Positions 1 through 64,000 of a stretch of DNA of 64,000 nucleotides are shown one piece after another (position 1 is the first letter of the stretch; every line of letters starts with the position of its first letter). A program made the position numbers and the translations under genes. The DNA is taken from assembly GCF_014648355.1 (NCBI RefSeq), contig NZ_BMQY01000006.1:1-64000 (forward strand). The letters are read 5' to 3'. The DNA comes from Couchioplanes azureus. GTDB taxonomy: Bacteria; Actinomycetota; Actinomycetes; Mycobacteriales; Micromonosporaceae. Under the pieces are notes generated by a model. The model was not told the DNA's origin, did no database searches, and saw only the letters and a program-made list of their open reading frames with translations.

Positions 1-85
1 CGGCATCTCCCAGATGCACGTCAGCCGCCTGCTCACCAAGGCCCTCACCAAGCTGCGCACGCACCTGGCGACGGACGCCCTCTAG
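1..85 (+). CDS. RNA polymerase sigma factor, SigB/SigF type (C-terminal fragment)
   Basis: Only the last 27 codons are inside the window; the reading frame is open at the left edge and ends with TAG at 83-85. The fragment carries a region-4 recognition helix of the form GISQMHVSRLL, the hallmark of the SigB/SigF/SigG stress and sporulation sigma factors of Gram-positive bacteria, which bind the -35 element. A perfect hairpin follows 15 bases after the stop. The regulon and anti-sigma partner cannot be read from this fragment. Confidence 0.75.
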   Translation, partial: GISQMHVSRLLTKALTKLRTHLATDAL

Positions 86-100
86 GCCACGCACACAGCA

Positions 101-125
101 ACGCCGGCCCGGTGCGGGCCGGCGT
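101..125. terminator. Perfect 11-bp hairpin after the sigma factor gene
   Basis: Arms 101-111 and 115-125 are exact reverse complements around a 3-base loop. There is no long U tract, as is common for actinobacterial terminators. It sits 15 bases after the sigma factor stop and before the 36-bp repeats, so it probably ends transcription from the left, and it may also act on the convergent sulfatase gene. Confidence 0.7.
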
Positions 126-135
126 TCCTGTGTCT

Positions 136-309
136 GCGGCTTGTCGGCTCAGCGCCGGGGCGCGGGTCTGTGCGGCTTGTCGGCTCAGCGCCGGGGCGCG
201 GGTCTCTGCGGCTTGTCCGCTCAGCGCCGGGGCGCGGGTCTCTGCGGCTTGTCCGCTCAGCGCCGGGGCGCGGGTCTCTGCGGCTTGTCCGCTCAGCGCC
301 GGGGCGCGG
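136..309. repeat. 36-bp tandem repeat, about 5 copies, at the sulfatase 3' end
   Basis: Units start at 136, 172, 208, 244 and 280 (the last is incomplete). The two copies nearest the sigma gene differ by a few bases and the others are nearly identical. The rightmost unit overlaps the sulfatase stop codon (293-295), so each unit carries another in-frame TGA on the minus strand. It looks like repeated duplication of the gene's 3' end and trailer. The unit is a multiple of three. There are no spacers, so it is not a CRISPR array. Confidence 0.9.
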
Positions 310-2065
310 AGAGGGCCCGGCTGGCGACGCCGGTGGCCGGGCCGTACGCGGTGAGGAACTTGTCGCGGAACTGGTCCATCCGCCAGACCGGCGCGCCCGG
401 CGCGGGCTTGATGCCGTCGGTCCAGTTCCAGCCGGCCACCCGGTCGAGCACGGCCTTGTCCTTGGTGACGATGGTGATCGGCACGTCGCGGCTCGCGCCG
501 TCGCCGACCACGACCGACGACGGCTGGTGGTCGCCGAGGAAGACCATGACGGTGTTCTCGTCGCCGAACTTCTCCAGGTACGAGATGATCGTCGTCAGCG
601 TGTACTGGATCGAGCGGCCGTACTCGCGCTTGACCTTGGCGGCGTCCTGCCAGACCGAGCCCGACCGCTTCGCGTCCTTCTTGATCTGCTCGTAGATGGC
701 GCCGTCGCCGACGTCGTCCCAGTCGATGAAGCTGGGGATCGGCGCCCACGGGGTGTGGCTGGACACCAGTGGCATCTCCACGAACATCGGCGCGTGGGCC
801 GGACCGTGCACGTTCTTCTGGAACCAGGAGAGCGTGTACTGGTCCGGCTGCGGCGACCAGCTGAACCGCGGACCGGCGTACCCGGTGTTGCGGGAGTCGT
901 AGACCCGGTTGTAGCCGTAGAAGCTGCCCTCCGGCCAGGCGCGTTTGGCACCCGGCATCACGCTGATGGTGTCGAAGCCGGCCCGCTTGGAGAGGCTGGT
1001 CAGGGTGAGCCGCTCGCTGGCGGTCAGGTTGCGGTACCGCTGCTGGTTGTTGATCCACAGACCGGAGAGCAGGGTCGCGTGCGCCAGCCAGCTGCCGCCG
1101 CCCGCCGTGGGCGAGGTGAGCCAGCCGCTCTTGGCCACGTAGCCCGCCTTCGCCAGGTCGGCGGCGCCCTCCTCGAGCACCTTCACCGTGCCCGGCGCCA
1201 GCGCCGGGTCCTCGAGCGCCGACCGGCCGTAGCTCTCCACGAAGGTGACCAAGAGGTCCTTGCCGCGCAGCCCGGTGAGCAGCTGGTCCGGCGGCGTCGC
1301 CGCGAAGGCGTCGACCTTCACCTCGCGGGCGAAGTTCTCCTCGTCCTGCAGTCCGGCCTGCACCGCGACCACCCGGTCCCAGGCGTACGTCACGCTGGCG
1401 CGCGCCGCCACCGGGGTCTTCTCGAAGATCTGGACGCCCAGCACGAGCAGGACGACCCACACGGCGATACCGGCGAGCGAGGTCCGCGCGCTGGCCGTGC
1501 GGTGCCGCTCGGCCGCCTTGGCCACCCGCAGGGCGGCGCGGGTCATGAGCACGAGCACGGCGAGCACGAGCAGGACGATGCCGGCCAGGGCACCGACGGC
1601 CGCGGCCCGGCCGGAGGAGTCCTGGACGAACGCGTACGCGTCGTCGAACAGCTCCCAGTCGAGCACCAGGTCGAACGGGCGGGCGAGCACCTTGTTGAAG
1701 CCCATGTCGAGGGCCTTCTCGACGGTCAGCACGCCCAGCCCGGCCCCGAACGCCGCGGCCGCGATCCGCTTCCACCGGCCGCGCAGCAGGAGCACGATGC
1801 CGACGGCGAGGAACCCCTCGATCGGCAGCCGCACGTACGTTCCCGGCCGGGCGAGCCGGCCGACCACGTTCGGCATGATCAGCGCCGCGAAGATCAGGAC
1901 GACGGCGCCGGCGGTCAGCGCCCGGCCGGCGATGCGGCGCAGCCGGCGGGGCTGCGCGGGGGTCTCGTTCTGCTGCGGCTCCGCCGGCACGTCGCGCGAG
2001 GCCGGTGCCGCGGGTGCGGGCCCGCGGAGGCGGGAGAGCAGCGCGGCGCGCAGTGAAACAGACAA
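293..2065 (-). CDS. LTA-synthase-like membrane sulfatase-fold phosphotransferase
   Basis: About five N-terminal membrane helices (within the first ~220 residues) are followed by an extracellular alkaline-phosphatase-superfamily domain. Visible metal and catalytic signatures are VESYG (metal-binding Glu), SWLAHATLLSG (likely Thr nucleophile) and FLGDHQP (Asp-His). This is the layout of LtaS and related glycerol-phosphate transferases that modify cell-envelope polymers. I chose the TTG at 2065 because a strong GGAGGAGG lies about 7 bases upstream; an ATG at 2089 in the same frame lies 5' of that site and has no good ribosome-binding site. The stop lies inside the rightmost unit of the 36-bp repeat. 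The substrate in this organism is unknown, and classical LTA is not certain in this group. Confidence 0.8.
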   Translation of the reverse strand: MSVSLRAALLSRLRGPAPAAPASRDVPAEPQQNETPAQPRRLRRIAGRALTAGAVVLIFAALIMPNVVGRLARPGTYVRLPIEGFLAVGIVLLLRGRWKRIAAAAFGAGLGVLTVEKALDMGFNKVLARPFDLVLDWELFDDAYAFVQDSSGRAAAVGALAGIVLLVLAVLVLMTRAALRVAKAAERHRTASARTSLAGIAVWVVLLVLGVQIFEKTPVAARASVTYAWDRVVAVQAGLQDEENFAREVKVDAFAATPPDQLLTGLRGKDLLVTFVESYGRSALEDPALAPGTVKVLEEGAADLAKAGYVAKSGWLTSPTAGGGSWLAHATLLSGLWINNQQRYRNLTASERLTLTSLSKRAGFDTISVMPGAKRAWPEGSFYGYNRVYDSRNTGYAGPRFSWSPQPDQYTLSWFQKNVHGPAHAPMFVEMPLVSSHTPWAPIPSFIDWDDVGDGAIYEQIKKDAKRSGSVWQDAAKVKREYGRSIQYTLTTIISYLEKFGDENTVMVFLGDHQPSSVVVGDGASRDVPITIVTKDKAVLDRVAGWNWTDGIKPAPGAPVWRMDQFRDKFLTAYGPATGVASRALSAPRR

Positions 2066-2148
2066 AACGAGGTCCTCCTCCTCCGACATTCCCAACGGAG
2101 GAACGGATCTCCGGCGGCCGCAGTTCAATACCGCGCGCCGCGGCCGCG

Positions 2149-2168
2149 CTGTCCACACGTTATCCACA
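2149..2168 (+). promoter_or_regulatory. Pair of DnaA-box-like 9-mers
   Basis: CTGTCCACA at 2149-2157 and TTATCCACA at 2160-2168 lie in the same orientation two bases apart, in the divergent gap between the sulfatase and the DedA gene. The second equals the canonical DnaA box and the first differs by one base from the actinobacterial form TTGTCCACA. Two boxes are too few for an origin, so a DnaA-regulated promoter or chance are the alternatives. Confidence 0.4.
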
Positions 2169-2287
2169 GCCCGTTTCGGCCGTTTCGGTGGGCTTCGAGG
2201 TCGCCCGGTTTCGGGGGTGCCCCGGCTGGATACGGTGGGAGGCCGGGGACGCCGCCCCGCCACCGACGACGGGAGTCCTCCGAGCTC

Positions 2288-2944
2288 ATGCCACCGACCG
2301 CAGATTTGCCCGACCTGCTGCAAGGGGTGGCTCCGATCCTCGACCGGTGGGGCTACCTCGCCCTGGCCGGCATCATCGGCGTGGAGAGCTTCGGCGTACC
2401 CGCACCCGGCCAGACGTTGATGATCGCGGCGGCGATCTACTCGAACTGGGGCAAGCTCGACATCTTCGGGGTCGCGGCCGTCTGCTTCGTGGCGGCGGTG
2501 CTCGGCGACAACATCGGCTACTGGATCGGCGTCCGCGGCGGCCGCAAGGCGGTGCACCGCTTCGGCAGGTACATCTTCATCACCCCGCACCGCCTGGAGA
2601 AGGCGGAGCGCTTCTTCGCCCGCCGTGGCAACCGGATCGTCGTCGCGGCCCGCTTCATCGACGGCCTGCGCCAGCTCAACGGCGTGATCGCCGGCATCAC
2701 CGCGATGCCCTGGAAGCAGTTCCTGCTCTACAACGCGATCGGCGCGGCGCTCTGGGTGGGCTGGTGGACGACGGTCGCATACCTGCTCGGCAACCACCTG
2801 GTGGCCATCGTCGAGCAGGCCCACCGGTACAAGTGGTGGGCTGTCGCCGCGGTGGTTCTCGCCGTCGGCGGGTACGTGCTCGTGCACGTGCGCCGGCGCC
2901 GCAACCGCGATGCCGAGGCGGTCGAGCAGGAATCCCAGGCTTGA
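2288..2944 (+). CDS. DedA family membrane protein
   Basis: A 218-residue polytopic protein with the DedA (SNARE-associated, PF09335) pattern: an early GVESFGVPAPGQ segment, GDNIGYWIG, then the ARFIDGLRQLNGVIAG re-entrant region, and a basic C-terminal tail. DedA proteins are membrane proteins linked to lipid (undecaprenyl phosphate or phospholipid) translocation and to envelope and pH homeostasis. Length and motif order are normal for the family. It starts with ATG 198 bases from the divergent sulfatase gene. The coiled-coil gene follows after 44 bases on the same strand and may be cotranscribed. The exact cargo cannot be deduced. Confidence 0.88.
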   Translation: MPPTADLPDLLQGVAPILDRWGYLALAGIIGVESFGVPAPGQTLMIAAAIYSNWGKLDIFGVAAVCFVAAVLGDNIGYWIGVRGGRKAVHRFGRYIFITPHRLEKAERFFARRGNRIVVAARFIDGLRQLNGVIAGITAMPWKQFLLYNAIGAALWVGWWTTVAYLLGNHLVAIVEQAHRYKWWAVAAVVLAVGGYVLVHVRRRRNRDAEAVEQESQA

Positions 2945-2988
2945 CCCTCACCCGTCCGGGTACCGCTGAGGTGACACCGGAGGGAGTG

Positions 2989-3366
2989 ATGAGTGTGACT
3001 GCAACAGCCAGACCACTGGACCGCCGCCGGGACCGGGCGACCGCCGCCGGCGACGCCGCCGAGAAGGCCCGCGCGGCCGTCGCCGACCTCGACCACCAGC
3101 TCGAGACGATCGCCACCCTGACCGCGCAGCAACGGGACTCGCTGCGCCGGGCCACCGACGAGGCGGCGCGGCTCGAGCGCTCGCTGAAGGCGGCCGCCCA
3201 GCGCCGCGCCGAGCTGGTGAAGGACCGCAGGAAGGCGGTCGCCCGGGCGGAGAAGGCCCGCGCCAAGGCGCGTACGGCCGAGGCCAAGTACGACAAGGAG
3301 ATGCTGGCCGAGCTCGTCCGCCGCGAGAAGGAACGGGACCGCGCGTCGCATCCGCCGAAGGGATAA
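2989..3366 (+). CDS. Small coiled-coil protein, unknown function
   Basis: 125 residues, almost entirely charged heptad-like sequence rich in Ala, Arg, Lys and Glu, with no signal peptide and no membrane segment. ATG at 2989 is preceded closely by GGAGGG. The sequence predicts one long helical hairpin or coiled coil (residues ~15-115) and a very basic C-terminal half. It lies between dedA and the SDR gene, which starts 7 bases after its stop, so the three probably share a transcript. I recognise no family; a nucleoid- or membrane-associated role is only a guess. Confidence 0.7.
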   Translation: MSVTATARPLDRRRDRATAAGDAAEKARAAVADLDHQLETIATLTAQQRDSLRRATDEAARLERSLKAAAQRRAELVKDRRKAVARAEKARAKARTAEAKYDKEMLAELVRREKERDRASHPPKG

Positions 3367-3373
3367 TCGCGGG

Positions 3374-4213
3374 ATGACCACGATGGAGCGATTCGCGTTC
3401 GCCGGGCGTACGTGTGTGATCACCGGGGCGGCGAGCGGCATCGGCGCCGCGCTCGCGCTCGACCTGGCCCGGCGGCGCGCCGTGCTGGCGCTGGTGGACA
3501 AGGACGCCGACGGGCTGGCGCGGATCGCCGAGCTGGCCCGCCGGACCGGCGCCAAGGACGTCAGCACCCACGTCGTCGATCTGGGCGACGGCGGCGACCG
3601 GCTGGACCTGGCGGCCGAGGTGGCCGCCCGGCACGGCGGCACCGATCTGCTCGTGAACAACGCGGGGGTGGCGCTGAGCGGGACCTTCGAGCAGGTCGAC
3701 ATGAAGGACTTCGACTGGCTCATGGAGATCAACCTGCACGCGGTGGTGCGGATGACCAAGGCGTTCCTGCCCCAGCTGCTCGACCGTCGCGGCTCGCACG
3801 TGGTCAACGTGTCCAGCCTCTTCGGCATCCTCGCCCCGCCGGCTCAGGTGGCGTACGCGACCAGCAAGTTCGGCGTCCGCGGCTTCTCCGAGTCGCTGCG
3901 CCACGAGCTGTCCGGCCGGGTCGGGGTGACGGTCGTGCACCCCGGCGGCGTGCGCACCAACATCGCCACGAGCGCGCGGATCAGCGGCCCCGACGTCGAC
4001 GGCGAGCAGGCGGCGCAGCTCCGGCAGTTCAGCGAGAAGGCGCTGACCCTGCCGCCGGAGGACGCGGCCCGGCAGATCGTCGCGGCGGTGCAGGCCCGCA
4101 AACCCCGGCTCGTGATCACCGGCCTCGCGAAGGTCGCCGACCTGCTCGTCCGGATCGCCCCGGGCCGCTACTGGGCCTTCCTCGAACGGCAGATCCGCCG
4201 ACAGGGCTTCTGA
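3374..4213 (+). CDS. Short-chain dehydrogenase/reductase (SDR)
   Basis: 279 residues with all classical SDR marks: TGAASGIG cofactor loop near residue 18, NNAGV, catalytic Ser in NVSSLFG, YATSK catalytic Tyr-Lys and the PGGVRT loop. The cytosolic enzyme should use NAD(P)(H) to interconvert an alcohol and a ketone. The acidic residue after the second strand (ALVDKD) suggests an NAD(H) preference. The FGILAPPAQVAYATSKFGVRGF region resembles SDRs annotated as lipid or acetoin-type reductases, but the substrate cannot be assigned. It is the last gene of a dedA-led run. Confidence 0.88.
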   Translation: MTTMERFAFAGRTCVITGAASGIGAALALDLARRRAVLALVDKDADGLARIAELARRTGAKDVSTHVVDLGDGGDRLDLAAEVAARHGGTDLLVNNAGVALSGTFEQVDMKDFDWLMEINLHAVVRMTKAFLPQLLDRRGSHVVNVSSLFGILAPPAQVAYATSKFGVRGFSESLRHELSGRVGVTVVHPGGVRTNIATSARISGPDVDGEQAAQLRQFSEKALTLPPEDAARQIVAAVQARKPRLVITGLAKVADLLVRIAPGRYWAFLERQIRRQGF

Positions 4214-4226
4214 GGCACTCGTCAGG

Positions 4227-4259
4227 GCCGTGTCGGCGCCATGTCGGCGCCGTGTCGGC
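4227..4259 (+). repeat. Three tandem 11-bp repeats before the Drr-type exporter
   Basis: Units at 4227-4237, 4238-4248 and 4249-4259; the first and third are identical and the middle has one change. They occupy the gap between the SDR stop and the ABC ATPase start (4281). An 11-bp direct repeat matches one helical turn and resembles the spacing of direct-repeat operators used by SARP/AfsR-type regulators, but no binding evidence exists. Confidence 0.5.
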
Positions 4260-4280
4260 GGGCGGCCGCAGGCTGGGCCC

Positions 4281-5237
4281 ATGACCGCAGATCTCGTGAT
4301 CGAGGCCGAGGGCCTCGTCAAGCACTTCGGTGCCACCAAGGCGTTGCAGGGGGTCGACCTCGCCGTACCGCGGGGCACGGTGCTCGGCGTGCTCGGCCCC
4401 AACGGCGCCGGGAAGACCACCGCCGTCCGGGTGCTCTCCACCCTGCTGGTGCCCGACGCCGGCCGCGCCCGGATCGGCGGCTTCGACGTCGTCCGCGACG
4501 CCGAGCGGGTGCGCCAGGCGATCGGTCTCACCGGCCAGTACGCGTCCGTCGACGAGGACCTCACCGGCCGGCAGAACCTGGAGCTCTTCGGCGCCCTGCT
4601 CGACCTGGGCCGCTCCGGCGCCCGGCGGCGGGCCGGCGAGCTGCTCGAATGGTTCGACCTGACCGGGGCGGCGGACCGGCCGGCCAAGACCTATTCCGGT
4701 GGCATGCGGCGGCGCCTCGACCTGGCCGCGAGCCTGGTCGGCTCCCCGGACGTGATCTTCCTGGACGAGCCCACGACCGGGCTCGACCCGGCCAAGCGCG
4801 AGGACATGTGGGACGTGGTGCGGACCCTGGTCGCCGGCGGCGCGACGGTCCTGCTCACCACGCAGTACCTGGAAGAGGCCGACGCGCTCGCCGACGCGAT
4901 CACCGTGATCGACCACGGCCGGGTCATCGCCCACGACACCCCGGACGGGCTCAAGCGGGTGGTCGGCGGCCAGACCCTGGAGGTACGCCCGGCGCTCCCG
5001 GCCGACCTGCCGCGGACCGCGGCGATCCTCTCCACCGTCTCGTCGGGTGCGGTGGCCGACGAGATCCGCAAGGGCGTGCTCGCCGTGCCGGTCGCCGGCG
5101 ACGCCGCGCTGACGGAGGCGGTCGCGCGGCTGGCCGGCGCCGGGGTCGCCGTCACGGAACTGTCCCTGCACCTGCCGAGTCTGGACGAGGTCTTCTTCAC
5201 CCTCACCGGAGCCACCCGCAAGGAGGTCGCGGCATGA
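4281..5237 (+). CDS. DrrA-type ABC transporter ATP-binding protein
   Basis: 318 residues. Walker A GPNGAGKTT near residue 40, Q-loop region GLTGQYASVDEDLTG, signature YSGGMRRRLDLA, Walker B VIFLDEPTTGLDP, H-loop replaced by the TTQYLEEAD form typical of the DrrA subfamily, then the DrrA C-terminal domain ending in LPSLDEVFFTLTG. It energises export by the permease encoded next; the reading frames overlap by ATGA, implying translational coupling. The family exports daunorubicin-like drugs, other antibiotics or lipids. I chose ATG 4281, which begins the conserved domain; an in-frame start at 4230 would add residues encoded by the 11-bp repeats. Confidence 0.9.
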   Translation: MTADLVIEAEGLVKHFGATKALQGVDLAVPRGTVLGVLGPNGAGKTTAVRVLSTLLVPDAGRARIGGFDVVRDAERVRQAIGLTGQYASVDEDLTGRQNLELFGALLDLGRSGARRRAGELLEWFDLTGAADRPAKTYSGGMRRRLDLAASLVGSPDVIFLDEPTTGLDPAKREDMWDVVRTLVAGGATVLLTTQYLEEADALADAITVIDHGRVIAHDTPDGLKRVVGGQTLEVRPALPADLPRTAAILSTVSSGAVADEIRKGVLAVPVAGDAALTEAVARLAGAGVAVTELSLHLPSLDEVFFTLTGATRKEVAA

Positions 5238-6055
5238 CGACTCTGGTCGAGAGGCCCCGTACGCCGATCCAGCCGGCCGCGGCGCCGCAGCGGCGGCCGT
5301 GGCGCCTCCTGCGCCACTCGCTCGCGCTGGCGAAGCGCAGCCTGATCAAGACGTGGCGCACGCCGGAGGCGCTCATCGACGTCACCCTGCAACCGGCGCT
5401 GTTCCTGGTCATCTTCGTCTACGTCTTCGGCGGCGCGGTCGCCGGCTCGACCCACGAGTACCTGCAGTTCCTGCTGCCCGGCATCCTGGCGCAGACGATC
5501 GCCACGGGCTGCATCGCGATCGGCGTCAACCTCAACACGGACCTGCAGAAGGGCATCTTCGACCGGTTCCGCTCGCTGCCGGTGCCCCGCTCGGCGCCGC
5601 TGGTCGGCGCGGTGCTCGGCGACGTCGTCCGCTACCTGGTCGTCACGCTGGTGACGCTGGCGATGGGCTACGTCATGGGCTTCCGGATCACCACCGACCC
5701 GCTCCGCGCGGTCGCCGGCTGTCTGCTGGCGGTGCTGTTCGCACTCTGCCTGAGCTGGTTGCCGGTCCTGGTGGCGATGAAGGTACGCACGCCCGGCGCC
5801 GTACAGGGCGTGATGTTCGCGCTGATCATGCCGCTGAGCTTCGCCTCGAACCTGTTCGTGGCCGCCGAGACCCTGCCCGGCTGGATGCAGGCCTTCGTCG
5901 ACGTGAACCCGCTCACCCATCTCGTCGGGGCGGTCCGGGGGTTGTTCGTCGGCACGCCGCTCGACGCTCACCTGTGGTGGACGCTCGCCTGGTGCGCCGG
6001 GTTCGTGGTGTGCTTCATGCCGCTGGCGCTCCGGGCGTACCGGAAGAAGGTGTGA
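5234..6055 (+). CDS. DrrB-type ABC-2 permease
   Basis: 273 residues with six predicted membrane helices and the ABC-2/DrrB signatures: an N-terminal RSLIKTWRTPEAL amphipathic segment, the LQKGIFDRFRSLPVPRSAPL cytoplasmic stretch and the late MPLSFASNLFV and VNPLTHLVGAVRGL motifs. It starts inside the stop of the ATPase gene (ATGA) and forms the exporter with it. Its last 41 bases are complementary to the end of the convergent AfsR-type regulator gene. The exported compound is unknown; no biosynthetic genes are visible nearby. Confidence 0.88.
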   Translation: MTTLVERPRTPIQPAAAPQRRPWRLLRHSLALAKRSLIKTWRTPEALIDVTLQPALFLVIFVYVFGGAVAGSTHEYLQFLLPGILAQTIATGCIAIGVNLNTDLQKGIFDRFRSLPVPRSAPLVGAVLGDVVRYLVVTLVTLAMGYVMGFRITTDPLRAVAGCLLAVLFALCLSWLPVLVAMKVRTPGAVQGVMFALIMPLSFASNLFVAAETLPGWMQAFVDVNPLTHLVGAVRGLFVGTPLDAHLWWTLAWCAGFVVCFMPLALRAYRKKV

Positions 6056-9000
6056 GCAGCCGGTCCATCAGCTCCCGGATCTCGGCGACCGTGGTCGCGA
6101 CGGGCTCGTCGCGGTGTGCGGAGAGCAGGGTCCGGCGGAGGTCCTCGGTGCCGAGGGCCTCCGTCAGCCGTCCGCTGCGTCCCGGTGGGAGCATCATGCT
6201 CATCGAGGCACCGGCCCGCATCGCGCGCGCCCACAGTCTGCGGGCCAGGTCCTCGTCACCGCGGTGGGCGGCGAGCACGGCACCGCCCAGCGCCCACGCG
6301 CCCGCGAGCGAGGTGTCGCCGGCCCGCAGCGCGTCCTCGCGGACCACCGTCAGCAGGGTGACGCCCCGCGCCTCCGCGTTCCCGGCCGGCTGCTCCGCCG
6401 CCGCCATCAGGTGCAGCACCGCCGCGGCCACCCGGAACACCCCCCGGTGCTGGGCGATGGGCTCCCCGAATTCCGCACACGCCTCGACCACGGCGTCGGC
6501 ACAGGCGAGAACGTCCGCGAAGTCGCCCCGCTCCCACGCGAGATGGGCCAGGCCCAGACACGCCTGCGCCACGTCGCCGCGGTCGGCCTGCGGCGAGGCC
6601 GCCATCACGCGGAGCCGGACCTCGGCCTCGGCGTCGCCCTCCAGCGCCTTCCTCGCGTCGAGCAGGACCCGGGCCGACCGGGCGTCCTGGGCCGCGCCGA
6701 CCAACTCCATGTGCCGCACGCTGCGGGCCAGCCACTCGACGGCGGTGCCCCGCCCGGCGCCGAAGGCATGGCCCACGGCCTGGGCGGAGATGGCCATCCC
6801 CCAGTGGTCGCCCACGGTTTCGAAGAGTGCGTACGCCGCCTCGGCGTCCACGATGGAGTCCTCCGGCATGCCGCCGCTCTCCCGCAGCACCGCCCGGGCG
6901 AACAGACCCAGCGCCCGCACGTAGGGATCCGGATGGGCGACGAGCAGCTCGGCGCTGCGCATCGTCCGTTCCGGTACGAACCAGGCGAACTCCGGCAGCG
7001 CATCGGCCAGGGCCGCATTCCGCGGGGAGATCTCGGCGGGCCGCTCCCGGGCGAGGACGCGCAACGCCCGCCCGGCGAGCACCATCAGCCGGGGCGGGCC
7101 GGTGATCGACCCGTTGATCCGGGCCAGCAGGCAGAGCCGGGCGAGCCGGTCCGCGTCCGGCAGCGGCTTGCCGCTCGCCCGGCCGGAGAAGAGGGCCGAG
7201 ACCCTCCGCGCCGCCGGATCCTCCGCGTGCAGCACCATGCGGCTCCACGCGGACACCTCCAGGTGCAGATCCCGGATGGTCCAGAGCTGGAACAGGGCGT
7301 GGGCCACGTCCACCACGGCCGGCTCGTCGCCCTGCGCGAGGCTCCAGCGCAGCGCCGCGACCAAGTTCTCCTGCTCGCGAGCGGTCTCGGCGAGGGCGTC
7401 GAGCTGGCGCGGTCCGATGTGGTCGGCGCCGAGCGCGACCGCCCGGCGCCGGGCCCAGGAGACCAGGCCGGTCATCGCAGGGGTGCGGTCGCCGAGGCGG
7501 GCCTCGCCGTACTCGCGGACCGTCTCCAGCATCCGGTAGCGCGGTGGCCCGCCGTCGCCGTCGTCGAGGGTCAGCAGCGACTGCTCCACCAGGGCGGCCA
7601 GGCCGCGGCGGACGTCCGGCACCTCCGCGACCGCGGCCGCGGCCTCGGCGGTGAACGGCGCCGGGATCACGGCGAGCCGCTGCAGCAGCTCGCGGTCGTC
7701 CGGTGCCAGCAGCTCCCGGCTCCAGTCGACCATCGCCCACAGGCTGGCATGCCGCTCGGGCAGGCCGCGCAGCGCGTCGTCGAGCAGCGCGAACCGGTCG
7801 GCGAGGCCGGCCAGCACGTCGTCGATGGGCATGTGCCGCAGCCGGGCGGCGGCGAGCTCCAGGGCGAGCGGCAGATTGTCGAGCCGGTGGCACAGGGCGA
7901 CCGCCCGTTCCGCGTCCCAGGTCACCGCGGCACCGCCGGCGCGGGCACGGGTCTCGAGCAGGTCGATCGCCTCGGCATCGGGCAACGCCGGGAGCCGGTG
8001 CACCAGCTCGCCCGCGAGCCCGAGCGGCGCCCGGCTGGTCGCCAGCACCGCCAGCTCCGGGGACGCGGCGGCGAGCAGGTCGGCGACGACGGCGGCCGCG
8101 GCGTCGAGGAGGTGCTCGCAGTTGTCGAGCACCACCAGGCCGTCCAGCTCGGGGACGACCGCGCGCAGCCGCTCCTCGGGAGTCAGCACCCGGCGCTCGC
8201 CGGAGAGCGCCGACGTGGGCGTGGCCGTCTCGGCGCCGCCCAGCGCGGCGAGGACCACCGGCAGCACCTCCTCCGGGGCCCGTACGCCGGCGAGCTCCAC
8301 GACCCGGACCGCACCCGGCGCCCGGCGGGCCACCTCGGCGGCGAGCCGGGTCTTGCCGGCGCCCCCGGCCGCCACGACGGTCACCAGCGGCACCTCGGCG
8401 AGGCTCCGGAGCACGGCCGCCACGTCGGAGTCCCGTCCGACGAGGGTGGTCCCCGGCCGGCGCCAGGAGGCCGGCATGACGGTCCGCGCCGGTCGGCGGG
8501 GCGCGCCGGGCGGCTTCAGCTCGCCGCGCAGCAGCGCCAGGTGCACGTCGGCGATGACCGGGGACGGGTCGGCGCCGTACCGGTCGGCCAGCTCGGCGCG
8601 AAGCCGCTCGACGACCTCCAGCGCCTCGGCGTCGCGGCCCTGGGCCGCCAAAACCCGCACCAACAGCGCCGCGGCCGGCTCGTCGGGCGGGGTACGCGCG
8701 ACCAGCAGCCGCAGGTCGGCGTCGTGCCCGCCGGAACCACACCCGGCGAGCGCCGCCTCCGCGCCCACCGCGACCACCTCGCCGAACAACCGGGCCGCCT
8801 CGGCGTCGCCCAGCTCGGGCACCGCGGGAAACAGGGCACGCGCGGCATCCGCCTCCCGGCGGGCAAGCTCGAGGTCGCCGGCACGCAACGCGGCCCGCGC
8901 CCGCCCGGCCAGGGCCCGCGCCGCCACGGCGTCGATCTCCACCTCGTCGGCGGGCACCCGGTAACCACCGGGAACCGCGGCGACGGCCAGCCCCAGCCGG

Positions 9001-9197
9001 CGCGCGCGGGAGATCAGTGCCTGCACCGCACCCGCGGAGTCCTCCGGCGGATCCCCGTGCCAGACGGCATCGACCAGCGCGCCGACCGAGACCGTACGCC
9101 CCGGCGCACCGACCAGCTCCCGAACCACCGCGGCCAGGCGTTCGCCGCGGACGGGCTGCCCGTCGACGGCCAGCGGGCCGAGAGTGGTGATCCGCAC
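6015..9197 (-). CDS. AfsR/SARP-type regulator with BTAD, NB-ARC and TPR-like domains
   Basis: 1060 residues. An N-terminal OmpR-like winged helix (~1-90) is followed by the bacterial transcriptional activation domain (~95-225), an NB-ARC ATPase with Walker A AAGGAGKTR, Walker B LVVLDNCEHLLD and the LATSRAPL sensor, then a long helical, TPR-like C-terminal half. This is the build of AfsR-class pleiotropic activators, which bind direct repeats near -35 boxes and are gated by nucleotide binding. It starts with GTG at 9197. It converges on the DrrAB-type exporter and overlaps its 3' end by 41 bases, so each transcript carries antisense to the other. Whether it controls the exporter is not shown. 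Confidence 0.88.
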   Translation of the reverse strand: MRITTLGPLAVDGQPVRGERLAAVVRELVGAPGRTVSVGALVDAVWHGDPPEDSAGAVQALISRARRLGLAVAAVPGGYRVPADEVEIDAVAARALAGRARAALRAGDLELARREADAARALFPAVPELGDAEAARLFGEVVAVGAEAALAGCGSGGHDADLRLLVARTPPDEPAAALLVRVLAAQGRDAEALEVVERLRAELADRYGADPSPVIADVHLALLRGELKPPGAPRRPARTVMPASWRRPGTTLVGRDSDVAAVLRSLAEVPLVTVVAAGGAGKTRLAAEVARRAPGAVRVVELAGVRAPEEVLPVVLAALGGAETATPTSALSGERRVLTPEERLRAVVPELDGLVVLDNCEHLLDAAAAVVADLLAAASPELAVLATSRAPLGLAGELVHRLPALPDAEAIDLLETRARAGGAAVTWDAERAVALCHRLDNLPLALELAAARLRHMPIDDVLAGLADRFALLDDALRGLPERHASLWAMVDWSRELLAPDDRELLQRLAVIPAPFTAEAAAAVAEVPDVRRGLAALVEQSLLTLDDGDGGPPRYRMLETVREYGEARLGDRTPAMTGLVSWARRRAVALGADHIGPRQLDALAETAREQENLVAALRWSLAQGDEPAVVDVAHALFQLWTIRDLHLEVSAWSRMVLHAEDPAARRVSALFSGRASGKPLPDADRLARLCLLARINGSITGPPRLMVLAGRALRVLARERPAEISPRNAALADALPEFAWFVPERTMRSAELLVAHPDPYVRALGLFARAVLRESGGMPEDSIVDAEAAYALFETVGDHWGMAISAQAVGHAFGAGRGTAVEWLARSVRHMELVGAAQDARSARVLLDARKALEGDAEAEVRLRVMAASPQADRGDVAQACLGLAHLAWERGDFADVLACADAVVEACAEFGEPIAQHRGVFRVAAAVLHLMAAAEQPAGNAEARGVTLLTVVREDALRAGDTSLAGAWALGGAVLAAHRGDEDLARRLWARAMRAGASMSMMLPPGRSGRLTEALGTEDLRRTLLSAHRDEPVATTVAEIRELMDRLLTPSSGTPGAPAA

Positions 9198-9351
9198 CCG
9201 CCCATTGTGCGGTCCCCCGGCCCGTCATCGTCCCGGTGGGTACTGAGGCAGGGCCGCCACCCGGATGAGCGCCTCCCGCTCAGGACCCTCCGGACCGCCG
9301 TCGTGGCCGGGCACCCCGATCAACCGGACCCATCTCGACGAAGCCGACGCC

Positions 9352-10497
9352 TCAGTTGAAGGATGCGTAGCGCTTGCGGTTCTGGCCGCCGATGGTGGTG
9401 AAGTCGCCGCCGGCGCCGATGGCGGCCCGGTTGCGGTCGACGGCGAGGGTGCGGACGCCGATGACGCCGTTGGCCTGGGGGGCCCAGCCGGTCAGCGCGC
9501 CGCGGGTGGTGACCGCCGCGAGCTTGACGCGGGAGACCGAGCCGTCGCTGCAGGCGCCCTGCGCGCCGTTGCGGGGCGTCGTGCAGGCCCGGTCGAAGTG
9601 GCCGCCGACGTAGATGGTGCCGCCCAGGGAGGCGACCGCCGTCACGTCGCCGTCGAAGACTCGCTGCCAGCGGACCGCACCGCCGGTGGTGTACGCGAGG
9701 ACCCGTCCGCCCTGGCCGCCGGTGGCCGCGTACACCCCGGTGGAGTCGACGGTGATGGAGTTGACCTGAGCGTTGGCGGAGGGGCGGAAGCCGCGGTCCA
9801 CCGCGCCGCCGGCCGGTGAGACGGCCGCGATGCGCAGCGTGCCGCTGACCCCGCCGACCTGGTGGAACGAGCCACCGAGGTAGACCCGGCCGCTCGTGAC
9901 CGCGAGCGCGTGCACCGCGTCGTCGGCGCTGGGCCGCCAGCTGCCGTCGAGGCCGCCGCTGGTCAGGGAGAAGGCGGCCGCGTTGCGGCGGGTGTGGCCG
10001 TCCACGGCGGTGAAGCTGCCGCCGGCGTAGAGGCGGCCGTTGCCGACGGCGAGGGCGTACGGGGCGCCGGTCACCCGGTGCGCGAAGGTGCCGACCGCGC
10101 CGGACACCGCGTCGATGCGGGCGAGGTTGTCGCGTGACCGGCCGGAGATGCTGGTGAAGCTGCCGCCCGCGTACACCGAGGAGCCGTTGACCGCGAGGGC
10201 GCGCACCGTGCCGTTGGCCGCGGGCGACCAGTTCAGCAGGGCGCCGGAGCTCGCGTCGAAGGCGGCGAGCCGGGCCCGCGCGTAGTTCCGCCCGCCCCAG
10301 GCGACGCCGGTGAACGACCCACCGACGTAGACGGTGCCGCCGCGGTACGCGATGGCGTACACGGACCCGTTGAACAGCGGTGCCTTGTCCGGGCTGGCGC
10401 TGACCGCGTGGGCGGGCGCGGTGCCGGTGGCGGCGGCGACGGTGGCGGCGGCGGCGATCGTCAGCAGGGCTCGACGCGCGAAGTGGATGAAACGCAC
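9352..10497 (-). CDS. Secreted repeat beta-propeller protein
   Basis: 381 residues with a Sec signal peptide (basic start, Ala-rich core, cleavage near AHA-VSA). The mature part is built of about seven imperfect repeats of ~50 residues, each with a YVGGSF/YAGGSF core (YVGGSFTG, YAGGSFTS, YAGGSFTA, YLGGSFHQ, YVGGHFDR, GAGGDFTT). This matches beta-propeller repeats of the DUF5122/delta-60 kind found in secreted actinobacterial proteins. No catalytic residues are evident, so binding or scaffolding outside the cell is the likeliest role. Two cysteines in the sixth blade (CTTPRNGAQGAC) could form a disulfide. It ends 8 bases from the stop side of nothing coding and lies just downstream of the phosphodiesterase gene, on the same strand. 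Confidence 0.8.
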   Translation of the reverse strand: MRFIHFARRALLTIAAAATVAAATGTAPAHAVSASPDKAPLFNGSVYAIAYRGGTVYVGGSFTGVAWGGRNYARARLAAFDASSGALLNWSPAANGTVRALAVNGSSVYAGGSFTSISGRSRDNLARIDAVSGAVGTFAHRVTGAPYALAVGNGRLYAGGSFTAVDGHTRRNAAAFSLTSGGLDGSWRPSADDAVHALAVTSGRVYLGGSFHQVGGVSGTLRIAAVSPAGGAVDRGFRPSANAQVNSITVDSTGVYAATGGQGGRVLAYTTGGAVRWQRVFDGDVTAVASLGGTIYVGGHFDRACTTPRNGAQGACSDGSVSRVKLAAVTTRGALTGWAPQANGVIGVRTLAVDRNRAAIGAGGDFTTIGGQNRKRYASFN

Positions 10498-10504
10498 ATT
10501 TCAA

Positions 10505-12577
10505 TCAACCATCCCGACTGTGCGAAAGTCTCGCCGCCGCGCCGTTGCGATTCTTGCCGAGCGAGGCGACCCGCGCCTCCCGCCGCGGCTCGACGGCGCG
10601 CAGCTCCAGCATCGCCAGCCATTCCACGAGCTGCCGGTGCACCGCGTCCGGTCCGGTCAGCTCGCCCTGGGTGACCGGCCACTCGGCCGGGTGGACCACC
10701 ATCGCCTCGGTCTGCCATCCGCCGAGCCCGCCGTGCGAGCCCACCAGCTCCTCGAACGCCGACACCTCGTCGGTCACCGGGTCGACGGCGCTGATCACCA
10801 CGAGGTCGCCGACGTGCGCCGCCTGCTGGTGGCGCAGCAAGTCGGCGCGGGCCTGCGGACCGTACGGCAGCAGCGGGTCCTGCCCCTCGACGGTGCCGTC
10901 CACCAGCCGGTGCGAGCCGGCCGGGCCGTACGCCACCGGGCCGTCGTCCTCGCGCACCACCACCAGCCCGACGCCCGGATGCCCGGCGAGGCCGCCGACG
11001 AGCTGGGGATAGACCGCGTCGATGCGGGCCCGGTCGAGCCGCCCGGCGTGCCGGGTCAGGTAGATGAGCGCGAGGTTGCCCGAGGAGACGACCAGCACCG
11101 GCGCGATCGGCGAGTGCGGGAAACCCGGCTCCTTGGTCGCCTCCTCCTCGGCCGGGACGCTCGGCGCGTCGGTCTGGTCAGGCGCGGAGAGCCGGGCGAC
11201 CACCTCCTCGAGGGTCTCGCCGTAGCGCTGCCGGAACGTCGCGCCCTGGCTCTGCCCGTGGTCGGAGAGCACGACGATGCGGTAGGCCCGCGCCGCCTCC
11301 CGGCCCAGCCGCTCCAGGACGCCGAGCATCTGGTCGAGGCTCTCCAGCTGCCGCATCGACTCGGGCCGGGCGGGGCCGGCGTGGTGGGCCACCTCGTCGT
11401 AGTCGACCAGGTCGCAGTAGACGACCGGGGCGCCGCGGGCCATCTGCTCGGCGACCAGCGAGACGTTCACGTCGCGCAGCAGGATCGAGGCGGGCCGCAG
11501 GGCCAGGAAGGCACCGGAGCGGCTGACCCGCGGCTCGAGGTTGCGCCGGCGCTGGAGCCGGGCCTGGTGCAGCTCGGTGAAGACCTCGCCGACGCCGAGC
11601 ACGAGCGCGCGGGTGAAGCCGAACGGGCTGGCCATGAACGCCGCCCAGCCGCGCGCCGAGCGTCCGGGGAGCTTGCCGTGGCTCACCGTGAGCAGGCTGA
11701 TGGCGGCGTCGCCGGAGAAGGCGTTGCCGATGCTGACCCCACCGTCGTGCAGCAGGCCGCGGCCGTCGGAGAGGCGCTGCTCGATCGCGGCCGCGTCGCG
11801 AGGCCGGTTGGAGACCATCAGCCGGCCGGTGTCCTTCTCGAACCAGCGGAAGGCCGGGATCTGCCGGGCGGCGCCGTGCAGGATGCCCGCCTGCGCGGCG
11901 GGGGTGGTCGAGGGCAGGCCGGTGTGCCAGCCGCGCATCGTGTGGGTGCCCGTACGCAGCCAGCGGCCGATGGTCGGCAGGTTGCCCGCGCGGACGGCCC
12001 AGCGCAGCACCGGCTCGCTGACCCCGTCGAGCTGGATGACGAGCAGCCCGGGCTCGGTGCCGGGCCGGGGCCGGTGCAGGTCGAAGAGCGGGCCGCCGGC
12101 CTGCCGGGCCTGGCGGCGCCGGATGCCGCGCATGAGCCGCTTCGACTCGGTGAGGAAGGTGTCCTCGGTGCCGCTGTCCATCATCCAGTCGAAGATCGCG
12201 GCGCAGACCACGGCGAGCACCGCGGCGACGCCGACGGTGGGCCAGCCGCTGAGCCGCTTCGACGGGTCCAGCTCCAGCGCCACGACCATGACGATGACCT
12301 GGGCCAGCACGCCCAGCAGCATCGCGCCCCAGCCGCCCAGGGCCGTGATGCCGGCCAGCAGCAGGGGGCGCAGCACCGCGCCGACCACCGCGACGAGCAC
12401 CACCAGCCCCATCGTGTCGAGCACGTCCGTGGCGCGGACGCCGGGCATCAGCCAGAGCGTGACGGTGAGCACGGTGAAGGTGGTGATCCCGTTGCGCAGG
12501 ACCGCGCGCAGCCGATCGAGGACGCGCCGCCAGGTCAGCAGCGCGCGCAGCCCGGTTTCCCCTCGTTGTACGGCCAC
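10505..12577 (-). CDS. Membrane protein: holin-like N-terminus fused to alkaline-phosphatase-superfamily phosphodiesterase
   Basis: About 690 residues. The N-terminal ~140 residues hold four membrane helices resembling the phage-holin superfamily IV/DUF family. The large C-terminal part is a type I phosphodiesterase/nucleotide pyrophosphatase fold: VIQLDGVSEP (metal Asp), LPSTTPAAQAG (Thr nucleophile), YCDLVDYDEVAHHAG (Asp/His pair) and VLSDHGQSQG (Asp-His). It should hydrolyse or transfer a phosphodiester group of an envelope or extracellular substrate. I chose the GTG at 12577 because the protein family pattern starts just after it; the frame stays open upstream without homology. The seven-base gap to the next gene suggests one transcript with the beta-propeller gene. 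Confidence 0.75.
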   Translation of the reverse strand: MAVQRGETGLRALLTWRRVLDRLRAVLRNGITTFTVLTVTLWLMPGVRATDVLDTMGLVVLVAVVGAVLRPLLLAGITALGGWGAMLLGVLAQVIVMVVALELDPSKRLSGWPTVGVAAVLAVVCAAIFDWMMDSGTEDTFLTESKRLMRGIRRRQARQAGGPLFDLHRPRPGTEPGLLVIQLDGVSEPVLRWAVRAGNLPTIGRWLRTGTHTMRGWHTGLPSTTPAAQAGILHGAARQIPAFRWFEKDTGRLMVSNRPRDAAAIEQRLSDGRGLLHDGGVSIGNAFSGDAAISLLTVSHGKLPGRSARGWAAFMASPFGFTRALVLGVGEVFTELHQARLQRRRNLEPRVSRSGAFLALRPASILLRDVNVSLVAEQMARGAPVVYCDLVDYDEVAHHAGPARPESMRQLESLDQMLGVLERLGREAARAYRIVVLSDHGQSQGATFRQRYGETLEEVVARLSAPDQTDAPSVPAEEEATKEPGFPHSPIAPVLVVSSGNLALIYLTRHAGRLDRARIDAVYPQLVGGLAGHPGVGLVVVREDDGPVAYGPAGSHRLVDGTVEGQDPLLPYGPQARADLLRHQQAAHVGDLVVISAVDPVTDEVSAFEELVGSHGGLGGWQTEAMVVHPAEWPVTQGELTGPDAVHRQLVEWLAMLELRAVEPRREARVASLGKNRNGAAARLSHSRDG

Positions 12578-12676
12578 GAGAAGACGATCGCACAGTCGGC
12601 CGCTCACCCGTGGGGCGGAACCGTGCTGTCGCCGTACGCGTCGGAACCGATAGCGTCGACTCCCGTGGAGGGCATT

Positions 12677-13144
12677 GTGCGTCGTCTGGTCCCTTGTGCC
12701 GCGCTCGCCGTGCTGTTGGGCGGCTGTGCCGGCAACGTGCAGAGTGTCATGGAAGAACCACCCACCACCTGGACCGTGCCCGGCAAGTACGCGTTCACCC
12801 TGGTGTCCGACTGCGGGGAACGCGCCCTGACCGGCAAGTTCCGTGTCACCGTCGAGAGCGACAAGGTGACTCGCACCGAGGGGCTGGACGACGCGGCGCG
12901 GCGGGCGCTGATGCTGCGCCTGGCCCATCTCGTACCGACGTTGCGGCAGCTCGAGGCCGAGGCCGAGACGGCGCGGCGGGAGGGCGCGGAGGTGGTGCAG
13001 GTCGAGCGGGACCTCGCCGACGCGCACCCGACGCGCATCATGATCGACGAATCGGCCACGGCCACGGACGACGAGTCCTGCTACACGATCGAGGACTACA
13101 CGATCGGGTTAGCCGCCGAGCCGTCGGCGACGCCGTCGCGATAG
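12677..13144 (+). CDS. Small lipoprotein, unknown function
   Basis: 155 residues. A short basic N-terminus (RRLVP) and hydrophobic core end in LLGGC, a good lipobox, so the mature protein is probably lipid-anchored outside the membrane. The rest is acidic, with two further cysteines (SDCGERAL and ESCYTIED) that could pair. I chose GTG 12677 because TGGAGGG lies 4 bases upstream; GTG 12665 in the same frame lacks a ribosome-binding site. It diverges from the phosphodiesterase gene and lies 34 bases before a GH18 lipoprotein, perhaps in one unit. I recognise no family. Confidence 0.7.
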   Translation: MRRLVPCAALAVLLGGCAGNVQSVMEEPPTTWTVPGKYAFTLVSDCGERALTGKFRVTVESDKVTRTEGLDDAARRALMLRLAHLVPTLRQLEAEAETARREGAEVVQVERDLADAHPTRIMIDESATATDDESCYTIEDYTIGLAAEPSATPSR

Positions 13145-13178
13145 GTTCGCCGCAGCTGCGAGGGACAGGGAGGCCCGC

Positions 13179-14378
13179 GTGCGGGTCGTGCCCGTTCTTG
13201 CCGCGATCGCGCTGCTCTCCGGATGCGCCATCCCGCCGGCGCCGCCGCCCGCGCCGTCGGCCCGGGCCGCGCCGGCCTCGCGCGTGGTGGCGTACTTCGC
13301 CGACTGGGGCGTGTACGGCCGCGACTTCCAGGTCCGCGACGTGGACGCCAGCGGCGCGGCGGACCGGCTCACCCACCTCGTGTACGCGTTCGGCAAGGTC
13401 ACCGGCGGCACCTGCGCGCCCGGCGACGCGTGGGCCGCCTTCGGCAAGCCGTACAGCGCGGCGGACAGTGTGGACGGTGTCGCCGACGGCACGCAGGAGC
13501 TGCGCGGCACCTTCGGCCAGCTGCGCAAGCTCAAGGCCCGCCATCCCCACCTGCGGCTCCTCTGGTCGTTCGGCGGCTGGACCGGTTCGGACGGCTACTC
13601 CGAGGCGGCCCGCGATCCGGCGCGTTTCGCCCGCTCCTGCGCCGCGCTGCTGCGTGACCCCCGCTGGGCGGGGCTCTTCGACGGCATCGACGTGGACTGG
13701 GAGTATCCGAACGCCTGCGGGCTGAAGTGCGACCGCAGCGGTCCGCTCGCGCTCGGCGGCCTGCTCGGCGCGCTGCGCGCGGAGCTGGGACCGGACGCCG
13801 TGATCACCGCGGCGGTGCCCGGCGACCTCGGCAAGCTGGCCGCCACGGACTACGCGGGCGCGGGGCGGGCGGCCACCTGGCTCAGCGCGATGACCTACGA
13901 CTTCTTCGGCACCGGCGACACGCCCGGGCCGACCGCACCGCATGCGGCGCTGACGGCGTACCCGGGGATTCCGCGGGAGACGGCGACCGCCGACGCTGCC
14001 GTGCGCCGGCTCCTGGCCCTGGGCGTGCCGCCCGGCAAGGTGCTGCTCGGTGTGGGTTTCTACGGCCGGGGCTGGAGCGGGGTGACCAGCGCGGCACCCG
14101 GCGGCCGGGCGCGCGGTGCGGCCGCCGGCTCCCATGAGAAGGGTGTGGAGGACTACGACGTGCTCCGCGAAAAATGCCCGCCGACGGGTACGGCGGGCGG
14201 CACGGCCTACGCGTTCTGCGGCGACCAGTGGTGGAGCTACGACACTCCCGAGACCATCAAGAGCAAGATGGCGTACGCCCGCAGCAACGGCCTCGGCGGC
14301 GCCTTCGCCTGGGAGCTCTCGGGCGACACACCGGACGCCCAGCTCGTCCGCGCGATGGCCGACGGGCTGAGCGGCTAG
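13179..14378 (+). CDS. GH18 glycoside hydrolase (chitinase-like), probable lipoprotein
   Basis: 399 residues. An N-terminal hydrophobic stretch ends in LLSGC (lipobox), then an Ala/Pro linker and a GH18 barrel: YFADWGVY strand 1, LLWSFGGWT strand 3, and the catalytic DGIDVDWEYP with acid/base Glu near residue 175, then MTYDFFGTGD and a final GGAFAWELSGD. GH18 enzymes cleave beta-1,4-GlcNAc links in chitin or related polymers by substrate-assisted catalysis. The DxDxE residues are intact, so activity is expected. A lipid anchor is unusual for a free chitinase and suggests a surface role. GTG start. Its TAG overlaps the TAG of the opposite LamG gene in a shared CTAG. Confidence 0.88.
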   Translation: MRVVPVLAAIALLSGCAIPPAPPPAPSARAAPASRVVAYFADWGVYGRDFQVRDVDASGAADRLTHLVYAFGKVTGGTCAPGDAWAAFGKPYSAADSVDGVADGTQELRGTFGQLRKLKARHPHLRLLWSFGGWTGSDGYSEAARDPARFARSCAALLRDPRWAGLFDGIDVDWEYPNACGLKCDRSGPLALGGLLGALRAELGPDAVITAAVPGDLGKLAATDYAGAGRAATWLSAMTYDFFGTGDTPGPTAPHAALTAYPGIPRETATADAAVRRLLALGVPPGKVLLGVGFYGRGWSGVTSAAPGGRARGAAAGSHEKGVEDYDVLREKCPPTGTAGGTAYAFCGDQWWSYDTPETIKSKMAYARSNGLGGAFAWELSGDTPDAQLVRAMADGLSG

Positions 14379-15178
14379 CCCACCCGGACCCAGACGTCGT
14401 CGATGATGCCATGGAACTGGTCGTTGTCGGCGTAGGCGCCCTTGCCGCCGATGCTGAGCGGGCGGCTGTTGGCCACCGACAACCGCGCCGAGATCGCCCG
14501 GCTGCCCCGGACCGCGCCGTCGACCACCACGGTCAGCGCGGTCGAAGTACGGCGGCATTCCACGGCGTGCCAGCTGCCGTCGGCGACGGAGACCGAGCTG
14601 CGCGCGATCTTGAGCCCGGTCCCGGAGCCGTGCAGCACGCAGCTGGGGTGTCCCGCCGCGCCGTCGATCTGCAGCTTCCACTGACTGCTCGTCGAGGAGT
14701 AGCCCTTCTGCACGATGTTCTGGCCGCGGGTGGTCTGGCTGCGGGCGAGCAGCACGGCCGCGCCGAAGGAGATCGGCCGGGTTCCCGGGTTGAGGGCGGC
14801 GGAGCTCGTGCTCTGCAGGGCGGCGTGCGGGCAGCCCGAGGTGGTGCGGCACTTCGCCGGGAACCGCAGCGCCTGACCGCTGCGGTGCGGGACCGCGCGG
14901 ACCGTGCCCCCGTTGCCGGCGATGAGCCGCAGCGTGTGCCCGTGGCCGGACTCGTCGCGGATCCCGCTCGTCCGGCCGCCGTCGAAGGTGTACCGCGCGA
15001 CGACGGTGCCGCCGGCGGCGGCCCGGGCCGCGGCGGTGACGGCCTGGGCTGCCCGGACGGCCGCCGCGCCGAGACCCGCCTGTCCGGACGCCGGTGCGGC
15101 CTGGGCCGCGGGAGCGGCGATGACTGCGGTCAGCAGACCGGCGAGAGCCCCGAAGACGGCGGCACGACGAGATTCCAT
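14375..15178 (-). CDS. Secreted LamG/concanavalin-like protein
   Basis: 267 residues with a Sec signal peptide (MESRRAAVF, hydrophobic core, cleavage near AQA-APA). After an Ala-rich linker comes one LamG-like jelly roll (~65-267): ARYTFDGG, then SGHGHTL, the FPAKC start of a disulfide pair, KLQIDG, VVDGAVRG and the final DDVWVRVG, typical of LamG_3 domains that bind carbohydrates or proteins. There is no enzyme domain, so it is probably a binding protein. It is convergent with the GH18 lipoprotein gene and shares the four bases CTAG as the stop codon of both strands. ATG start preceded by an unusually AT-rich stretch. Confidence 0.78.
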   Translation of the reverse strand: MESRRAAVFGALAGLLTAVIAAPAAQAAPASGQAGLGAAAVRAAQAVTAAARAAAGGTVVARYTFDGGRTSGIRDESGHGHTLRLIAGNGGTVRAVPHRSGQALRFPAKCRTTSGCPHAALQSTSSAALNPGTRPISFGAAVLLARSQTTRGQNIVQKGYSSTSSQWKLQIDGAAGHPSCVLHGSGTGLKIARSSVSVADGSWHAVECRRTSTALTVVVDGAVRGSRAISARLSVANSRPLSIGGKGAYADNDQFHGIIDDVWVRVG

Positions 15179-15206
15179 GACCGAATTATTACTTGTGCGC
15201 CGATTA

Positions 15207-15219
15207 TTCACCGCGTGAA
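15207..15219. promoter_or_regulatory. Short inverted repeat in divergent promoter region
   Basis: TTCAC-CGC-GTGAA (5-bp arms, 3-base spacer) lies in the 84-base gap between the divergent LamG and GH15 genes, next to an AT-rich patch (15183-15210) that is the likely promoter zone. It could be an operator for a dimeric repressor; by length alone it could also be chance. Confidence 0.35.
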
Positions 15220-15262
15220 CGGCATGTGACACCGGGGTGTCGACCGGGTATGAAGCCGGCTC

Positions 15263-17065
15263 ATGGCGCTGCCCATCGAGGACTACGCGATCATCGCCGA
15301 CACGCAGACCGCCGCCCTGGTAGGCCGCAACGGCTCGATCGACTGGCTGTGCGTGCCCCGGTTCGACTCCGGAGCGATCTTCGCCGCCCTGCTCGGCACC
15401 GAGGAGAACGGGCACTGGACCATCGCGCCGGCCGCCGACGTGACCGCCGTGCGGCGCCGGTACCGGCGGGACACGATGGTGCTGGAGACCGAGTTCGAGA
15501 CCGCCGACGGCGTCGTCCGGCTGATCGACTTCATGCCGCCCCGGGACGAGGCCCCCGACGTCGTCCGCATCGTGGAGGGCGTCCGCGGCCACGTGCCGAT
15601 GACGATGAAGTTGCGCCTGCGCTTCGACTACGGCCACGTGGTGCCCTGGGTCTACCGGGAGCAGGGCGCGCTGGTGGCGGTCGCCGGCCCGGACGCCGCC
15701 TGGCTGCGGACGCCCGTGGAGACGCACGGCGAGAACATGGCGACCCGCGCGGACTTCACCGTGGGCCCGGACGAGCGCACGTCCTTCGTGCTCACCTGGC
15801 GTGCCTCGCACCTGCCGCCGCCCGAGCCGATCGACCCGGCCCACGAGCTCGGCGTCACCGAGGGGTACTGGCAGGGCTGGGTCTCGGCCTGCACCTACGA
15901 GGGCGAGTGGCGCGACGCCGTGGTCCGTTCCCTGCTCACCCTCAAGGCCCTGACCTACGCACCGACCGGCGGCATCGTCGCCGCGGCCACCACGTCGCTG
16001 CCCGAGAAGCTGGGCGGCGTGCGCAACTGGGACTACCGGTTCTGCTGGCTGCGCGACGCCACGATCACGCTGCAGTCCCTGCTCTACTCCGGATTCCAGA
16101 GCGAGGCGCTGGCGTGGCGCAAGTGGCTGCTGCGGGCCATCGCGGGCGACCCGTCGCAACTGCAGATCATGTACGGCGTGGCCGGCGAGCGCCGCCTCGA
16201 CGAGTACGTCGCCGAGTGGCTGACCGGCTACGACGGCAACCCGGTACGGATCGGCAACGCGGCCGCCGAGCAGTTCCAGCTCGACGTCTACGGCGAAGTG
16301 ATGGACGCGCTGCACCAGGGCCGGCGCGCGGGCCTCAAGGCCGAGGACCCCGCGTGGGGCCTGCAGGTCAAGCTCATGGAGTTCGTCGAGCGGCACTGGA
16401 CGGACCCGGACGAGGGCATCTGGGAGGTGCGCGGTGGGCCGAAGCACTTCGTGCACTCCAAGCTGATGGCCTGGGTCGCCGCCGACCGCGCCGTGAAGGC
16501 GGTCGAGGAGTTCGGGCTGCCCGGCCCGGTCGAGCGATGGAGGGAACTCCGGGAGACCATCCGCGCCGACATCCTCGGGAAGGGGTACGATCCCGAGCGC
16601 CGTACCTTCACCCAGTTCTACGGCTCCGCGGAGCTGGACGCCGCGCTGCTGATGGTGCCGCTGGTCGGCTTCCTGCCCGCGACCGACGAACGGGTCGTGG
16701 GCACCGTGGAGGCGATCGAGCGGCACCTGCTCGTGGACGGCTTCGTGCAGCGCTACACCCAGCACCCGGGCACCGACGTCGACGGCCTGCCGCCCGGCGA
16801 GGGCGCATTCCTGGCCTGCACGTTCTGGCTGGCGGACAACTACGCGCTGATGGGCCGGCACGACCAGGCGCGCGAGGTCTTCGAACGCCTCCTCGCCCTG
16901 CGCAACGACGTCGGTCTCCTCTCCGAGGAGTACGACCAGAGCGAGCGGCGGCTGGTGGGCAACTTCCCGCAGGCGTTCAGCCACGTGCCGCTGATCGACA
17001 CCGCCCGGACCCTCTCGGCCGCGACCGCCCCCACCGAGGCGCGCGTCCGCGAGGGCCTGCGGTGA
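15263..17065 (+). CDS. GH15 family protein (trehalase/glucoamylase-like)
   Basis: 600 residues. An N-terminal beta-sandwich (PIEDYAIIADTQTAALVGRNGSIDWLCVPRFDS) leads to an (alpha/alpha)6 barrel with VRNWDYRFCWLRDA, the GNAAAEQFQLDVYGEV segment, GIWEVRG and KLMAWVAADRA, then GAFLACTFWLADNYALMG with a catalytic-type Glu in PPGEGAF. This matches actinobacterial GH15 trehalases and glucan hydrolases of ~600 residues. It has no signal peptide, so it is cytosolic and acts on trehalose or short alpha-glucans. ATG 15263 is used. It is convergent with the CBS-domain gene, with 7 bases between stops. Confidence 0.88.
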   Translation: MALPIEDYAIIADTQTAALVGRNGSIDWLCVPRFDSGAIFAALLGTEENGHWTIAPAADVTAVRRRYRRDTMVLETEFETADGVVRLIDFMPPRDEAPDVVRIVEGVRGHVPMTMKLRLRFDYGHVVPWVYREQGALVAVAGPDAAWLRTPVETHGENMATRADFTVGPDERTSFVLTWRASHLPPPEPIDPAHELGVTEGYWQGWVSACTYEGEWRDAVVRSLLTLKALTYAPTGGIVAAATTSLPEKLGGVRNWDYRFCWLRDATITLQSLLYSGFQSEALAWRKWLLRAIAGDPSQLQIMYGVAGERRLDEYVAEWLTGYDGNPVRIGNAAAEQFQLDVYGEVMDALHQGRRAGLKAEDPAWGLQVKLMEFVERHWTDPDEGIWEVRGGPKHFVHSKLMAWVAADRAVKAVEEFGLPGPVERWRELRETIRADILGKGYDPERRTFTQFYGSAELDAALLMVPLVGFLPATDERVVGTVEAIERHLLVDGFVQRYTQHPGTDVDGLPPGEGAFLACTFWLADNYALMGRHDQAREVFERLLALRNDVGLLSEEYDQSERRLVGNFPQAFSHVPLIDTARTLSAATAPTEARVREGLR

Positions 17066-17072
17066 GGGTCGC

Positions 17073-18362
17073 TCAGGCCGGCAGGTCCGGCTGCGTGGCC
17101 GCCGGCCGGGAGCGCAGCCGTACGGCGGTGATCGCCCGTCCGGTGACCTCGGTGACCTCGGCGGTGTGCCCGTCGATCTCGACCACCTCGCCCGGCTGTT
17201 CGGGGATGTGTCCCAGCCGGGCCAGCAGGAGCCCGGCCACCGTGGTGAAGTCGCCCTCCGACCGGTCCACGTCGACGCCGATGTCCGGCAGGTCGTGGAT
17301 CGGGAACGTGCCCGGCAGCAGCATCGCGCCGTCGTCCTCGTGGACCACCGACCGCACGTCCCGGTCGCTCTCGTCGTAGATCTCGCCCACGATCTCCTCC
17401 ACGAGGTCCTCCATGGTGACGATCCCACCGGTCGCGCCGTGCTCGTTCACCACCAGGGCGATCTGCTGCCGCTGCGAGCGCATCTGCGGCATCGCGTCGG
17501 AGACCTTCAGCGTCTCCGGCAGGAAGAGCGGCGCGAAGACGTGCCCGATGACCGGACCCTCCGCGCCGACCAGCTCGCGCAGGTGCACGACGCCGAGCAC
17601 GTCGTCGAGGCCCAGCGGGCCGGTCACCGGCGCCCGGGAGTGACCCGCCTCGGCCAGCCGCCGCAGCGCCTCGTCGGCGCGCAGGACGGCCGGCAGCGTG
17701 AACACGTCGCGTCGCGGCACGAGCACCTCGCGCAGGGTCCGGTCGGCGATCTCGAAGGCGCCACTGATGATCGAGCGCTGCTCGGCGGAGAAACTGTCCT
17801 GGGTGGCGACGATGTCGCGGATCTCCTCGCTGGTCACCTCCTCGCGAGCCGTCTCGGGATCGCCGCCGCTGAGCCGCACGACCGCGTCGCTGACCTTGCC
17901 GAGCAGCCAGACGACGGGCCGGGTGAGGGTGGCGAGCAGGTTCAGCGGCCGCGCCACGGCCAGGGCCCAGCCCTCGGCACGCTGCATGGCGATGCGCTTC
18001 GGGGCCAGCTCCCCGAGGACCAGGGTGAAGAACGTGAGCACGACCGTCACCAGGATGATCGCGGCCGGTTCGGCGGCGCCGTCCAGGAACGCGAGCGGGC
18101 CGATCAGCGGCTGGGCCAGGGAGACGGCCGCGGCCGCCGACGCCAGGAAACCGGCCAGCGTGATGCCGATCTGGATGGTGGCGAGGAAGCGGTTGGGGTC
18201 GCGGGCGAGCCGGGCCAGCGTGACGCCCCTGCGGGACTCCCGTTCCAGCCGCTGGAGCTGACTCTCGCGCAGCGACACCAGCGCCATCTCACTGCCGGCG
18301 AAGAGCGCGTTGAGCAGGACCAGGATTACGACGAGCGCGATCTGCCAGCTGTAGCCACCCAT
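17073..18362 (-). CDS. CorC/HlyC-type membrane protein with CNNM and CBS domains
   Basis: 429 residues from ATG 18362. Three to four N-terminal membrane helices form a DUF21/CNNM domain (WQIALVVILVLLNALFAGSEMALVSLRES, LGELAPKRIA), followed by a CBS pair (VPRRDVFTLP to GIVTMEDLVEEIVGEIYDE) and a C-terminal CorC_HlyC domain ending near residue 425. The family handles Mg/Co efflux or divalent-cation homeostasis; the hemolysin label is historical. Motif order and length are standard. An upstream in-frame ATG at 18410 would add 16 residues without homology. No Mg riboswitch is visible upstream. Confidence 0.87.
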   Translation of the reverse strand: MGGYSWQIALVVILVLLNALFAGSEMALVSLRESQLQRLERESRRGVTLARLARDPNRFLATIQIGITLAGFLASAAAAVSLAQPLIGPLAFLDGAAEPAAIILVTVVLTFFTLVLGELAPKRIAMQRAEGWALAVARPLNLLATLTRPVVWLLGKVSDAVVRLSGGDPETAREEVTSEEIRDIVATQDSFSAEQRSIISGAFEIADRTLREVLVPRRDVFTLPAVLRADEALRRLAEAGHSRAPVTGPLGLDDVLGVVHLRELVGAEGPVIGHVFAPLFLPETLKVSDAMPQMRSQRQQIALVVNEHGATGGIVTMEDLVEEIVGEIYDESDRDVRSVVHEDDGAMLLPGTFPIHDLPDIGVDVDRSEGDFTTVAGLLLARLGHIPEQPGEVVEIDGHTAEVTEVTGRAITAVRLRSRPAATQPDLPA

Positions 18363-18477
18363 CCGCGTACGTCTACCCAGAACAGTGGGACGCGAACCGC
18401 GGGCGTGCAACGGACGTCACGCGGAAACCGCGCGTAACCCATCGCCTGCGCCCAGCGGGAATGCGACGATCAACTCG

Positions 18478-19497
18478 ATGATCGACACGACCCCGCCCTG
18501 GTGGCGCCGCGGGCCCGTGGTGGCCGCAGTGGTCGTGCTCATCCTGCTCACCGAGCTGATCATCGGCTGGCGGCCGCTCATGGAGGCCGTCGACCAGCTG
18601 CGCAAGCCGCAGTGGAACTGGGTCGCCGGCGCGCTCGTCGCCGAGGTGGCCTCGATGGGCTCGTACGCCCGGATGCAGCGCGCCCTGCTGCGCGGCGCCG
18701 GCACGAAGGTCCAGGTCCGCAAGCACGTGGCCCTGGCGTACGCGGCGCACTCGCTGAGCGCCACCCTGCCGGGCGGCCCGGTGTTCTCGACCAGCTTCAA
18801 TTTCCGGCACATGCGCCGCTTCGGCGCGTCGCCGGCCGTGGCCTCCTGGTGCATCGCGCTCAGCGGGGTGCTGTCGACCGGCGCGCTGGTCGTGATCGGG
18901 GCGGTCTTCGGCATCCTGACCCGCAGCACCGGAAGCTGGCAGACGCTCCTCACCTACATGGGCGCGGCGCTGCTGGTGGCGCTGACCGTGCGGTTCCTGG
19001 CGCAGCACCCGGAGTGGCTGATCAGACCCGCGCGCCTGCTGCTCAGCGGGGTCAACCGGGTCCGGCGCCGGCCACCCGCGGCCGGGCACGCCCGGCTGGC
19101 CGGCTTCGTCGACCAGCTCCGGTCGGTGCGGGTCCGGCCGCTCGACTTCGCGTACGCCGTGCTGCTCGCGGTGGCCAACTGGCTGCTCGACGCGCTCTGC
19201 CTCTGGATGTGCTGCATCGCCGTGGGCGCCGACGGCATCGGTCCCGCGCCGCTCGTGATCGCCTACTGCGCGGGGATGGCGGCGGCGAGCGTGCCGATCG
19301 TCCCGGGCGGCCTCGGCGTGGTCGACGGCGCCCTCATCCTGGGCCTGGTCGCCGGGGGCCTGACCACCGGATCCGCGGTGGCGGCCGTGGTGCTCTACCG
19401 GCTGATCAGCTTCGGTTTCATCATCGGCATGGGCTGGCTGGTCTGGGCCGTGATGCGCTCTAGGGCAAGAACTCCTCGGGGCGTACCGGCCCACTAG
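18478..19497 (+). CDS. YbhN/LPG-synthase-TM family membrane protein
   Basis: 339 residues, about eight membrane helices, no soluble domain. It shows the UPF0104/lysylphosphatidylglycerol synthase TM pattern: RKHVALAYAAHSLSATLPGGPVFSTSFNFRHM, VASWCIALSGVLST, and the late IVPGGLGVVDGALILGL. In MprF this domain flips aminoacylated lipid; stand-alone versions are thought to move lipids. The start ATG 18478 opens the first helix. Its end overlaps the convergent TPR gene by 38 bases. The transported lipid cannot be inferred. Confidence 0.82.
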   Translation: MIDTTPPWWRRGPVVAAVVVLILLTELIIGWRPLMEAVDQLRKPQWNWVAGALVAEVASMGSYARMQRALLRGAGTKVQVRKHVALAYAAHSLSATLPGGPVFSTSFNFRHMRRFGASPAVASWCIALSGVLSTGALVVIGAVFGILTRSTGSWQTLLTYMGAALLVALTVRFLAQHPEWLIRPARLLLSGVNRVRRRPPAAGHARLAGFVDQLRSVRVRPLDFAYAVLLAVANWLLDALCLWMCCIAVGADGIGPAPLVIAYCAGMAAASVPIVPGGLGVVDGALILGLVAGGLTTGSAVAAVVLYRLISFGFIIGMGWLVWAVMRSRARTPRGVPAH

Positions 19498-20209
19498 CCG
19501 CGTCGGACTTGCGGCCGAACAGCTTCCAGCCGCGCTTCTTCTTCTCCGGCGGCCGGACGGCCTCGCCGTTGAGGACCGCCAGCCGGTGCTGCGCGACCGG
19601 GTTCTCCGGCTCCAGCTTCAGCGACTTCAGGAACGCCTGCCGCGCCTGGTCGGTGTGGCCCAGCGCGTCCAGCGTCACGCCGTGCGTGAAGTAGTAGTGC
19701 GCCTCCTTCGGGTCCAGCCCGATGGCCGTGCGGGCGGCCTGCTCGGCGTCCGCGTACTGCCGCTCGGCGGCGAGCAGCGACCAGGCCACCCGGTCGTGCC
19801 AGAGCGGGTTCTTCGGCTCCACGATGATCGCCCGGTACGCCATCGTGACCGCCTCCTCGTGGCGTCCGAGCAGGGTGAGCGCGCGGCTGGCCATGGCCAG
19901 CGGCCGCGCGTCCTCCGGCGCCAGCTCGATGGCGCGGTTGGCCGCCTCGAGCGCCTTGTCGACCTCGTCGAGCACCAGCCGGATGCGCGCCATCAGGATC
20001 CAGCCCGCGGCGGACCCGGGGTCGGCGGCCAGGACCGGTTCCAGATGGGCGGCCGCCGCGGCCGGGTCGACCCGCTCGAAGAGGGCGGCCGCGCGGGCGA
20101 CGCCGATCTCGGTGGGCGTGGTGAGCCCCTCGGACCCGATCCTCTGCGCTTCGCCCGGCGCCGGGGCCCCGGGCGCCTGCGGCCGCTTGCCGGCGTCGAC
20201 ATCGGTCAT
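19460..20209 (-). CDS. TPR-repeat protein
   Basis: 249 residues, no signal peptide. Four or five 34-residue TPR units run from about residue 50 to 200 (for example GWILMARIRLVLDEVDKALE and HYYFTHGVTLDALGHTDQARQ), then a basic lysine-rich tail (PPEKKKRGWKLFGRKSD) that could contact membrane or nucleic acid. TPR arrays mediate protein-protein binding; partners are unknown. The gene lies just downstream of the GDT1-type gene on the same strand (94-base gap), but nothing else links the two. Confidence 0.8.
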   Translation of the reverse strand: MTDVDAGKRPQAPGAPAPGEAQRIGSEGLTTPTEIGVARAAALFERVDPAAAAAHLEPVLAADPGSAAGWILMARIRLVLDEVDKALEAANRAIELAPEDARPLAMASRALTLLGRHEEAVTMAYRAIIVEPKNPLWHDRVAWSLLAAERQYADAEQAARTAIGLDPKEAHYYFTHGVTLDALGHTDQARQAFLKSLKLEPENPVAQHRLAVLNGEAVRPPEKKKRGWKLFGRKSDAASGPVRPEEFLP

Positions 20210-20303
20210 CGGCGCGCTCCGGCCCGCACGAAGGTAAAGGTCACACGGTCATCATCGGCAGGTGCCCTGCGCTTTTTGAGCGCTTTCGCGGGAAAAACCC
20301 CCG

Positions 20304-20891
20304 CTAGCGCAGCTCGATGACGGCCTCCACGAGCAGCCAGACGCCGAAGATCGCGAAGAGCGCGGCGGCGCCGTACTTGATCGCCTTCTCCGGCAGGTGG
20401 CGGCCGAGCAGCCGGCCGACCCCGATGGCGAGCGCGTCGGCGGCGACCATGCCCAGCGTGGAGCCGAGCCAGGTGCCGAACCAACCGTACTGGGTGGCGA
20501 GGGTGATGGTGGCCAGCATGGTCTTGTCGCCCAGCTCGGCCAGGAAGAAGGCGCCGCCGACCGCCAGGATCGCCGAGCCGGTCGACCGCTCGGCCTTCGA
20601 CTTCTCGTCCTCGGTGAGCTTGTCGCCGCGCAGCGTCCACGCGCCGAACGCCAGGAAGGCGAGGCCGGCCACGAGCGAGATCCAGCCGGTGGGCAGGGCG
20701 GCGCCGAGGCCGTAGCCGATGCCGACCGAGACCAGGTGCACCACCGCGGTCGCGACGGTGATCCCGATCAGGACCGGCAGCGTGCGGAACCGGGTGGCGA
20801 AGGTGAGGGCCATGAGCTGCGACTTGTCGCCCAGCTCGGCCACGAAGACGACGGCGAAGCTGACCGCCGTCGCGATGAGGAAACCGTTCAT
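20304..20891 (-). CDS. TMEM165/GDT1 (UPF0016) family manganese exporter
   Basis: 195 residues made of two homologous halves of three helices, each with the family signature ELGDK (VAELGDKSQLMALTFA near residue 18 and LAELGDKTMLATITLA near 115), the acidic residues that bind divalent cations. Prokaryotic members (MneA-type) export Mn. A charged loop (KLTEDEKSKAERS) separates the halves. The leader contains a clear yybP-ykoY Mn-sensing riboswitch ending about 100 bases before the start, which strongly supports Mn export as the role and explains regulation: high Mn should raise expression. Confidence 0.92.
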   Translation of the reverse strand: MNGFLIATAVSFAVVFVAELGDKSQLMALTFATRFRTLPVLIGITVATAVVHLVSVGIGYGLGAALPTGWISLVAGLAFLAFGAWTLRGDKLTEDEKSKAERSTGSAILAVGGAFFLAELGDKTMLATITLATQYGWFGTWLGSTLGMVAADALAIGVGRLLGRHLPEKAIKYGAAALFAIFGVWLLVEAVIELR

Positions 20892-20962
20892 GACGAGAGA
20901 CTCCCGGTGCGTTTCCGGACCGGGGCAGGGGCGCGGGGCGACCTCGACCCGGCCAGGTTGTC

Positions 20963-20983
20963 GTCGCGCGCAGGGCGCGCGGC
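20963..20983 (-). terminator. GC-rich hairpin between the riboswitch and the GDT1 start
   Basis: On the minus strand GCGCGC pairs with GCGCGC around a CCT loop, just after the riboswitch. It has no U tract. It could be part of the expression platform (attenuation or RBS accessibility), but no clean alternative pairing with the aptamer is obvious by eye. Confidence 0.35.
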
Positions 20984-20994
20984 ATGGCCAAGTC

Positions 20995-21105
20995 GAAGGT
21001 CTCGCTCGCCCCGGCGGACCGGGGCCGCGTGGCCGGAAGCGCCGGGCCCTGCGGCTCGGCGGATCAGTATGTCGACCACGACGTTGGGAGCTACTCCCCT
21101 TCGCG
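20995..21105 (-). ncRNA. yybP-ykoY manganese riboswitch
   Basis: On the minus strand the two signature blocks are present at the expected distance: AAGGGGAGTAGC (~21091-21102) at the 5' side and GAGCGAGACCTT (~20997-21008) at the 3' side, with a CATACTGATC internal-loop block and a GC-rich variable stem between. This is the conserved aptamer of yybP-ykoY RNAs, which bind Mn2+. It lies in the leader of the GDT1/UPF0016 gene, its classic partner. Confidence 0.92.
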
Positions 21106-21144
21106 CTCCGAAGCCTACCCGATCAACCTCCGGCCTGCCGGTGA

Positions 21145-21187
21145 CGTGGATCTCCGGCCCGCGGCTGCCGCGGGCCGGAGATCCACG
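21145..21187. terminator. Perfect 20-bp hairpin between S33 peptidase end and riboswitch
   Basis: Arms 21145-21164 and 21168-21187 are exact complements around a 3-base loop. The right arm ends 2 bases before the peptidase stop (21189 side), so it should terminate the minus-strand peptidase transcript and insulate the riboswitch that begins 40 bases farther on. Confidence 0.85.
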
Positions 21188-21188
21188 C

Positions 21189-22784
21189 TCAGTGGCCGGT
21201 GATCAGCTTCTGGAGGTCGAGCCGGGTCGGCGAGACGCCGGCCTCCGCCCGCTTGGCTGCCGCGGCGGACGGGTCCGGCGGCGGGAGCGGCTTGCAGCGC
21301 TTGTCGGACATGTTCGCCTTGACCCGCCTCGGCAGCTTGCCGGAGGCCAGGTACTCGGCGATGGTGTCGTCGACGCAGGCGTTGCCGAAGAGCGAACCCG
21401 AATGGGTCGTGCCGCCGACGCCCTCGACCAGCGCCGAGCGGGGGAACCGCTTGCGCACCTCCAGGCTGCCGGTGAACGGGGTCGCGGCGTCCAGGGTCTC
21501 GCTGATCAGCAGGACCGGCGGGGCGTTCCTGCCGTCCACCGCGACCGGCACGCCGGCCGGGGCGGCCCAGGTCAGGCACGGCGCGTTGTACCAGGCGTTG
21601 CCCCAGGTCTCGAACGGCGCCTGCCGGTGCACCCGCCAGTTGTCCGCGCGCCACGTCGACCAGGCGGCGGGCCACCGGGCGTCGGTGCACTGCACGGCGA
21701 GATAGATCGCGTACCCGTTGTCGGTGCCCTTGCCCTGCGGGTAGCTCGCGTCGAAGAGCGCCCGCAGCTCCTGCGGGTCCCGGTCGTTCACCCAGGCCGA
21801 GAACGCCGAGGCGACCGCCTCCCAGCCGAAGACGTAGTAGCCGGCCTGCAGGAAGACGTCCGTGAGCTCGTCCGGCCCGATCACGCCGCCGGCGGGGTGG
21901 TCGATCAGCCGCGCCTGCTCGCGGTAGAAGCGCTTCTCGACCGCCTTGCGGGTGCGGCCGAGGTGGAAGACGTCGTCGTGCTCGGCCAGCCAGCCGAAGT
22001 AGATCTTGATGTTGCGGTCGAACGCGATGTCCTGGTCCAGGTTGGCGTCGTACCAGACCCGCCCCGGGTTCACGTTGCCGTCGAGCACCATGCGGCGGAC
22101 CCGCTGCGGGTGCAGAGTGGCGTAGACCTGGCCGAGGTAGGTGCCGTACGAGAAGCCGTAGTAGTTGATCTGCTCCACCCCGAGCGCGGACCGCAGGAGA
22201 TCCATGTCCCGCACGGTGTCGACGGTGCGCAGATGGCCGAGGAGGTCGCCGCCGGCGGCGGCGCAGTCCGCGGCGTAGCCCTTGGCCCTGGCCCGCCAGG
22301 TCGACTCGAGGGCGGCCGTGGTGGGCACGTACGGGGGGCGGTCGTACCCCGTGTAGTCGCCGTCGCACGCGAGGGCCGGCTCGCTGGAGCCCACGCCGCG
22401 CGGGTCGAAGCCGATCCAGTCGTACGCCTGCCCCGCGCCGTGCGGCACGAAGCCGCCGAGCACCGAGAGGGTGAGCCCGGACCCGCCCGGCCCGCCCGGG
22501 TTGACCAGCATGACGCCCTGGTACTCCTCGTCGGGCACGGTGTGCCTGATGCGCGAGACCGCGAGTGTGATCTGCTTCCCGCCGGGCTTCGCGTGGTCGA
22601 GCGGCACGCGCAGCCGGCCGCACTGGGCCTTGCGCGACCGCAGCACGGTGCTCTCGCACTTGCCCCAGGTGATCGCGGAGTAGTCCGCGCCACCCCGGGT
22701 CGGCTCGGCCGTCGCGGCGGTGGCCGCAGCCGCGCCGCCCGCCACGAGCGCCACGATGGCGGCAACCGCCAGAATTCTTCTCAT
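21189..22784 (-). CDS. Secreted S33-family tripeptidyl aminopeptidase (alpha/beta hydrolase)
   Basis: 531 residues from ATG 22784. A Sec signal peptide (MRRILAVAAIVALVAGG, cleavage near ATA-EPT) precedes an alpha/beta hydrolase with NPGGPGGSG oxyanion region, DPRGVGSS, nucleophile GFSYG near residue 213, acid Asp in ETLDAATP and His in GGTTHSGS, plus the TAP-like C-terminal domain. It matches SlpD/Tap-type secreted mycelial aminopeptidases of actinomycetes that release tripeptides or single residues from exported proteins. The Cys pairs typical of the family are present (GKCEST, CGRL, ALACDGD). The start codon choice follows the signal peptide. Confidence 0.9.
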   Translation of the reverse strand: MRRILAVAAIVALVAGGAAAATAATAEPTRGGADYSAITWGKCESTVLRSRKAQCGRLRVPLDHAKPGGKQITLAVSRIRHTVPDEEYQGVMLVNPGGPGGSGLTLSVLGGFVPHGAGQAYDWIGFDPRGVGSSEPALACDGDYTGYDRPPYVPTTAALESTWRARAKGYAADCAAAGGDLLGHLRTVDTVRDMDLLRSALGVEQINYYGFSYGTYLGQVYATLHPQRVRRMVLDGNVNPGRVWYDANLDQDIAFDRNIKIYFGWLAEHDDVFHLGRTRKAVEKRFYREQARLIDHPAGGVIGPDELTDVFLQAGYYVFGWEAVASAFSAWVNDRDPQELRALFDASYPQGKGTDNGYAIYLAVQCTDARWPAAWSTWRADNWRVHRQAPFETWGNAWYNAPCLTWAAPAGVPVAVDGRNAPPVLLISETLDAATPFTGSLEVRKRFPRSALVEGVGGTTHSGSLFGNACVDDTIAEYLASGKLPRRVKANMSDKRCKPLPPPDPSAAAAKRAEAGVSPTRLDLQKLITGH

Positions 22785-23006
22785 GCCTAGCCCTTCGCGT
22801 CGGTTCGCCCCATATGCTCCGGCGCCGCGCATCGGATAGCAGCCGTCCACGCCGGGGCGTTACCACGAAAGAGCCGTCCGAATGCCCCTATTGCGGCAGC
22901 CCCGCGCGGTTCGGCGAGGGCTGGCACGAAACGAGGATTGGAGGTCTTGCCTTCGTGACGGATGATGGTCGCCGGACGAAGGCGCGGTGACGCGGTGAGA
23001 GGGATC

Positions 23007-24251
23007 ATGAGACTTGGTGGAGTGACCGGCCCGGCCGGGCGGCGCTGGCGTACGGCGACGGCGGCCATCGCGGCCGCGACCGTGCTGCTCAGCGCCGGTT
23101 GCAGCGGCGACGGCAAGTCAGCCGCTCCCTCGTGGCAGGAGGCCGGGGCCGAGGCGGGAGGCACGAGCGCGTCCGCTTCGCCGTCGCCGCAGCCCACGCT
23201 CAGCACGGTGGCGGTCACCTCCCCGGCCAGGGACGCGACCGACGTCCAGGCCATCGCCGAGATCAAGTACTCCTCCGAGGACCCGGCGAACACCTCGGTC
23301 GAGGTCGCGGACGCGAACGGCAAGAAGGTCGAGGGCACCCTCGACAAGGACGAGAAGGTCTTCCGCCCGGCCAAGGCGCTCGGCTGGGGCAAGAAGTACA
23401 CGGTCACGGTGACCGGCACCGCCTCCGGCGACAAGGGCGGCACCGCCACCAGCTCGTTCACCGTGATGGACAAGCCGTCCAAGCTGGTCCGGGTGGAGAG
23501 CTTCCTCGGCGACAACCAGACGGTCGGCGTCGGGATGCCCCTGATGATCTCGTTCGGCCGCGCGATCCCGGAGAAGTACCGCGACGACGTGCAGCGCCGG
23601 ATGCAGGTCACCGCCACGCCGGCGCAGGAGGGCACGTGGCACTGGGTGAGCCCCACCCAGGTGCACTACCGCCCGAAGGTCTACTGGAAGGCACGCTCGA
23701 AGGTTTCCTACCGCGTCCAGCTCCAGGGCGTGCCCATGGGCGACGGCTGGTACGGCCGCTCCGACTACACCGTCAACGTGAACATCGGCCGGTCCTTCGT
23801 CATGACGGTGGACAACAAGAGCAAGCACATGACCGTGACGCGGGACGGCAAGGCCGTCAAGCGCATCCCGGTCAGCCTCGGCCAGAAGAAGTTCCCGTCG
23901 GTCAGCGGCACGATGCTGGTCATGGAGAAACTGCGCAAGACCGTCTTCGACACGCGGGGCCGGTTCAGCGAGGAAGACGCCTACCGCACCAAGGTCGAGT
24001 ACGCGCAGCGGCTGACCTGGGGCGGCCAGTTCATCCACGCCGCGCCCTGGTCGAACGCCGAGCAGGGCCGCCGCAACGTCTCGCACGGCTGCGTCAACGT
24101 CTCGCAGGACCTGGGCAAGTGGCTGTTCGACAACACCATGATCGGCGACCCGGTCACGATCCGCGGCACCGAGGAGCAGATCGTCAACGGTGACGGCTGG
24201 ACCGACTGGAGCATGAGCTGGGAGGACTACCGGAAGGGCAGCGCGATCTAG
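23007..24251 (+). CDS. L,D-transpeptidase (YkuD) with Ig-like domains, lipoprotein
   Basis: 414 residues. The N-terminal hydrophobic segment ends in LLSAGC (lipobox-like), then a Ser/Ala linker, two Ig-like domains (~60-250) as in mycobacterial LdtMt2-type enzymes, and a YkuD domain with HAAPWSN and SHGCVNVS; Cys near residue 362 is the nucleophile. Such enzymes make 3-3 (mDAP-mDAP) peptidoglycan cross-links or attach proteins, and resist most penicillins. ATG 23007 is preceded by GAGAGGG. A perfect 15-bp terminator follows 3 bases after the stop. Confidence 0.93.
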   Translation: MRLGGVTGPAGRRWRTATAAIAAATVLLSAGCSGDGKSAAPSWQEAGAEAGGTSASASPSPQPTLSTVAVTSPARDATDVQAIAEIKYSSEDPANTSVEVADANGKKVEGTLDKDEKVFRPAKALGWGKKYTVTVTGTASGDKGGTATSSFTVMDKPSKLVRVESFLGDNQTVGVGMPLMISFGRAIPEKYRDDVQRRMQVTATPAQEGTWHWVSPTQVHYRPKVYWKARSKVSYRVQLQGVPMGDGWYGRSDYTVNVNIGRSFVMTVDNKSKHMTVTRDGKAVKRIPVSLGQKKFPSVSGTMLVMEKLRKTVFDTRGRFSEEDAYRTKVEYAQRLTWGGQFIHAAPWSNAEQGRRNVSHGCVNVSQDLGKWLFDNTMIGDPVTIRGTEEQIVNGDGWTDWSMSWEDYRKGSAI

Positions 24252-24254
24252 CGA

Positions 24255-24290
24255 TCCACCGGGCCCGCCCGAGCCGGCGGGCCCGGTGGA
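24255..24290 (+). terminator. Perfect 15-bp hairpin after the L,D-transpeptidase gene
   Basis: Arms 24255-24269 and 24276-24290 are exact complements around a 6-base loop, starting 3 bases after the TAG. The 3' arm contains the first possible start (GTG 24286) of the downstream nuclease remnant, which argues that the remnant is not translated independently. Confidence 0.88.
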
Positions 24291-24624
24291 CGCGGACGAC
24301 CAGCTGCGGGAGATCAAGGCCGTGGTAGACGGCTACGACCACGTCGCGTTCGGCGGCGACTTCACCGTGGTGCCGCCGGACTGGCCCGCCGACAGCTCGC
24401 GCGACTGGCTGTGGCCGTCCGGCCTGTACTTCGACGGCACCACCGGATATCGCGAGTGCGACCAGGCGGACGTCGCGCACCCGCAGCGGACCGGCCGGTC
24501 GACCACCGTCTGGGACGTGAAGTCCGACTACGTCTTCAGCACCCGGCCGTGGCGCTGGTGCGCGGTCGGCGCCTCCGCGTATTCCGACCACGCCGTCGTG
24601 ATCTACAGCATGCGGATCGCCTGA
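24289..24624 (+). pseudogene. C-terminal remnant of an endonuclease/exonuclease/phosphatase (EEP) family protein
   Basis: The ~110 codons show late EEP motifs: VAFGGDFTVVPPD (normally GDFN), DVKSDYVFSTRPW and YSDHAVVIYSM, with the final SDH that supplies the catalytic Asp-His. The N-terminal half with the first Asn and the metal-binding Glu is absent, and upstream lies the transpeptidase terminator, not coding sequence. The only upstream start codon is inside that terminator. I read this as a gene truncated by deletion. It could instead be a small expressed protein, but it would lack half the active site. Confidence 0.7.
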
Positions 24625-24704
24625 GGGGCGAGCGGCGGGATGCACCCGTACGCGCCAGAGAAATATGCGCCGACTCGGGGTAATCGTGGTGTCACGATGC
24701 GCTG

Positions 24705-25223
24705 ATGGAGTTTCGGGGCCGGCAGCCGTGCTGGCTGCACCCGCACCTGGGGACGACGACTGTCGACGGCCGTACTCCCCGGGCGTACATGGTGGCGCTG
24801 CGGCACGTGGTCGTGACGCTGGACGCGGATCCGGAATGGCGGCGGTGGTGGCGGGCTTCCGGCGTACCCGAGTGCGAACTGGGCATCGTGGCGGAGGACC
24901 AGGACCATCTGCGGCCGAGCGCCGACATCCGCAAGGTACGCGGCAAGGTCCGCGCCAACTTCACCTGCGCGGCACCCGCCGCCGTGGACCGGCGCCCGGC
25001 CGAACTGTTCCCGCTGGCGGTACGCGAGGTCACCGGCATGTTCGAGGTGATCCGCGAGGCGATCGGCCTCGGTGACCTGCCGCCGGTGCCGGCGCTGCCC
25101 GATCTGCCCGAGCACCTCGCGGAGCTCGAGGTGACCCGCAAGCCGCCGCAACCCGATGTGACGCTGTCGCAGATCCAGGAGTTCTTCGTCGAGGACCAGC
25201 CGCCTATCCGGCGAGGCGATTGA
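24705..25223 (+). CDS. Hypothetical protein, unrecognised
   Basis: 172 residues, ATG 24705, no signal peptide, no membrane helix. It is rich in Pro, Arg and Trp early (HVVVTLDADPEWRRWWRASG), with an AEDQDHLRPSADIRKVRGK segment and an acidic, Pro-rich C-terminal third (LPPVPALPDLPEHLAELEV). Codon use and GC3 look genuinely coding. I recognise no family. Its last 20 bases overlap the convergent permease gene. The mix of short acidic and aromatic patches would suit an adaptor, but that is speculation. Confidence 0.6.
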   Translation: MEFRGRQPCWLHPHLGTTTVDGRTPRAYMVALRHVVVTLDADPEWRRWWRASGVPECELGIVAEDQDHLRPSADIRKVRGKVRANFTCAAPAAVDRRPAELFPLAVREVTGMFEVIREAIGLGDLPPVPALPDLPEHLAELEVTRKPPQPDVTLSQIQEFFVEDQPPIRRGD

Positions 25224-26649
25224 CCCGCTCCGGCCGGTGTGCGCCCGGTGACCGCGGCCGCGGCACCGCGACGGGCGCCGGCGCCACCACCACCGCCGCG
25301 CCGCCCAGGCCGATGCCCGCATAGACGACCGGCCGGGCCCACCGCAGCACCAGGCCGTAGAGCACCCCGAGCAGGGCGGTGGCGGCGGCCGCGACGACCA
25401 GTTCCGGAAAGCTCAGGTACGCCAGGTACGTCAGCACGCCCAGCAGCACCGTCGACACCCCGGGAGCCAGGAACCGGCGCAGGACCCCCTCGCCCTCCGG
25501 ATGACGGTTGAGGAACACCAGCGCCGCCAGCGAGGCGAGCGCCAGCAGGACGACGATGCCGAGGGCGCCGCCGACCGCCAGCCGGCTCCCGAGCGCCACG
25601 ACCGGCCGGTCGAGGAGGACGCAGCCGCCGATGATCAGGCCGCCGGTGAGGCTCTGCGTGAGCGAGGCCGGACGCCACGCGCCGAGCCCGGCGGAGAGCA
25701 CCCGCTCCCGGCCGAGGGCCAGGAGATAGCGGACGACGGTGTGGTGCAGGGCCAGCATGGCGGCGAGCAGGCCGGCGACCACCAGCGCCCGGCCGAGCGG
25801 GACCGTCCACGACGGCAGGCGGGTGGCCGCGAGGTCGAAGGCGAGCTCGGGCCCGCGGGCGGCGGCCGCGGCGGCGATCCGGCCGGGACCGGTCGCCACG
25901 GCCGTCGCCCAGCTCGCCGCGGCGTACAGCAGGGCCAGGAGCAGGACGGACGCGACGGCGGCGCGGGCGGTCGTGCTGCGCGGGCGGCGGACGTCCGCCG
26001 CATGGGTGACCGCCGTCTCGAAGCCGACGAAGGCGAACGCACCGACGACGAGCAGCAGCCCGAGCACCGGGCGGGACACCTCCCCCAGGTGGCCGGGGTG
26101 CAGCGCGGCCCAGGACACCCGGCCGCCACCGGGGTCGAGCAGGTTCGCCACCGCGTACCCGGCGACCAGCACGATCCCGCCGGACACCGGCACGGCCAGC
26201 AGCCGGGCGGTGGCCGCCGGGCTCAGCAGCAGGCCGCAGAGCGCGACCACGACCCAGCACGCCGCGGCGACCGCCCACCAGGGCGCGTCGATCAGCGGTG
26301 CGGCCGCCGCGCCGACCGTGCCGTAGAGCCCCACCTGCAGGGCGTTGTAGGAGAGCAGCGCCAGCCACGCGGCGCCGACGCCCGCCGGGCGGCCGAGTCC
26401 GCGGGCGACGAAGGAGTACAGCGCTCCCGGGCCCGGCAGCCGGCGGATCATGCCGGTGCAGCCCACCAGGAAGAGCAGCAGGAGGGCGCCGAGGGCGAGG
26501 AAGAGCAGCGGCAGGGCCGGCAGGCCGCTGTCGGCGTACGCGCCCGGCACGACGGCGGTGACGACGGTCAGCGGGGTCGCCGCGGCGAGCGCGAAGCACG
26601 CGACGGAGGCGCCGCCGAGGCGTCCCGCCGCCACAGGAGGCGGGGGCAT
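25204..26649 (-). CDS. APC-superfamily amino acid permease
   Basis: 481 residues with about 12-13 membrane helices. The N-terminus (FALAAATPLTVVTAVVPGAYADSG) followed by LPGPGALYSFVARGLGRPAGVGAAWLALLSYNA is the unwound-helix GPG region and helix 3 pattern of APC transporters, and VGAFAFVGFETAVTHAADVRRP is the helix 6-7 signature. It should couple amino acid or amine uptake to a cation gradient, or exchange substrates. The substrate cannot be named. The C-terminus is basic. Its stop overlaps the orphan gene's end. Confidence 0.85.
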   Translation of the reverse strand: MPPPPVAAGRLGGASVACFALAAATPLTVVTAVVPGAYADSGLPALPLLFLALGALLLLFLVGCTGMIRRLPGPGALYSFVARGLGRPAGVGAAWLALLSYNALQVGLYGTVGAAAAPLIDAPWWAVAAACWVVVALCGLLLSPAATARLLAVPVSGGIVLVAGYAVANLLDPGGGRVSWAALHPGHLGEVSRPVLGLLLVVGAFAFVGFETAVTHAADVRRPRSTTARAAVASVLLLALLYAAASWATAVATGPGRIAAAAAARGPELAFDLAATRLPSWTVPLGRALVVAGLLAAMLALHHTVVRYLLALGRERVLSAGLGAWRPASLTQSLTGGLIIGGCVLLDRPVVALGSRLAVGGALGIVVLLALASLAALVFLNRHPEGEGVLRRFLAPGVSTVLLGVLTYLAYLSFPELVVAAAATALLGVLYGLVLRWARPVVYAGIGLGGAAVVVAPAPVAVPRPRSPGAHRPERVNRLAG

Positions 26650-26831
26650 CGCTTCATCTGACGCCCCGAGGTCCCGGCTATCAACCCTTTGTCATCTATC
26701 AGTAACTACAGGTGAGAAGGTTGGCCTGCTCGATAGAGGAACGCCGATGCCGTTCCGGCCGCGGCGGCGCCGGTGCAGAACGGTCGCCGGAAACGCTCAG
26801 TTTGCGGCCAGGCGGACCGACAGACCAGGTC

Positions 26832-29093
26832 ATGGGCATGCTCGCAACTCAGCAGCAACTGACGGCGTTCCTCTCCGCCGTGGCTGACCGGCCGGACGGA
26901 CCCGCGGCGCAGTACGCGGCCGTCGAGTGTGCCGCGCGTGCCCTGGAAACCGACGCCGCCGTGCTCATCATCGACTCCGGCGTGGTCGCCTCGGTCGGCC
27001 TCCGCGCCGAGCAGGTGCCGATCGCCGCCGTGCAGCAGGCCGCGGCCGAGCACCGCGACACCTTCGACCTGGCGGGCGTCACCTACGACATCGCGTACGC
27101 CCACATCAGCGGCCCGGCGAACGGCCTGCTGGTCGTCGGCCGCCGCCAGGGCCCGTTCTCCGACGAGGACGTCTCGCTGCTGCGCGGGATGGCCCGGGTG
27201 CTCGAGCTCGGCCTCCAGACGCTGCACCTCGGGGAGGCGCAACGGCGGCAGGCCGAGGAGAACGAGAGGCTCGCCGGCTCCCTCCAGGAACGGCAGCGCC
27301 TCTTCGAACACCTCAGCCGGATCCAGCGCCTGATCGCCCGCCGCGCCCCGCTGCAGAAGATCCTCGACTCGATCACCACCAGCGCGACCGAGCTGCTCGG
27401 CCTGGAGATCGGCTCGCTCAACGTGCTGGAGCGGGACGACCCTTCGGTCGGCAGCATGGTCTCCAGCGTCGGCTTCCCGCCGGACATCCTGCCCAAGATG
27501 AAGCGTGTCCCGCTGCCCTCGGCGGGTGCCGCCGGCCTGGCCGTCATGACCAACGAGCTGGTCCTGGTCGAGGACTACGAGAACAGCCCCTTCGCCATCC
27601 CCGACGTCGTCCGGTCGCGCCTGCGGGCCGTCATGGCGGTACCCGTCCACGAGAACGGCGCGGTCGTCGGCTGCCTCACCGTCGGCACGTACAAGGGCCC
27701 GCGGCAGTGGGACAAGCAGTCCCAGGAGGTGCTGAGGGCGTTCGCCGAGCACGTGAGCCTGGCGCTGACCGACGCGCAGACCCTCGAGGCGATGAACCAG
27801 GCCTTCCACGACTCGCTGACCGGGCTGGCCAGCCGTGCGCTGTTCCTGAACCGGCTCGACGGCGCCTTCGCGTCGGCCCGGGAGGCAGGCACCGGGCTCG
27901 CGGTCCTCTTCGTCGACCTGGACCGCTTCAAGGTCGTCAACGACTCCCTCGGCCACGCCGCCGGTGACCTGCTGCTGACCGGCGTCGCCGGACGCCTCAA
28001 GGCCTGCCTGCGCCCGCTCGACTCGGCGGCCCGGCTCGGCGGCGACGAGTTCGCGGTGCTGCTCCCGGCGGCGCACGGCGTGGACGAGGCCGTACCCGTG
28101 GCCGAGCGCATCCTGCAGGCGCTGCGCGAACCGTTCGACCTGGCCGGCAAGGAGACGTTCGTCAGCTGCAGCGTGGGCATCGCGTACAGCCCGGCCGGCG
28201 CGATCGACGGCGCCCAGGAGCTCATGGTCCAGGCCGACCTGGCCATGTACCAGGCGAAGAAGGCCGGCAAGGACCGCGTCGAGATCTTCGAGCCCGCGAT
28301 GCAGAAGTCCTTTCAGGCCGGGCTCCAGCTGGAGGCGGACCTGCGCCGCGCGGTAGTCCGGCACGAGTTCACGCTGCGCTACCAGCCGATCGTGCACCTG
28401 CGTACGGGCGAGATCACCGGCCTGGAGGCCCTGGTCCGCTGGCAGCACCCGGAGCGCGGCATCATCCCGCCGCTGGACTTCGTCCCGCTCGCCGAGGAGA
28501 CCGGGATGATCGTGCAGATCGGCGAATGGGTCCTGCGCGAGGCCTGCCGGCAGGCGGCCGCCTGGAACGCCCGCCGGGAGGGCCGGCGTCCCCTGAGCGT
28601 CAGCGTCAACCTGTCGGCGCTCCAGCTCGACCAGGCCGACCTGCCGGAGACGGTGGCCCAGGCCCTCGCGGACAGCGGCCTCCCGGCATCGTGCCTGGTG
28701 CTCGAACTCACCGAGTCGCTGTTGGTGGACCACCGGACGTCGACGCTGCGCCACCTCGAGCGGATCAAGGCGCTGGGCGTACGGCTGGCCATCGACGACT
28801 TCGGTACGGGGTACTCGTCGCTGGCGTACCTGCGCCGCTTCCCGGTCGACATCATCAAGATCGACAAGAGCTTCGTGGACGACGTCGGCGACGTGCCGGC
28901 GGCGGCCGCCCTGACCCTCGGCATCATCCAGCTCGGCCAGGCCCTCAGCCTCTCCACGATCGCGGAGGGCATCGAGAAGGCGGGACAGCTGAGCGAGCTG
29001 GCGGAGGGCAACTGCGAGCTCGGGCAGGGCTACTACTTCGCGGAGCCCCTCACCGAGCAGGCGATGGGAGAGCTGCTCCTCACCCAGCCCTGA
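26832..29093 (+). CDS. GAF-GGDEF-EAL protein (c-di-GMP turnover)
   Basis: 753 residues from ATG 26832. Two GAF-like regions (~25-130 and ~165-320) with a coiled helix between (EAQRRQAEENERLAGSLQERQR), then GGDEF (intact RLGGDEF, residues 403-407) and EAL (intact EALVRW, Glu near 532; downstream DDFGTGYSS, KIDKSFV and EGIE are kept). Both active sites look competent, so it may be bifunctional, with GAF ligands setting direction. No membrane segments, so cytosolic. In actinomycetes c-di-GMP sets the vegetative/sporulation balance through BldD and WhiG-RsiG. The 182-base upstream gap is unusually AT-rich near 26685-26710. Confidence 0.92.
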   Translation: MGMLATQQQLTAFLSAVADRPDGPAAQYAAVECAARALETDAAVLIIDSGVVASVGLRAEQVPIAAVQQAAAEHRDTFDLAGVTYDIAYAHISGPANGLLVVGRRQGPFSDEDVSLLRGMARVLELGLQTLHLGEAQRRQAEENERLAGSLQERQRLFEHLSRIQRLIARRAPLQKILDSITTSATELLGLEIGSLNVLERDDPSVGSMVSSVGFPPDILPKMKRVPLPSAGAAGLAVMTNELVLVEDYENSPFAIPDVVRSRLRAVMAVPVHENGAVVGCLTVGTYKGPRQWDKQSQEVLRAFAEHVSLALTDAQTLEAMNQAFHDSLTGLASRALFLNRLDGAFASAREAGTGLAVLFVDLDRFKVVNDSLGHAAGDLLLTGVAGRLKACLRPLDSAARLGGDEFAVLLPAAHGVDEAVPVAERILQALREPFDLAGKETFVSCSVGIAYSPAGAIDGAQELMVQADLAMYQAKKAGKDRVEIFEPAMQKSFQAGLQLEADLRRAVVRHEFTLRYQPIVHLRTGEITGLEALVRWQHPERGIIPPLDFVPLAEETGMIVQIGEWVLREACRQAAAWNARREGRRPLSVSVNLSALQLDQADLPETVAQALADSGLPASCLVLELTESLLVDHRTSTLRHLERIKALGVRLAIDDFGTGYSSLAYLRRFPVDIIKIDKSFVDDVGDVPAAAALTLGIIQLGQALSLSTIAEGIEKAGQLSELAEGNCELGQGYYFAEPLTEQAMGELLLTQP

Positions 29094-29114
29094 CCCGGTC
29101 CGCTCCGCACTCCG

Positions 29115-29474
29115 TCAGCCGGACACGCGGCCCGCCAGGTAGCCGATCGAGGCCGCGCCCAGGCCCGCGAGGACGCTGCCGAGGGCGTAGGCACCCGCAA
29201 GCGCGCGGCGCCCGGCCCGGACCAGCCCCACCGTCTCGAACCCGAACGTCGAGTAGGTGGTCAGCGCCCCGCAGAACCCCGTGCCCAGCAACGCGGCGAC
29301 CGCCGGGGCGACGGGCAGCCCGACCAGAAAGCCCAGCAGCAACGACCCGGCGACATTGACGATCAGCGTGCCCCACGGCACCGGCGACTCGCGCCTGGCC
29401 CGCACATACCGATCGGTCAGGTACCGCAGCGGCGCACCCACCGCCGCGCCCACCGCCACCAGCAGCACGGTCAC
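29115..29474 (-). CDS. crcB: CrcB/Fluc fluoride channel subunit 2
   Basis: 119 residues with four membrane helices and the Fluc marks: GAPLRYLTDRYV, PWGTLIVNVAGSLLLGFLVG (pore Asn), GTGFCGALTTYSTFGFE (central Na-site and Phe-box residues). Fluc channels are dual-topology dimers that let fluoride out of the cytosol; actinobacteria often carry two genes for a heterodimer. The GTG start overlaps the upstream partner's stop by the four bases GTGA, indicating coupled translation. Confidence 0.9.
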   Translation of the reverse strand: MTVLLVAVGAAVGAPLRYLTDRYVRARRESPVPWGTLIVNVAGSLLLGFLVGLPVAPAVAALLGTGFCGALTTYSTFGFETVGLVRAGRRALAGAYALGSVLAGLGAASIGYLAGRVSG

Positions 29475-29929
29475 CGGAACACCGCCGCTTCGGTGAGGGC
29501 GGTGCCGAGCCACACCGCGGCCAGCGCCCCGACGAGGGTCGCGGCCAGGTAGGTCAGTGCGGTGCCCGGCGCGGCCCGGAGGACGTCGACGGTCGCGGTG
29601 GAGAAGGTCGTGTAGCCGCCCAGGACGCCGACGCCCCAGAACGGGCGAAGCAAGCGCTGCTCCGGACGGAAGCGGCGGATGAGCACCATGAGCACGCCGA
29701 TCAGGAAGCAACCGGTCACGTTGACAATCCACGTCGCCCAGGCGAAGCCCGCCGGCTCGTGCGGCCAGGCGACGGCGATGCCATGACGCGCCAGGGCGCC
29801 CACCACCCCGCCCGCCGAAACCGCGGCGAGGACCAGCCCCGAACCACCGCCGTCGCGAGAACCCCCGTCCTGGGCGGGAGCGGGTCCGCCGGCCGGGGCG
29901 TCGCCGGGGCAGGCGGCTTCCGGATCCAC
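29471..29929 (-). CDS. crcB: CrcB/Fluc fluoride channel subunit 1
   Basis: 152 residues. A ~30-residue polar Gly/Asp-rich N-terminal extension comes before four helices with GGVVGALARHGIA, WATWIVNVTGCFLIGV and GVLGGYTTFSTATVD, the Fluc core motifs. It forms the first member of the fluoride-export pair. GTG start at 29929. I looked for the fluoride (crcB) riboswitch in the leader and did not find its conserved blocks. Confidence 0.88.
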   Translation of the reverse strand: MDPEAACPGDAPAGGPAPAQDGGSRDGGGSGLVLAAVSAGGVVGALARHGIAVAWPHEPAGFAWATWIVNVTGCFLIGVLMVLIRRFRPEQRLLRPFWGVGVLGGYTTFSTATVDVLRAAPGTALTYLAATLVGALAAVWLGTALTEAAVFR

Positions 29930-30077
29930 GGGATCACGCTAGCCCAGCACCAACCCGGTGCGACGCAGCGACTCCGGGCGTGTACGGCGACGACGGCCGT
30001 GACCACCAGGCCGGACGGAACCGGTCGAGCGGGGGCGGCGGCTGATCGGAGCGGTCAGCCGCCGCTGCGACCGAGCC

Positions 30078-30881
30078 CTATCGGGAGGCGGCTCGGCGGT
30101 ATTGGCGGATCGCCAGGGGCATGAAGACGACGAGCGCGGCGCCGATCCAGATGAGGCTGTAGGCGACCGGATTGCGCAGCGCCCAGGTGTCCGGGACCGG
30201 GACGGCGGGGTTGGTGTTGCCGAAGAGCTCGCGGGCGGCCTGGGTCACCGAGGAGACCGGGTTCCATTCGGCGATGAACTTGACCACCGTGGGGAGGTTG
30301 CCGGTGGGCACGAAGGTGTTGGCGATGAAGGTCATCGGGAAGATGACGATGAAGCTGGCGTTGTTGACCACCTCCGGCGTGCGGACCGAGAGGCCGACGA
30401 CCGCCATGATCCAGGAGATCGCGTAGGCGAACGTCAGCAGCAGGACGACCGCGAGGATCGCCTCGGGCACCGACGAGCGGACCCGCCAGCCGACGACCAG
30501 GCCGGAGAGGGCCATGACCACGAACGTGACGAGGTTGATGCCGACGTCCGCGGCCGTGCGGCCCAGCAGCACGGCAGAGCCCGACATGGGCAGCGTGCGG
30601 AACCGGTCGATGATGCCTTTCTGCAGGTCCTCGGCGAGGCTCGCACCCGTCCAGGTCGCGCCGAAGACGACGGTCTGGACGAAGATGCCGGCCATGAGGA
30701 ACTCGCGGTAGTTGACCCCGGGCACCTCGATCGCGCTGCCGAAGACGTAGGCGAACAGCAGGACGAACATGATCGGGGACAGGGTCGAGAAGACCAGCAC
30801 GTCCGGGACGCGCTTGATCTTCAGCAGATTGCGGCGGGTGATGACCGCGCCGTCCGCGAAGGCGGAGACCACGGCGTTCAT
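30078..30881 (-). CDS. DrrB-type ABC-2 permease (second system)
   Basis: 267 residues, six membrane helices. Carries SPIMFVLLFAYVFGSAI, the LQKGIIDRFRTLPMSGSAVL cytoplasmic motif, FPMTFIANTFVPTGNLP and WNPVSSVTQAARELFGN, all DrrB-like. ATG 30881 lies inside the stop of the ATPase gene (ATGA), so both are coupled. It is only distantly similar to the permease at 5.2-6.1 kb, so this is a second exporter and not a recent duplicate. Cargo unknown. Confidence 0.88.
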   Translation of the reverse strand: MNAVVSAFADGAVITRRNLLKIKRVPDVLVFSTLSPIMFVLLFAYVFGSAIEVPGVNYREFLMAGIFVQTVVFGATWTGASLAEDLQKGIIDRFRTLPMSGSAVLLGRTAADVGINLVTFVVMALSGLVVGWRVRSSVPEAILAVVLLLTFAYAISWIMAVVGLSVRTPEVVNNASFIVIFPMTFIANTFVPTGNLPTVVKFIAEWNPVSSVTQAARELFGNTNPAVPVPDTWALRNPVAYSLIWIGAALVVFMPLAIRQYRRAASR

Positions 30882-31882
30882 CGCACGACCTCCTCTTCGA
30901 GGGAGCCGGCACTCGGCGAGGCCGCCGGGGACTCGGCGGCGTGACCGGTCAGCTCGAGGAAGACGTCGTCGAGCGTGGGGCGGCGTACGCCGACGTCCAT
31001 GACCGACACCCCGGCCTCGTCGAGCCGGCGCAGCGCGTCGACCAGCACCGCCGCGGCGGGTCTGCCACCGTCCACCGGCGCGGACAGCTTGCGGGTGTGC
31101 TCGTCGACGCCGACCCGGCCCCGGCACGCCTGGCCGAGGGCCTCCGCAGCCTCGCGCACCCGGCCGGGCTCCGCGATCACCATCTCGATCACCTCGCCTC
31201 CGACCTGCGACTTCAGCTGGTCGGGGGTGCCTTCGGCGATGACCCGGCCGCGGTCCACCACGACGATGGAATCCGCCAGCCGATCGGCCTCCTCGAGGTA
31301 CTGCGTCGTCAGCAGCACGGTGGTGCCGCCGGCCACCAGGTCGGCCAGGGTGGCCCACATCTCCGTGCGGCTGCGCGGGTCGAGCCCGGTGGTGGGCTCG
31401 TCCAGGAACAGCACCTGGGGCCGGGCCACCAGGGCACCGGCCAGGTCGAGCCGCCGCCGCATGCCGCCGGAGTAGGTCTTGACCGGCCGGTTCGCGGCGT
31501 CCTCCAGCCGGAACTGCTCCAGTAGCTCGCGGGCTCGTGCCGCGGACGGCTTCCGGCCCAGGTGGTAGAGGCGTCCCACCATGTCCAGGTTCTCGAAGCC
31601 GGTCAGGTATTCGTCCACCGCCGCATACTGACCGGAGACCCCGATGCGTTCCCGGACCCGTCGCGGCTCCCGCAGCACGTCGATGCCGAGGACCTGCGCC
31701 CGGCCGGAGTCGGGTTGCAGCAGGGTCGTGAGGACCCGTACGCATGTCGTCTTGCCTGCCCCGTTCGGCCCGAGCAGGCCCAGCACGGTGCCCTCGGCAA
31801 TCTCCAGATGGAGACCGTCGAGGGCCTTGACCTCCCCGTATGTCTTCACGAGGCTGTCTGCCACCACCGCCATCGTCGTCAT
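30878..31882 (-). CDS. DrrA-type ABC transporter ATP-binding protein (second system)
   Basis: 334 residues. Walker A GPNGAGKTT, GVSGQYAAVDEYLTG, signature YSGGMRRRLDLA, Walker B VLFLDEPTTGLDP, TTQYLEEAD switch, and the C-terminal DrrA domain ending VRRPTLDDVFLELTGH plus a short Ser/Glu tail. ATG 31882 is chosen; ATG 31873 is close. Paired with the permease at 30078-30881. No regulator gene is adjacent, unlike the first Drr pair. Function is export of a drug, lipid or metabolite; no closer call is possible. Confidence 0.9.
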   Translation of the reverse strand: MTTMAVVADSLVKTYGEVKALDGLHLEIAEGTVLGLLGPNGAGKTTCVRVLTTLLQPDSGRAQVLGIDVLREPRRVRERIGVSGQYAAVDEYLTGFENLDMVGRLYHLGRKPSAARARELLEQFRLEDAANRPVKTYSGGMRRRLDLAGALVARPQVLFLDEPTTGLDPRSRTEMWATLADLVAGGTTVLLTTQYLEEADRLADSIVVVDRGRVIAEGTPDQLKSQVGGEVIEMVIAEPGRVREAAEALGQACRGRVGVDEHTRKLSAPVDGGRPAAAVLVDALRRLDEAGVSVMDVGVRRPTLDDVFLELTGHAAESPAASPSAGSLEEEVVR

Positions 31883-32078
31883 GCTGAGCGACGCTACGCG
31901 CGCCCTCCGACAATTTCCGTCCCGTGGCCCCGCACGGCGGGGACGCACGGGAGGCCGGGGACGGGCGTGGCGGCGCTCGTCCCCGGCCTCGTCCGGGCAC
32001 GCTGCGCGCCACCGGCGTCGAGGCCGGCGGGCGCGCGAAGGATCGCGTGGCCGTCCACTGTAGGGGAACCGGTCCCGA

Positions 32079-33113
32079 TCAGCACGGGACACCCTGGGGC
32101 GGCGCCGCGGCGAGCACCGGGGGAACCGGCGGCCCCGGCTCGGGACCGCGCTTGACCATCCGGTACGCCTGCCGGAGCCCGGCGTACAGCGGATAGCTGC
32201 CGAGGCGAACCAGGCGGTGCTTGAGGCCGGGATGGCCCGGATAGCCGTCCGGCAGGTAGCGGCGGTAGTACGCGACCAGGCGCCGGAAGAAGGCCCGCCG
32301 CTGCCGGGGGTGCAGGCGGCCGTCGTTGCCCGCGACCACCAGCAGGTGGTCGACCATCAAGGTGAACAGCTGGTGACGCAGCCAGGGCTCGCAGCCGCGG
32401 GCCGAGACCCAGGACAGCATCCGGTCGTACTGGTCGAAGACCTCGAAGTGGCGTTCGCTGCGGGTGGCGGTGATCGCACCGAGACGGCCGATCCGGTAGT
32501 GGTAGCAGACCCGGTCGAGGACGGCGATCCGCTGCGCGGCGATCAGCACCGGGTTGCTGAACGAGACGTCTTCGTACCATCCGGGCACGAAGCGCAGCCC
32601 GGCCTCCGCCAGCAGCCCGCGGCGCACGATCCGGTTCCAGGCCGTGTGCTGGAGCCGGATGAGGCTGGCGAGGCTCGGGTCGCGCAGCACGCCGCTGCTC
32701 GCGTCGGACGCCGCCCGGCCGTCCTCGTGCACCCGGAGGTGGTCGATCAGCAGGACGTCGGGCTGCTCCGCGCGCAGGCGGTCGAGCACCGCCCGCACCG
32801 AACCGTCGGGCAGCCAGTCGTCGCTGTCGACGAACCAGACATAGGTGCCGCGAGCCTCCGCCAGCCCCGCGTTGCGCGCCCGTCCCAGGCCGACGTTCTG
32901 ACTCAGATGCACCACTCGCAGGTCGCCGTGGCGGGCCGCGTACGCGTCCAGCATCGCCCCGCAGCCGTCCGGCGACGCGTCGTCGACCGCGATGACCTCG
33001 ACCGACGCCGCCTCCTGCGGGTTCAGGCCGGCCCGGATCGAGTCGAGGCACTGGTGGAGATAGCCCTCGACCCGGTACACGGGCACGACCACCGACAACA
33101 GCACGGTATTCAT
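32079..33113 (-). CDS. Family 2 glycosyltransferase
   Basis: 344 residues. The N-terminal GT-A fold is clear: LSVVVPVYRVEGYLHQCLDSI, VIAVDDASPDGC, GLGRARNAGLAEARGTYVWFVDSDDW (DxD). The middle has a RHGLLAEAGL-type acceptor segment and WYEDVSFSNP, as in capsule or teichoic-acid-type GT2 enzymes, and the C-terminal ~90 residues are Arg/Tyr-rich and may hug the membrane. It adds a sugar or sugar-phosphate to an envelope polymer. It stands alone between the exporter and a GGDEF-EAL gene. Confidence 0.85.
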   Translation of the reverse strand: MNTVLLSVVVPVYRVEGYLHQCLDSIRAGLNPQEAASVEVIAVDDASPDGCGAMLDAYAARHGDLRVVHLSQNVGLGRARNAGLAEARGTYVWFVDSDDWLPDGSVRAVLDRLRAEQPDVLLIDHLRVHEDGRAASDASSGVLRDPSLASLIRLQHTAWNRIVRRGLLAEAGLRFVPGWYEDVSFSNPVLIAAQRIAVLDRVCYHYRIGRLGAITATRSERHFEVFDQYDRMLSWVSARGCEPWLRHQLFTLMVDHLLVVAGNDGRLHPRQRRAFFRRLVAYYRRYLPDGYPGHPGLKHRLVRLGSYPLYAGLRQAYRMVKRGPEPGPPVPPVLAAAPPQGVPC

Positions 33114-33261
33114 CCTGATCACGCTCGACCCCCCGGGTGACGAACGGCCGAACGGGGGTTGTCCGGAACACGTCGGGGGTGAGGCGGGGCGCAAATTCTC
33201 ACGCCCGGCGCCCGGCGACCGATGGAGGCGGTACCGGATCGGTGGCTGGAGGGGGTAAGGC

Positions 33262-35550
33262 GTGGGCACAACGGACCGGCTGCTGCGTGCATCCGGCATC
33301 AGTGCGCTGGCCGCGATCCTCTGGTTCGTGGTCAACCTGGTGCATCCGGTCGGACCCCGGGCGCTGCTCTGGCTGCCGACCGTGGCCGGCAGCGTCATCC
33401 TGGTCATGGGCTTGCGCCGTACGGCGCGGACCGAGGCCCTGCCCGAGGCGACCCGGCGGTTCTGGCGGCATCTGACCGCCGCGGCGGTGTTCATCGGCAT
33501 CGGCGTGGTGTCCCAGGCCGTGGACGTGCTGGCCGAGGAGGAGCCGCGCGGACTCCAGACGGGTCCCGTCATGCTGGTCACCTGCGCCGTCGGCGTACTG
33601 ATCATCATGTTCGCGCTGTTCCGGCTGCCGCTCGAGCGGCAGTCCCACGGCGAGATGTTCCGGGTCGTGCTCGACGCCGGCACCCTGATGCTGGCCGCCG
33701 CCGTGTTCTTCTGGCACTTCTCCACCCGCGCGGCGCTGAGCCAGGGCGACGACAAGGCCATCTACCTCTCGTTGTTCGTCACGATCATCGCCCTGCTCGC
33801 CGTCTTCGCGGTGTCCAAGTTCGTCCTGTCCAGCCACGCCCACATCGACAACGGCGCGCTGCGGCTGCTGGCCGTCGCGATGTTCGTGGGGGCCGTCGCG
33901 CCGATGTTCCGCGGCCCGTTCGAGGCGGTGGACCCGCATCTGTTCCCCGACATGTGGAGCACGCCGGTCGTCTACTACTTCGCCGTCCTGGCCGCCGCCC
34001 GTCAGCGCACGGCGCTCGGCGGCAAGCGGCGGGGTGTCCCGGCGCCTCGGCGACGGTCGTTCAGCCTGCTGCCGTACGTGGCGGTCGCCGCCGTCGACGG
34101 CCTGCTGGTCTACGTGACCTGGACCAACGGCGAGGACGAGGCCGTGGTGGTCGGTTCGGCGGTGGTGCTCACCGCGCTCGTCGTGCTGCGCCAGCTCACC
34201 GCGTTCCGGGACAACAGCCGCCTGCTGGCGCGCCTGGACCACAGCGCGACCCACGACGCCCTCACCCAGCTGCCGAACCGCATCCTCTTCCACAGCCGGC
34301 TGCAGCAGGCACTGACCGCCCCGGGCGACCGTCCGGTGGCCGTGGCGCTGATCGACCTCGACGACTTCAAGGAGGTCAACGACACCCTCGGGCACGAGGT
34401 CGGCGACCTGCTGCTGGTCGGGGTGGCGAAGCGGCTGGAGGGCTGCGTCCGGGCCGAGGACACGGTGGCGCGGCTCGGCGGCGACGAGTTCGTCGTGGTG
34501 CTCGACGACGCCGACCCGGCCGCCGCGGACCTGGCCGCCGACCGGATGATGCGCGCGCTGCAGCAGCCGGTCTACGCCGACGGTCACGAGCTGCCGATCC
34601 GGGCCAGCATCGGCATCGCGGACGGGCGCTCCGGCGATCAGCCCTCGGTGCTGCTGCGGCACGCCGACATCGCGATGTACGCGGCGAAGAACCTGCCCGG
34701 CACGGCCTGCCTGCACTACGAGCCGAGCATGTCGGTGACCGGCAACGACCTCGGCGCGGAGCTGCGCTACGCGATCGACAACGACCAGCTGTTCCTGCTG
34801 TACCAGCCGATCGTCTCGCTCGACGACGGCCACATCATGGGCGCCGAGGCGCTGGTGCGCTGGGCCCACCCGGTCCGGGGCACGCTGGCGCCGGACGCCT
34901 TCATCCCGGTCGCCGAGCGCACCGGTCTCATCGTCCCGCTGGGGGACTGGGTCATGCGGACGTCGTTCGCCCAGCTCGCCGCGTGGAACGTGGAGCACGG
35001 CGACGCCGCCCCGCAGGTCCTCAACGTCAACGTGTCGGCCCGTGACCTGCGCGAGCCCGGCTTCGCCGAGCGCGTGGGAGAGCTGCTCGCCGAGTTCGAC
35101 CTGGCTGCCGAGCGGGTGGTCCTGGAGATCACCGAGACGATGGCCCTGGAGCCCGGCCCGTCGGTGATCAACCTGCTCCGGCTGCGGGCCATGGGCGTCC
35201 GGGTCTCGCTGGACGACTTCGGCACCGGCCACTCGACGCTGACGCTGCTGCACGACTGCCCGATCGACGAGATCAAGCTGGACCGCTCCTTCACCCAGTC
35301 GGAGGTCGACGACCGCCCGCCGGTGTCGGCGGCGGTGATCCACCTGGCGCAGGCCCTCGGCCTGCACGCGGTGGCGGAGGGCGTGGAGACGGCGGACCAG
35401 GCGGAGCAGCTGTTGTCGCTGGGCTACATCGCGGCGCAGGGCTACCACTTCGCCCGCCCGATGCCCCCGGCCCGCCTCAGCGAACTGCTCGCGGCCAAGA
35501 AGTCCCTGATGCCCTCCGCGGCGCCGGCCGAAACCGTGCCCACGGCGTGA
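33262..35550 (+). CDS. Membrane-anchored GGDEF-EAL protein
   Basis: 762 residues, GTG start preceded by GGAGGGGG. About eight to nine N-terminal membrane helices (1-310) form a sensor of unknown ligand, followed by GGDEF (intact RLGGDEF, residues 406-410) and EAL (intact EALVRW, Glu near 529; DDFGTGHST, KLDRSF and EGVE present). It resembles the large membrane GGDEF-EAL proteins of actinomycetes such as RmdB-like phosphodiesterases. It lies 4.2 kb from another such protein on the same strand, with unrelated genes between them. Confidence 0.9.
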   Translation: MGTTDRLLRASGISALAAILWFVVNLVHPVGPRALLWLPTVAGSVILVMGLRRTARTEALPEATRRFWRHLTAAAVFIGIGVVSQAVDVLAEEEPRGLQTGPVMLVTCAVGVLIIMFALFRLPLERQSHGEMFRVVLDAGTLMLAAAVFFWHFSTRAALSQGDDKAIYLSLFVTIIALLAVFAVSKFVLSSHAHIDNGALRLLAVAMFVGAVAPMFRGPFEAVDPHLFPDMWSTPVVYYFAVLAAARQRTALGGKRRGVPAPRRRSFSLLPYVAVAAVDGLLVYVTWTNGEDEAVVVGSAVVLTALVVLRQLTAFRDNSRLLARLDHSATHDALTQLPNRILFHSRLQQALTAPGDRPVAVALIDLDDFKEVNDTLGHEVGDLLLVGVAKRLEGCVRAEDTVARLGGDEFVVVLDDADPAAADLAADRMMRALQQPVYADGHELPIRASIGIADGRSGDQPSVLLRHADIAMYAAKNLPGTACLHYEPSMSVTGNDLGAELRYAIDNDQLFLLYQPIVSLDDGHIMGAEALVRWAHPVRGTLAPDAFIPVAERTGLIVPLGDWVMRTSFAQLAAWNVEHGDAAPQVLNVNVSARDLREPGFAERVGELLAEFDLAAERVVLEITETMALEPGPSVINLLRLRAMGVRVSLDDFGTGHSTLTLLHDCPIDEIKLDRSFTQSEVDDRPPVSAAVIHLAQALGLHAVAEGVETADQAEQLLSLGYIAAQGYHFARPMPPARLSELLAAKKSLMPSAAPAETVPTA

Positions 35551-35624
35551 TTCCCCTCTCGGGGTTGCACCGCGCGCATCCGGGTACATCCGGATGCGTA
35601 GGCGACTCACCCCGGGAGGTTCCG

Positions 35625-35798
35625 ATGGGCACCGACGACAAGATCGACAACAAGGCCGAGGAACTCGGCGGCAAGGTCAAGGAGGGCGTCGGCAAGGCGA
35701 CCGACGACGAGCGCCTCGAGGCCGAGGGCAAGGCCGACCAGACCACCTCGAAGTTGAAGCAGGCCGGCGAGGACATCAAGGACGCCTTCAAGAGCTGA
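35625..35798 (+). CDS. CsbD family stress protein
   Basis: 57 residues, ATG 35625 after GGGAGGTTCCG. The sequence is the CsbD pattern: DDKIDNKAEELGGKVKEGVG, charged and helical, with a second half-repeat (LEAEGKADQTTSKLKQAGED). CsbD proteins are small hydrophilic proteins induced by general stress sigma factors; no enzyme activity is known. A SigB-type sigma factor fragment is in the window at 1-85, but a link is not shown. A strong terminator follows. Confidence 0.93.
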   Translation: MGTDDKIDNKAEELGGKVKEGVGKATDDERLEAEGKADQTTSKLKQAGEDIKDAFKS

Positions 35799-35817
35799 GC
35801 TCCCCGCGTACGGAACG

Positions 35818-35846
35818 AAGGGCGCCCGCCGCTGCGGGCGCCCTTT
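35818..35846. terminator. 12-bp hairpin with T run between csbD-like gene and response regulator
   Basis: Arms 35818-35829 and 35834-35845 are exact complements around a 4-base loop, ending in TTT on the + strand and AAG on the other. It lies between two convergent genes and can serve both. Confidence 0.9.
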
Positions 35847-35847
35847 C

Positions 35848-36492
35848 TCAGCTGCGCAGATAGGCGAGGACCGCCAGGACGCGGCGGTGCTGTTCCTCGT
35901 CGGGCGGCAGGTCGAGCTTGGTGAAGATGTTGCGGACGTGCTTCTCCACCGCGCCCTCGGTCACCACGATCGTGCGGGCGATCGCGGTGTTGGAGCGGCC
36001 TTCCGCCATCAGACCGAGGACCTCCCGCTCTCGCGGGGTGAGGTTACGCAGCGGGTCGTCGCGGCGGCGCCGGACCAGGAGCTGGCCGACGACCTCCGGG
36101 TCCAGGACCGTCGCGCCGGCGGCCACCCGGCGCAGGCCGTCCAGGAAGTCCGCGACCTCGGAGACGCGGTCCTTGAGCAGGTAGCCCACCGCGCCCAGGC
36201 GATCGGCGAGCAGGTCGTCGGCGTACTCCACCTCGACGTACTGCGACAGCACCAGGATCGGGCTGCCCGGCACCTGCCTGCGGGCCTCCACGGCCGCCCG
36301 CAGACCCTCGTCGGTGTGCGTGGGGGGCATCCGGACGTCCACGATGGACACGTCCGGCTTGTGCTCGACGATCGCGTCGACCAGCGAGGGACCGTCGCCG
36401 ACGGCCGCGACGACGGTGCACTCGTTCTCCTCGACCAGCCTGACCAGGCCCTCGCGCAGGAGCACGGCATCGTCGGCAATCACCACCCGCAT
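35848..36492 (-). CDS. NarL/LuxR-type response regulator
   Basis: 214 residues. Receiver domain (ADDAVLLREGL, phospho-acceptor Asp in VSIVDVRMPP, switch Ser in LVLSQYV, LLKDR Lys) followed by a LuxR HTH (LTPREREVLGLMAEGRSNTAIA). It is the DNA-binding partner of the kinase encoded 28 bases upstream on the same strand. In the phospho-acceptor loop MPPTHTDEG replaces the usual MPxxDG, which is common in this actinobacterial subgroup. Target genes are unknown. Confidence 0.93.
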   Translation of the reverse strand: MRVVIADDAVLLREGLVRLVEENECTVVAAVGDGPSLVDAIVEHKPDVSIVDVRMPPTHTDEGLRAAVEARRQVPGSPILVLSQYVEVEYADDLLADRLGAVGYLLKDRVSEVADFLDGLRRVAAGATVLDPEVVGQLLVRRRRDDPLRNLTPREREVLGLMAEGRSNTAIARTIVVTEGAVEKHVRNIFTKLDLPPDEEQHRRVLAVLAYLRS

Positions 36493-36520
36493 GCCGACAG
36501 AGCCTAGCGGGGCCCTGGCG

Positions 36521-37825
36521 CTACAGCGGCAGCGCGACCGTGAGCGTGGTGCCCGCTCCGGCGGGGCTGCGCACGTCCATCACCCCGCCCAGCGCCTGGA
36601 CGCGGTCCGTGAGACCGGCCAGGCCGTGGCCCTTGGCGAGGCTCGCACCGCCCACCCCGTCGTCGGCGACCGTGAGCGTCAGCCCGGTGGCCTCCCGGCG
36701 CACGCTCACCTGCACCTCGGCCGCGTGGCTGTGCTTGGCGACGTTGGTGAGCGCCTCGGCCACCACGAAGTACGCCGTCGTCTCCACCGCCGGGTCGAGC
36801 CGTCCGATCGGCGGGGCGTCCAGGTCGACCGGAACCGTGCAGCGCCCGGCGAGCGCGGTCAGCGCCGCCTGCAGTCCCCGGTCGACGAGGATCGGCGGGG
36901 CGATGCCCCGGGACAGCGCGCGAAGCTCGTCGAGGGTCTCCCGGGTCTGCGCCAGGGCCTCGGCGACCGTGGCGCGCGCGGCGTCGGGGTCGGTGGCGAA
37001 CTGCTGCTCGGCCCGGCCGAGGTCCATCGCCAGCCGGACCAGGCGCTGCTGCGGACCGTCGTGGATGTCGCGTTCGAGCCGCCGCAGCGCGATGGCCTCG
37101 GCCGAGACGGCGGCGGCCTTCTGGGCCTGGGCGGTGTCGCGGGCGGCCACCGCCTCGGCCACCCGCTCGCGCAGCTCGTTGACGCCGCTGAGCAGGGCGC
37201 GGGCGAACAGTCCCTCGAGCAGCGCCGAGCCGCGCAGGACGGGATACAGCGTGCCCAGGAAGAAGAAGCCGATGGCCAGGTGGAAGACGATCCGGGTCGA
37301 GGTGGCGTCGCCCAGCCCCAGCAACTCGGGCAGGTCGGAGTTCTCGGGGCCGCGCGGGAGCGACCACTCCCAGAGCGGATAGGTGAGGCCGCCGAGCGTG
37401 CCGGCCCACCAGGTCACCGCGAAGCAGAACGCGACGGTGCTCGGAACCCAGCGCAGGATGGCGTGGAGCAGGTCGAGCCAGGCCTGGCCGTCGGCGAGCG
37501 GCGTGAGGAACCGCCGGGCGGGGCCCGCCCCCGCGGGCGCTTGCTTGTAGTACGGATGCGGCAGCCGCAAGCCGATCACCGGGGCGATCCGCGCCCGCTC
37601 GACGGTGGCCAGGCCGCGCGCCAGCATCAGCGTGCCGGCCATGATCGGCACGCCGACCCAGATGACGGCCGTGCCGACGGCGACGGTGAGGCCGGTGAAG
37701 CCGGCCACCACGGCGACCAGGCCCAGGGGGAACCCCAGCAGGATGAACTGGGTGTCGAGGCCGACCTGCCGGAGCACGCGGCGGAGCGGGGCCTGATGTG
37801 CCGCCGGGACGAGGGTGGTGGTCAT
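36521..37825 (-). CDS. Sensor histidine kinase (HisKA_3 / Sensor domain)
   Basis: 434 residues. Four membrane helices and a Sensor-type (PF13796-like) N-terminal region (~20-230) precede a dimerisation helix with the phospho-acceptor His in RRLERDIHDGPQQRLV, then an ATPase domain with EALTNVAKHSHA (N box), ADDGVGG (G1) and GHGLAGLTDR (G2). It should autophosphorylate and feed the response regulator downstream. The stimulus is probably sensed at or in the membrane. Both genes are likely one operon with the kinase first. Confidence 0.92.
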   Translation of the reverse strand: MTTTLVPAAHQAPLRRVLRQVGLDTQFILLGFPLGLVAVVAGFTGLTVAVGTAVIWVGVPIMAGTLMLARGLATVERARIAPVIGLRLPHPYYKQAPAGAGPARRFLTPLADGQAWLDLLHAILRWVPSTVAFCFAVTWWAGTLGGLTYPLWEWSLPRGPENSDLPELLGLGDATSTRIVFHLAIGFFFLGTLYPVLRGSALLEGLFARALLSGVNELRERVAEAVAARDTAQAQKAAAVSAEAIALRRLERDIHDGPQQRLVRLAMDLGRAEQQFATDPDAARATVAEALAQTRETLDELRALSRGIAPPILVDRGLQAALTALAGRCTVPVDLDAPPIGRLDPAVETTAYFVVAEALTNVAKHSHAAEVQVSVRREATGLTLTVADDGVGGASLAKGHGLAGLTDRVQALGGVMDVRSPAGAGTTLTVALPL

Positions 37826-37956
37826 GTCCTAGACGGTAGGCAGGGCGGGCTCGCGAACCGATCCCGGTGGCCGCCGGATCGGAGGTAGGGTTAACCCCAC
37901 CCCTGAGCTGTCCCGATCTGCCCCGCCGCCACCCCCGCGTGCGCGATGCTGGGGGC

Positions 37957-39060
37957 GTGAGGGACTGGAGGGACCTGCAGACGCGGGTGCAGCGCCGGGC
38001 CGAGGCGCTCGTCGGCTCCGGCCGGGAGCTGGGCGTGCAGGTCGCCGCCTACCTGGACGGGCGGTTGATCGTGAACGCCTGCGCCGGGGTGGCCGACGAG
38101 TCCACCGGCGCCCAGGTCACCCCGGAGACCACCTTCTTCAGCCCGGCGACCGGCAAGGGCCTGGCCAGCACGGCCGTGCACGTCCTCGCCGAGCGCGGCC
38201 AGCTCGACTACGACCTGCGCCTGGCGGACGTGTGGCCCGAGTACGCCCGCCACGGCAAGCAGGACACGACGTTGCGGCACGTCCTGTCGCACGCGGCCGG
38301 GGTGCCGGCGCTGCCGTCGTACACCACGGCCGAGGACTTCCTGGACTGGGACCGGATGTGCCGGACGATCGCGGGGTCCACGCCGCTGTGGCCGCCCGGC
38401 ACCCGGCACGGCGTCCACGAGTGGACGTACGGCTGGCTGCTCGGCGAGGTGGTCCGCCGGGTCGTGAACCGGCCGATCTCCTGGGTGCTCGCCGAGGACA
38501 TCGCCCGGCCGCTCGGCGCGGACCGTGAGCTGTTCTTCGGCGTACCCCCGGACCAGCTGCACCGGGTGGCCCGGCTGAAGGACCGCAACTGGACCACCGC
38601 GCTGGACCTGTTCAGCGCCAACCTGGAGAACTTCGACAAGGTCGCGCCGCCCGCGGTACGCCCCGACCCGGCGCTCGGCAACCGCCGCGACATCCTGCGC
38701 ACGGACATCCCGGCGGTGGCCACGGTGAGCGCCCGCGGGATGGCCCGGATGTACGCCGCACTCATGGACGAGGTCGACGGAGTACGCCTGATCTCGCCGG
38801 ACCGGCTGAAGCTGATCACCGCGGTCTGCACCGAGGGCCCGGACTGGACCATCGGCGGCGACCTGCCCAAGACGCTGGGCTACGTGGCCCAGCAGTCCGG
38901 GCGGATCGGCTGGGGCGGCAACGGCGGCGGCCTGGCCGGCTTCTACCCGGACCTGGGCCTGGCGGTGGCGGCCACGAAGAACTATCTGGGGGTCAGCGAC
39001 CAGGACCCCATGGAGGCGTGCGCGGCCATGATCCACGACGCGGTCGCCGGACGCGACTGA
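37957..39060 (+). CDS. Serine-hydrolase/beta-lactamase-fold protein with altered SxxK motif
   Basis: 367 residues from GTG 37957; no signal peptide. Fold marks of the class C beta-lactamase/EstB group are present: TTFFSPATGKGLASTAVHVLAERG, a HVLSHAAGVP segment, the Y-G-W (TYGWLLGEV) region and a late WGGNGGGLAGFYP. In the family the catalytic motif S-x-x-K sits where this protein has A-T-G-K, so the nucleophile Ser is Ala at that place; a Ser lies two residues earlier. Activity is therefore doubtful, unless the earlier Ser substitutes. It may be a binding or scaffolding relative. The start is supported only by a weak G-rich RBS. Confidence 0.78.
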   Translation: MRDWRDLQTRVQRRAEALVGSGRELGVQVAAYLDGRLIVNACAGVADESTGAQVTPETTFFSPATGKGLASTAVHVLAERGQLDYDLRLADVWPEYARHGKQDTTLRHVLSHAAGVPALPSYTTAEDFLDWDRMCRTIAGSTPLWPPGTRHGVHEWTYGWLLGEVVRRVVNRPISWVLAEDIARPLGADRELFFGVPPDQLHRVARLKDRNWTTALDLFSANLENFDKVAPPAVRPDPALGNRRDILRTDIPAVATVSARGMARMYAALMDEVDGVRLISPDRLKLITAVCTEGPDWTIGGDLPKTLGYVAQQSGRIGWGGNGGGLAGFYPDLGLAVAATKNYLGVSDQDPMEACAAMIHDAVAGRD

Positions 39061-39177
39061 TCTCGCGACTTCTGGGCGTTTTGCGCCCTGAGGTGACGGT
39101 CACGGCGAAACGGCTAAGCCGTCGGCGGGGTACGCCGAACAGTCGTTCGTACCCGAACCCGGATGGAGGTGCCCGCT

Positions 39178-39660
39178 GTGCCGACCGTACTCATCGCCGA
39201 CGACGAAGCCGACCACCGTGAGCTTCTCACTCTGGCGCTGCGCCGGCTGGGGCACGAGGTCGTCGCGGTCCGCGACGCGGCATCGGCGCAGCGGGCCGTC
39301 GAGGCCGGCGGGATCGACGCGGCCCTGCTCGACGTACGGATGCCCGGCACGTCCGGCATCGACCTGTGCCACGCCCTGCGGCAGGACCCGGCCACCGCCC
39401 ACCTCCCGATCATGCTGGTCAGCGCCGACGTCTACGGCGAGCGGATCCGGGCCGGGGTCGAGGCCGGAGCCGACGACTACCTGACGAAGCCCTACCACCG
39501 GGCGGAGCTTGAGGCCCGGCTGGGCGCGCTGCTGCGGCGCCGGCAATGCGCCGCCACCGTGCCCGCGGCGGCCGCCACCGCCGCCATGCTCGCCGCCCGC
39601 GCCGCCCTGCCGGCGCCGATGCCCGTACGGATGGAGCGAACGTTGCCGCTGACGGCCTGA
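39178..39660 (+). CDS. Single-domain response regulator (receiver) with C-terminal extension
   Basis: 160 residues. A full receiver domain (IADDEADHRELL acidic pair, phospho-acceptor Asp in AALLDVRMPG, MLVSADV switch, LTKPY Lys) is followed by a ~40-residue Ala-rich tail with no DNA-binding domain. GTG 39178 is chosen because GGAGGT lies 7 bases upstream; an ATG at 39163 in frame has no such site. No kinase gene is adjacent, so the partner may be encoded elsewhere. The GTGAC-G-GTCAC palindrome at 39093-39103 in the upstream gap could be an operator. Confidence 0.87.
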   Translation: MPTVLIADDEADHRELLTLALRRLGHEVVAVRDAASAQRAVEAGGIDAALLDVRMPGTSGIDLCHALRQDPATAHLPIMLVSADVYGERIRAGVEAGADDYLTKPYHRAELEARLGALLRRRQCAATVPAAAATAAMLAARAALPAPMPVRMERTLPLTA

Positions 39661-39682
39661 TCGACCGCGTAGTGTCCCACCC

Positions 39683-41137
39683 ATGGAGCCCGGGCAGGTG
39701 CGGTACCGCAGCGCCGCCGGGCGCTGGGTGCTGGTGGCGACCGTGCTCGGTTCGAGCCTCGCGTTCATCGACGGCACCGTGGTCAACATCGCGCTCCCCG
39801 CGATCGGCCGGGATCTCGGCGCGGACGCGGCGGGTCTGCAATGGACCGTCAACGGGTACGCCCTCAGCCTCGCCGCCCTGATCCTGCTCGGCGGCTCCCT
39901 CGGCGACCGGTACGGCCGCAAGCGGGTCTTCGCGGTCGGCGTCGCCTGGTTCGCGGCGGCGTCCCTGCTGTGCGGCGTGGCACCCACGACCGAACTGCTC
40001 GTCGGCGCCCGGGTCCTGCAGGGTATCGGCGGCGCGCTGCTGACTCCCGGCGCGCTGGCCATCCTCGAAGCGTCGTTCGTGCCCGGCGACCGGTCCCGGG
40101 CCATCGGCGCCTGGTCCGGGCTCGGCGGCATCGGCGGGGCACTGGGCCCGTTCCTGGGCGGCTGGCTCGTCGAGGTCGCCGACTGGCGGCTGATCTTCCT
40201 GATCAACGTCCCGATCGCGGCCCTCGTGCTCGTGGTGACCGCGCGGCACGTCCCCGAGTCCCGGAACCCGGCGGCCGCGCGCGAGCTCGACGTGACCGGC
40301 GTGCTCACCGGGGCGGCGGGCCTCGGCGGGCTCACCTACGGCTTCACCGCCTGGCCGGCGCAGGGCCCGGGCAACCCGGCGGTGCTGGCGTCGCTGGCGG
40401 TGGGCGCGCTCGGCATGGCCGGCTTCGTCGTCGCCGAGCACCGCTCCCGGCACCCGATGCTGCCGCTGGACCTCTTCCGCTCCCGGGCCTTCACCGGCGC
40501 CAACCTGGTGACGTTCCTGGTCTACGCCGCCCTCGGCGGCGTGTTCTTCCTGGTCGTCCTGAACCTCCAGGTGGTCGCCGGCTTCAGCCCGCTCGCCGGC
40601 GGCCTGGCCCTGCTCCCGATCACGGTGCTCATGCTGCTGCTCTCGGCCCGCGCGGGCGGGCTCGCCCGGCGGATCGGCCCCCGCATCCCGATGACGGCCG
40701 GCCCGCTCGTCTGCGCCGCGGCCCTGGTGTGGCTGTCCCGGGTCGGCCCCGCGGCGTCGTACCCGGCGGACGTGCTGCCCCCGGTGATCGTCTTCGGTCT
40801 CGGCCTGTCCCTGCTGGTGGCACCCCTGACCGCCACGGCCCTGGGCGCGCTCGACGACGCCCACGCGGGCGTCGCCAGCGGCGTCAACAACGCCGTGGCC
40901 CGGGCGGCCGGCCTACTCGCCGTCGCGATCCTGCCGCTGGCCGCGGGCATCGGCACCGGCGACCTGACCGACCCGGCGGCGCTGGCACCGACGTACCGGG
41001 CGGCGACGCTGATCTGCGCCGGGCTGATGGTCGCCGGCAGCGCGCTGGCCCTGGCCCTCGTGCCCGACCGGCTGCCCCGCGACATGCCCCGGGAAGGGGT
41101 CGCCGCCCGCGGCCAGAAGGGGCGGATGACGCGGTGA
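39683..41137 (+). CDS. DHA2-family (EmrB/QacA) MFS drug exporter
   Basis: 484 residues with 14 predicted membrane helices. Motif D1 (LAFIDGTVVNIALPAIGRDL), motif A (GSLGDRYGRKRVF), motif B (LLVGARVLQGIGGALLTPGALAIL) and motif C (GPFLGGWLVE) are all in place. DHA2 pumps use proton motive force to expel drugs, dyes or metabolites. It begins 22 bases after the receiver gene and may be cotranscribed with it. No TetR or MarR gene is adjacent. Confidence 0.92.
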   Translation: MEPGQVRYRSAAGRWVLVATVLGSSLAFIDGTVVNIALPAIGRDLGADAAGLQWTVNGYALSLAALILLGGSLGDRYGRKRVFAVGVAWFAAASLLCGVAPTTELLVGARVLQGIGGALLTPGALAILEASFVPGDRSRAIGAWSGLGGIGGALGPFLGGWLVEVADWRLIFLINVPIAALVLVVTARHVPESRNPAAARELDVTGVLTGAAGLGGLTYGFTAWPAQGPGNPAVLASLAVGALGMAGFVVAEHRSRHPMLPLDLFRSRAFTGANLVTFLVYAALGGVFFLVVLNLQVVAGFSPLAGGLALLPITVLMLLLSARAGGLARRIGPRIPMTAGPLVCAAALVWLSRVGPAASYPADVLPPVIVFGLGLSLLVAPLTATALGALDDAHAGVASGVNNAVARAAGLLAVAILPLAAGIGTGDLTDPAALAPTYRAATLICAGLMVAGSALALALVPDRLPRDMPREGVAARGQKGRMTR

Positions 41138-41185
41138 AGTAGGGTCGGTCGGCGCACGGGAAGTCAGCCATCACCACGGGGGGAA

Positions 41186-43822
41186 GTGGCTTTGTCGTCC
41201 ACTGGGAACACGGCCGGCCGCCGCCGGCGGTGGCGCGAGTCCGAGGGCTGCGCGGCCACCGCGGGCGCGGTGCTGGCCATGGCGTCCTACTGCCTCGCAC
41301 TGTTCGCCCGGGACACCTATCCGTTCGGCGACCAGTCCCGAGCCGTGAACGATCTGGCCAACCAGTTCATCCCCTTCCATGCCATGCTGTGGGACCTGGA
41401 GCATGGCGAGGCCAGCGGTGACCTCCTGTTCAACTGGAGCAGCGGCTACGGCGTGCCGTTCCTCGGCGACTTCGTCACCTACCTCGGCAACCCGTTCTCC
41501 TGGCTCGTCGGCCTCTTCCCGCGGGACCTGGTCGACCTGCCGGTCTTCCTCGTGACGCTGTTCAGCATCGGCCTCGGCACCGCGCTGATGACCGTCTTCC
41601 TCGGCCGGCTGCGGGCCGGCTCGCCCTGGGGCCGGGCGCTGCTCGGCGTCGGCTACGGGCTGTCCGCCTGGGTGGTCAACGACGGCACCTACGACCCCAT
41701 GTGGATGTGGGGGATCGTCGGCCTGCCGCTCATCCTCCTCGCCATGGACCGGTGCCTGCGGGGGCGCAACTGGGCCCTCAGCAGCCTGCTGGTGGCCCTC
41801 GCCTGGGCGGGAAACTTCTACACCGCGGCCATGGCGACCATCGCCGCCGTGGCGGTGCTGCTGGCCCGGCTGATCCTCGCCGGCGGTCCGCTGCGTGACC
41901 GGTTCGTCACGCTGCTCCGGGCGGGGGTCATGACACTGGTCGGGGTGCTGCTCACCGCCCCCGTCCTCACCGTCAGCATGCTGGCCAGCAAGGGCTCCCA
42001 GCCCCCACCACCGGCCACCTACCGGGGCACGCCCGACGCTCTCGCGGTCCTCGCCCAGCTCCTGCCGGGCGGCCGCGCGGACTCCGCCATGCCGAACATC
42101 TTCATCGGCATCCTCGGTCTGCTGCTGGTCGCGGCCTTCCCGTTCCACCGCAAGGTCGCGCCGAAGGAGCGACTGGTCTGGCTGTCGCTCCTCACGCTGG
42201 TGACCCTGTCCCAGCTCTGGCGGCCGGGCATCCTGCTCTGGCACGGGTTCGCCCTGCCCAACGGCAGCCCCTACCGGGCGTCGTTCGTCATCACCGGCCT
42301 GCTTGTCATGATCGCCTGGCTGTCGCTGGCCCGGCGGCCCGATCCCGTCGCCCTGCTCGCCGGTGGCGGCCTGACCGCGGCCATCCTGCTGCTCTGCCAG
42401 AACCAACCCGCCGTCCGGGGCGGGACCTGGCTCACGGTGCTGGTGGGCGGCCCCGCGATGGTGGGCGCGCTGCTCGTGCTGCACTGGCGGCGGGAGGATC
42501 GGCGGCGGGCGGCCGCCTGGGCCCGCGCCGGTGCCGCGACGGTGCTGGCGGCCGGGGTCTTCGTCGGCACGGCCTACTCCGCGTACGCCCCGGACGCGAT
42601 CCGTTCCACCATTGCGTTCTTCGACCCGCTGCCGAGCATGACCGAGGCTGCGACCCGCGCGGCCTTCGCCGACGTCCAACGGTCGCGGCAGTGGCCGCAG
42701 CAGCGCACCGAGACGGGGCCGCACCGCTTCGCCAACAACGACCCCGCCCTGCTCCGCGGCGAGGGCGCCCGCTACTACAGCAGTTACCTGCCAGCGAAGA
42801 CCGCCGAGGCGCTCCAGGGTATCGGCATCAGCTGGACCATGCGGGGACGGCACATCCACAGCCCCGAGGATCCGGTGACCCGCGCGCTGATGGGCGTGAT
42901 TGCCTACCTCGAACCGCGTCCCGGGGGCTACGCGCTGACCCCCGCGGGCCCGGCGGCACCGCTCGTCACGGTGCACCCCGGCGACGCCGCGGGCCGCGCG
43001 GTCACGGACTCCGTCTACGCCCGTCAGCAGGCGTTGCTGGGCGCCACCGTGTACGACGTACCCGAACTGCGGCACACCGCGGGCCCGGCGCCCGTCCGGA
43101 CAGCGGACGGCTGGCGCATCCCGGCGGCCCGCAAGGGCGATCCCCGCACGGTGTTCTCGGCGCGCTGCACCCCGGGCAGCGACGCGTACTTCTACGACAG
43201 CTGGTTCGCCGGGCGGGTGCGGGGGCCGCAGTTCGATCTCCGCTTCCCCGGGAGCGAGGCGATGAACAGCAATCCGCTGCGGTTCCTGGGCACCGTGCCC
43301 GCCACGGGCGAGGTCCGGCTCGAGGTGAGCGCCGCGCGCACCCAGAACGTGTCCGGCGACGTGCTGGGCTGCCTCGATCGCGGCAAACTCGCGAATGCCG
43401 TGGCACGCCTGCGGGCGACCGGCGCGACCCGGGTCGAGACGGGCGGGCACACCATCAGCGCGGTGCTGCCCGCATCCAGTGCCGGGATGGCCGTGATCAA
43501 GGTGACCGCCGTCGACGGCTGGACGTGCTCGACCGACCGCCGCGGTGCCGTCGCGCCGACGTCTTTCCACGGGTTCCTCGGCGTACCGCTGGAGGGTGGG
43601 GCGTCCCGGGTGGACTGTTCCTACCAGCCACCGGGACTCCGCGCGGGACTGTTCGTCAGCGCGCTGGCGCTCGCCGCGCTCCTGGCGGGGCTGCTGTGGA
43701 ACAGGCTCGCGGTGCGGCTCGACCGGCGCCGCTCGCCCGCCGCCGGCCCCGAGCTGCCGCAGCCACGGTGGCCCGTGCACGACGCGGCGGACGACGAGCG
43801 GGGCGTTCCCGCCGGAAGGTGA
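41186..43822 (+). CDS. YfhO-family membrane glycosyltransferase-like protein
   Basis: 878 residues, GTG start with GGGGGGA upstream. About 12 membrane helices in the first ~480 residues with YFHO marks (DLANQFIPFHAMLWDLEHG, LFNWSSGYGVPFLGDFVTYLGNPFSWL), a long extracytoplasmic part, and one final helix near residue 825. YfhO (GtrC-like) proteins transfer a sugar from undecaprenyl-phosphate to lipoteichoic acid in Firmicutes, working with a GtrB-like GT2 and a GtrA-like flippase. Both of those are encoded here on the opposite strand immediately downstream, making this the acceptor-side enzyme of that set. The sugar and acceptor here are unknown. Confidence 0.85.
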   Translation: MALSSTGNTAGRRRRWRESEGCAATAGAVLAMASYCLALFARDTYPFGDQSRAVNDLANQFIPFHAMLWDLEHGEASGDLLFNWSSGYGVPFLGDFVTYLGNPFSWLVGLFPRDLVDLPVFLVTLFSIGLGTALMTVFLGRLRAGSPWGRALLGVGYGLSAWVVNDGTYDPMWMWGIVGLPLILLAMDRCLRGRNWALSSLLVALAWAGNFYTAAMATIAAVAVLLARLILAGGPLRDRFVTLLRAGVMTLVGVLLTAPVLTVSMLASKGSQPPPPATYRGTPDALAVLAQLLPGGRADSAMPNIFIGILGLLLVAAFPFHRKVAPKERLVWLSLLTLVTLSQLWRPGILLWHGFALPNGSPYRASFVITGLLVMIAWLSLARRPDPVALLAGGGLTAAILLLCQNQPAVRGGTWLTVLVGGPAMVGALLVLHWRREDRRRAAAWARAGAATVLAAGVFVGTAYSAYAPDAIRSTIAFFDPLPSMTEAATRAAFADVQRSRQWPQQRTETGPHRFANNDPALLRGEGARYYSSYLPAKTAEALQGIGISWTMRGRHIHSPEDPVTRALMGVIAYLEPRPGGYALTPAGPAAPLVTVHPGDAAGRAVTDSVYARQQALLGATVYDVPELRHTAGPAPVRTADGWRIPAARKGDPRTVFSARCTPGSDAYFYDSWFAGRVRGPQFDLRFPGSEAMNSNPLRFLGTVPATGEVRLEVSAARTQNVSGDVLGCLDRGKLANAVARLRATGATRVETGGHTISAVLPASSAGMAVIKVTAVDGWTCSTDRRGAVAPTSFHGFLGVPLEGGASRVDCSYQPPGLRAGLFVSALALAALLAGLLWNRLAVRLDRRRSPAAGPELPQPRWPVHDAADDERGVPAGR

Positions 43823-43834
43823 CGGCCGTACGGG

Positions 43835-44275
43835 TCAGCGGCCGCGCGCGAGAGCACGGGGCCGGCCGGGTTCCAGCGACCCGTCGTCCGCGCCGGCGGC
43901 GGCGTCCCGGTGCGTCAGGATGCGGCGCGAGAGCAGGAAGGTGACCGGGATGGCGGCCGCCGCGGCGGCCAGCGGAGCGATCCGCTCGCCGGTCCCGAAC
44001 CACTCCACCAGCACGAAGACGCCCACCGAGGTGACCACGAAGTTCGTCAGGTTGGTCAGCGGGAACAGCAGGAACTTCCGCCAGGTCGGCCGGGTGCGGT
44101 AGGTGATGTAGGTGTTGAGGAAGAACGAGCCCACCATGCTGATCAGGAACGCGATCACGAACGCCGGGTAGTAGGGCAGCCAGGTGTGCAGCGCGAGGTA
44201 CAGCACGTAGAACGTGCCGGTGTTGATCACACCGACCACGGCGAACTTGACCAGCTGGGCCAGCTGGACCGGCAT
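43835..44275 (-). CDS. GtrA-family flippase-like membrane protein
   Basis: 146 residues, four helices, GtrA/DPMS domain: LVKFAVVGVINTGTFYVLYLAL, FLISMVGSFFLNTYITYRTRP, FLLSRRILTHR. GtrA proteins are proposed to flip undecaprenyl-phosphate-sugar across the membrane. The start overlaps the upstream GT2 stop by one base (TGATG), so the two are coupled. The short basic tail ends 12 bases from the YfhO gene stop on the other strand. Confidence 0.88.
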   Translation of the reverse strand: MPVQLAQLVKFAVVGVINTGTFYVLYLALHTWLPYYPAFVIAFLISMVGSFFLNTYITYRTRPTWRKFLLFPLTNLTNFVVTSVGVFVLVEWFGTGERIAPLAAAAAAIPVTFLLSRRILTHRDAAAGADDGSLEPGRPRALARGR

Positions 44276-45312
44276 CAGCGGGCCCGCCCCGCGGCCGCCA
44301 CCCGGCTGTCCGCGCCCGGCTCCTGCGGCGCGGTCGCGCGCGGTGAGATGAAGGCCTGACCGCCCGCGCCCTTGCCGCCGAACGCCTCGCGGGGCACGTT
44401 GGTCTCCTTGATCAGGAAGTGCGGGCGGCGCTTCGACTCGTAGTAGACCCGCCCGATGTACTCGCCGATCAGCCCCAGCATGGCCATCTGCAGTCCGCCG
44501 AGGCCCACGACGGCGACCAGCAGGGTCACATAGCCGGGCGTCTCGACCCCACCGGCGATCGCGGCCACCGTGATCCACCCGGCGTAGAGGCCGGCGAGCG
44601 CCGCCAGGACCAGGCCCACGTAGATGGCCAGCCGCAGCGGACGGCTGTTGAAGGAGATCAGGCCGTCGATGCCGTAGTTGAGCAGCGCGCCGAACCGCCA
44701 CTTCGTCGCGCCGGCCTCCCGCGCGACGTTGCGGTAGTCGAAGGTGACCGTGTCGAAGCCGATCCAGGAGAACAGGCCCTTGGAGAAGCGGTTGGACTCC
44801 GGCAGCGAGAGCAGGGCGTCGACCGCAGCGCGGGAGAGCAACCGGAAATCGCCGACGCCGTCGGTGAGCTCGACGTCGACCATCCGGTTGATGAGACGGT
44901 AGTACAGCCGGCTCACCAGGCTGCGCAGCCACCGGTCGCCGTCGCGGGTCCGCCGCGCCACCACCTGGTCGTGACCGCGGCGGTGGAGTTCGATCATCCG
45001 CTGGATCAGCTCCGGCGGGTGCTGGAGGTCGGCGTCCATCAGCACGACGGCGTCGCCGGTGGCCTCCCGCAGACCGGCGAGCATGCCCGCCTCCTTGCCG
45101 AAGTTGCGGCTGAAGGACACGTAACGCGTGCTGTCCGGGTGCCGCCTCGCCAGGGCGCGCAACCGGTCCAGGGTGGCATCGGCACTGCCGTCGTCGACAT
45201 AGCACAGCTCGTACTCCACGCCGAGCCGGCCCAGCGTCGCGCGGATTCTCTCATCGAAAAGCTCGATGACGTCTTCCTCGTTGAAGCACGGAACGACAAT
45301 TGACAGGAGCAT
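44275..45312 (-). CDS. GtrB-type polyprenyl-phosphate glycosyltransferase
   Basis: 345 residues from ATG 45312. GT-A domain first (LSIVVPCFNEEDVI, CYVDDGSADAT, VVLMDADLQHPP with DxD, VGDFRLLSR, RFSKGLFSWIGF), then two C-terminal helices (~235-300) and a cytosolic tail with VYYESKRRPHFLI. This is the CsbB/GtrB/DPM1-like pattern that makes undecaprenyl-phosphate-sugar, which GtrA flips and YfhO uses. The extra ~35-residue tail after the helices is Gly/Ala-rich and not part of the core. Confidence 0.92.
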   Translation of the reverse strand: MLLSIVVPCFNEEDVIELFDERIRATLGRLGVEYELCYVDDGSADATLDRLRALARRHPDSTRYVSFSRNFGKEAGMLAGLREATGDAVVLMDADLQHPPELIQRMIELHRRGHDQVVARRTRDGDRWLRSLVSRLYYRLINRMVDVELTDGVGDFRLLSRAAVDALLSLPESNRFSKGLFSWIGFDTVTFDYRNVAREAGATKWRFGALLNYGIDGLISFNSRPLRLAIYVGLVLAALAGLYAGWITVAAIAGGVETPGYVTLLVAVVGLGGLQMAMLGLIGEYIGRVYYESKRRPHFLIKETNVPREAFGGKGAGGQAFISPRATAPQEPGADSRVAAAGRAR

Positions 45313-45798
45313 GGAGTCACTTCCGAAAGCGTTGATTTCCCCGTGTAGAGCCGGCCGGCTCGCCGCCCCTGCCGGCATGCTACACACGGCGATCCAGTCC
45401 GGAAGTGCAAGATCATCGGGCCGGTGAGCGGCCTGCCCACTAAGCTCAGGGCACCGTGGAATGCGCTGGTCATCGCGATCCTCGACCCAGCGGGCGTCCA
45501 CTATGGATAACGGTCCGGAGACTTCCCGCGGCTATCTCATAGTGATCGTGATCTTCTTCACCGGGACCGCCCGGCGAAAGGGAATTCCGCGGCGCCGAAA
45601 TCGATGCGGCCGCGCGCTGGATTCCCCGGGACACCGCCGGCACCATCGCGTCACGATTTGTCGGCGGCACACCCCATGCGACCCCTGCCGACCCGCCGGC
45701 ACGAGCGCGACATCTAAACATGGAACAGTGACAAGATCTACACCGATCGGTGCCCGGCGCCCACGCAGACGCCCCTGAGCTGCATCGATGCACTTTGA

Positions 45799-45817
45799 GA
45801 GGTGAGCCACTCACCTC
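45799..45817. promoter_or_regulatory. Perfect 8-bp inverted repeat, candidate operator
   Basis: GAGGTGAG and CTCACCTC flank a 3-base spacer, six bases before a promoter-like -35 element. The position and symmetry suit a dimeric regulator controlling the secreted ALF protein. Confidence 0.5.
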
Positions 45818-45823
45818 CCGTTC

Positions 45824-45852
45824 TTGCCTGACGACCCCGTCGCCGCTACGGT
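45824..45852 (+). promoter_or_regulatory. Candidate promoter for the ALF-repeat gene
   Basis: TTGCCT (45824-45829), a 17-base spacer and TACGGT (45847-45852) match a SigA/HrdB-type promoter, 137 bases before the start codon. Prediction only. Confidence 0.45.
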
Positions 45853-45988
45853 CTGCCACTGCATCGCCGGCCGACGTCCGGCACCGCATCGTTACGACAG
45901 CCATTCCTGCCACCCGCGCCGAGGCTTGCCCGCCTGTAGCCACCGGCGCGTGCGCTGCCGCTCGCCTTCTCATCGGGGGAACACTGAT

Positions 45989-48304
45989 ATGACAGCCTCG
46001 ACCCGCGCGTCGAACTGGCGGTTGCTCACCGCCGGGCTCGCCGCGGTCACCCTCACCACCGCCCTGCCCTCCGTCGCCCAGGCGGCCCCGGCCTCGCCCG
46101 TCACCGCGGGCGTGCTGGCCGCCGCCGAGGCCGACGCCGGCCTGGCGACGTACGAACAGAAGCTGGCCGTGGCCGTGAAGTTCGGCCGCGGCGACGACAC
46201 GGCCCTCGTGGAGCGCGGTGACCGCGACTTCGTCATCGAGATCTGGAAGCACGTCAAGGACAACGGCGACTTCCTCGAGGTACGCGCCGCCGCCGAGCAG
46301 GCCTACGGCACCATGTCCGACGACGTCAACCCGGACGCCACCAGCGAGGCCTGCTACGAGTTCATCACCACCGGCGTGTTCGCCGCGTACGACCGCGACA
46401 TCGAGCGCGAGAAGCGGGAGGCCGAGGCGAAGCGCCTGTCCGACCAGGCCCGCGCCGCCGCCGCGGCCAGCATCGACGTCGTCGCCGACGCGGCCATGCT
46501 CGGCGGCACCGACGCCGACTTCGCCCGGCTCATCTGGACGCGCGTCGAGAACGACGCCAAGTGGCCCAAGGTCAAGGCCGCCGCGGCCGCTGCGGTCGGC
46601 GGCACCGCGGAGCAGCAGCGCGAGTTCATCGCCGCCGGCCTGGCGGCCGCCGCCAAGCAGGACACCGACCAGCGCATCGCCGACGACCAGGCGAAGACCG
46701 AGGCGGAGAAGGCCGCGGCCCGCGCCCGCGCCGCGAAGCAGTTCGCCGCCAACCGGATCGGCCTGCCCGTCACCGAGCAGCTGCTGAGCATGCCGGATCG
46801 TGACTTCGTCGTCTCGGTCTGGAACCACGAGGCGGACGGCACGGAGGTCCAGGTCGCCGCGATCAGCGCCGCGCGCAACCTCGACCCCGCCGCCTGGAAG
46901 GCGTTCATCGACACCGGCATCCACCAGGCCAAGGACCGCGACATCCAGAAGGCCCTGGAGGCCGTCGAGGCGGAGGACCGGCGCCAGGCCAAGGACGTCC
47001 AGACCCGCGCCGAGAAGGCCGGCAACCGCAACCTGGCCCTGGCCGCGCGCAACGCCCTGGCCGGCAACGCCGACGCGGTCGCCGCCTTCGTCCGCCAGGG
47101 ACAGTACGAGATCCGGCCGGACCTGCCCGACCGGCTCCAGGCCGGCCACACCGGCATGTGCCTCGGCGTGCCGAGCGGCTCGCTGAAGAAGGGCGAGCAC
47201 ATCATCCAGTGGCAGTGCAGCGCCGCCCAGGACCAGGGCTGGGTCTTCCTGCCCAAGGCGGACGGCTACTTCGAGGTGCGCAACAGCCGCAGCGGCCAGT
47301 GCCTCGCCATCGGCTCGGGGTCCAAGGAGGACAGCGCCCACGCCATCCAGTGGACCTGCAACGGCGGCAAGGAACAGCTGTGGGCACCGCAGACCGACAG
47401 CACCGGGCTGACCCGGTTGAAGAACAACAACAGCGGCAAGTGCCTGGGCATCCTCGACGCCGCGAAGACCGGCGCCGCCCACGCCGTCCAGGAGCCGTGC
47501 GCCGCCAAGCCCGAGCTGGGCTGGCACAAGCGCCCCCGCGGACTGGTCAACTTCTCGGCCGGCTCGTTCAACGGCGACGCTCGCGAGGACCTGCTCGCCG
47601 TCGAGCTCAGCAGCGGCAAGCTGTGGCTCTACCCCGGCACCGCCAAGGCTGACGCGTTCGCCGCCCGCGTGGCGATCGGCGGCGGCTGGAACACCATGGA
47701 CAAGCTCACCACGGGCAAGTTCAACCGCGACGAGCACGACGACCTGATCGCGGTGGACAAGGGCACCGGCAAGCTGTACCTCTACCCCGGCACCGGCCGT
47801 GCGGCCCTCGGCGCGCGCGTCGAGATCGGCACCGGGTGGAACGGCATGGAGAAGCTGGCCGCGGGCCGCTTCAACGGCGACGCCCACGAGGACCTCATCG
47901 CCGTGGAGGCCTCCTCCGACAAGCTCTGGCTCTACCCCGGCACCGCCGCCGGCGGAGCGTTCGGCGCGCGGGTGCTGCTCGGCACCGGCGGCTGGAACAA
48001 CATGGACAAGCTCACCGGGGGCAAGATCAACCGCGACGAGCAGGACGACCTGGTCACCGTGCAGAAGAGCACCGGCAAGCTGTTCTTCTACCCCGTCAAC
48101 GCCAACGGGACGCTCGGTGGGCGGGTCGAGATCGGCACCGGCGGCTGGAACGGCATGAGCGAGCTCACCCTCGGCCGCTTCGATGCGGACCAGCACGACG
48201 ACCTCCTGGTCACCGAGAACTCCAGTGGCAAGCTGTTCCGCTACGCGGGAACGGCGGAGGGCGGCAAGATCGGCGGCCGTACCGAGCTGGGCATCGGCGG
48301 CTGA
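45989..48304 (+). CDS. Secreted ALF-repeat, ricin-lectin and FG-GAP protein
   Basis: 771 residues from ATG 45989 with a signal peptide (cleavage near AQA-APA). Residues ~40-390 contain three or four ALF-type helical repeats, each with a DRDF-x-IW or DADF-x-IW core and coiled-coil joiners. Residues ~385-515 form a beta-trefoil with QW-type units (IIQWQC, AIQWTC) that should bind galactose-type sugars. Residues ~525-771 are five FG-GAP/VCBS-like repeats of ~48 residues (AGSFNGDAREDLLAVE, GKFNRDEHDDLIAVD and so on) with Ca-binding DxDxDG-like acid loops. It is a surface- or matrix-directed binding protein; no enzyme or toxin domain is present. Confidence 0.85.
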   Translation: MTASTRASNWRLLTAGLAAVTLTTALPSVAQAAPASPVTAGVLAAAEADAGLATYEQKLAVAVKFGRGDDTALVERGDRDFVIEIWKHVKDNGDFLEVRAAAEQAYGTMSDDVNPDATSEACYEFITTGVFAAYDRDIEREKREAEAKRLSDQARAAAAASIDVVADAAMLGGTDADFARLIWTRVENDAKWPKVKAAAAAAVGGTAEQQREFIAAGLAAAAKQDTDQRIADDQAKTEAEKAAARARAAKQFAANRIGLPVTEQLLSMPDRDFVVSVWNHEADGTEVQVAAISAARNLDPAAWKAFIDTGIHQAKDRDIQKALEAVEAEDRRQAKDVQTRAEKAGNRNLALAARNALAGNADAVAAFVRQGQYEIRPDLPDRLQAGHTGMCLGVPSGSLKKGEHIIQWQCSAAQDQGWVFLPKADGYFEVRNSRSGQCLAIGSGSKEDSAHAIQWTCNGGKEQLWAPQTDSTGLTRLKNNNSGKCLGILDAAKTGAAHAVQEPCAAKPELGWHKRPRGLVNFSAGSFNGDAREDLLAVELSSGKLWLYPGTAKADAFAARVAIGGGWNTMDKLTTGKFNRDEHDDLIAVDKGTGKLYLYPGTGRAALGARVEIGTGWNGMEKLAAGRFNGDAHEDLIAVEASSDKLWLYPGTAAGGAFGARVLLGTGGWNNMDKLTGGKINRDEQDDLVTVQKSTGKLFFYPVNANGTLGGRVEIGTGGWNGMSELTLGRFDADQHDDLLVTENSSGKLFRYAGTAEGGKIGGRTELGIGG

Positions 48305-48320
48305 CCCACGCGCACCCCGG

Positions 48321-48350
48321 GGCCGGCTCTCCACCGATGGAGGGCCGGCC
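48321..48350 (+). terminator. 13-bp hairpin after the ALF-repeat gene
   Basis: Arms 48321-48333 and 48338-48350 pair with a single G-T wobble and a 4-base loop, 16 bases after the stop. It separates the secreted protein gene from the S66 peptidase gene, which starts 27 bases farther. Confidence 0.85.
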
Positions 48351-48376
48351 TCTCGCGTGATGCTTGAATACCCGGC

Positions 48377-49420
48377 ATGCGTCCCGAACTGACTCCTCCG
48401 CCGAAGCTGGCCCCCGGTGACCGGGTGGCGGTCCTCTCGCCGTCCTTCGCCGCACCCGCCGAGTTCCCGGCGGTGCACGAGCGGAGCATGCGGCGCCTGC
48501 GGGAGGAGTTCGGGCTGCAGCCGGTGGAGTTCCCCACCACGCGGCGCCACTCGTCGCCGCGGGAGCGGGCCGCGGACCTGATGGCGGCGTACGCCGACCC
48601 CGGCATCCGCGCGGTCTTCGCGACCATCGGCGGCGACGACCAGATCACCGTGCTGCGGCACCTCGACCCGGCCGTGTTCCGGGCCGATCCCAAGCCGTTC
48701 TTCGGCTTCTCGGACAACACCAACCTGCTGAACTGGCTCTGGCACCACGGCGTCGCCGGCTATCACGGCATGTCCACGATGATGTTCCTGAGCCGCGCCA
48801 CCGGCGTCGGACCCGAGATCTCCGCCTCCCTGCGGGCGGCCCTCTTCGACGGCGGCGACCTGGAGATCACACCGGTCGGGGAGTTCCGCGAGGAGGAGCT
48901 GAACTGGGCCGACCCGGTCGCCCTCACCGGCACCGTGCCGTCGTACCCGAGCCCCGGCCGGGTGTGGCACCGCCCGGAGCGGGTGGTGACCGCGCCGACC
49001 TGGGGTGGCTGCCTGGAGTCTCTGCATCCCACGCTGGCCGCGGACCGATGGGTCCGGCCGGTCGAGGACTACGCCGGATGCGTCCTGCTGCTGGAGACCT
49101 CCGAGGAGATGCCGCCGGCCAGGAGCGTCTTCCGGATGTTGCGCGACTTCGGCGAGCGGGGCCTGCTGGAACAGTTTCCGGCCGTGGTGCTGGCCACCGC
49201 CAAGGCCACGGCGCTCTTCGACGTCCGGCCGCTCGAACGGCGGGCCGCCTACCGGGAGGAGCAGCGGGAGGCCGTGCTCGAGGCGTTCGCCGCGTACCAC
49301 CCCGAGGCGATGATCGTCTTCGGGGTGGACTTCGGGCACACCGATCCGCAGTGGGTGCTCCCGTACGGCGGCCGGATCACCGTCGACGGCCCGGCGCGCC
49401 GGATCACCGCCCACTACTGA
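48377..49420 (+). CDS. S66 family LD-carboxypeptidase / MccF-like peptidase
   Basis: 347 residues, no signal peptide. Serine peptidase marks of family S66: GDRVAVLSPSFAAPAEF start, AVFATIGGDD, nucleophile Ser in GFSDNTNL near residue 115, Glu in GGCLESLHP near 215, and His in VDFGHTDPQ near 310. S66 enzymes release terminal D-Ala from tetrapeptides in cell-wall recycling (LdcA) or cut peptidyl-nucleotide antibiotics (MccF). The 347-residue length and the GFSDNT form are closest to the MccF side. Next door is alanine racemase, so D-Ala chemistry is a good guess. The end overlaps that gene by 17 bases. Confidence 0.9.
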   Translation: MRPELTPPPKLAPGDRVAVLSPSFAAPAEFPAVHERSMRRLREEFGLQPVEFPTTRRHSSPRERAADLMAAYADPGIRAVFATIGGDDQITVLRHLDPAVFRADPKPFFGFSDNTNLLNWLWHHGVAGYHGMSTMMFLSRATGVGPEISASLRAALFDGGDLEITPVGEFREEELNWADPVALTGTVPSYPSPGRVWHRPERVVTAPTWGGCLESLHPTLAADRWVRPVEDYAGCVLLLETSEEMPPARSVFRMLRDFGERGLLEQFPAVVLATAKATALFDVRPLERRAAYREEQREAVLEAFAAYHPEAMIVFGVDFGHTDPQWVLPYGGRITVDGPARRITAHY

Positions 49421-50561
49421 GCTCGTACCGGCGGGTCACCCGTGGCCCGATGCCGGTGAGGATCTCGTGCGGGTTCGTGCCGGCCCAGTGCGCCCAGTCG
49501 GCGACGGTCGGCTCGCCGTCGTCGCCGGGACCGAACATGACGGCGTACTCGCCCGGGCGGACCGGCAGGTCGCCCACGTCCAGCACGACCTGGTCCATGC
49601 TGACCCGCCCGGCGATCGGGCAGCGCACCCCGCGGACCGCCAGCGACGCCCGCCCGGCCGCCTGGCGCGGCACGCCGTCGGCGAAGCCCAGCGCGACCAA
49701 CGCCAGGGTGGTCTCGCGCTCGGTGACGAAGTCCGGACCGTACGAGACTCCGGTACCCGGCGCCACCCGCTTGGTGAGCAGGACCTGAGCGCGTACGGTC
49801 ATCGCCGGCCGCAGCCCGAAGCACCGGCCCGGCACCGGCTCGACGCCGTAGAGGGCGATCCCCGCGCGCAGCAGGTCGTAGCGGGCCCGCGGCAGATGCA
49901 GCGCGGCGGCCGAGTTGGCCAGGTGCACGATCGGCGGTTCGAGGCCGGCGGCGGCCGCCGCCTCCCGGCCCCGCTCGAACTCGCGGAGCTGCGCCCGCAG
50001 GCCGGGGGCGTCCGGGTCCTCGGCGTTGGCCAGGTGCGACCAGAGGCCGCGGACGTGCAGCAGCCCGGCGCCGGAGAACTTGCGCGCCCAGGCGAAGAGC
50101 TGCGCCCATTCCTCGACGGGCGCACCACCGCGGGACATCCCGGTGTCGAGCTTGAGGTGGACGTTCGCCACCGTCGCGGCGCGTTCGGCCGCGTCCGCGA
50201 GCGCCTGCAGCGCCTCCACCGCACCGACGGACACGTCGATCCCGGCGGCGAGGACCTCCTCGAACGTCTCGGCCGGGGAGTAGAGCCAGAGCAGCATGGG
50301 CGCGGTCAGTCCCCGCCCACGCAGGGCGAGCGCCTCGGCCACCGAGGCCACGCCGAGCCAGGTGGCGCCGTGGCGCAGCGCCGTACGCGCGACCTGCTCG
50401 GCGCCGTGACCGAAGCCGTCCGCCTTGACCACCGCCATCATCCCCGCCGGACCGGCCGTCGCGGCGAGCAGGCGGGTGTTGCCGGCGATGGCGTTCAGGT
50501 CGACGACGGCCTCCGCCATCGCCGCGGCGGGCCGGGCATCCGCCGGCGTGGAAATCGACAC
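49404..50561 (-). CDS. alr: Alanine racemase
   Basis: 385 residues. PLP-dependent fold III enzyme: Schiff-base Lys in VVKADGFGHG (the usual Tyr of YGHG is Phe), catalytic Tyr in GTGVSYG near residue 270, LDTGMSRGG, HLANSAA and RAGIALYG as in Alr. It converts L- and D-alanine for peptidoglycan. The GTG at 50561 is the conservative start; ATG 50519 is also possible. Housekeeping alr is usually elsewhere in actinomycetes, so this may be a second copy, which I cannot check here. Confidence 0.92.
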   Translation of the reverse strand: MSISTPADARPAAAMAEAVVDLNAIAGNTRLLAATAGPAGMMAVVKADGFGHGAEQVARTALRHGATWLGVASVAEALALRGRGLTAPMLLWLYSPAETFEEVLAAGIDVSVGAVEALQALADAAERAATVANVHLKLDTGMSRGGAPVEEWAQLFAWARKFSGAGLLHVRGLWSHLANAEDPDAPGLRAQLREFERGREAAAAAGLEPPIVHLANSAAALHLPRARYDLLRAGIALYGVEPVPGRCFGLRPAMTVRAQVLLTKRVAPGTGVSYGPDFVTERETTLALVALGFADGVPRQAAGRASLAVRGVRCPIAGRVSMDQVVLDVGDLPVRPGEYAVMFGPGDDGEPTVADWAHWAGTNPHEILTGIGPRVTRRYELSSGR

Positions 50562-50744
50562 CCGGCGGATGGTGGCCGACGGCCCTGTTCATTCTGAAGG
50601 CCATTTACTGGTCATTCGACCCCCGTCACAGACAGTTTCCGAACCGCCACCACTTTGCGGACGGAGCAATAATGGCAGGCGCCTGACCTGGATCGACGAG
50701 CGCGTGGACGCGATTGACGAAAACGATACAGGCGGGCGGGAAGA

Positions 50745-52109
50745 ATGGCGCGACGGTCGGGACGGGGAGGTACGCAGCCCAGCATGGCGAACGGTGAGCA
50801 GGCGGTGACGCGGCTGGAGGAATACCTCCGGTCGGCACGCGATCGGGCCTTCGTCGGCCGCGCGGCCGAACTGGCCGCGTTCCGCGCGGCCCTCGCCGGC
50901 GACGCCGTCTTCACCGTGCTCTACCTGCACGGCGCCGGCGGCACGGGCAAGACCACGCTGCTGCGGCGCTACGCGGTCGAGGCGGAGCGGACCCGCCGTC
51001 AGGTCATCCGGGTCGACCGGTTCGAACCGGGCGGCCTGATCCCGGCGTTGCTGGCGGCGATGCCACCGACTCCGGCCGGCGCGCCGGGCCCGGTGGTGCT
51101 CGTCGACGAGTTCGAGCACTGGCAGCCGGTCGAGTGGTGGCTGCGCGAGGAGTTCCTGCCCGGGCTGCCGGTGGGCACGGTCGTCGTGCTCGCCGCCCGT
51201 ACGCCGCCCGGGGTGGAGTGGACCGCCGATCCGGGCTGGAACGAGGTCCTGCGCGTCCTGGAGGTCGGCGACCTGTCCCCCACCGAGGCCGAGATGCTGC
51301 TGGACCGGTATGCGATCCCCCGCCGCCGCCAGCGGTTCCTCGCCGAACTGGCCGGCGGCAATCCGCTCGCCCTGCGCCTGGCGGTGGAGGCGGCCGGGAC
51401 CGGCAAGGACGACGACGAGATCCGCCTCTGGCTGGCGCAGGCCGTGGTGCAGGAGGTCGTGGGCGAGCTGCCGTCGGCCGCGCACCGGCACGCCCTGGAG
51501 ATCTGCGCGTACGCGGAGACGACCACCGAGATGCTGCTGCGTGCCACGGTGGCCGAGGGTGACGCCGTGGATCTGTTCCGGTGGCTGTGCGCCCTGCCGT
51601 ACGCCGAGAGCGGTCCGAGCGGTGTGCGGGTGCGCCCGTTCGTCCGCAACGCCGTCCGGACCGAGGTGCAGTGGCGCGACCCGTTGCGGCACGATGCGGT
51701 CCTGGCCCCTCTCGCCGACGGCCCGGCGGTCGTCGAGCCACTGCCCCGCCCCGAGTTCGACGTGGCGGTCCGGGACGCGTTGCGCGCCTGGCGCCGGCCG
51801 GACCTGCTCGCCGGCAACCCACTGGTGCACAGCCGCATGGTGGTCACGTCGGACGCCTCCGCCGAGCCGGTGTCGGCCCTGCGGGACGTGCTGCAGTCCA
51901 CTCTGGAGGCGCTGGGCGCGGATCCGCGGCAGGGCAAGCAGCACCGGGCGCTGGTCGCCACCTACCTCGGCGGCGCGCCCACCCAGGAGGCGGCCGCGGA
52001 GCGCCTCGGTCTCCCCTTCAGCACCTACCGCCGGCACCTCAACCGGGGCCTCGAGGTGCTGTGCAGCCTGCTGTGGCGCCGCGAGTCGACCGGCCTCGAC
52101 CTCATCTGA
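50745..52109 (+). CDS. STAND-like AAA ATPase with C-terminal HTH
   Basis: 454 residues from ATG 50745 (ATG 50784 is an alternative). Residues ~20-250 form a P-loop ATPase: FVGRAAELAAF, Walker A GAGGTGKTT near 65, Walker B PVVLVDEFEHW, LAARTPP, then a winged region with LAGGNPLALRLAVEA. A long helical middle leads to a C-terminal sigma70-region-4-like helix-turn-helix (ATYLGGAPTQEAAAERLGLPFSTYRRHL). The P-loop and HTH suggest an ATP-gated transcriptional regulator of the STAND/MalT class. It sits between alr and ddl, transcribed away from alr and convergent with ddl (8-base overlap), and could control both. Confidence 0.78.
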   Translation: MARRSGRGGTQPSMANGEQAVTRLEEYLRSARDRAFVGRAAELAAFRAALAGDAVFTVLYLHGAGGTGKTTLLRRYAVEAERTRRQVIRVDRFEPGGLIPALLAAMPPTPAGAPGPVVLVDEFEHWQPVEWWLREEFLPGLPVGTVVVLAARTPPGVEWTADPGWNEVLRVLEVGDLSPTEAEMLLDRYAIPRRRQRFLAELAGGNPLALRLAVEAAGTGKDDDEIRLWLAQAVVQEVVGELPSAAHRHALEICAYAETTTEMLLRATVAEGDAVDLFRWLCALPYAESGPSGVRVRPFVRNAVRTEVQWRDPLRHDAVLAPLADGPAVVEPLPRPEFDVAVRDALRAWRRPDLLAGNPLVHSRMVVTSDASAEPVSALRDVLQSTLEALGADPRQGKQHRALVATYLGGAPTQEAAAERLGLPFSTYRRHLNRGLEVLCSLLWRRESTGLDLI

Positions 52110-53169
52110 CCGCGGCGGGCCGGTTCGCACCGGCGAGGGCGGTCGCGATCAACAGATCGAGCAGCTCCGGGTACGGCGTGCCGGCCGCCTGCCACATCCG
52201 CGGGAACTGCGACATCGCGGTGAGCCCGGGCATCGTGTTGACCTCGTTGACGGTCAGCCCCCGGTGCGGGTCGACGAAGAAGTCGACGCGCAGCAGGCCG
52301 GCGCAGCCGAGCGTACGGAAGACCCGGATCGCCTCGGCGCCGAGCCATTCGGTGGTGTCCGGGTCGACGTCGGCGGGGACGCAGAACTCGGTGCGGCCCT
52401 CGCGGTACTTGGCGTCGTAGTCGAAGAACCCGGTGGTGACCCGGATCTCCAGCGGCGGGCTGGCGACCAGCCGCCCGTCCGGCAACTCGAGCACGCCCAC
52501 GTCGATCTCGCGTCCGGGCACGCCGGCCTCGACGAGCACCTTGGCGTCGCAGAGCCGGGCCGCCTCGACGGCTGCGGGCAGCTCGGCCCAGTCGTCCACC
52601 CGCGAGACGCCGATGCTGGAGCCACCGCGGGCCGGCTTGACGAAGGCGGGCAGGCTCAGGCGGCTCCGCTCGGCCGCGGTCACGGCGTCGTTATCGCCGC
52701 GCAGCACGACGCCGTCGGCCACCCCGATGCCCTCCGCGGCGAGGATCTTCTTGGTGAACTCCTTGTCCATGGAAGCGGCGCTGGCCAGGACGCCGCTGCC
52801 GACGTACGGGATGCCGGCCAGCTCCAGCACGCTCTGCACCGTGCCGTCCTCGCCGTACGGGCCGTGCAGGATCGGCATGACGACGTCGACGTCGCGCAGG
52901 GCCTCCAGCGCGCGGAACAGGCTCTCGACGAGCGTGGGCCGCCAGCCGTCCGGCTCGGGCGTCATCGCGCGCAGCACCGCCTCGTCGACCTCCGCGGTGG
53001 CCCGGTCGGTGCCCACGATCCACTCACCCTCGACGGAGATGCGGACCGGCACCACCTCGTACCGGCTGCGGTCGAGGCTCTGCACCACGCCGGCCGCCGA
53101 CCGGCAGGAGACGTCGTGTTCGGTGCTGCGCCCGCCGAAGAGGACCGCCACTCGGACCGTTGGGGGCAC
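52102..53169 (-). CDS. ddl: D-alanine--D-alanine ligase
   Basis: 355 residues, GTG start with GGAG 9 bases upstream. ATP-grasp ligase: VAVLFGGRSTEHDVSC N-motif, HGPYGEDG, KPARGGSSIG glycine loop, omega loop with DYDAKY, RVDFFVD and NEVNTMPG. The DYDAKY Tyr at the acceptor-selecting position favours D-Ala-D-Ala over D-Ala-D-Lac, so this is not a vancomycin-type VanA ligase by that test. It joins two D-Ala for the UDP-MurNAc-pentapeptide. Pairs functionally with the alanine racemase and the S66 peptidase nearby. Confidence 0.93.
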   Translation of the reverse strand: MPPTVRVAVLFGGRSTEHDVSCRSAAGVVQSLDRSRYEVVPVRISVEGEWIVGTDRATAEVDEAVLRAMTPEPDGWRPTLVESLFRALEALRDVDVVMPILHGPYGEDGTVQSVLELAGIPYVGSGVLASAASMDKEFTKKILAAEGIGVADGVVLRGDNDAVTAAERSRLSLPAFVKPARGGSSIGVSRVDDWAELPAAVEAARLCDAKVLVEAGVPGREIDVGVLELPDGRLVASPPLEIRVTTGFFDYDAKYREGRTEFCVPADVDPDTTEWLGAEAIRVFRTLGCAGLLRVDFFVDPHRGLTVNEVNTMPGLTAMSQFPRMWQAAGTPYPELLDLLIATALAGANRPAAVR

Positions 53170-53247
53170 GTCGCATCACTCCACGCTCAGATGTTCTCGC
53201 CGACCGCGTGGATGGTGCGGCATCCGGGTGCTCATCCGGAAGGTCAG

Positions 53248-53865
53248 TTACTGATCAATCGCGGCGAGCGCCCGCAGCTCGGCGGCGAAGATCAGGTCCG
53301 GGTCGAGGCCCATCGACCGGAAGTTGCCCTCGATCTCCAGGCTCACCAGGCCGTGCAGCCGGCTCCACGCGGTGATCGCGCGTAGCAGGACGGCCGGGTC
53401 CGCCTCGCCGACGCCGGCAGCGAGCTGCCGGGCCAGCGCCGGCTCCGGCTCGGGTCCCGGGCCGACCGCCTCGAACAGGACCTTCATCGCCTGCTGCGCC
53501 GCCGACACCAGGCGCGGGTCGTGCGCGTCGTAGCCGGGCAGCGGCGCGGCGAAGAGCAGCCGGTAGCGGTGCGGCTGGGCGAGTGCCCAGGACCGGTACG
53601 CCGCGGCCAGGTCGTCCTGCCGGCGCGGCACGGCCGTGATGGCGGCGGTCAGGTCGGCGTACGCGTCGAGGATCAGCTCGGTGAGCAACGTGTCCCGGTT
53701 GTCGAAATACCGGTACAGCGCCGGGCCGGACACGCCCAGCTCCTTGGCGATCGCGTTGAGCGAGAGTGCTTGCGGCCCGCCCTCGGCGAGCTGTCGCAGC
53801 GCCGCCTCCTTGACCTCCTGGCGCATCTGCGCCCGGAAGCGATCACGGATCCCACGGGAAGCCAT
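53248..53865 (-). CDS. TetR-family transcriptional regulator
   Basis: 205 residues. HTH (ALSLNAIAKELGVSGPALYRYFDNRDTLL, residues ~35-62) and a TetR C-terminal ligand domain with the WHG-type helix pattern (YRSWALAQPHRYRLLF). It is transcribed divergently from the sugar-uptake operon and away from ddl, so it may repress the upstream side of that operon or act on itself. The ligand is unknown. The intergenic region (53866-54026) is the place to look for its operator. Confidence 0.88.
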   Translation of the reverse strand: MASRGIRDRFRAQMRQEVKEAALRQLAEGGPQALSLNAIAKELGVSGPALYRYFDNRDTLLTELILDAYADLTAAITAVPRRQDDLAAAYRSWALAQPHRYRLLFAAPLPGYDAHDPRLVSAAQQAMKVLFEAVGPGPEPEPALARQLAAGVGEADPAVLLRAITAWSRLHGLVSLEIEGNFRSMGLDPDLIFAAELRALAAIDQ

Positions 53866-53947
53866 GCCACGACGCTACAACCCTTGCCCCAGGCGAGACC
53901 CTCTAGCAGTACGGCACGTTCATTTCTGGGCGGTTCCGCCCGGCATC

Positions 53948-53997
53948 TTGACAGGAAAAGTTTGATAGTGCGTGAATGTGTTCTCGTATGGAAATAC
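53948..53997 (+). promoter_or_regulatory. AT-rich promoter zone of the furanoside operon
   Basis: A perfect TTGACA (53948-53953) heads an AT-rich island unlike the surrounding DNA. No good -10 lies at exactly 17 bases, so the assignment is weak. A short GTAT-GGAA-ATAC inverted repeat at 53986-53997 could be an operator for the TetR or an unlinked LacI-type protein. Confidence 0.4.
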
Positions 53998-54026
53998 TTC
54001 GATGTCTATCTCGAGGAGCACATGCC

Positions 54027-55115
54027 ATGAGCGCCATGCCCGGCCGCTGGAGGCCGGCCGTCGTCACACTCGGGGCGGCCCTGTTGCTGGCCGGCGCCTG
54101 CGCCAAGGCGGAGGACGGCGGCACCTCCACCCCCGCCGGATCCGATCCCTCCGCCGGCGCCCAGGTCGTCCGGTCCGCCGCCCCCGGCGCCAAGACCTGC
54201 ACGCTGGACCGGTTCGGCGCTCGCAAGCTCGACCTCACGACCGCGAAGATCGGGTTCTCCCAGTCGGAGAAGGAGGCCAACCCGTTCCGCATCGCCGAGA
54301 CGAAGTCCATCAAGGACGAGGCCGCCCGGCGCGGCATCCCGGCCGGAAACCTGCGGATCACCAACGCGAACTCGCAGTTCAACAAGCAGATCAGCGACGT
54401 CGAGCAGATGATCGACTCCGGCGTGCAGCTGGTCGTCGTCGCCCCGCTGAACTCCGACGGCTGGGACTCGGTCTTCGCCAAGGCCTCGGCCCGCAAGGTG
54501 CCGATCATCACCATCGATCGCAAGATCAATGCCACCCCGTGCGCCGACTATCTGACCTTCATCGGGTCGGACTTCGAGGAGCAGGGCAAGCGGGCCGCCG
54601 ACAAGATGGCCGCCGCGCTGGGCAACAAGGGTTCGGTGGCCATTCTGCTCGGCGCGCCCGGCAACAACGTCACCACGCTGCGCACCAAGGGCTTCAAGGA
54701 CCGGATCGCGACGATCGCGCCGGACATCGCGATCGTGTTCGAGCAGACCGGCCAGTTCTCCCGCGAGGAGGGACAGAAGGTCACCGAGCAGCTACTGCAG
54801 TCCAACTCGGACATCGACGGCATCTACGCCGAGAACGACGAGATGGCGCTCGGCGCCCAGGTGGCGCTCAAGGGCGCGGGCAAGCGGAAGGGCGAGGTCA
54901 GGATCGTCTCCATCGACGGCACCCGCGGCGCGGTCCAGGCCATCGCCGACGGCTGGATCGACGCGGTGATCGAGTCCAACCCGCGGTTCGGCCCGCTGGC
55001 CTTCGAGACGGCGACCAGGTTCTTCGCCGGCGAGCCCATCCCCGAGGACATCATCATCAGCGACCGCGAGTACGACCGGAGCAACGCCAAGGCCGACCTC
55101 GCCAGCGCCTACTGA
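54027..55115 (+). CDS. YtfQ-like sugar ABC transporter substrate-binding lipoprotein
   Basis: 362 residues from ATG 54027 (GAGGAG 8 bases upstream). A hydrophobic leader ends in LLLAGAC (lipobox-like), then a type I periplasmic-binding fold: IGFSQSEKEANPFRIAE, VVVAPLNSDGWDSVF, IGSDFEEQGKRAA, a DGIYAENDEMALGA hinge, and SIDGTRGAVQAI. The pattern resembles E. coli YtfQ, which binds galactofuranose, more than RbsB or XylF. The next gene encodes a GH2-AbfB enzyme, which fits a furanoside ligand. It is the first gene of the operon. Confidence 0.88.
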   Translation: MSAMPGRWRPAVVTLGAALLLAGACAKAEDGGTSTPAGSDPSAGAQVVRSAAPGAKTCTLDRFGARKLDLTTAKIGFSQSEKEANPFRIAETKSIKDEAARRGIPAGNLRITNANSQFNKQISDVEQMIDSGVQLVVVAPLNSDGWDSVFAKASARKVPIITIDRKINATPCADYLTFIGSDFEEQGKRAADKMAAALGNKGSVAILLGAPGNNVTTLRTKGFKDRIATIAPDIAIVFEQTGQFSREEGQKVTEQLLQSNSDIDGIYAENDEMALGAQVALKGAGKRKGEVRIVSIDGTRGAVQAIADGWIDAVIESNPRFGPLAFETATRFFAGEPIPEDIIISDREYDRSNAKADLASAY

Positions 55116-55140
55116 GGCTCCCGACCGGAGGAGAACCGCC

Positions 55141-57930
55141 GTGACCGCCCCTCGACCCGGATCCTGGCGCCGCCCGCTCGCCGTGATCGCCGCCGTACTG
55201 ACCTGTTCGGCCGGCGCCCTCCTCGCCACCCGGTCCCCCGCCGCGGCCTTGCCCGCCGACACGGCGTACCCCGCCCGCAGCGGCTTCGAGCCGAAACCTC
55301 CCCCGCTCAGCACGCCCTGGACCGACCAGGTGTCCACCGCCGACCCGCTCCCGGAATACCCCCGGCCGCAGCTCACCCGGCCCGAGTGGCAGAGCCTCAA
55401 CGGCGTCTGGCAGTTCGCCGGCGCCACGAACCTCGACAGCCCGCCGGTGAACACGCAGCTGGGCGAGGAGGTGCTGGTGCCGTACCCCATCGAGAGCGCT
55501 CTCAGCGGCATCATGCGCCGCCAGGACCACTCGTACTATCGCCGCAGCTTCACCGTCCCGGCCGGCTGGTCCGGCCGCCACGTGCAGCTCAACTTCGGCG
55601 CGGTGGACTGGCAGTCCAAGGTCTGGGTCAACGGCACGCTGCTCGGCACGCACGAGGGCGGCTACGACAAGTTCTCCTACGACATCACCGGCGCGCTGCG
55701 GCCCGGCGCCAACGAGATCATCGTCGGCGTCTGGGACCCGACCGACAGCCAGGACATCCCGGTCGGCAAGCAGCGCCTCGGCCGCGGCGGCATCTGGTAC
55801 ACGCCGTACTCCGGCATCTGGCAGACCGTCTGGCTGGAGCCGACGCACGCCGCGCACATCACCCGCCTCGACACCACCCCGAACGTCACCGCGGGCGGGC
55901 TCGACCTGGTCGTCCAGGCGGCGAACGCCGACGGCCGGGAGGTCACCGCCCAGGTGCTCACCGGCGGCACGGTGGTCGGCACGGCCACCGGCACGGTCGG
56001 CTCCCCCCTGCGCGTCCCGGTCCCGGACGCCCGCCTCTGGAGCCCGGACGACCCCTTCCTGTACGACCTGAAGGTCACCCTCGCCGGCGGTGACGTGGTC
56101 GGCGGCTACTTCGGCATGCGCTCGCTGGGCAAGGCGATGCTGGGCGGAGTGCTGCGGCCGACCCTGAACGGCAGGTTCCTCTACCAGCTCGGCACCCTCG
56201 ACCAGGGCTACTGGCCCGACGGCATCTCCACCGCACCCACCGACGCCGCCCTGCGCTTCGACCTCGAGCAGCAGAAGGCGCTCGGGTTCACCATGGTCCG
56301 CAAACACATCAAGGTCGAAAGCGACCGCTGGTTCTACTGGGCCGACCGCCTGGGCCTGATGGTCTGGCAGGACATGCCGGCCCTGGCCAGCGGCCGGGAG
56401 CCCTCGGCCGCGGGCCGCCAGCGCTTCGAGCGCGAGCTCGAGGAGATGATCGACGAGCACAAGGGCATCACGTCGATCGTCCAGTGGATCCCGTTCAACG
56501 AGGGCTGGGGCGAGTACGACGCCGGCCGCATCGCCGACACGGTGAAGGCCTGGGACCCGACCCGTCTGGTCAACCACAACTCCGGCTCCAACTGCTGCGA
56601 CTCCGACCCGGACCCGGGAAACGGCGACGTGATCGACGACCACATGTACGTCGGGCCCGGGATCACCCGCGCGCCGACCGCCACCCGGATCGCGGTCAAC
56701 GGCGAGTACGGCGGGCTGGGCCTGCGGGTACCCGGGAACGAGTGGCCCACCGCCGGCAAGTTCGCGTACGAATGGCTGCCCGACTCCACCGCCCTGACCG
56801 ACCGCTACGTCCAGATCACCGGCAAGCTCGCCGACCTGATCACCGGCAACGGCCTCTCCGGTTCCGTCTACACCGAACCGACGGACGTGGAGGAGGAGCT
56901 CAACGGCTTCTTCACGTACGACCGGAAGGTCCGCAAGATGGACTTCACCCGCGTCCGCGAGGTGAACCTCCGGGTGCTCGGCGCGGCGAACGGCACCGTC
57001 CTGCCCACCGACCGGCTCGCCTCCCTGCGGGTCACCACGCCCGGCTACACCGACCGCTACCTGCGGCACCGCGACGGCCTGGCGCGAACGGACATGATCA
57101 CCGCGGGCAGCCCGGCCACCGACCGCCAGGACGCCACCTATCGCGTACGCCCCGGGCTGGCGAACGCCGCCTGCCACTCGTTCGAGTCCCGCAACTTCCC
57201 CGGCCGGTACCTGCGGCACCGCGGACACCGCGTCTACAACGAGGCGGACACGGGCGGCACCTTCGCCGCGGACGCCACCTTCTGCGCCCGACCCGGCCTG
57301 TCCGGCGGCGGCACCTCCCTCGAGGCGTCCAACCTGGCCGGTCACTACCTGCGCCACCGCAACGCGGAGGTGTGGGTCGACCGGGACACCGGCGGGCCCT
57401 TCGCCCACGACGCCACCTGGGCGGTCTCCACGCCGCTGTGGCGCAGCGGGGCCGGCCTGGCCGTCGGGCAGAAGCGCTCGTTCCGGGTCACCACCGCCGG
57501 CTACGACAACCGCTACCTGCGCCACCGCGACGCCCTGGCCCGGACGGACGTGATCACCACCGGCAGCCCCGCCACCGACCGGGCGGACGCCACCTTCACC
57601 GTGCGCGCCGGTTTCGCCGACACGAGCTGCTACTCGTTCGAGTCGGTCAACTTCCCGGGACAATTCCTCCGGCACGCGGGCTACCGCCTGCAAAGATCCC
57701 CGAACGACAACACGACGCTGTTCCACCAGGACGCGACCTTCTGCGCACAACCCCCGCTGAACGGCGGCGCGAGCACCGTATCGCTGGAATCCCTCAACTA
57801 CCCCGGCTATTACTGGCGCCACTACGCCGAAGCGGTCTACATCGCCGGCAACGGCGGCGGCAACCCCTGGGACAACCCGGGCAGCTACGCCGCCGACGCC
57901 ACCTGGCACGACGCCGACCCGCTGGGCTGA
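55141..57930 (+). CDS. Secreted GH2 glycoside hydrolase with two AbfB (CBM42) domains
   Basis: 929 residues, GTG start after GGAGGAGA. Signal peptide (~1-40), a GH2 jelly roll (RPEWQSLNGVWQFAG, QVLVWVNG-like SKVWVNGTLLGTHEGGYD), an Ig-like part, and a TIM barrel with acid/base Glu in FNEGWGEYD (~454) and nucleophile in NGEYGGLGL (~521). Two AbfB beta-trefoils (~627-770 and ~780-925) repeat RYLRHRDGLARTD, a fold that binds arabinofuranose side chains. GH2 covers beta-galactosidases, glucuronidases and galactofuranosidases, so activity on Araf/Galf-containing chains is plausible. Located between the binding protein and the ABC ATPase genes. Confidence 0.88.
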   Translation: MTAPRPGSWRRPLAVIAAVLTCSAGALLATRSPAAALPADTAYPARSGFEPKPPPLSTPWTDQVSTADPLPEYPRPQLTRPEWQSLNGVWQFAGATNLDSPPVNTQLGEEVLVPYPIESALSGIMRRQDHSYYRRSFTVPAGWSGRHVQLNFGAVDWQSKVWVNGTLLGTHEGGYDKFSYDITGALRPGANEIIVGVWDPTDSQDIPVGKQRLGRGGIWYTPYSGIWQTVWLEPTHAAHITRLDTTPNVTAGGLDLVVQAANADGREVTAQVLTGGTVVGTATGTVGSPLRVPVPDARLWSPDDPFLYDLKVTLAGGDVVGGYFGMRSLGKAMLGGVLRPTLNGRFLYQLGTLDQGYWPDGISTAPTDAALRFDLEQQKALGFTMVRKHIKVESDRWFYWADRLGLMVWQDMPALASGREPSAAGRQRFERELEEMIDEHKGITSIVQWIPFNEGWGEYDAGRIADTVKAWDPTRLVNHNSGSNCCDSDPDPGNGDVIDDHMYVGPGITRAPTATRIAVNGEYGGLGLRVPGNEWPTAGKFAYEWLPDSTALTDRYVQITGKLADLITGNGLSGSVYTEPTDVEEELNGFFTYDRKVRKMDFTRVREVNLRVLGAANGTVLPTDRLASLRVTTPGYTDRYLRHRDGLARTDMITAGSPATDRQDATYRVRPGLANAACHSFESRNFPGRYLRHRGHRVYNEADTGGTFAADATFCARPGLSGGGTSLEASNLAGHYLRHRNAEVWVDRDTGGPFAHDATWAVSTPLWRSGAGLAVGQKRSFRVTTAGYDNRYLRHRDALARTDVITTGSPATDRADATFTVRAGFADTSCYSFESVNFPGQFLRHAGYRLQRSPNDNTTLFHQDATFCAQPPLNGGASTVSLESLNYPGYYWRHYAEAVYIAGNGGGNPWDNPGSYAADATWHDADPLG

Positions 57931-57935
57931 CGCAC

Positions 57936-60299
57936 ATGGCGCTGCTCGAAGTCGTCGACGTCTGCAAGGAGTTCCCCGGCGTACGCGCCCTGGACGGGGT
58001 GTCCTTCACCCTGCAACCGGGCGAGGTGCACGCCCTCGTAGGAGAGAACGGCGCCGGGAAGTCCACCCTCATCAAGGTGCTCACCGGCGTCCACCACCCC
58101 GACCGCGGCCGGCTGCGCTACCGCGCCGAACCGGTCCGGTTCGACTCCCCCATGGACGCCCAGCGAGCCGGAATCTCCGCGATCCACCAGGAGGTCAACC
58201 TCATCCCGCTGATGAGCGTGGCCCACAACCTGTTCCTGGGCCGCGAGCCACGCACCACGCTCGGTCTGCTCGACGAGAAGCGCATGGTCCGCGAGGCCAG
58301 GGAAGTACTGTCGCGCTACGGCGTCGCCACCGACGTACGCCGGCAGCTCGGCACTCTCGCCCTGGGAGCCCAGCAGATGGTCGCCCTGGCCCGAGCGGTG
58401 ATGATCGACGCGAGGGTCGTCATCATGGACGAGCCCACGTCATCGCTCGAACCCCGGGAGGTAGAAACCCTCTTCGGCGTCATCGGCGACCTGCACGCCA
58501 AGGGCATCGGAGTCGTCTACGTCAGCCACCGCCTCGACGAGCTGTACCGGATCTGCGACACGGTCACGATCCTGCGCGACGGGAAGGTGGTGCACACGGG
58601 GAGGCTCGCCGATCTGGAACGCATCAGGCTCGTTGCTCTCATGCTGGGCCGGGAGACGGCGACGGTACGCCGCCAGGGCTTCACCACCTTCGCCACTCAC
58701 CACAGCAGCAGTCGTTCCGGGACACCGTCTCCGATCCCGGGGAACCGGCAGGCCACACCGAGCCCCGCCGGCGCCGACGCAGGCCGAACCCGGGCAGATG
58801 CCAATCCCGCACCGCGCCACACCGGCGCAACCGACGACGAGCCGCAAGCCCACCCAAGCCGCCCCCGCGCAACCGACGACCACGCACACGCCCACCCAAG
58901 CCACACCCGCGCAACCGACGACCACGCACACGCCCACCCAAGCCACACCCGCGCAACCGACGACCACGCACACGCCCACCCAGGCCACACCCGCGCAACC
59001 GACGACCACGCACACGCCCACCCAGGCCACACCCGCGTAACCGGCAGCGATGCACGAGCCGACACGAGCCAACGCCCCACGGACACGGACCATCCGCAAG
59101 CCGACGCAAGTCGCTCGCAGGTCGGTGAGGGCGACTCGCACGCTGGTGATCCGGTGTTGAGGGTTACCGGCCTCAGCAGCAGGCAGCGACTGCACGACAT
59201 CGGCTTCACGGTGCGGCGAGGCGAGGTCGTGGGGCTGGGTGGCCTGCTCGGTGCCGGGCGCAGCGAGACGATCAAGGCGATCGCCGGCGCGTACCCGATC
59301 GACAGCGGCGTCATCGAGGTCGACGGCAAGGACCTCAGACATCCCACCACCGTCCGGGCGGTACGGGCCGGTATCGCCGTGTTGCCCGAAGACCGCAAGG
59401 CCGAGGGAATCGTGCCTGGTCTCTCGGTGCGCGAGAACATCGCGCTCGCCGTCCTGCCCCAGCTGTCGAGGTGGGGCCTGGTGTCCGACCGCAAGATCGA
59501 CAAGATCGTGGACCGGTACATGACCCGCCTGCGAATCAAGGCATCGAGCCCCCACCAGGGCGTCGGCGACCTCTCGGGCGGCAACCAGCAGAAGGTCCTG
59601 CTAGCCCGGCTCCTCGCCACCAACCCCCGCATACTGCTCCTCGACGAGCCGACCCGCGGCATCGACATCGGCGCCAAGGCCGAGGTGCAAGGTCTGATCG
59701 ACGATCTGGCCGCCGAAGGCCTCGGCGTGGTCCTCGTCTCCTCCGACGCCGAAGAACTCGTCGAAGGCTCCCACCGAGTCGTAGTCCTCCGCGACGGCAC
59801 CATCATCGGCGAACTCCAGGGCGAGAACGTCACCACCGAAGCACTGCTGGAAACAATCGCCACGGCAGCCCACGAAGCAGCGACCGGACCGGCAGTCACC
59901 GAGCCGGTAGCTGCCACCGGACCCACAGCCGCCAAGCCAGCAGCTGCCACCGGACCCACAGCCGCCAAGCCAGCAGCTGCCACCGGACCCACAGCCGCCA
60001 AGCCAGCAGCTGCCACCGGACCCACAGCCGCCAAGCCAGCAGCTGCCACCGGACCCGTGTCCGCGGGCGAGGCAGCCGGTCCCTCACCCGCCACCGGGCC
60101 GACAGCACCCGAACCGCCACCCACCACCGGAGCCACAACACCCCAACCACCACGCCCGATCGGGCCGACAACACCCCAACCACCACCCACGACCAGAGCC
60201 ACCACATCCCAGCCGCCACCCACGACCGGGGCCGGGTCGGGGGCTGGACCGGCAGCGGCGGGCAGGGTGAGGGACCGGGAGGTTGGCGATGACGACTGA
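57936..60299 (+). CDS. Dual-domain sugar ABC ATPase with giant repetitive linker and tail
   Basis: 787 residues; the family is ~500. NBD1 (~1-245): Walker A GENGAGKST, degenerate signature LALGAQQMV, Walker B VVIMDEPTSSLEP. A linker of ~160 residues (~246-405) holds a Pro/Ala/Ser-rich start and a His-rich tandem repeat (see the 58866-59033 entry). NBD2 (~406-648): degenerate P-loop GGLLGAGRSE, LSGGNQQKVLLARLL, Walker B LLLDEPTRGID. A ~139-residue tail carries 11-residue repeats. The core matches CUT2-type ATPases such as YtfR/RbsA, powering sugar uptake with the two permeases downstream. Starts 5 bases after the GH2 stop; overlaps permease 1 by 11 bases. The linker is the unusual feature. Confidence 0.9.
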   Translation: MALLEVVDVCKEFPGVRALDGVSFTLQPGEVHALVGENGAGKSTLIKVLTGVHHPDRGRLRYRAEPVRFDSPMDAQRAGISAIHQEVNLIPLMSVAHNLFLGREPRTTLGLLDEKRMVREAREVLSRYGVATDVRRQLGTLALGAQQMVALARAVMIDARVVIMDEPTSSLEPREVETLFGVIGDLHAKGIGVVYVSHRLDELYRICDTVTILRDGKVVHTGRLADLERIRLVALMLGRETATVRRQGFTTFATHHSSSRSGTPSPIPGNRQATPSPAGADAGRTRADANPAPRHTGATDDEPQAHPSRPRATDDHAHAHPSHTRATDDHAHAHPSHTRATDDHAHAHPGHTRATDDHAHAHPGHTRVTGSDARADTSQRPTDTDHPQADASRSQVGEGDSHAGDPVLRVTGLSSRQRLHDIGFTVRRGEVVGLGGLLGAGRSETIKAIAGAYPIDSGVIEVDGKDLRHPTTVRAVRAGIAVLPEDRKAEGIVPGLSVRENIALAVLPQLSRWGLVSDRKIDKIVDRYMTRLRIKASSPHQGVGDLSGGNQQKVLLARLLATNPRILLLDEPTRGIDIGAKAEVQGLIDDLAAEGLGVVLVSSDAEELVEGSHRVVVLRDGTIIGELQGENVTTEALLETIATAAHEAATGPAVTEPVAATGPTAAKPAAATGPTAAKPAAATGPTAAKPAAATGPTAAKPAAATGPVSAGEAAGPSPATGPTAPEPPPTTGATTPQPPRPIGPTTPQPPPTTRATTSQPPPTTGAGSGAGPAAAGRVRDREVGDDD
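58866..59033 (+). repeat. 42-bp (14-residue) His-rich minisatellite in the ABC ATPase linker
   Basis: Four near-perfect units at 58866, 58908, 58950 and 58992, preceded by a degenerate copy (58824-58865) and followed by another. Each encodes the pattern ATDDHAHAHPSHTR (S to G in the last two), i.e. four His and two Asp per unit, about residues 311-366. The unit length is a multiple of three, so the frame is kept. His-Asp clusters of this density can bind divalent metals. Confidence 0.92.
59911..60057 (+). repeat. 33-bp (11-residue) tandem repeat in the ABC ATPase tail
   Basis: Four exact units at 59911, 59944, 59977 and 60010 plus a partial fifth, each encoding AATGPTAAKPA-type sequence, in frame. 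After the repeats, Pro/Thr-rich sequence continues to the stop. The arrangement resembles a disordered Pro/Ala/Lys linker without known binding function. Confidence 0.92.
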
Positions 60300-61260
60300 G
60301 GTCGTGGCCGGCACACGGGCCGGCGTGGATCTGGGACGGGTGCGCGCCTGGTTGCCGAGATACGGCGTCTACGCCGCGATCTTGGTCCTGGTCACTTACA
60401 ACCTGCTCTTCACGCCGAACTTCTTGACCCCGGGCAACCTACGGACCCAGCTCGTCCAGGTCGCGCCGGTCGTCATCGTGGCGCTCGGTATGGCGCTGGT
60501 GATCGGCACGGAGGGAATCGACCTGTCGGTCGGCTCCGTGATGGCCCTGGCGGCCGCACTGATCCCGCTCTATCTCGGTTACGGTGTCATCGCTGCCGTC
60601 CTCGTCTCGGTGCTCGCCGGTGTGGCGGTTGGCCTGGTGAACGGCATCCTGGTCGCCCGGGTCGGATTGCAGCCCATCGTGGCGACCCTGGCGCTCTTCG
60701 TCGGCGGCCGGGGGCTCGCGCTGGTCATCTCCGACGGGCAGCTCAAGGACATCCGCAATGAGAGCCTGCTCTTCCTCGGCTCGGGAGACCTGCTCGGCAT
60801 TCCCGTGCTGGTGTGGATCGCCGCACTGCTGGTCGTCGTCATCGCCTTCGTGGTCCGGCGGACGGTTCTCGGCCGACGGCTCCTCGCCATCGGCGGCAAT
60901 CGCCCCGCCACGGAACTCGCCGGTGTTCCGGTCACCCGCGTCCTCCTCACTGTCTACATAGTCTGTGCCGTTCTCGCTTCCTTTGCCGGCTTGCTGGCAG
61001 TCGCTCGCATCCAGTCCAGCGACGCCTCCTCGGTAGGAATGCTCATCGAGCTTTCCGCCATCACCGCCGTGGTGGTCGGCGGCACCCCGCTGACCGGCGG
61101 CACGATCCGCGTCGTGGGCACCGTCGCCGGCGCTCTCCTCATGCAACTCGTGGTGGCCACGATGATCAGGCACAACCTGCAGCCGTCCACCACCGAGATG
61201 GTGCAGGCCGTCATCATCCTCGTCGCCGTCTTCGCCGCCCGGGAGAGGAAGAACCGGTGA
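60289..61260 (+). CDS. Sugar ABC transporter permease 1 (YtfT/YjfF/RbsC type)
   Basis: 323 residues, ATG 60289 with GGGAGG 6 bases upstream, inside the end of the ATPase gene. Nine to ten membrane helices with branched-chain/CUT2 permease marks: VALGMALVIGTEGIDLSVGSVMALAAAL, NGILVARVGLQPIVATLALFVGGRGLAL, and GGNRPATELAGVPVTRV before a final pair of helices with AVVVGGTPLTGG. It should form half of the pore. Its stop overlaps permease 2 by GTGA. Confidence 0.92.
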   Translation: MTTEVVAGTRAGVDLGRVRAWLPRYGVYAAILVLVTYNLLFTPNFLTPGNLRTQLVQVAPVVIVALGMALVIGTEGIDLSVGSVMALAAALIPLYLGYGVIAAVLVSVLAGVAVGLVNGILVARVGLQPIVATLALFVGGRGLALVISDGQLKDIRNESLLFLGSGDLLGIPVLVWIAALLVVVIAFVVRRTVLGRRLLAIGGNRPATELAGVPVTRVLLTVYIVCAVLASFAGLLAVARIQSSDASSVGMLIELSAITAVVVGGTPLTGGTIRVVGTVAGALLMQLVVATMIRHNLQPSTTEMVQAVIILVAVFAARERKNR

Positions 61261-62552
61261 ACCCGCACACCGATCCCTCGACAACCCCAGCCAACACCGC
61301 CAACCCAGCCAGAGTGACCAACGCGGCCTCCACCGCAGCCTCAATCACCGATCCGTCCACACCACCCTCAGGTACCGCTGAGCCCCTCACCGCCGCCGGC
61401 ATCACCAAGCCAGCCACAGCATCCGCGGACACCACCAACGCAGCCACAGCATCCGCCGACACCACCAACGCAGCCACAGCCGTCAGCACGGCGACCGCTG
61501 CCATCGCAGCCACGAAGCGAGCCCGCGCCGACGCGGCTGTGGGCACACCGGCGTCCGCGAGTGCGGCCGCAGCCGCTGCGAGGGAGTTACGCCGGTCGCA
61601 GCGCATGGTCCGGCTCGCGGACCTGATGCAGCGGCAGGGGGCGCTGGCCGTTCTCGTCGTGGTCGTGGTCATCGCCTCAGCGGCGTTTCCCCACTTCCGC
61701 AGTTATGACAACGCCGGCACGATTCTGATCGCCGCGGCGCCGCCCGCCCTTCTCGCGCTAGGTATGACCTTTGTCATCATCACCGGTGGCATCGACCTTT
61801 CCGTGGGATCTCTTTATGTCCTCGGCGGCGTCATCTCAGCCTATGCGTCTCAATGGGGTTTGATTCTTGCATTCTTCTTACCATTGGTCGCATGTGGACT
61901 GATCGGCTTGATGAACGGCTTGCTCATCGCCCACACTCGGATGGCGGCGTTCATCGTCACTCTCGCCACGCTTCTCGGCGCTCGCGGTCTCATGCGTGCC
62001 CTCAGCGATGAGGGCTCCACCACCTACCTCGTGAGCGACGAGGCGTTTCGCGGCTTCGGCACGGGCGCGTTCCTCGGCATCGGTTACCCGGTGTGGCTGG
62101 TGGCGGCGGTTTTTGGAGTAGGCATGGTGCTGTTGTCACGTACCCGGTTCGGACATGCGGTCTATGCCGTCGGCGGGAGTGAGGATGCCGCGCGCCTCAT
62201 GGGCGTGGCCGTGCGGCGTACCAAAGTGTGGGTCTATGTCATTTCCGGCCTGCTCGCGGGCCTGGCCGGGGCGATCAACGCGGCCAAGCTCGGCTCCGGT
62301 GTCACGGTGCTGGGCGTCGGCATGGAGCTGGACGCCATCGCGGCGGTGGTGATCGGCGGCACGCTGCTGACCGGCGGCGCGGGCACCATCGCGGGCACGA
62401 TCGCGGGTGTCCTACTACTGGGGGTGATCCAGAACATGCTCAATCAGGTGGGCAGTGTGCCCACCAGTTATCAGCAGGTCATCAGCGGTGCCTTCCTCGC
62501 CGCGGTGGTGGTTGCACAGACCTTCCTGGTTCGCCTCCGTCGCATGACCTGA
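61257..62552 (+). CDS. Sugar ABC transporter permease 2 with repetitive N-terminal extension
   Basis: 431 residues from GTG 61257 (GTGA overlap with permease 1). The first ~117 residues are Ala/Thr-rich, low-complexity and predicted disordered, with a 10-residue repeat (see 61411-61480). The membrane body begins near RLADLMQRQGALAVL and has the CUT2 marks LLALGMTFVIITGGIDLSVGSL, LLIAHTRMAAFIVTLATLLGARG, GGSEDAARLMGV, AVVIGGTLLTGGAGT. Known YjfF-type permeases lack such an extension; an internal start (for example ATG near 61605) cannot be ruled out. Confidence 0.9.
   Translation: MNPHTDPSTTPANTANPARVTNAASTAASITDPSTPPSGTAEPLTAAGITKPATASADTTNAATASADTTNAATAVSTATAAIAATKRARADAAVGTPASASAAAAAARELRRSQRMVRLADLMQRQGALAVLVVVVVIASAAFPHFRSYDNAGTILIAAAPPALLALGMTFVIITGGIDLSVGSLYVLGGVISAYASQWGLILAFFLPLVACGLIGLMNGLLIAHTRMAAFIVTLATLLGARGLMRALSDEGSTTYLVSDEAFRGFGTGAFLGIGYPVWLVAAVFGVGMVLLSRTRFGHAVYAVGGSEDAARLMGVAVRRTKVWVYVISGLLAGLAGAINAAKLGSGVTVLGVGMELDAIAAVVIGGTLLTGGAGTIAGTIAGVLLLGVIQNMLNQVGSVPTSYQQVISGAFLAAVVVAQTFLVRLRRMT
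61411..61480 (+). repeat. 30-bp tandem repeat in permease 2 N-terminal extension
   Basis: Two units (61411-61440, 61441-61470), differing by one base, plus a 10-base partial unit; they encode ATASADTTNA-type repeats in frame. Confidence 0.85.
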
Positions 62553-63207
62553 AACGGAGCTCCACCGACCGGAACACAGACGCGCGGAACACAGACACAA
62601 ACGGGCGGAAGGGGGCCCCAGGGGCCGGAGGCACATGAGTCGATCGCCGCATGCCCGCCGGAGGTCGCACGAGCGGAGAGCGCGACCCTGTTCCGCACCA
62701 AAGCGGGACGGGGCGAGGCGCGACGCCGCGGGGCGAGGCGCGGCGGGGCGCGGTGCGGCGAGGCGCGACGGCCGCAACGGGGCGGGGCGCGAGGCGACGC
62801 GGCGAGGCGCGACGCGGCAGGGCGCGACGCGGCAGGGCGCGACGCGGCGAGGCACGACGCGGCAGGGCGCGACGCGGCGAGGCACGACGCGGCAGGGCGC
62901 GACGCGGCGAGGCACGACGCGGCAGGGCGCGACGCGGCGAGGCACGACGCGGCGAGGCGCGACGGGCGCAACGGGAAGGGGTGCGACGGGGGCGGCGCAG
63001 CGGGGCGGGACGCGACGGGACGAGGCGCGACCGGGCGCGACGCGACGAGACGAGGCGCGACGCGACGAGGCGCGACGGGACGAGGCGCGACGCGACGCGA
63101 CGAGACGAGGCGCGACGCGACGAGGCGCGACGGGACGAGGCGCGACGCGACGAGGCGTGTCCACCGGGCGCGCAAGCTGTGAACGCAACGCCTGGCAGGA
63201 TGGCCGC
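62553..63207 (+). other. 655-base gene-free region, mostly repeats
   Basis: From the permease stop to the DCC-protein start. The first ~140 bases contain a short direct repeat (CGGAACACAGAC-type, 62573-62605) and no promoter that I can see; the rest is the T-depleted repeat array described separately. One frame stays open through it and into the DCC gene, but it encodes only Arg/Gly/Ala low-complexity sequence and I do not call it coding. Confidence 0.7.
62693..63157 (+). repeat. T-depleted GC-rich tandem repeat array
   Basis: 465 bases with only two T on the + strand (62754 and 62982). Block 1 (62821-62940): four 30-bp units, three identical, each a pair of 15-mers of GGCGCGACGCGGCGA type. 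Block 2 (about 63047-63153): two ~55-bp units. Runs of four G occur near 62700-62790. All composed of short C, G, A words; the opposite strand is nearly A-free. Confidence 0.95.
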
Positions 63208-63603
63208 ATGACCACGCCCACCCTCGTGTACGACGGCGATTGCGCATTCTGCACCTCCTGCGCCCACTTCATCGAGCGCCGTATCCCGACACGCGCCACC
63301 GTGGTCCCCTGGCAGTTCGCCGACCTGGACGCCCTCGGCCTGACGCTCGAGCAGGTGGAGGAGGCCGTGCAGTGGGTCGCCGCGGACGGCACGATCGCCT
63401 CCGGGCCGGACGCCGTCGCGCTGCTGCTGCGCGACGCCGGGCGGCTGTGGGAGGTGCCCGGGCGGGCGTTGCAGCTCAAGCCCGTCGGCCTGCTGGCCTG
63501 GCCGGTGTACCGATGGATCGCCGGCCACCGCCACCTCATGCCGGGCGGCACCGCGGCGTGCTCGTTGCCGCGGGCGACGCGCGAGCGACTGCACGACGCC
63601 TGA
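63208..63603 (+). CDS. DCC-family thiol-disulfide oxidoreductase-like protein (DUF393)
   Basis: 131 residues from ATG 63208. Starts TLVYDGDCAFCTSCAHFIERR, the DxxCxxC motif of the DCC/DUF393 family, followed by a thioredoxin-like fold and GRLWEVPGRAL. The CxxC pair could form a redox disulfide; the family has no settled function. A small hydrophobic patch near LLAWPVYRWIAG may touch the membrane. It follows directly after the repeat array, so its promoter may lie within that array. Confidence 0.88.
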   Translation: MTTPTLVYDGDCAFCTSCAHFIERRIPTRATVVPWQFADLDALGLTLEQVEEAVQWVAADGTIASGPDAVALLLRDAGRLWEVPGRALQLKPVGLLAWPVYRWIAGHRHLMPGGTAACSLPRATRERLHDA

Positions 63604-63753
63604 TCAGAACTGCATCGGCGGCTGACCGACCGCGCCCGGAACGTCCCCCGTGGCGTCGGTCGCCTCGGTGGACGCCGCGCTCCGCGCGGGACAGCGCAGG
63701 CACGACCGGGCGAGGCCGCCGACGCCTGGTCCTCCTGCCGGGGAACGTGCAAC

Positions 63754-64000
63754 TCAGTTCAGGCGTGCCGTACCCAACACGTGCCCCTGACCGTCCGCCA
63801 CGGCCACCGTGCTCACGTCCCGCAGCTGGATCGAGCTCGCCCCGGTCACCCTGGCGTTCCCGCTCGGGGTGGTTCCCCACGTCGCGGCCTGTTCGGCCGC
63901 GCCGCCGCCGGCCCTGCGGACCTGGCAGACGAAGGGGCCACGCCCGCTGAGCCGGGACACGGTCAGATCGATCGAGACGCCCCAGGTCTTGCCGGTGAGC
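63754..64000 (-). CDS. Partial protein, possible anti-sigma factor C-terminal domain
   Basis: The frame runs off the right edge and ends with TGA at 63754-63756. The visible ~80 residues (KTWGVSIDLTVSRLSGRGPF, CQVRRAGG, AATWGTTPSGNARVTGASSIQLRDVSTVAVADGQGHVLG) look like the beta-rich C-terminal domain found after the zinc-finger and membrane helix of actinobacterial anti-sigma factors (the AATW...ATVTGATSI pattern). The N-terminal ZAS domain, which would prove it, is outside the window. Confidence 0.45.
   Translation of the reverse strand, partial: LTGKTWGVSIDLTVSRLSGRGPFVCQVRRAGGGAAEQAATWGTTPSGNARVTGASSIQLRDVSTVAVADGQGHVLGTARLN

Follow-up and report, generated by a model that had tools for sequence, protein, structure and literature searches.

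In Couchioplanes azureus, the DNA that separates an ABC permease gene from a gene encoding a DCC1-like thiol-disulfide oxidoreductase includes a stretch of 465 nucleotides in which one strand carries only two T residues, which raises the question of how such DNA came to occupy an operon junction and whether it has any function there. The stretch lies within a window of 64,000 nucleotides, to which coordinates refer unless another contig or locus is named (Table 1); the source assembly comprises 7.6 Mb in 54 contigs, and the array is located 62.7 kb inside a 449-kb contig. The genes to its left, read rightwards, encode a glycoside hydrolase with AbfB domains, a two-domain ABC ATPase and two BPD_transp_2 permeases, and this operon probably encodes a sugar importer. 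The first-pass annotation had placed the array between an expanded operon and the DCC gene, in agreement with the gene boundaries, since the permease stop at 62552 and the DCC start at 63208 leave a gap of 655 nt. The best named relatives of the DCC protein are from Nucisporomicrobium, Pseudosporangium, Amorphoplanes and Actinoplanes, all members of the Micromonosporaceae. Very probably the array is a neutral or nearly neutral minisatellite grown by slippage, of a known kind and extreme in length and purity.

Table 1. Features of the permease-DCC junction and the adjoining operon, in window coordinates
Feature	Position	Strand	Remarks
Coding expansion in the linker of the ATPase domains	58728..59150	+	42-bp repeats, T 3.8%; absent in eight relatives
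Coding expansion at the ATPase C-terminus	59871..60296	+	33- and 66-bp repeats, T 4.5%
ABC permease (BPD_transp_2)	61260..62552	+	N-terminal repeat-bearing extension, ~61260-61574
Left non-tandem part of the extra DNA	62553..62692	+	A 24%, T 6%
Open frame spanning the array, in register with DCC	62635..63603	+	322 aa; GGAGG three bases before ATG
Nearly T-free pentanucleotide-based minisatellite	62703..63157	+	words CG-V-G-R; cyclic alignment, Tandem Repeats Finder
Exact or near-exact 30-bp (2 x 15) repeat sub-block	62825..62953	+	30-mers occurring four times
55-bp (11 x 5) higher-order duplication sub-block	63036..63151	+	identical 29-mers at 63036 and 63091
Right non-tandem part of the extra DNA	63158..63195	+	
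12-nt spacer before the DCC start codon	63196..63207	+	CAGGATGGCCGC here, CAGGATGGCCAC in G046
DCC1-like thiol-disulfide oxidoreductase gene	63208..63603	+	residue 1 aligns with many relatives

The + strand between 62693 and 63157 contains 241 G, 145 C, 77 A and two T (at 62754 and 62982), where the T frequency of the window (13.2%) predicts 61; the count of two T agrees with the first-pass annotation. The binomial probability of finding two or fewer T at one given place is approximately 7e-26, although the letters of a repeat are not independent and the figure therefore says merely that this is not random sequence. The repeat proper starts at approximately 62703, the first ten bases of the 465 being non-repetitive, and in the best cyclic alignment its 455 nt resolve into some 93 words of the form C-G-V-G-R, with three one-base deletions and no insertions. 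The commonest words are CGCGA, CGAGG, CGCGG, CGGGA and CGGGG; C, G and G occupy columns 1, 2 and 4 in 87 of 92, 82 of 92 and 87 of 91 cases, while column 3 carries C, G or A (50/19/19) and column 5 G or A (50/41 of 92). This basic 5-bp unit had been overlooked in the earlier annotation. The 15- and 30-bp words described there correspond to the self-identity peaks at lags 15 (0.75) and 30 (0.72), which are accompanied by peaks at lag 5 (0.65) and at further multiples of 5, and the higher-order repeat of approximately 55 bp is real, since 63036-63064 is identical to 63091-63119. Tandem Repeats Finder reports 31 copies at period 15 (75% match, score 381) and 90 copies at period 5 (65%). The 15- and 30-bp blocks lie in the first half of the array and the 55-bp block in the second, and the longest exact repeat extends over 99 nt, with starts at 62825 and 62855. 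The array thus has the structure of a microsatellite-derived minisatellite, in which a short root unit is repeated head to tail and the copies are degenerate. It contains no stop codon in any of the six frames, a property likewise overlooked in the earlier annotation but a trivial one, because every stop codon contains both T and A.

The array was compared with a sample of 2.45 Mb from seven genomes, comprising 1.25 Mb of its own genome and 0.2 Mb of each of six others. It is the longest stretch in this sample with at most two T (or at most two A), the next longest being 340 nt (in G017) and 266 nt (in its own genome). Runs of at least 100 nt free of T or of A number 27 in the own-genome part of the sample (1.25 Mb), compared with 20 in the other six genomes together (1.2 Mb). 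We also considered whether the own genome is a repeat-rich outlier, and found it to be ordinary, with 12.9 arrays of score 100 or more per 100 kb against 7.0-12.0 in the six others. Five arrays of this score lie within approximately 4.4 kb around the locus, a local cluster that is not unique, as 5-kb stretches elsewhere in the sample hold up to eight; a dense tandem-array cluster in the same genome (contig C6, 298850-304520) reaches this density. Nor do arrays of period 5 form a special class, as they show merely a mild excess over periods 4, 7 and 8: between genes, the own sample contains nine period-5 segments (four of which are this array) and the six others eleven, compared with 6 vs 7 for period 4, 5 vs 4 for period 7 and 3 vs 5 for period 8, and a 400-kb Markov control gave none for any of these four periods. 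The gene caller used for these counts was crude, missing the ATPase of the window and shortening the second permease, so that some of the arrays counted as intergenic are in fact coding, that of the ATPase linker being one. Of 163 non-genic arrays of score 100 or more, 41 lie between convergent genes, whose gaps account for 17.5% of gap length, a moderate excess that fits tolerated spacers away from promoters.

The age of the array relative to its relatives is established by comparison of the same junction. Among 62 fetched DCC loci of relatives, 23 have the permease upstream; eight of them duplicate a genome already represented, which leaves 15 distinct relatives. In 14 of the 15 the permease-DCC gap is 4-69 nt (mostly 9 or 12), against 655 nt here. 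The exception is the nearest relative, G046, in which the gap measures 239 nt and the permease and DCC are 92% and 91% identical to those described here. In both expanded genomes a 12-nt piece, CAGGATGGCC(G/A)C, immediately precedes the DCC start and matches the entire short gap of many relatives in both position and length, so the extra DNA sits between the permease stop and this piece. Its left non-tandem part has no counterpart in the gaps of the 15 relatives with the gene pair. The inserts of the two expanded genomes show no recognisable kinship, since 53 of 200 shuffles score at least as well as their best local alignment, and the DNA flanking the junction aligns between them at 87-92%; the array therefore either postdates the split from G046 or replaced earlier content. 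These comparisons indicate that the array is young, lineage-restricted and locally grown, as befits a minisatellite. On the far side of the DCC gene, the 150 nt at 63604-63753 (T 10.7%) are almost without counterpart in G046, where the next conserved block starts 4 nt after the DCC block.

The operon itself has also been expanded. Compared with eight named relatives, the ATPase carries approximately 141 extra residues between its domains and approximately 142 past the last aligned residue, so that some 283 residues of this protein (57936-60299) are low-complexity sequence absent from all eight. The second permease begins approximately 100 residues before its aligned part, where no more than about 20 would fit in the relatives. 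At these ATPase and permease sites G046 has low-complexity sequence that is shorter or different. The first-pass annotation had offered three explanations for the array, and the one that fits best is that it arose by the same slippage process as its surroundings, since of the 15 relatives only the nearest shares with this genome a much lengthened junction, and the coding expansions are repeat-rich.

The near absence of T requires no special process. At roughly the composition of this genome, three in four 5-bp founders, and one in five of 15 bp, would lack A or T altogether. By the rough gene calls, 8 of 15 between-gene arrays with periods below 16 (this array included) contain at most 1% of A or of T, compared with 11 of 146 arrays with periods of 16 or more. 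Words present only once or twice, which reflect unamplified mutation, include two C>T and three G>A changes (read from the word list, and small in number) and give a weak indication that the rare changes have no clear strand bias. When all copies are compared with CGCGG there are 53 G>A and only two C>T changes, a skew that probably reflects re-amplification of a few changed words.

Matching arrays were sought in the own and related genomes, as the first-pass annotation had proposed. A search of the own genome with the whole array returned seven other matches, all weak, the best extending over 144 nt at 74%, and the pattern (CGNGR)6 occurs there at this array only; dispersed related copies, such as a MIRU-like element would have, were thus not found. 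The array DNA gave at least one match in 13 of 13 further genomes of the same genus and in one of nine from other families. Among the 28 fetched and five own-genome loci examined are further arrays built on pentamers or on 15-bp units, located at unrelated sites, and among the matches in relatives no fixed orientation of the T-poor strand to the genes was found. The similar words in the arrays of relatives suggested a genus-wide pentamer code, which was rejected on the strength of a reversed control of equal composition: (CGNGR)6 is present in 36 of 60 genus-sample genomes, the own genome included, and its reverse in 37 of 60 (in the class sample (CGNGR)6 occurs in 25 of 197, again including the own genome). 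The proposal of a nucleoid-protein binding array is not borne out by this distribution, and such arrays appear, on the sequence comparisons, to be a background habit of these genomes and neither a binding code nor an element present in several copies.

The remaining proposal, that a G-quadruplex or R-loop formed in the array acts as a barrier to transcription or replication and insulates DCC from the operon, can draw on the base composition: across the window, the 400-nt G4Hunter mean and the 450-nt GC skew both reach their maximum in the array, on the RNA-like strand, and six two-tetrad motifs are present where 3.4 would be expected by length. Against it, only one canonical motif (G3+, loops 1-7) occurs in the array, at 62964-62992, out of four on the + and five on the - strand of the whole window. 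Moreover, the RNA-like strand folds no better than its shuffles (z-score -0.48), neither a sigma-70-type promoter nor an intrinsic terminator was found between 62400 and 63300, and similar arrays in relatives have no fixed orientation to the genes, so that we regard a barrier as very unlikely. No Rfam match was obtained in 61900-64000 up to E = 1. Translation of the array as an N-terminal tail of approximately 190 residues fused to DCC is highly improbable as well. The frame is open, in register with DCC and has a GGAGG three bases ahead of its ATG (Table 1), but every frame is open here, an in-register frame arises by chance one time in three, the 55-bp duplication, being no multiple of 3, shifts the frame, and the codon positions differ little in composition. 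In addition, matches in relatives start at or near residue 1 of the protein predicted from 63208 and the G046 insert lacks a start codon, and 62635 is thus probably not the real start of the DCC gene. A second frame, 62651-63211, ends in the ATGA of the DCC start, which is also present in insert-less relatives (L010, L011 and L012) with gaps of 9-12 nt.

A different possibility is that the junction is a U-poor spacer kept by selection, inserts being tolerated only when the sense RNA is almost free of U and so offers no terminator tract, polarity or nuclease site. It would account for the T-poor yet unrelated inserts in the two sister species (2.6% T here and 3.3% in G046, with 8 T in 239), and T makes up 3.8-7.0% of the sense strand in the operon's coding inserts (4.2-4.6% in those measured in G046), against a mean of 15.4% in 385 co-directional gaps of 100-1500 nt. 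When gaps of this kind at least 200 nt long were considered (202 in number), that of the array alone had 5% T or less, and two were A-poor to the same degree. That chance should twice have supplied a T-poor founder at one junction is not very likely, except where the two inserts share a T-poor ancestor, and this shared T-poverty, a comparison of two species made with a crude gene caller, is a loose end that is worth a look. Selection of this kind is nevertheless very unlikely: the G046 insert contains TAA and TAG and has no ATG, GTG or TTG, so is not kept open for translation, and the stretch after DCC that is nearly absent from G046 has a T content of 10.7%. Coding inserts, for their part, tend to be T-poor anyway. 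T-free codons encode hydrophilic residues, for which reason T-poverty in coding arrays is to be expected in part, and 72 of the 111 coding arrays of the sample have more A than T on the sense strand. We consider very unlikely the broader proposition that junction and operon linkers alike accept fast-changing inserts, free in sequence so long as the sense strand is almost T-free, under a composition rule on transcript spacers. Such a rule, if true, would keep cryptic termination, polarity and nuclease cutting away and would mean that T-poverty outlasts sequence turnover in sister species; were the shared T-poverty proved to be selected, it would specify which spacers an operon can accept. Finally, an assembly artefact is extremely unlikely. 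The number of contigs and the 99-nt exact repeat mean that the copy number may be miscounted, but the array is degenerate, is situated far inside a large contig and has flanks that are syntenic with those of relatives.

We therefore return to the minisatellite grown by slippage, a mechanism that we infer from the near-perfect 5-bp register with re-amplified words. Growth would have started from a short GC-rich word resembling CGCGG or CGCGA within extra DNA at the permease-DCC junction and proceeded through slippage during replication and through unequal exchange, both in steps of 5 bp and in blocks of 15, 30 and 55 bp, T remaining absent because the founding and re-amplified words had none. 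At present the array would serve as part of a passive spacer of approximately 640 nt where most relatives hold the genes 4-69 nt apart, and its likely effect, if any, would be to couple DCC less tightly to the operon. Neutrality is presumed in this account. Three observations speak against the account as a whole, namely that the array is the most extreme in 2.45 Mb, that its departures from CGCGG are skewed towards G>A when all copies are counted, and that the unrelated insert of G046 is also T-poor.

Like variable-number tandem repeats in general, the array is lineage-restricted and the nearest relative has other junction content. Subirana and Messeguer (2019, PMC6749651) describe short-repeat prokaryotic satellites as often related to locally mutated microsatellites; in two Burkholderia species, units of 6-8 nt gave rise to the CG-rich satellites, and four actinobacteria appear in the first table of that paper. 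Compared with the satellites described there, the array has a root unit of 5 nt, blocks of 15, 30 and 55 bp and an almost T-free strand, and no related family was found scattered through its genome. The array resembles the mycobacterial MIRU in lying between co-directional genes and in being crossed by an open frame whose end overlaps the following start codon as ATGA. It differs in that MIRU are described as apparently mobile and present in many copies (PMC12548453), whereas the array pattern occupies one place in the genome, and in that the ATGA is already present in the three short-gap relatives named above. A small survey of open-access literature, confined to titles and the openings of abstracts, found no description of such arrays. 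The array thus provides a clean example of the lineage-specific minisatellites that high-GC actinobacteria grow at operon junctions and in gene linkers, here within the time taken for roughly 8-13% change in neighbouring DNA, and illustrates that a striking absence of T from one strand can stem from a short founding word with no need for a strand-specific process.

Several other arrays were observed in the same genome. A 12-bp array, GAGACCGGCGAA, with 12 copies and almost free of T, is located 3 kb to the right of the junction (contig C6, 66049-66195, in L140). Others include 31 copies of the 7-bp unit CCGCCAT (L183, 6361-6575) and a T-free array of a 17-bp unit in 8.8 copies (L163, 9133-9282). 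A 198-nt A-free, pentamer-based array (L005, 1495-1692) lies just after what appears by eye to be a terminator-like hairpin.
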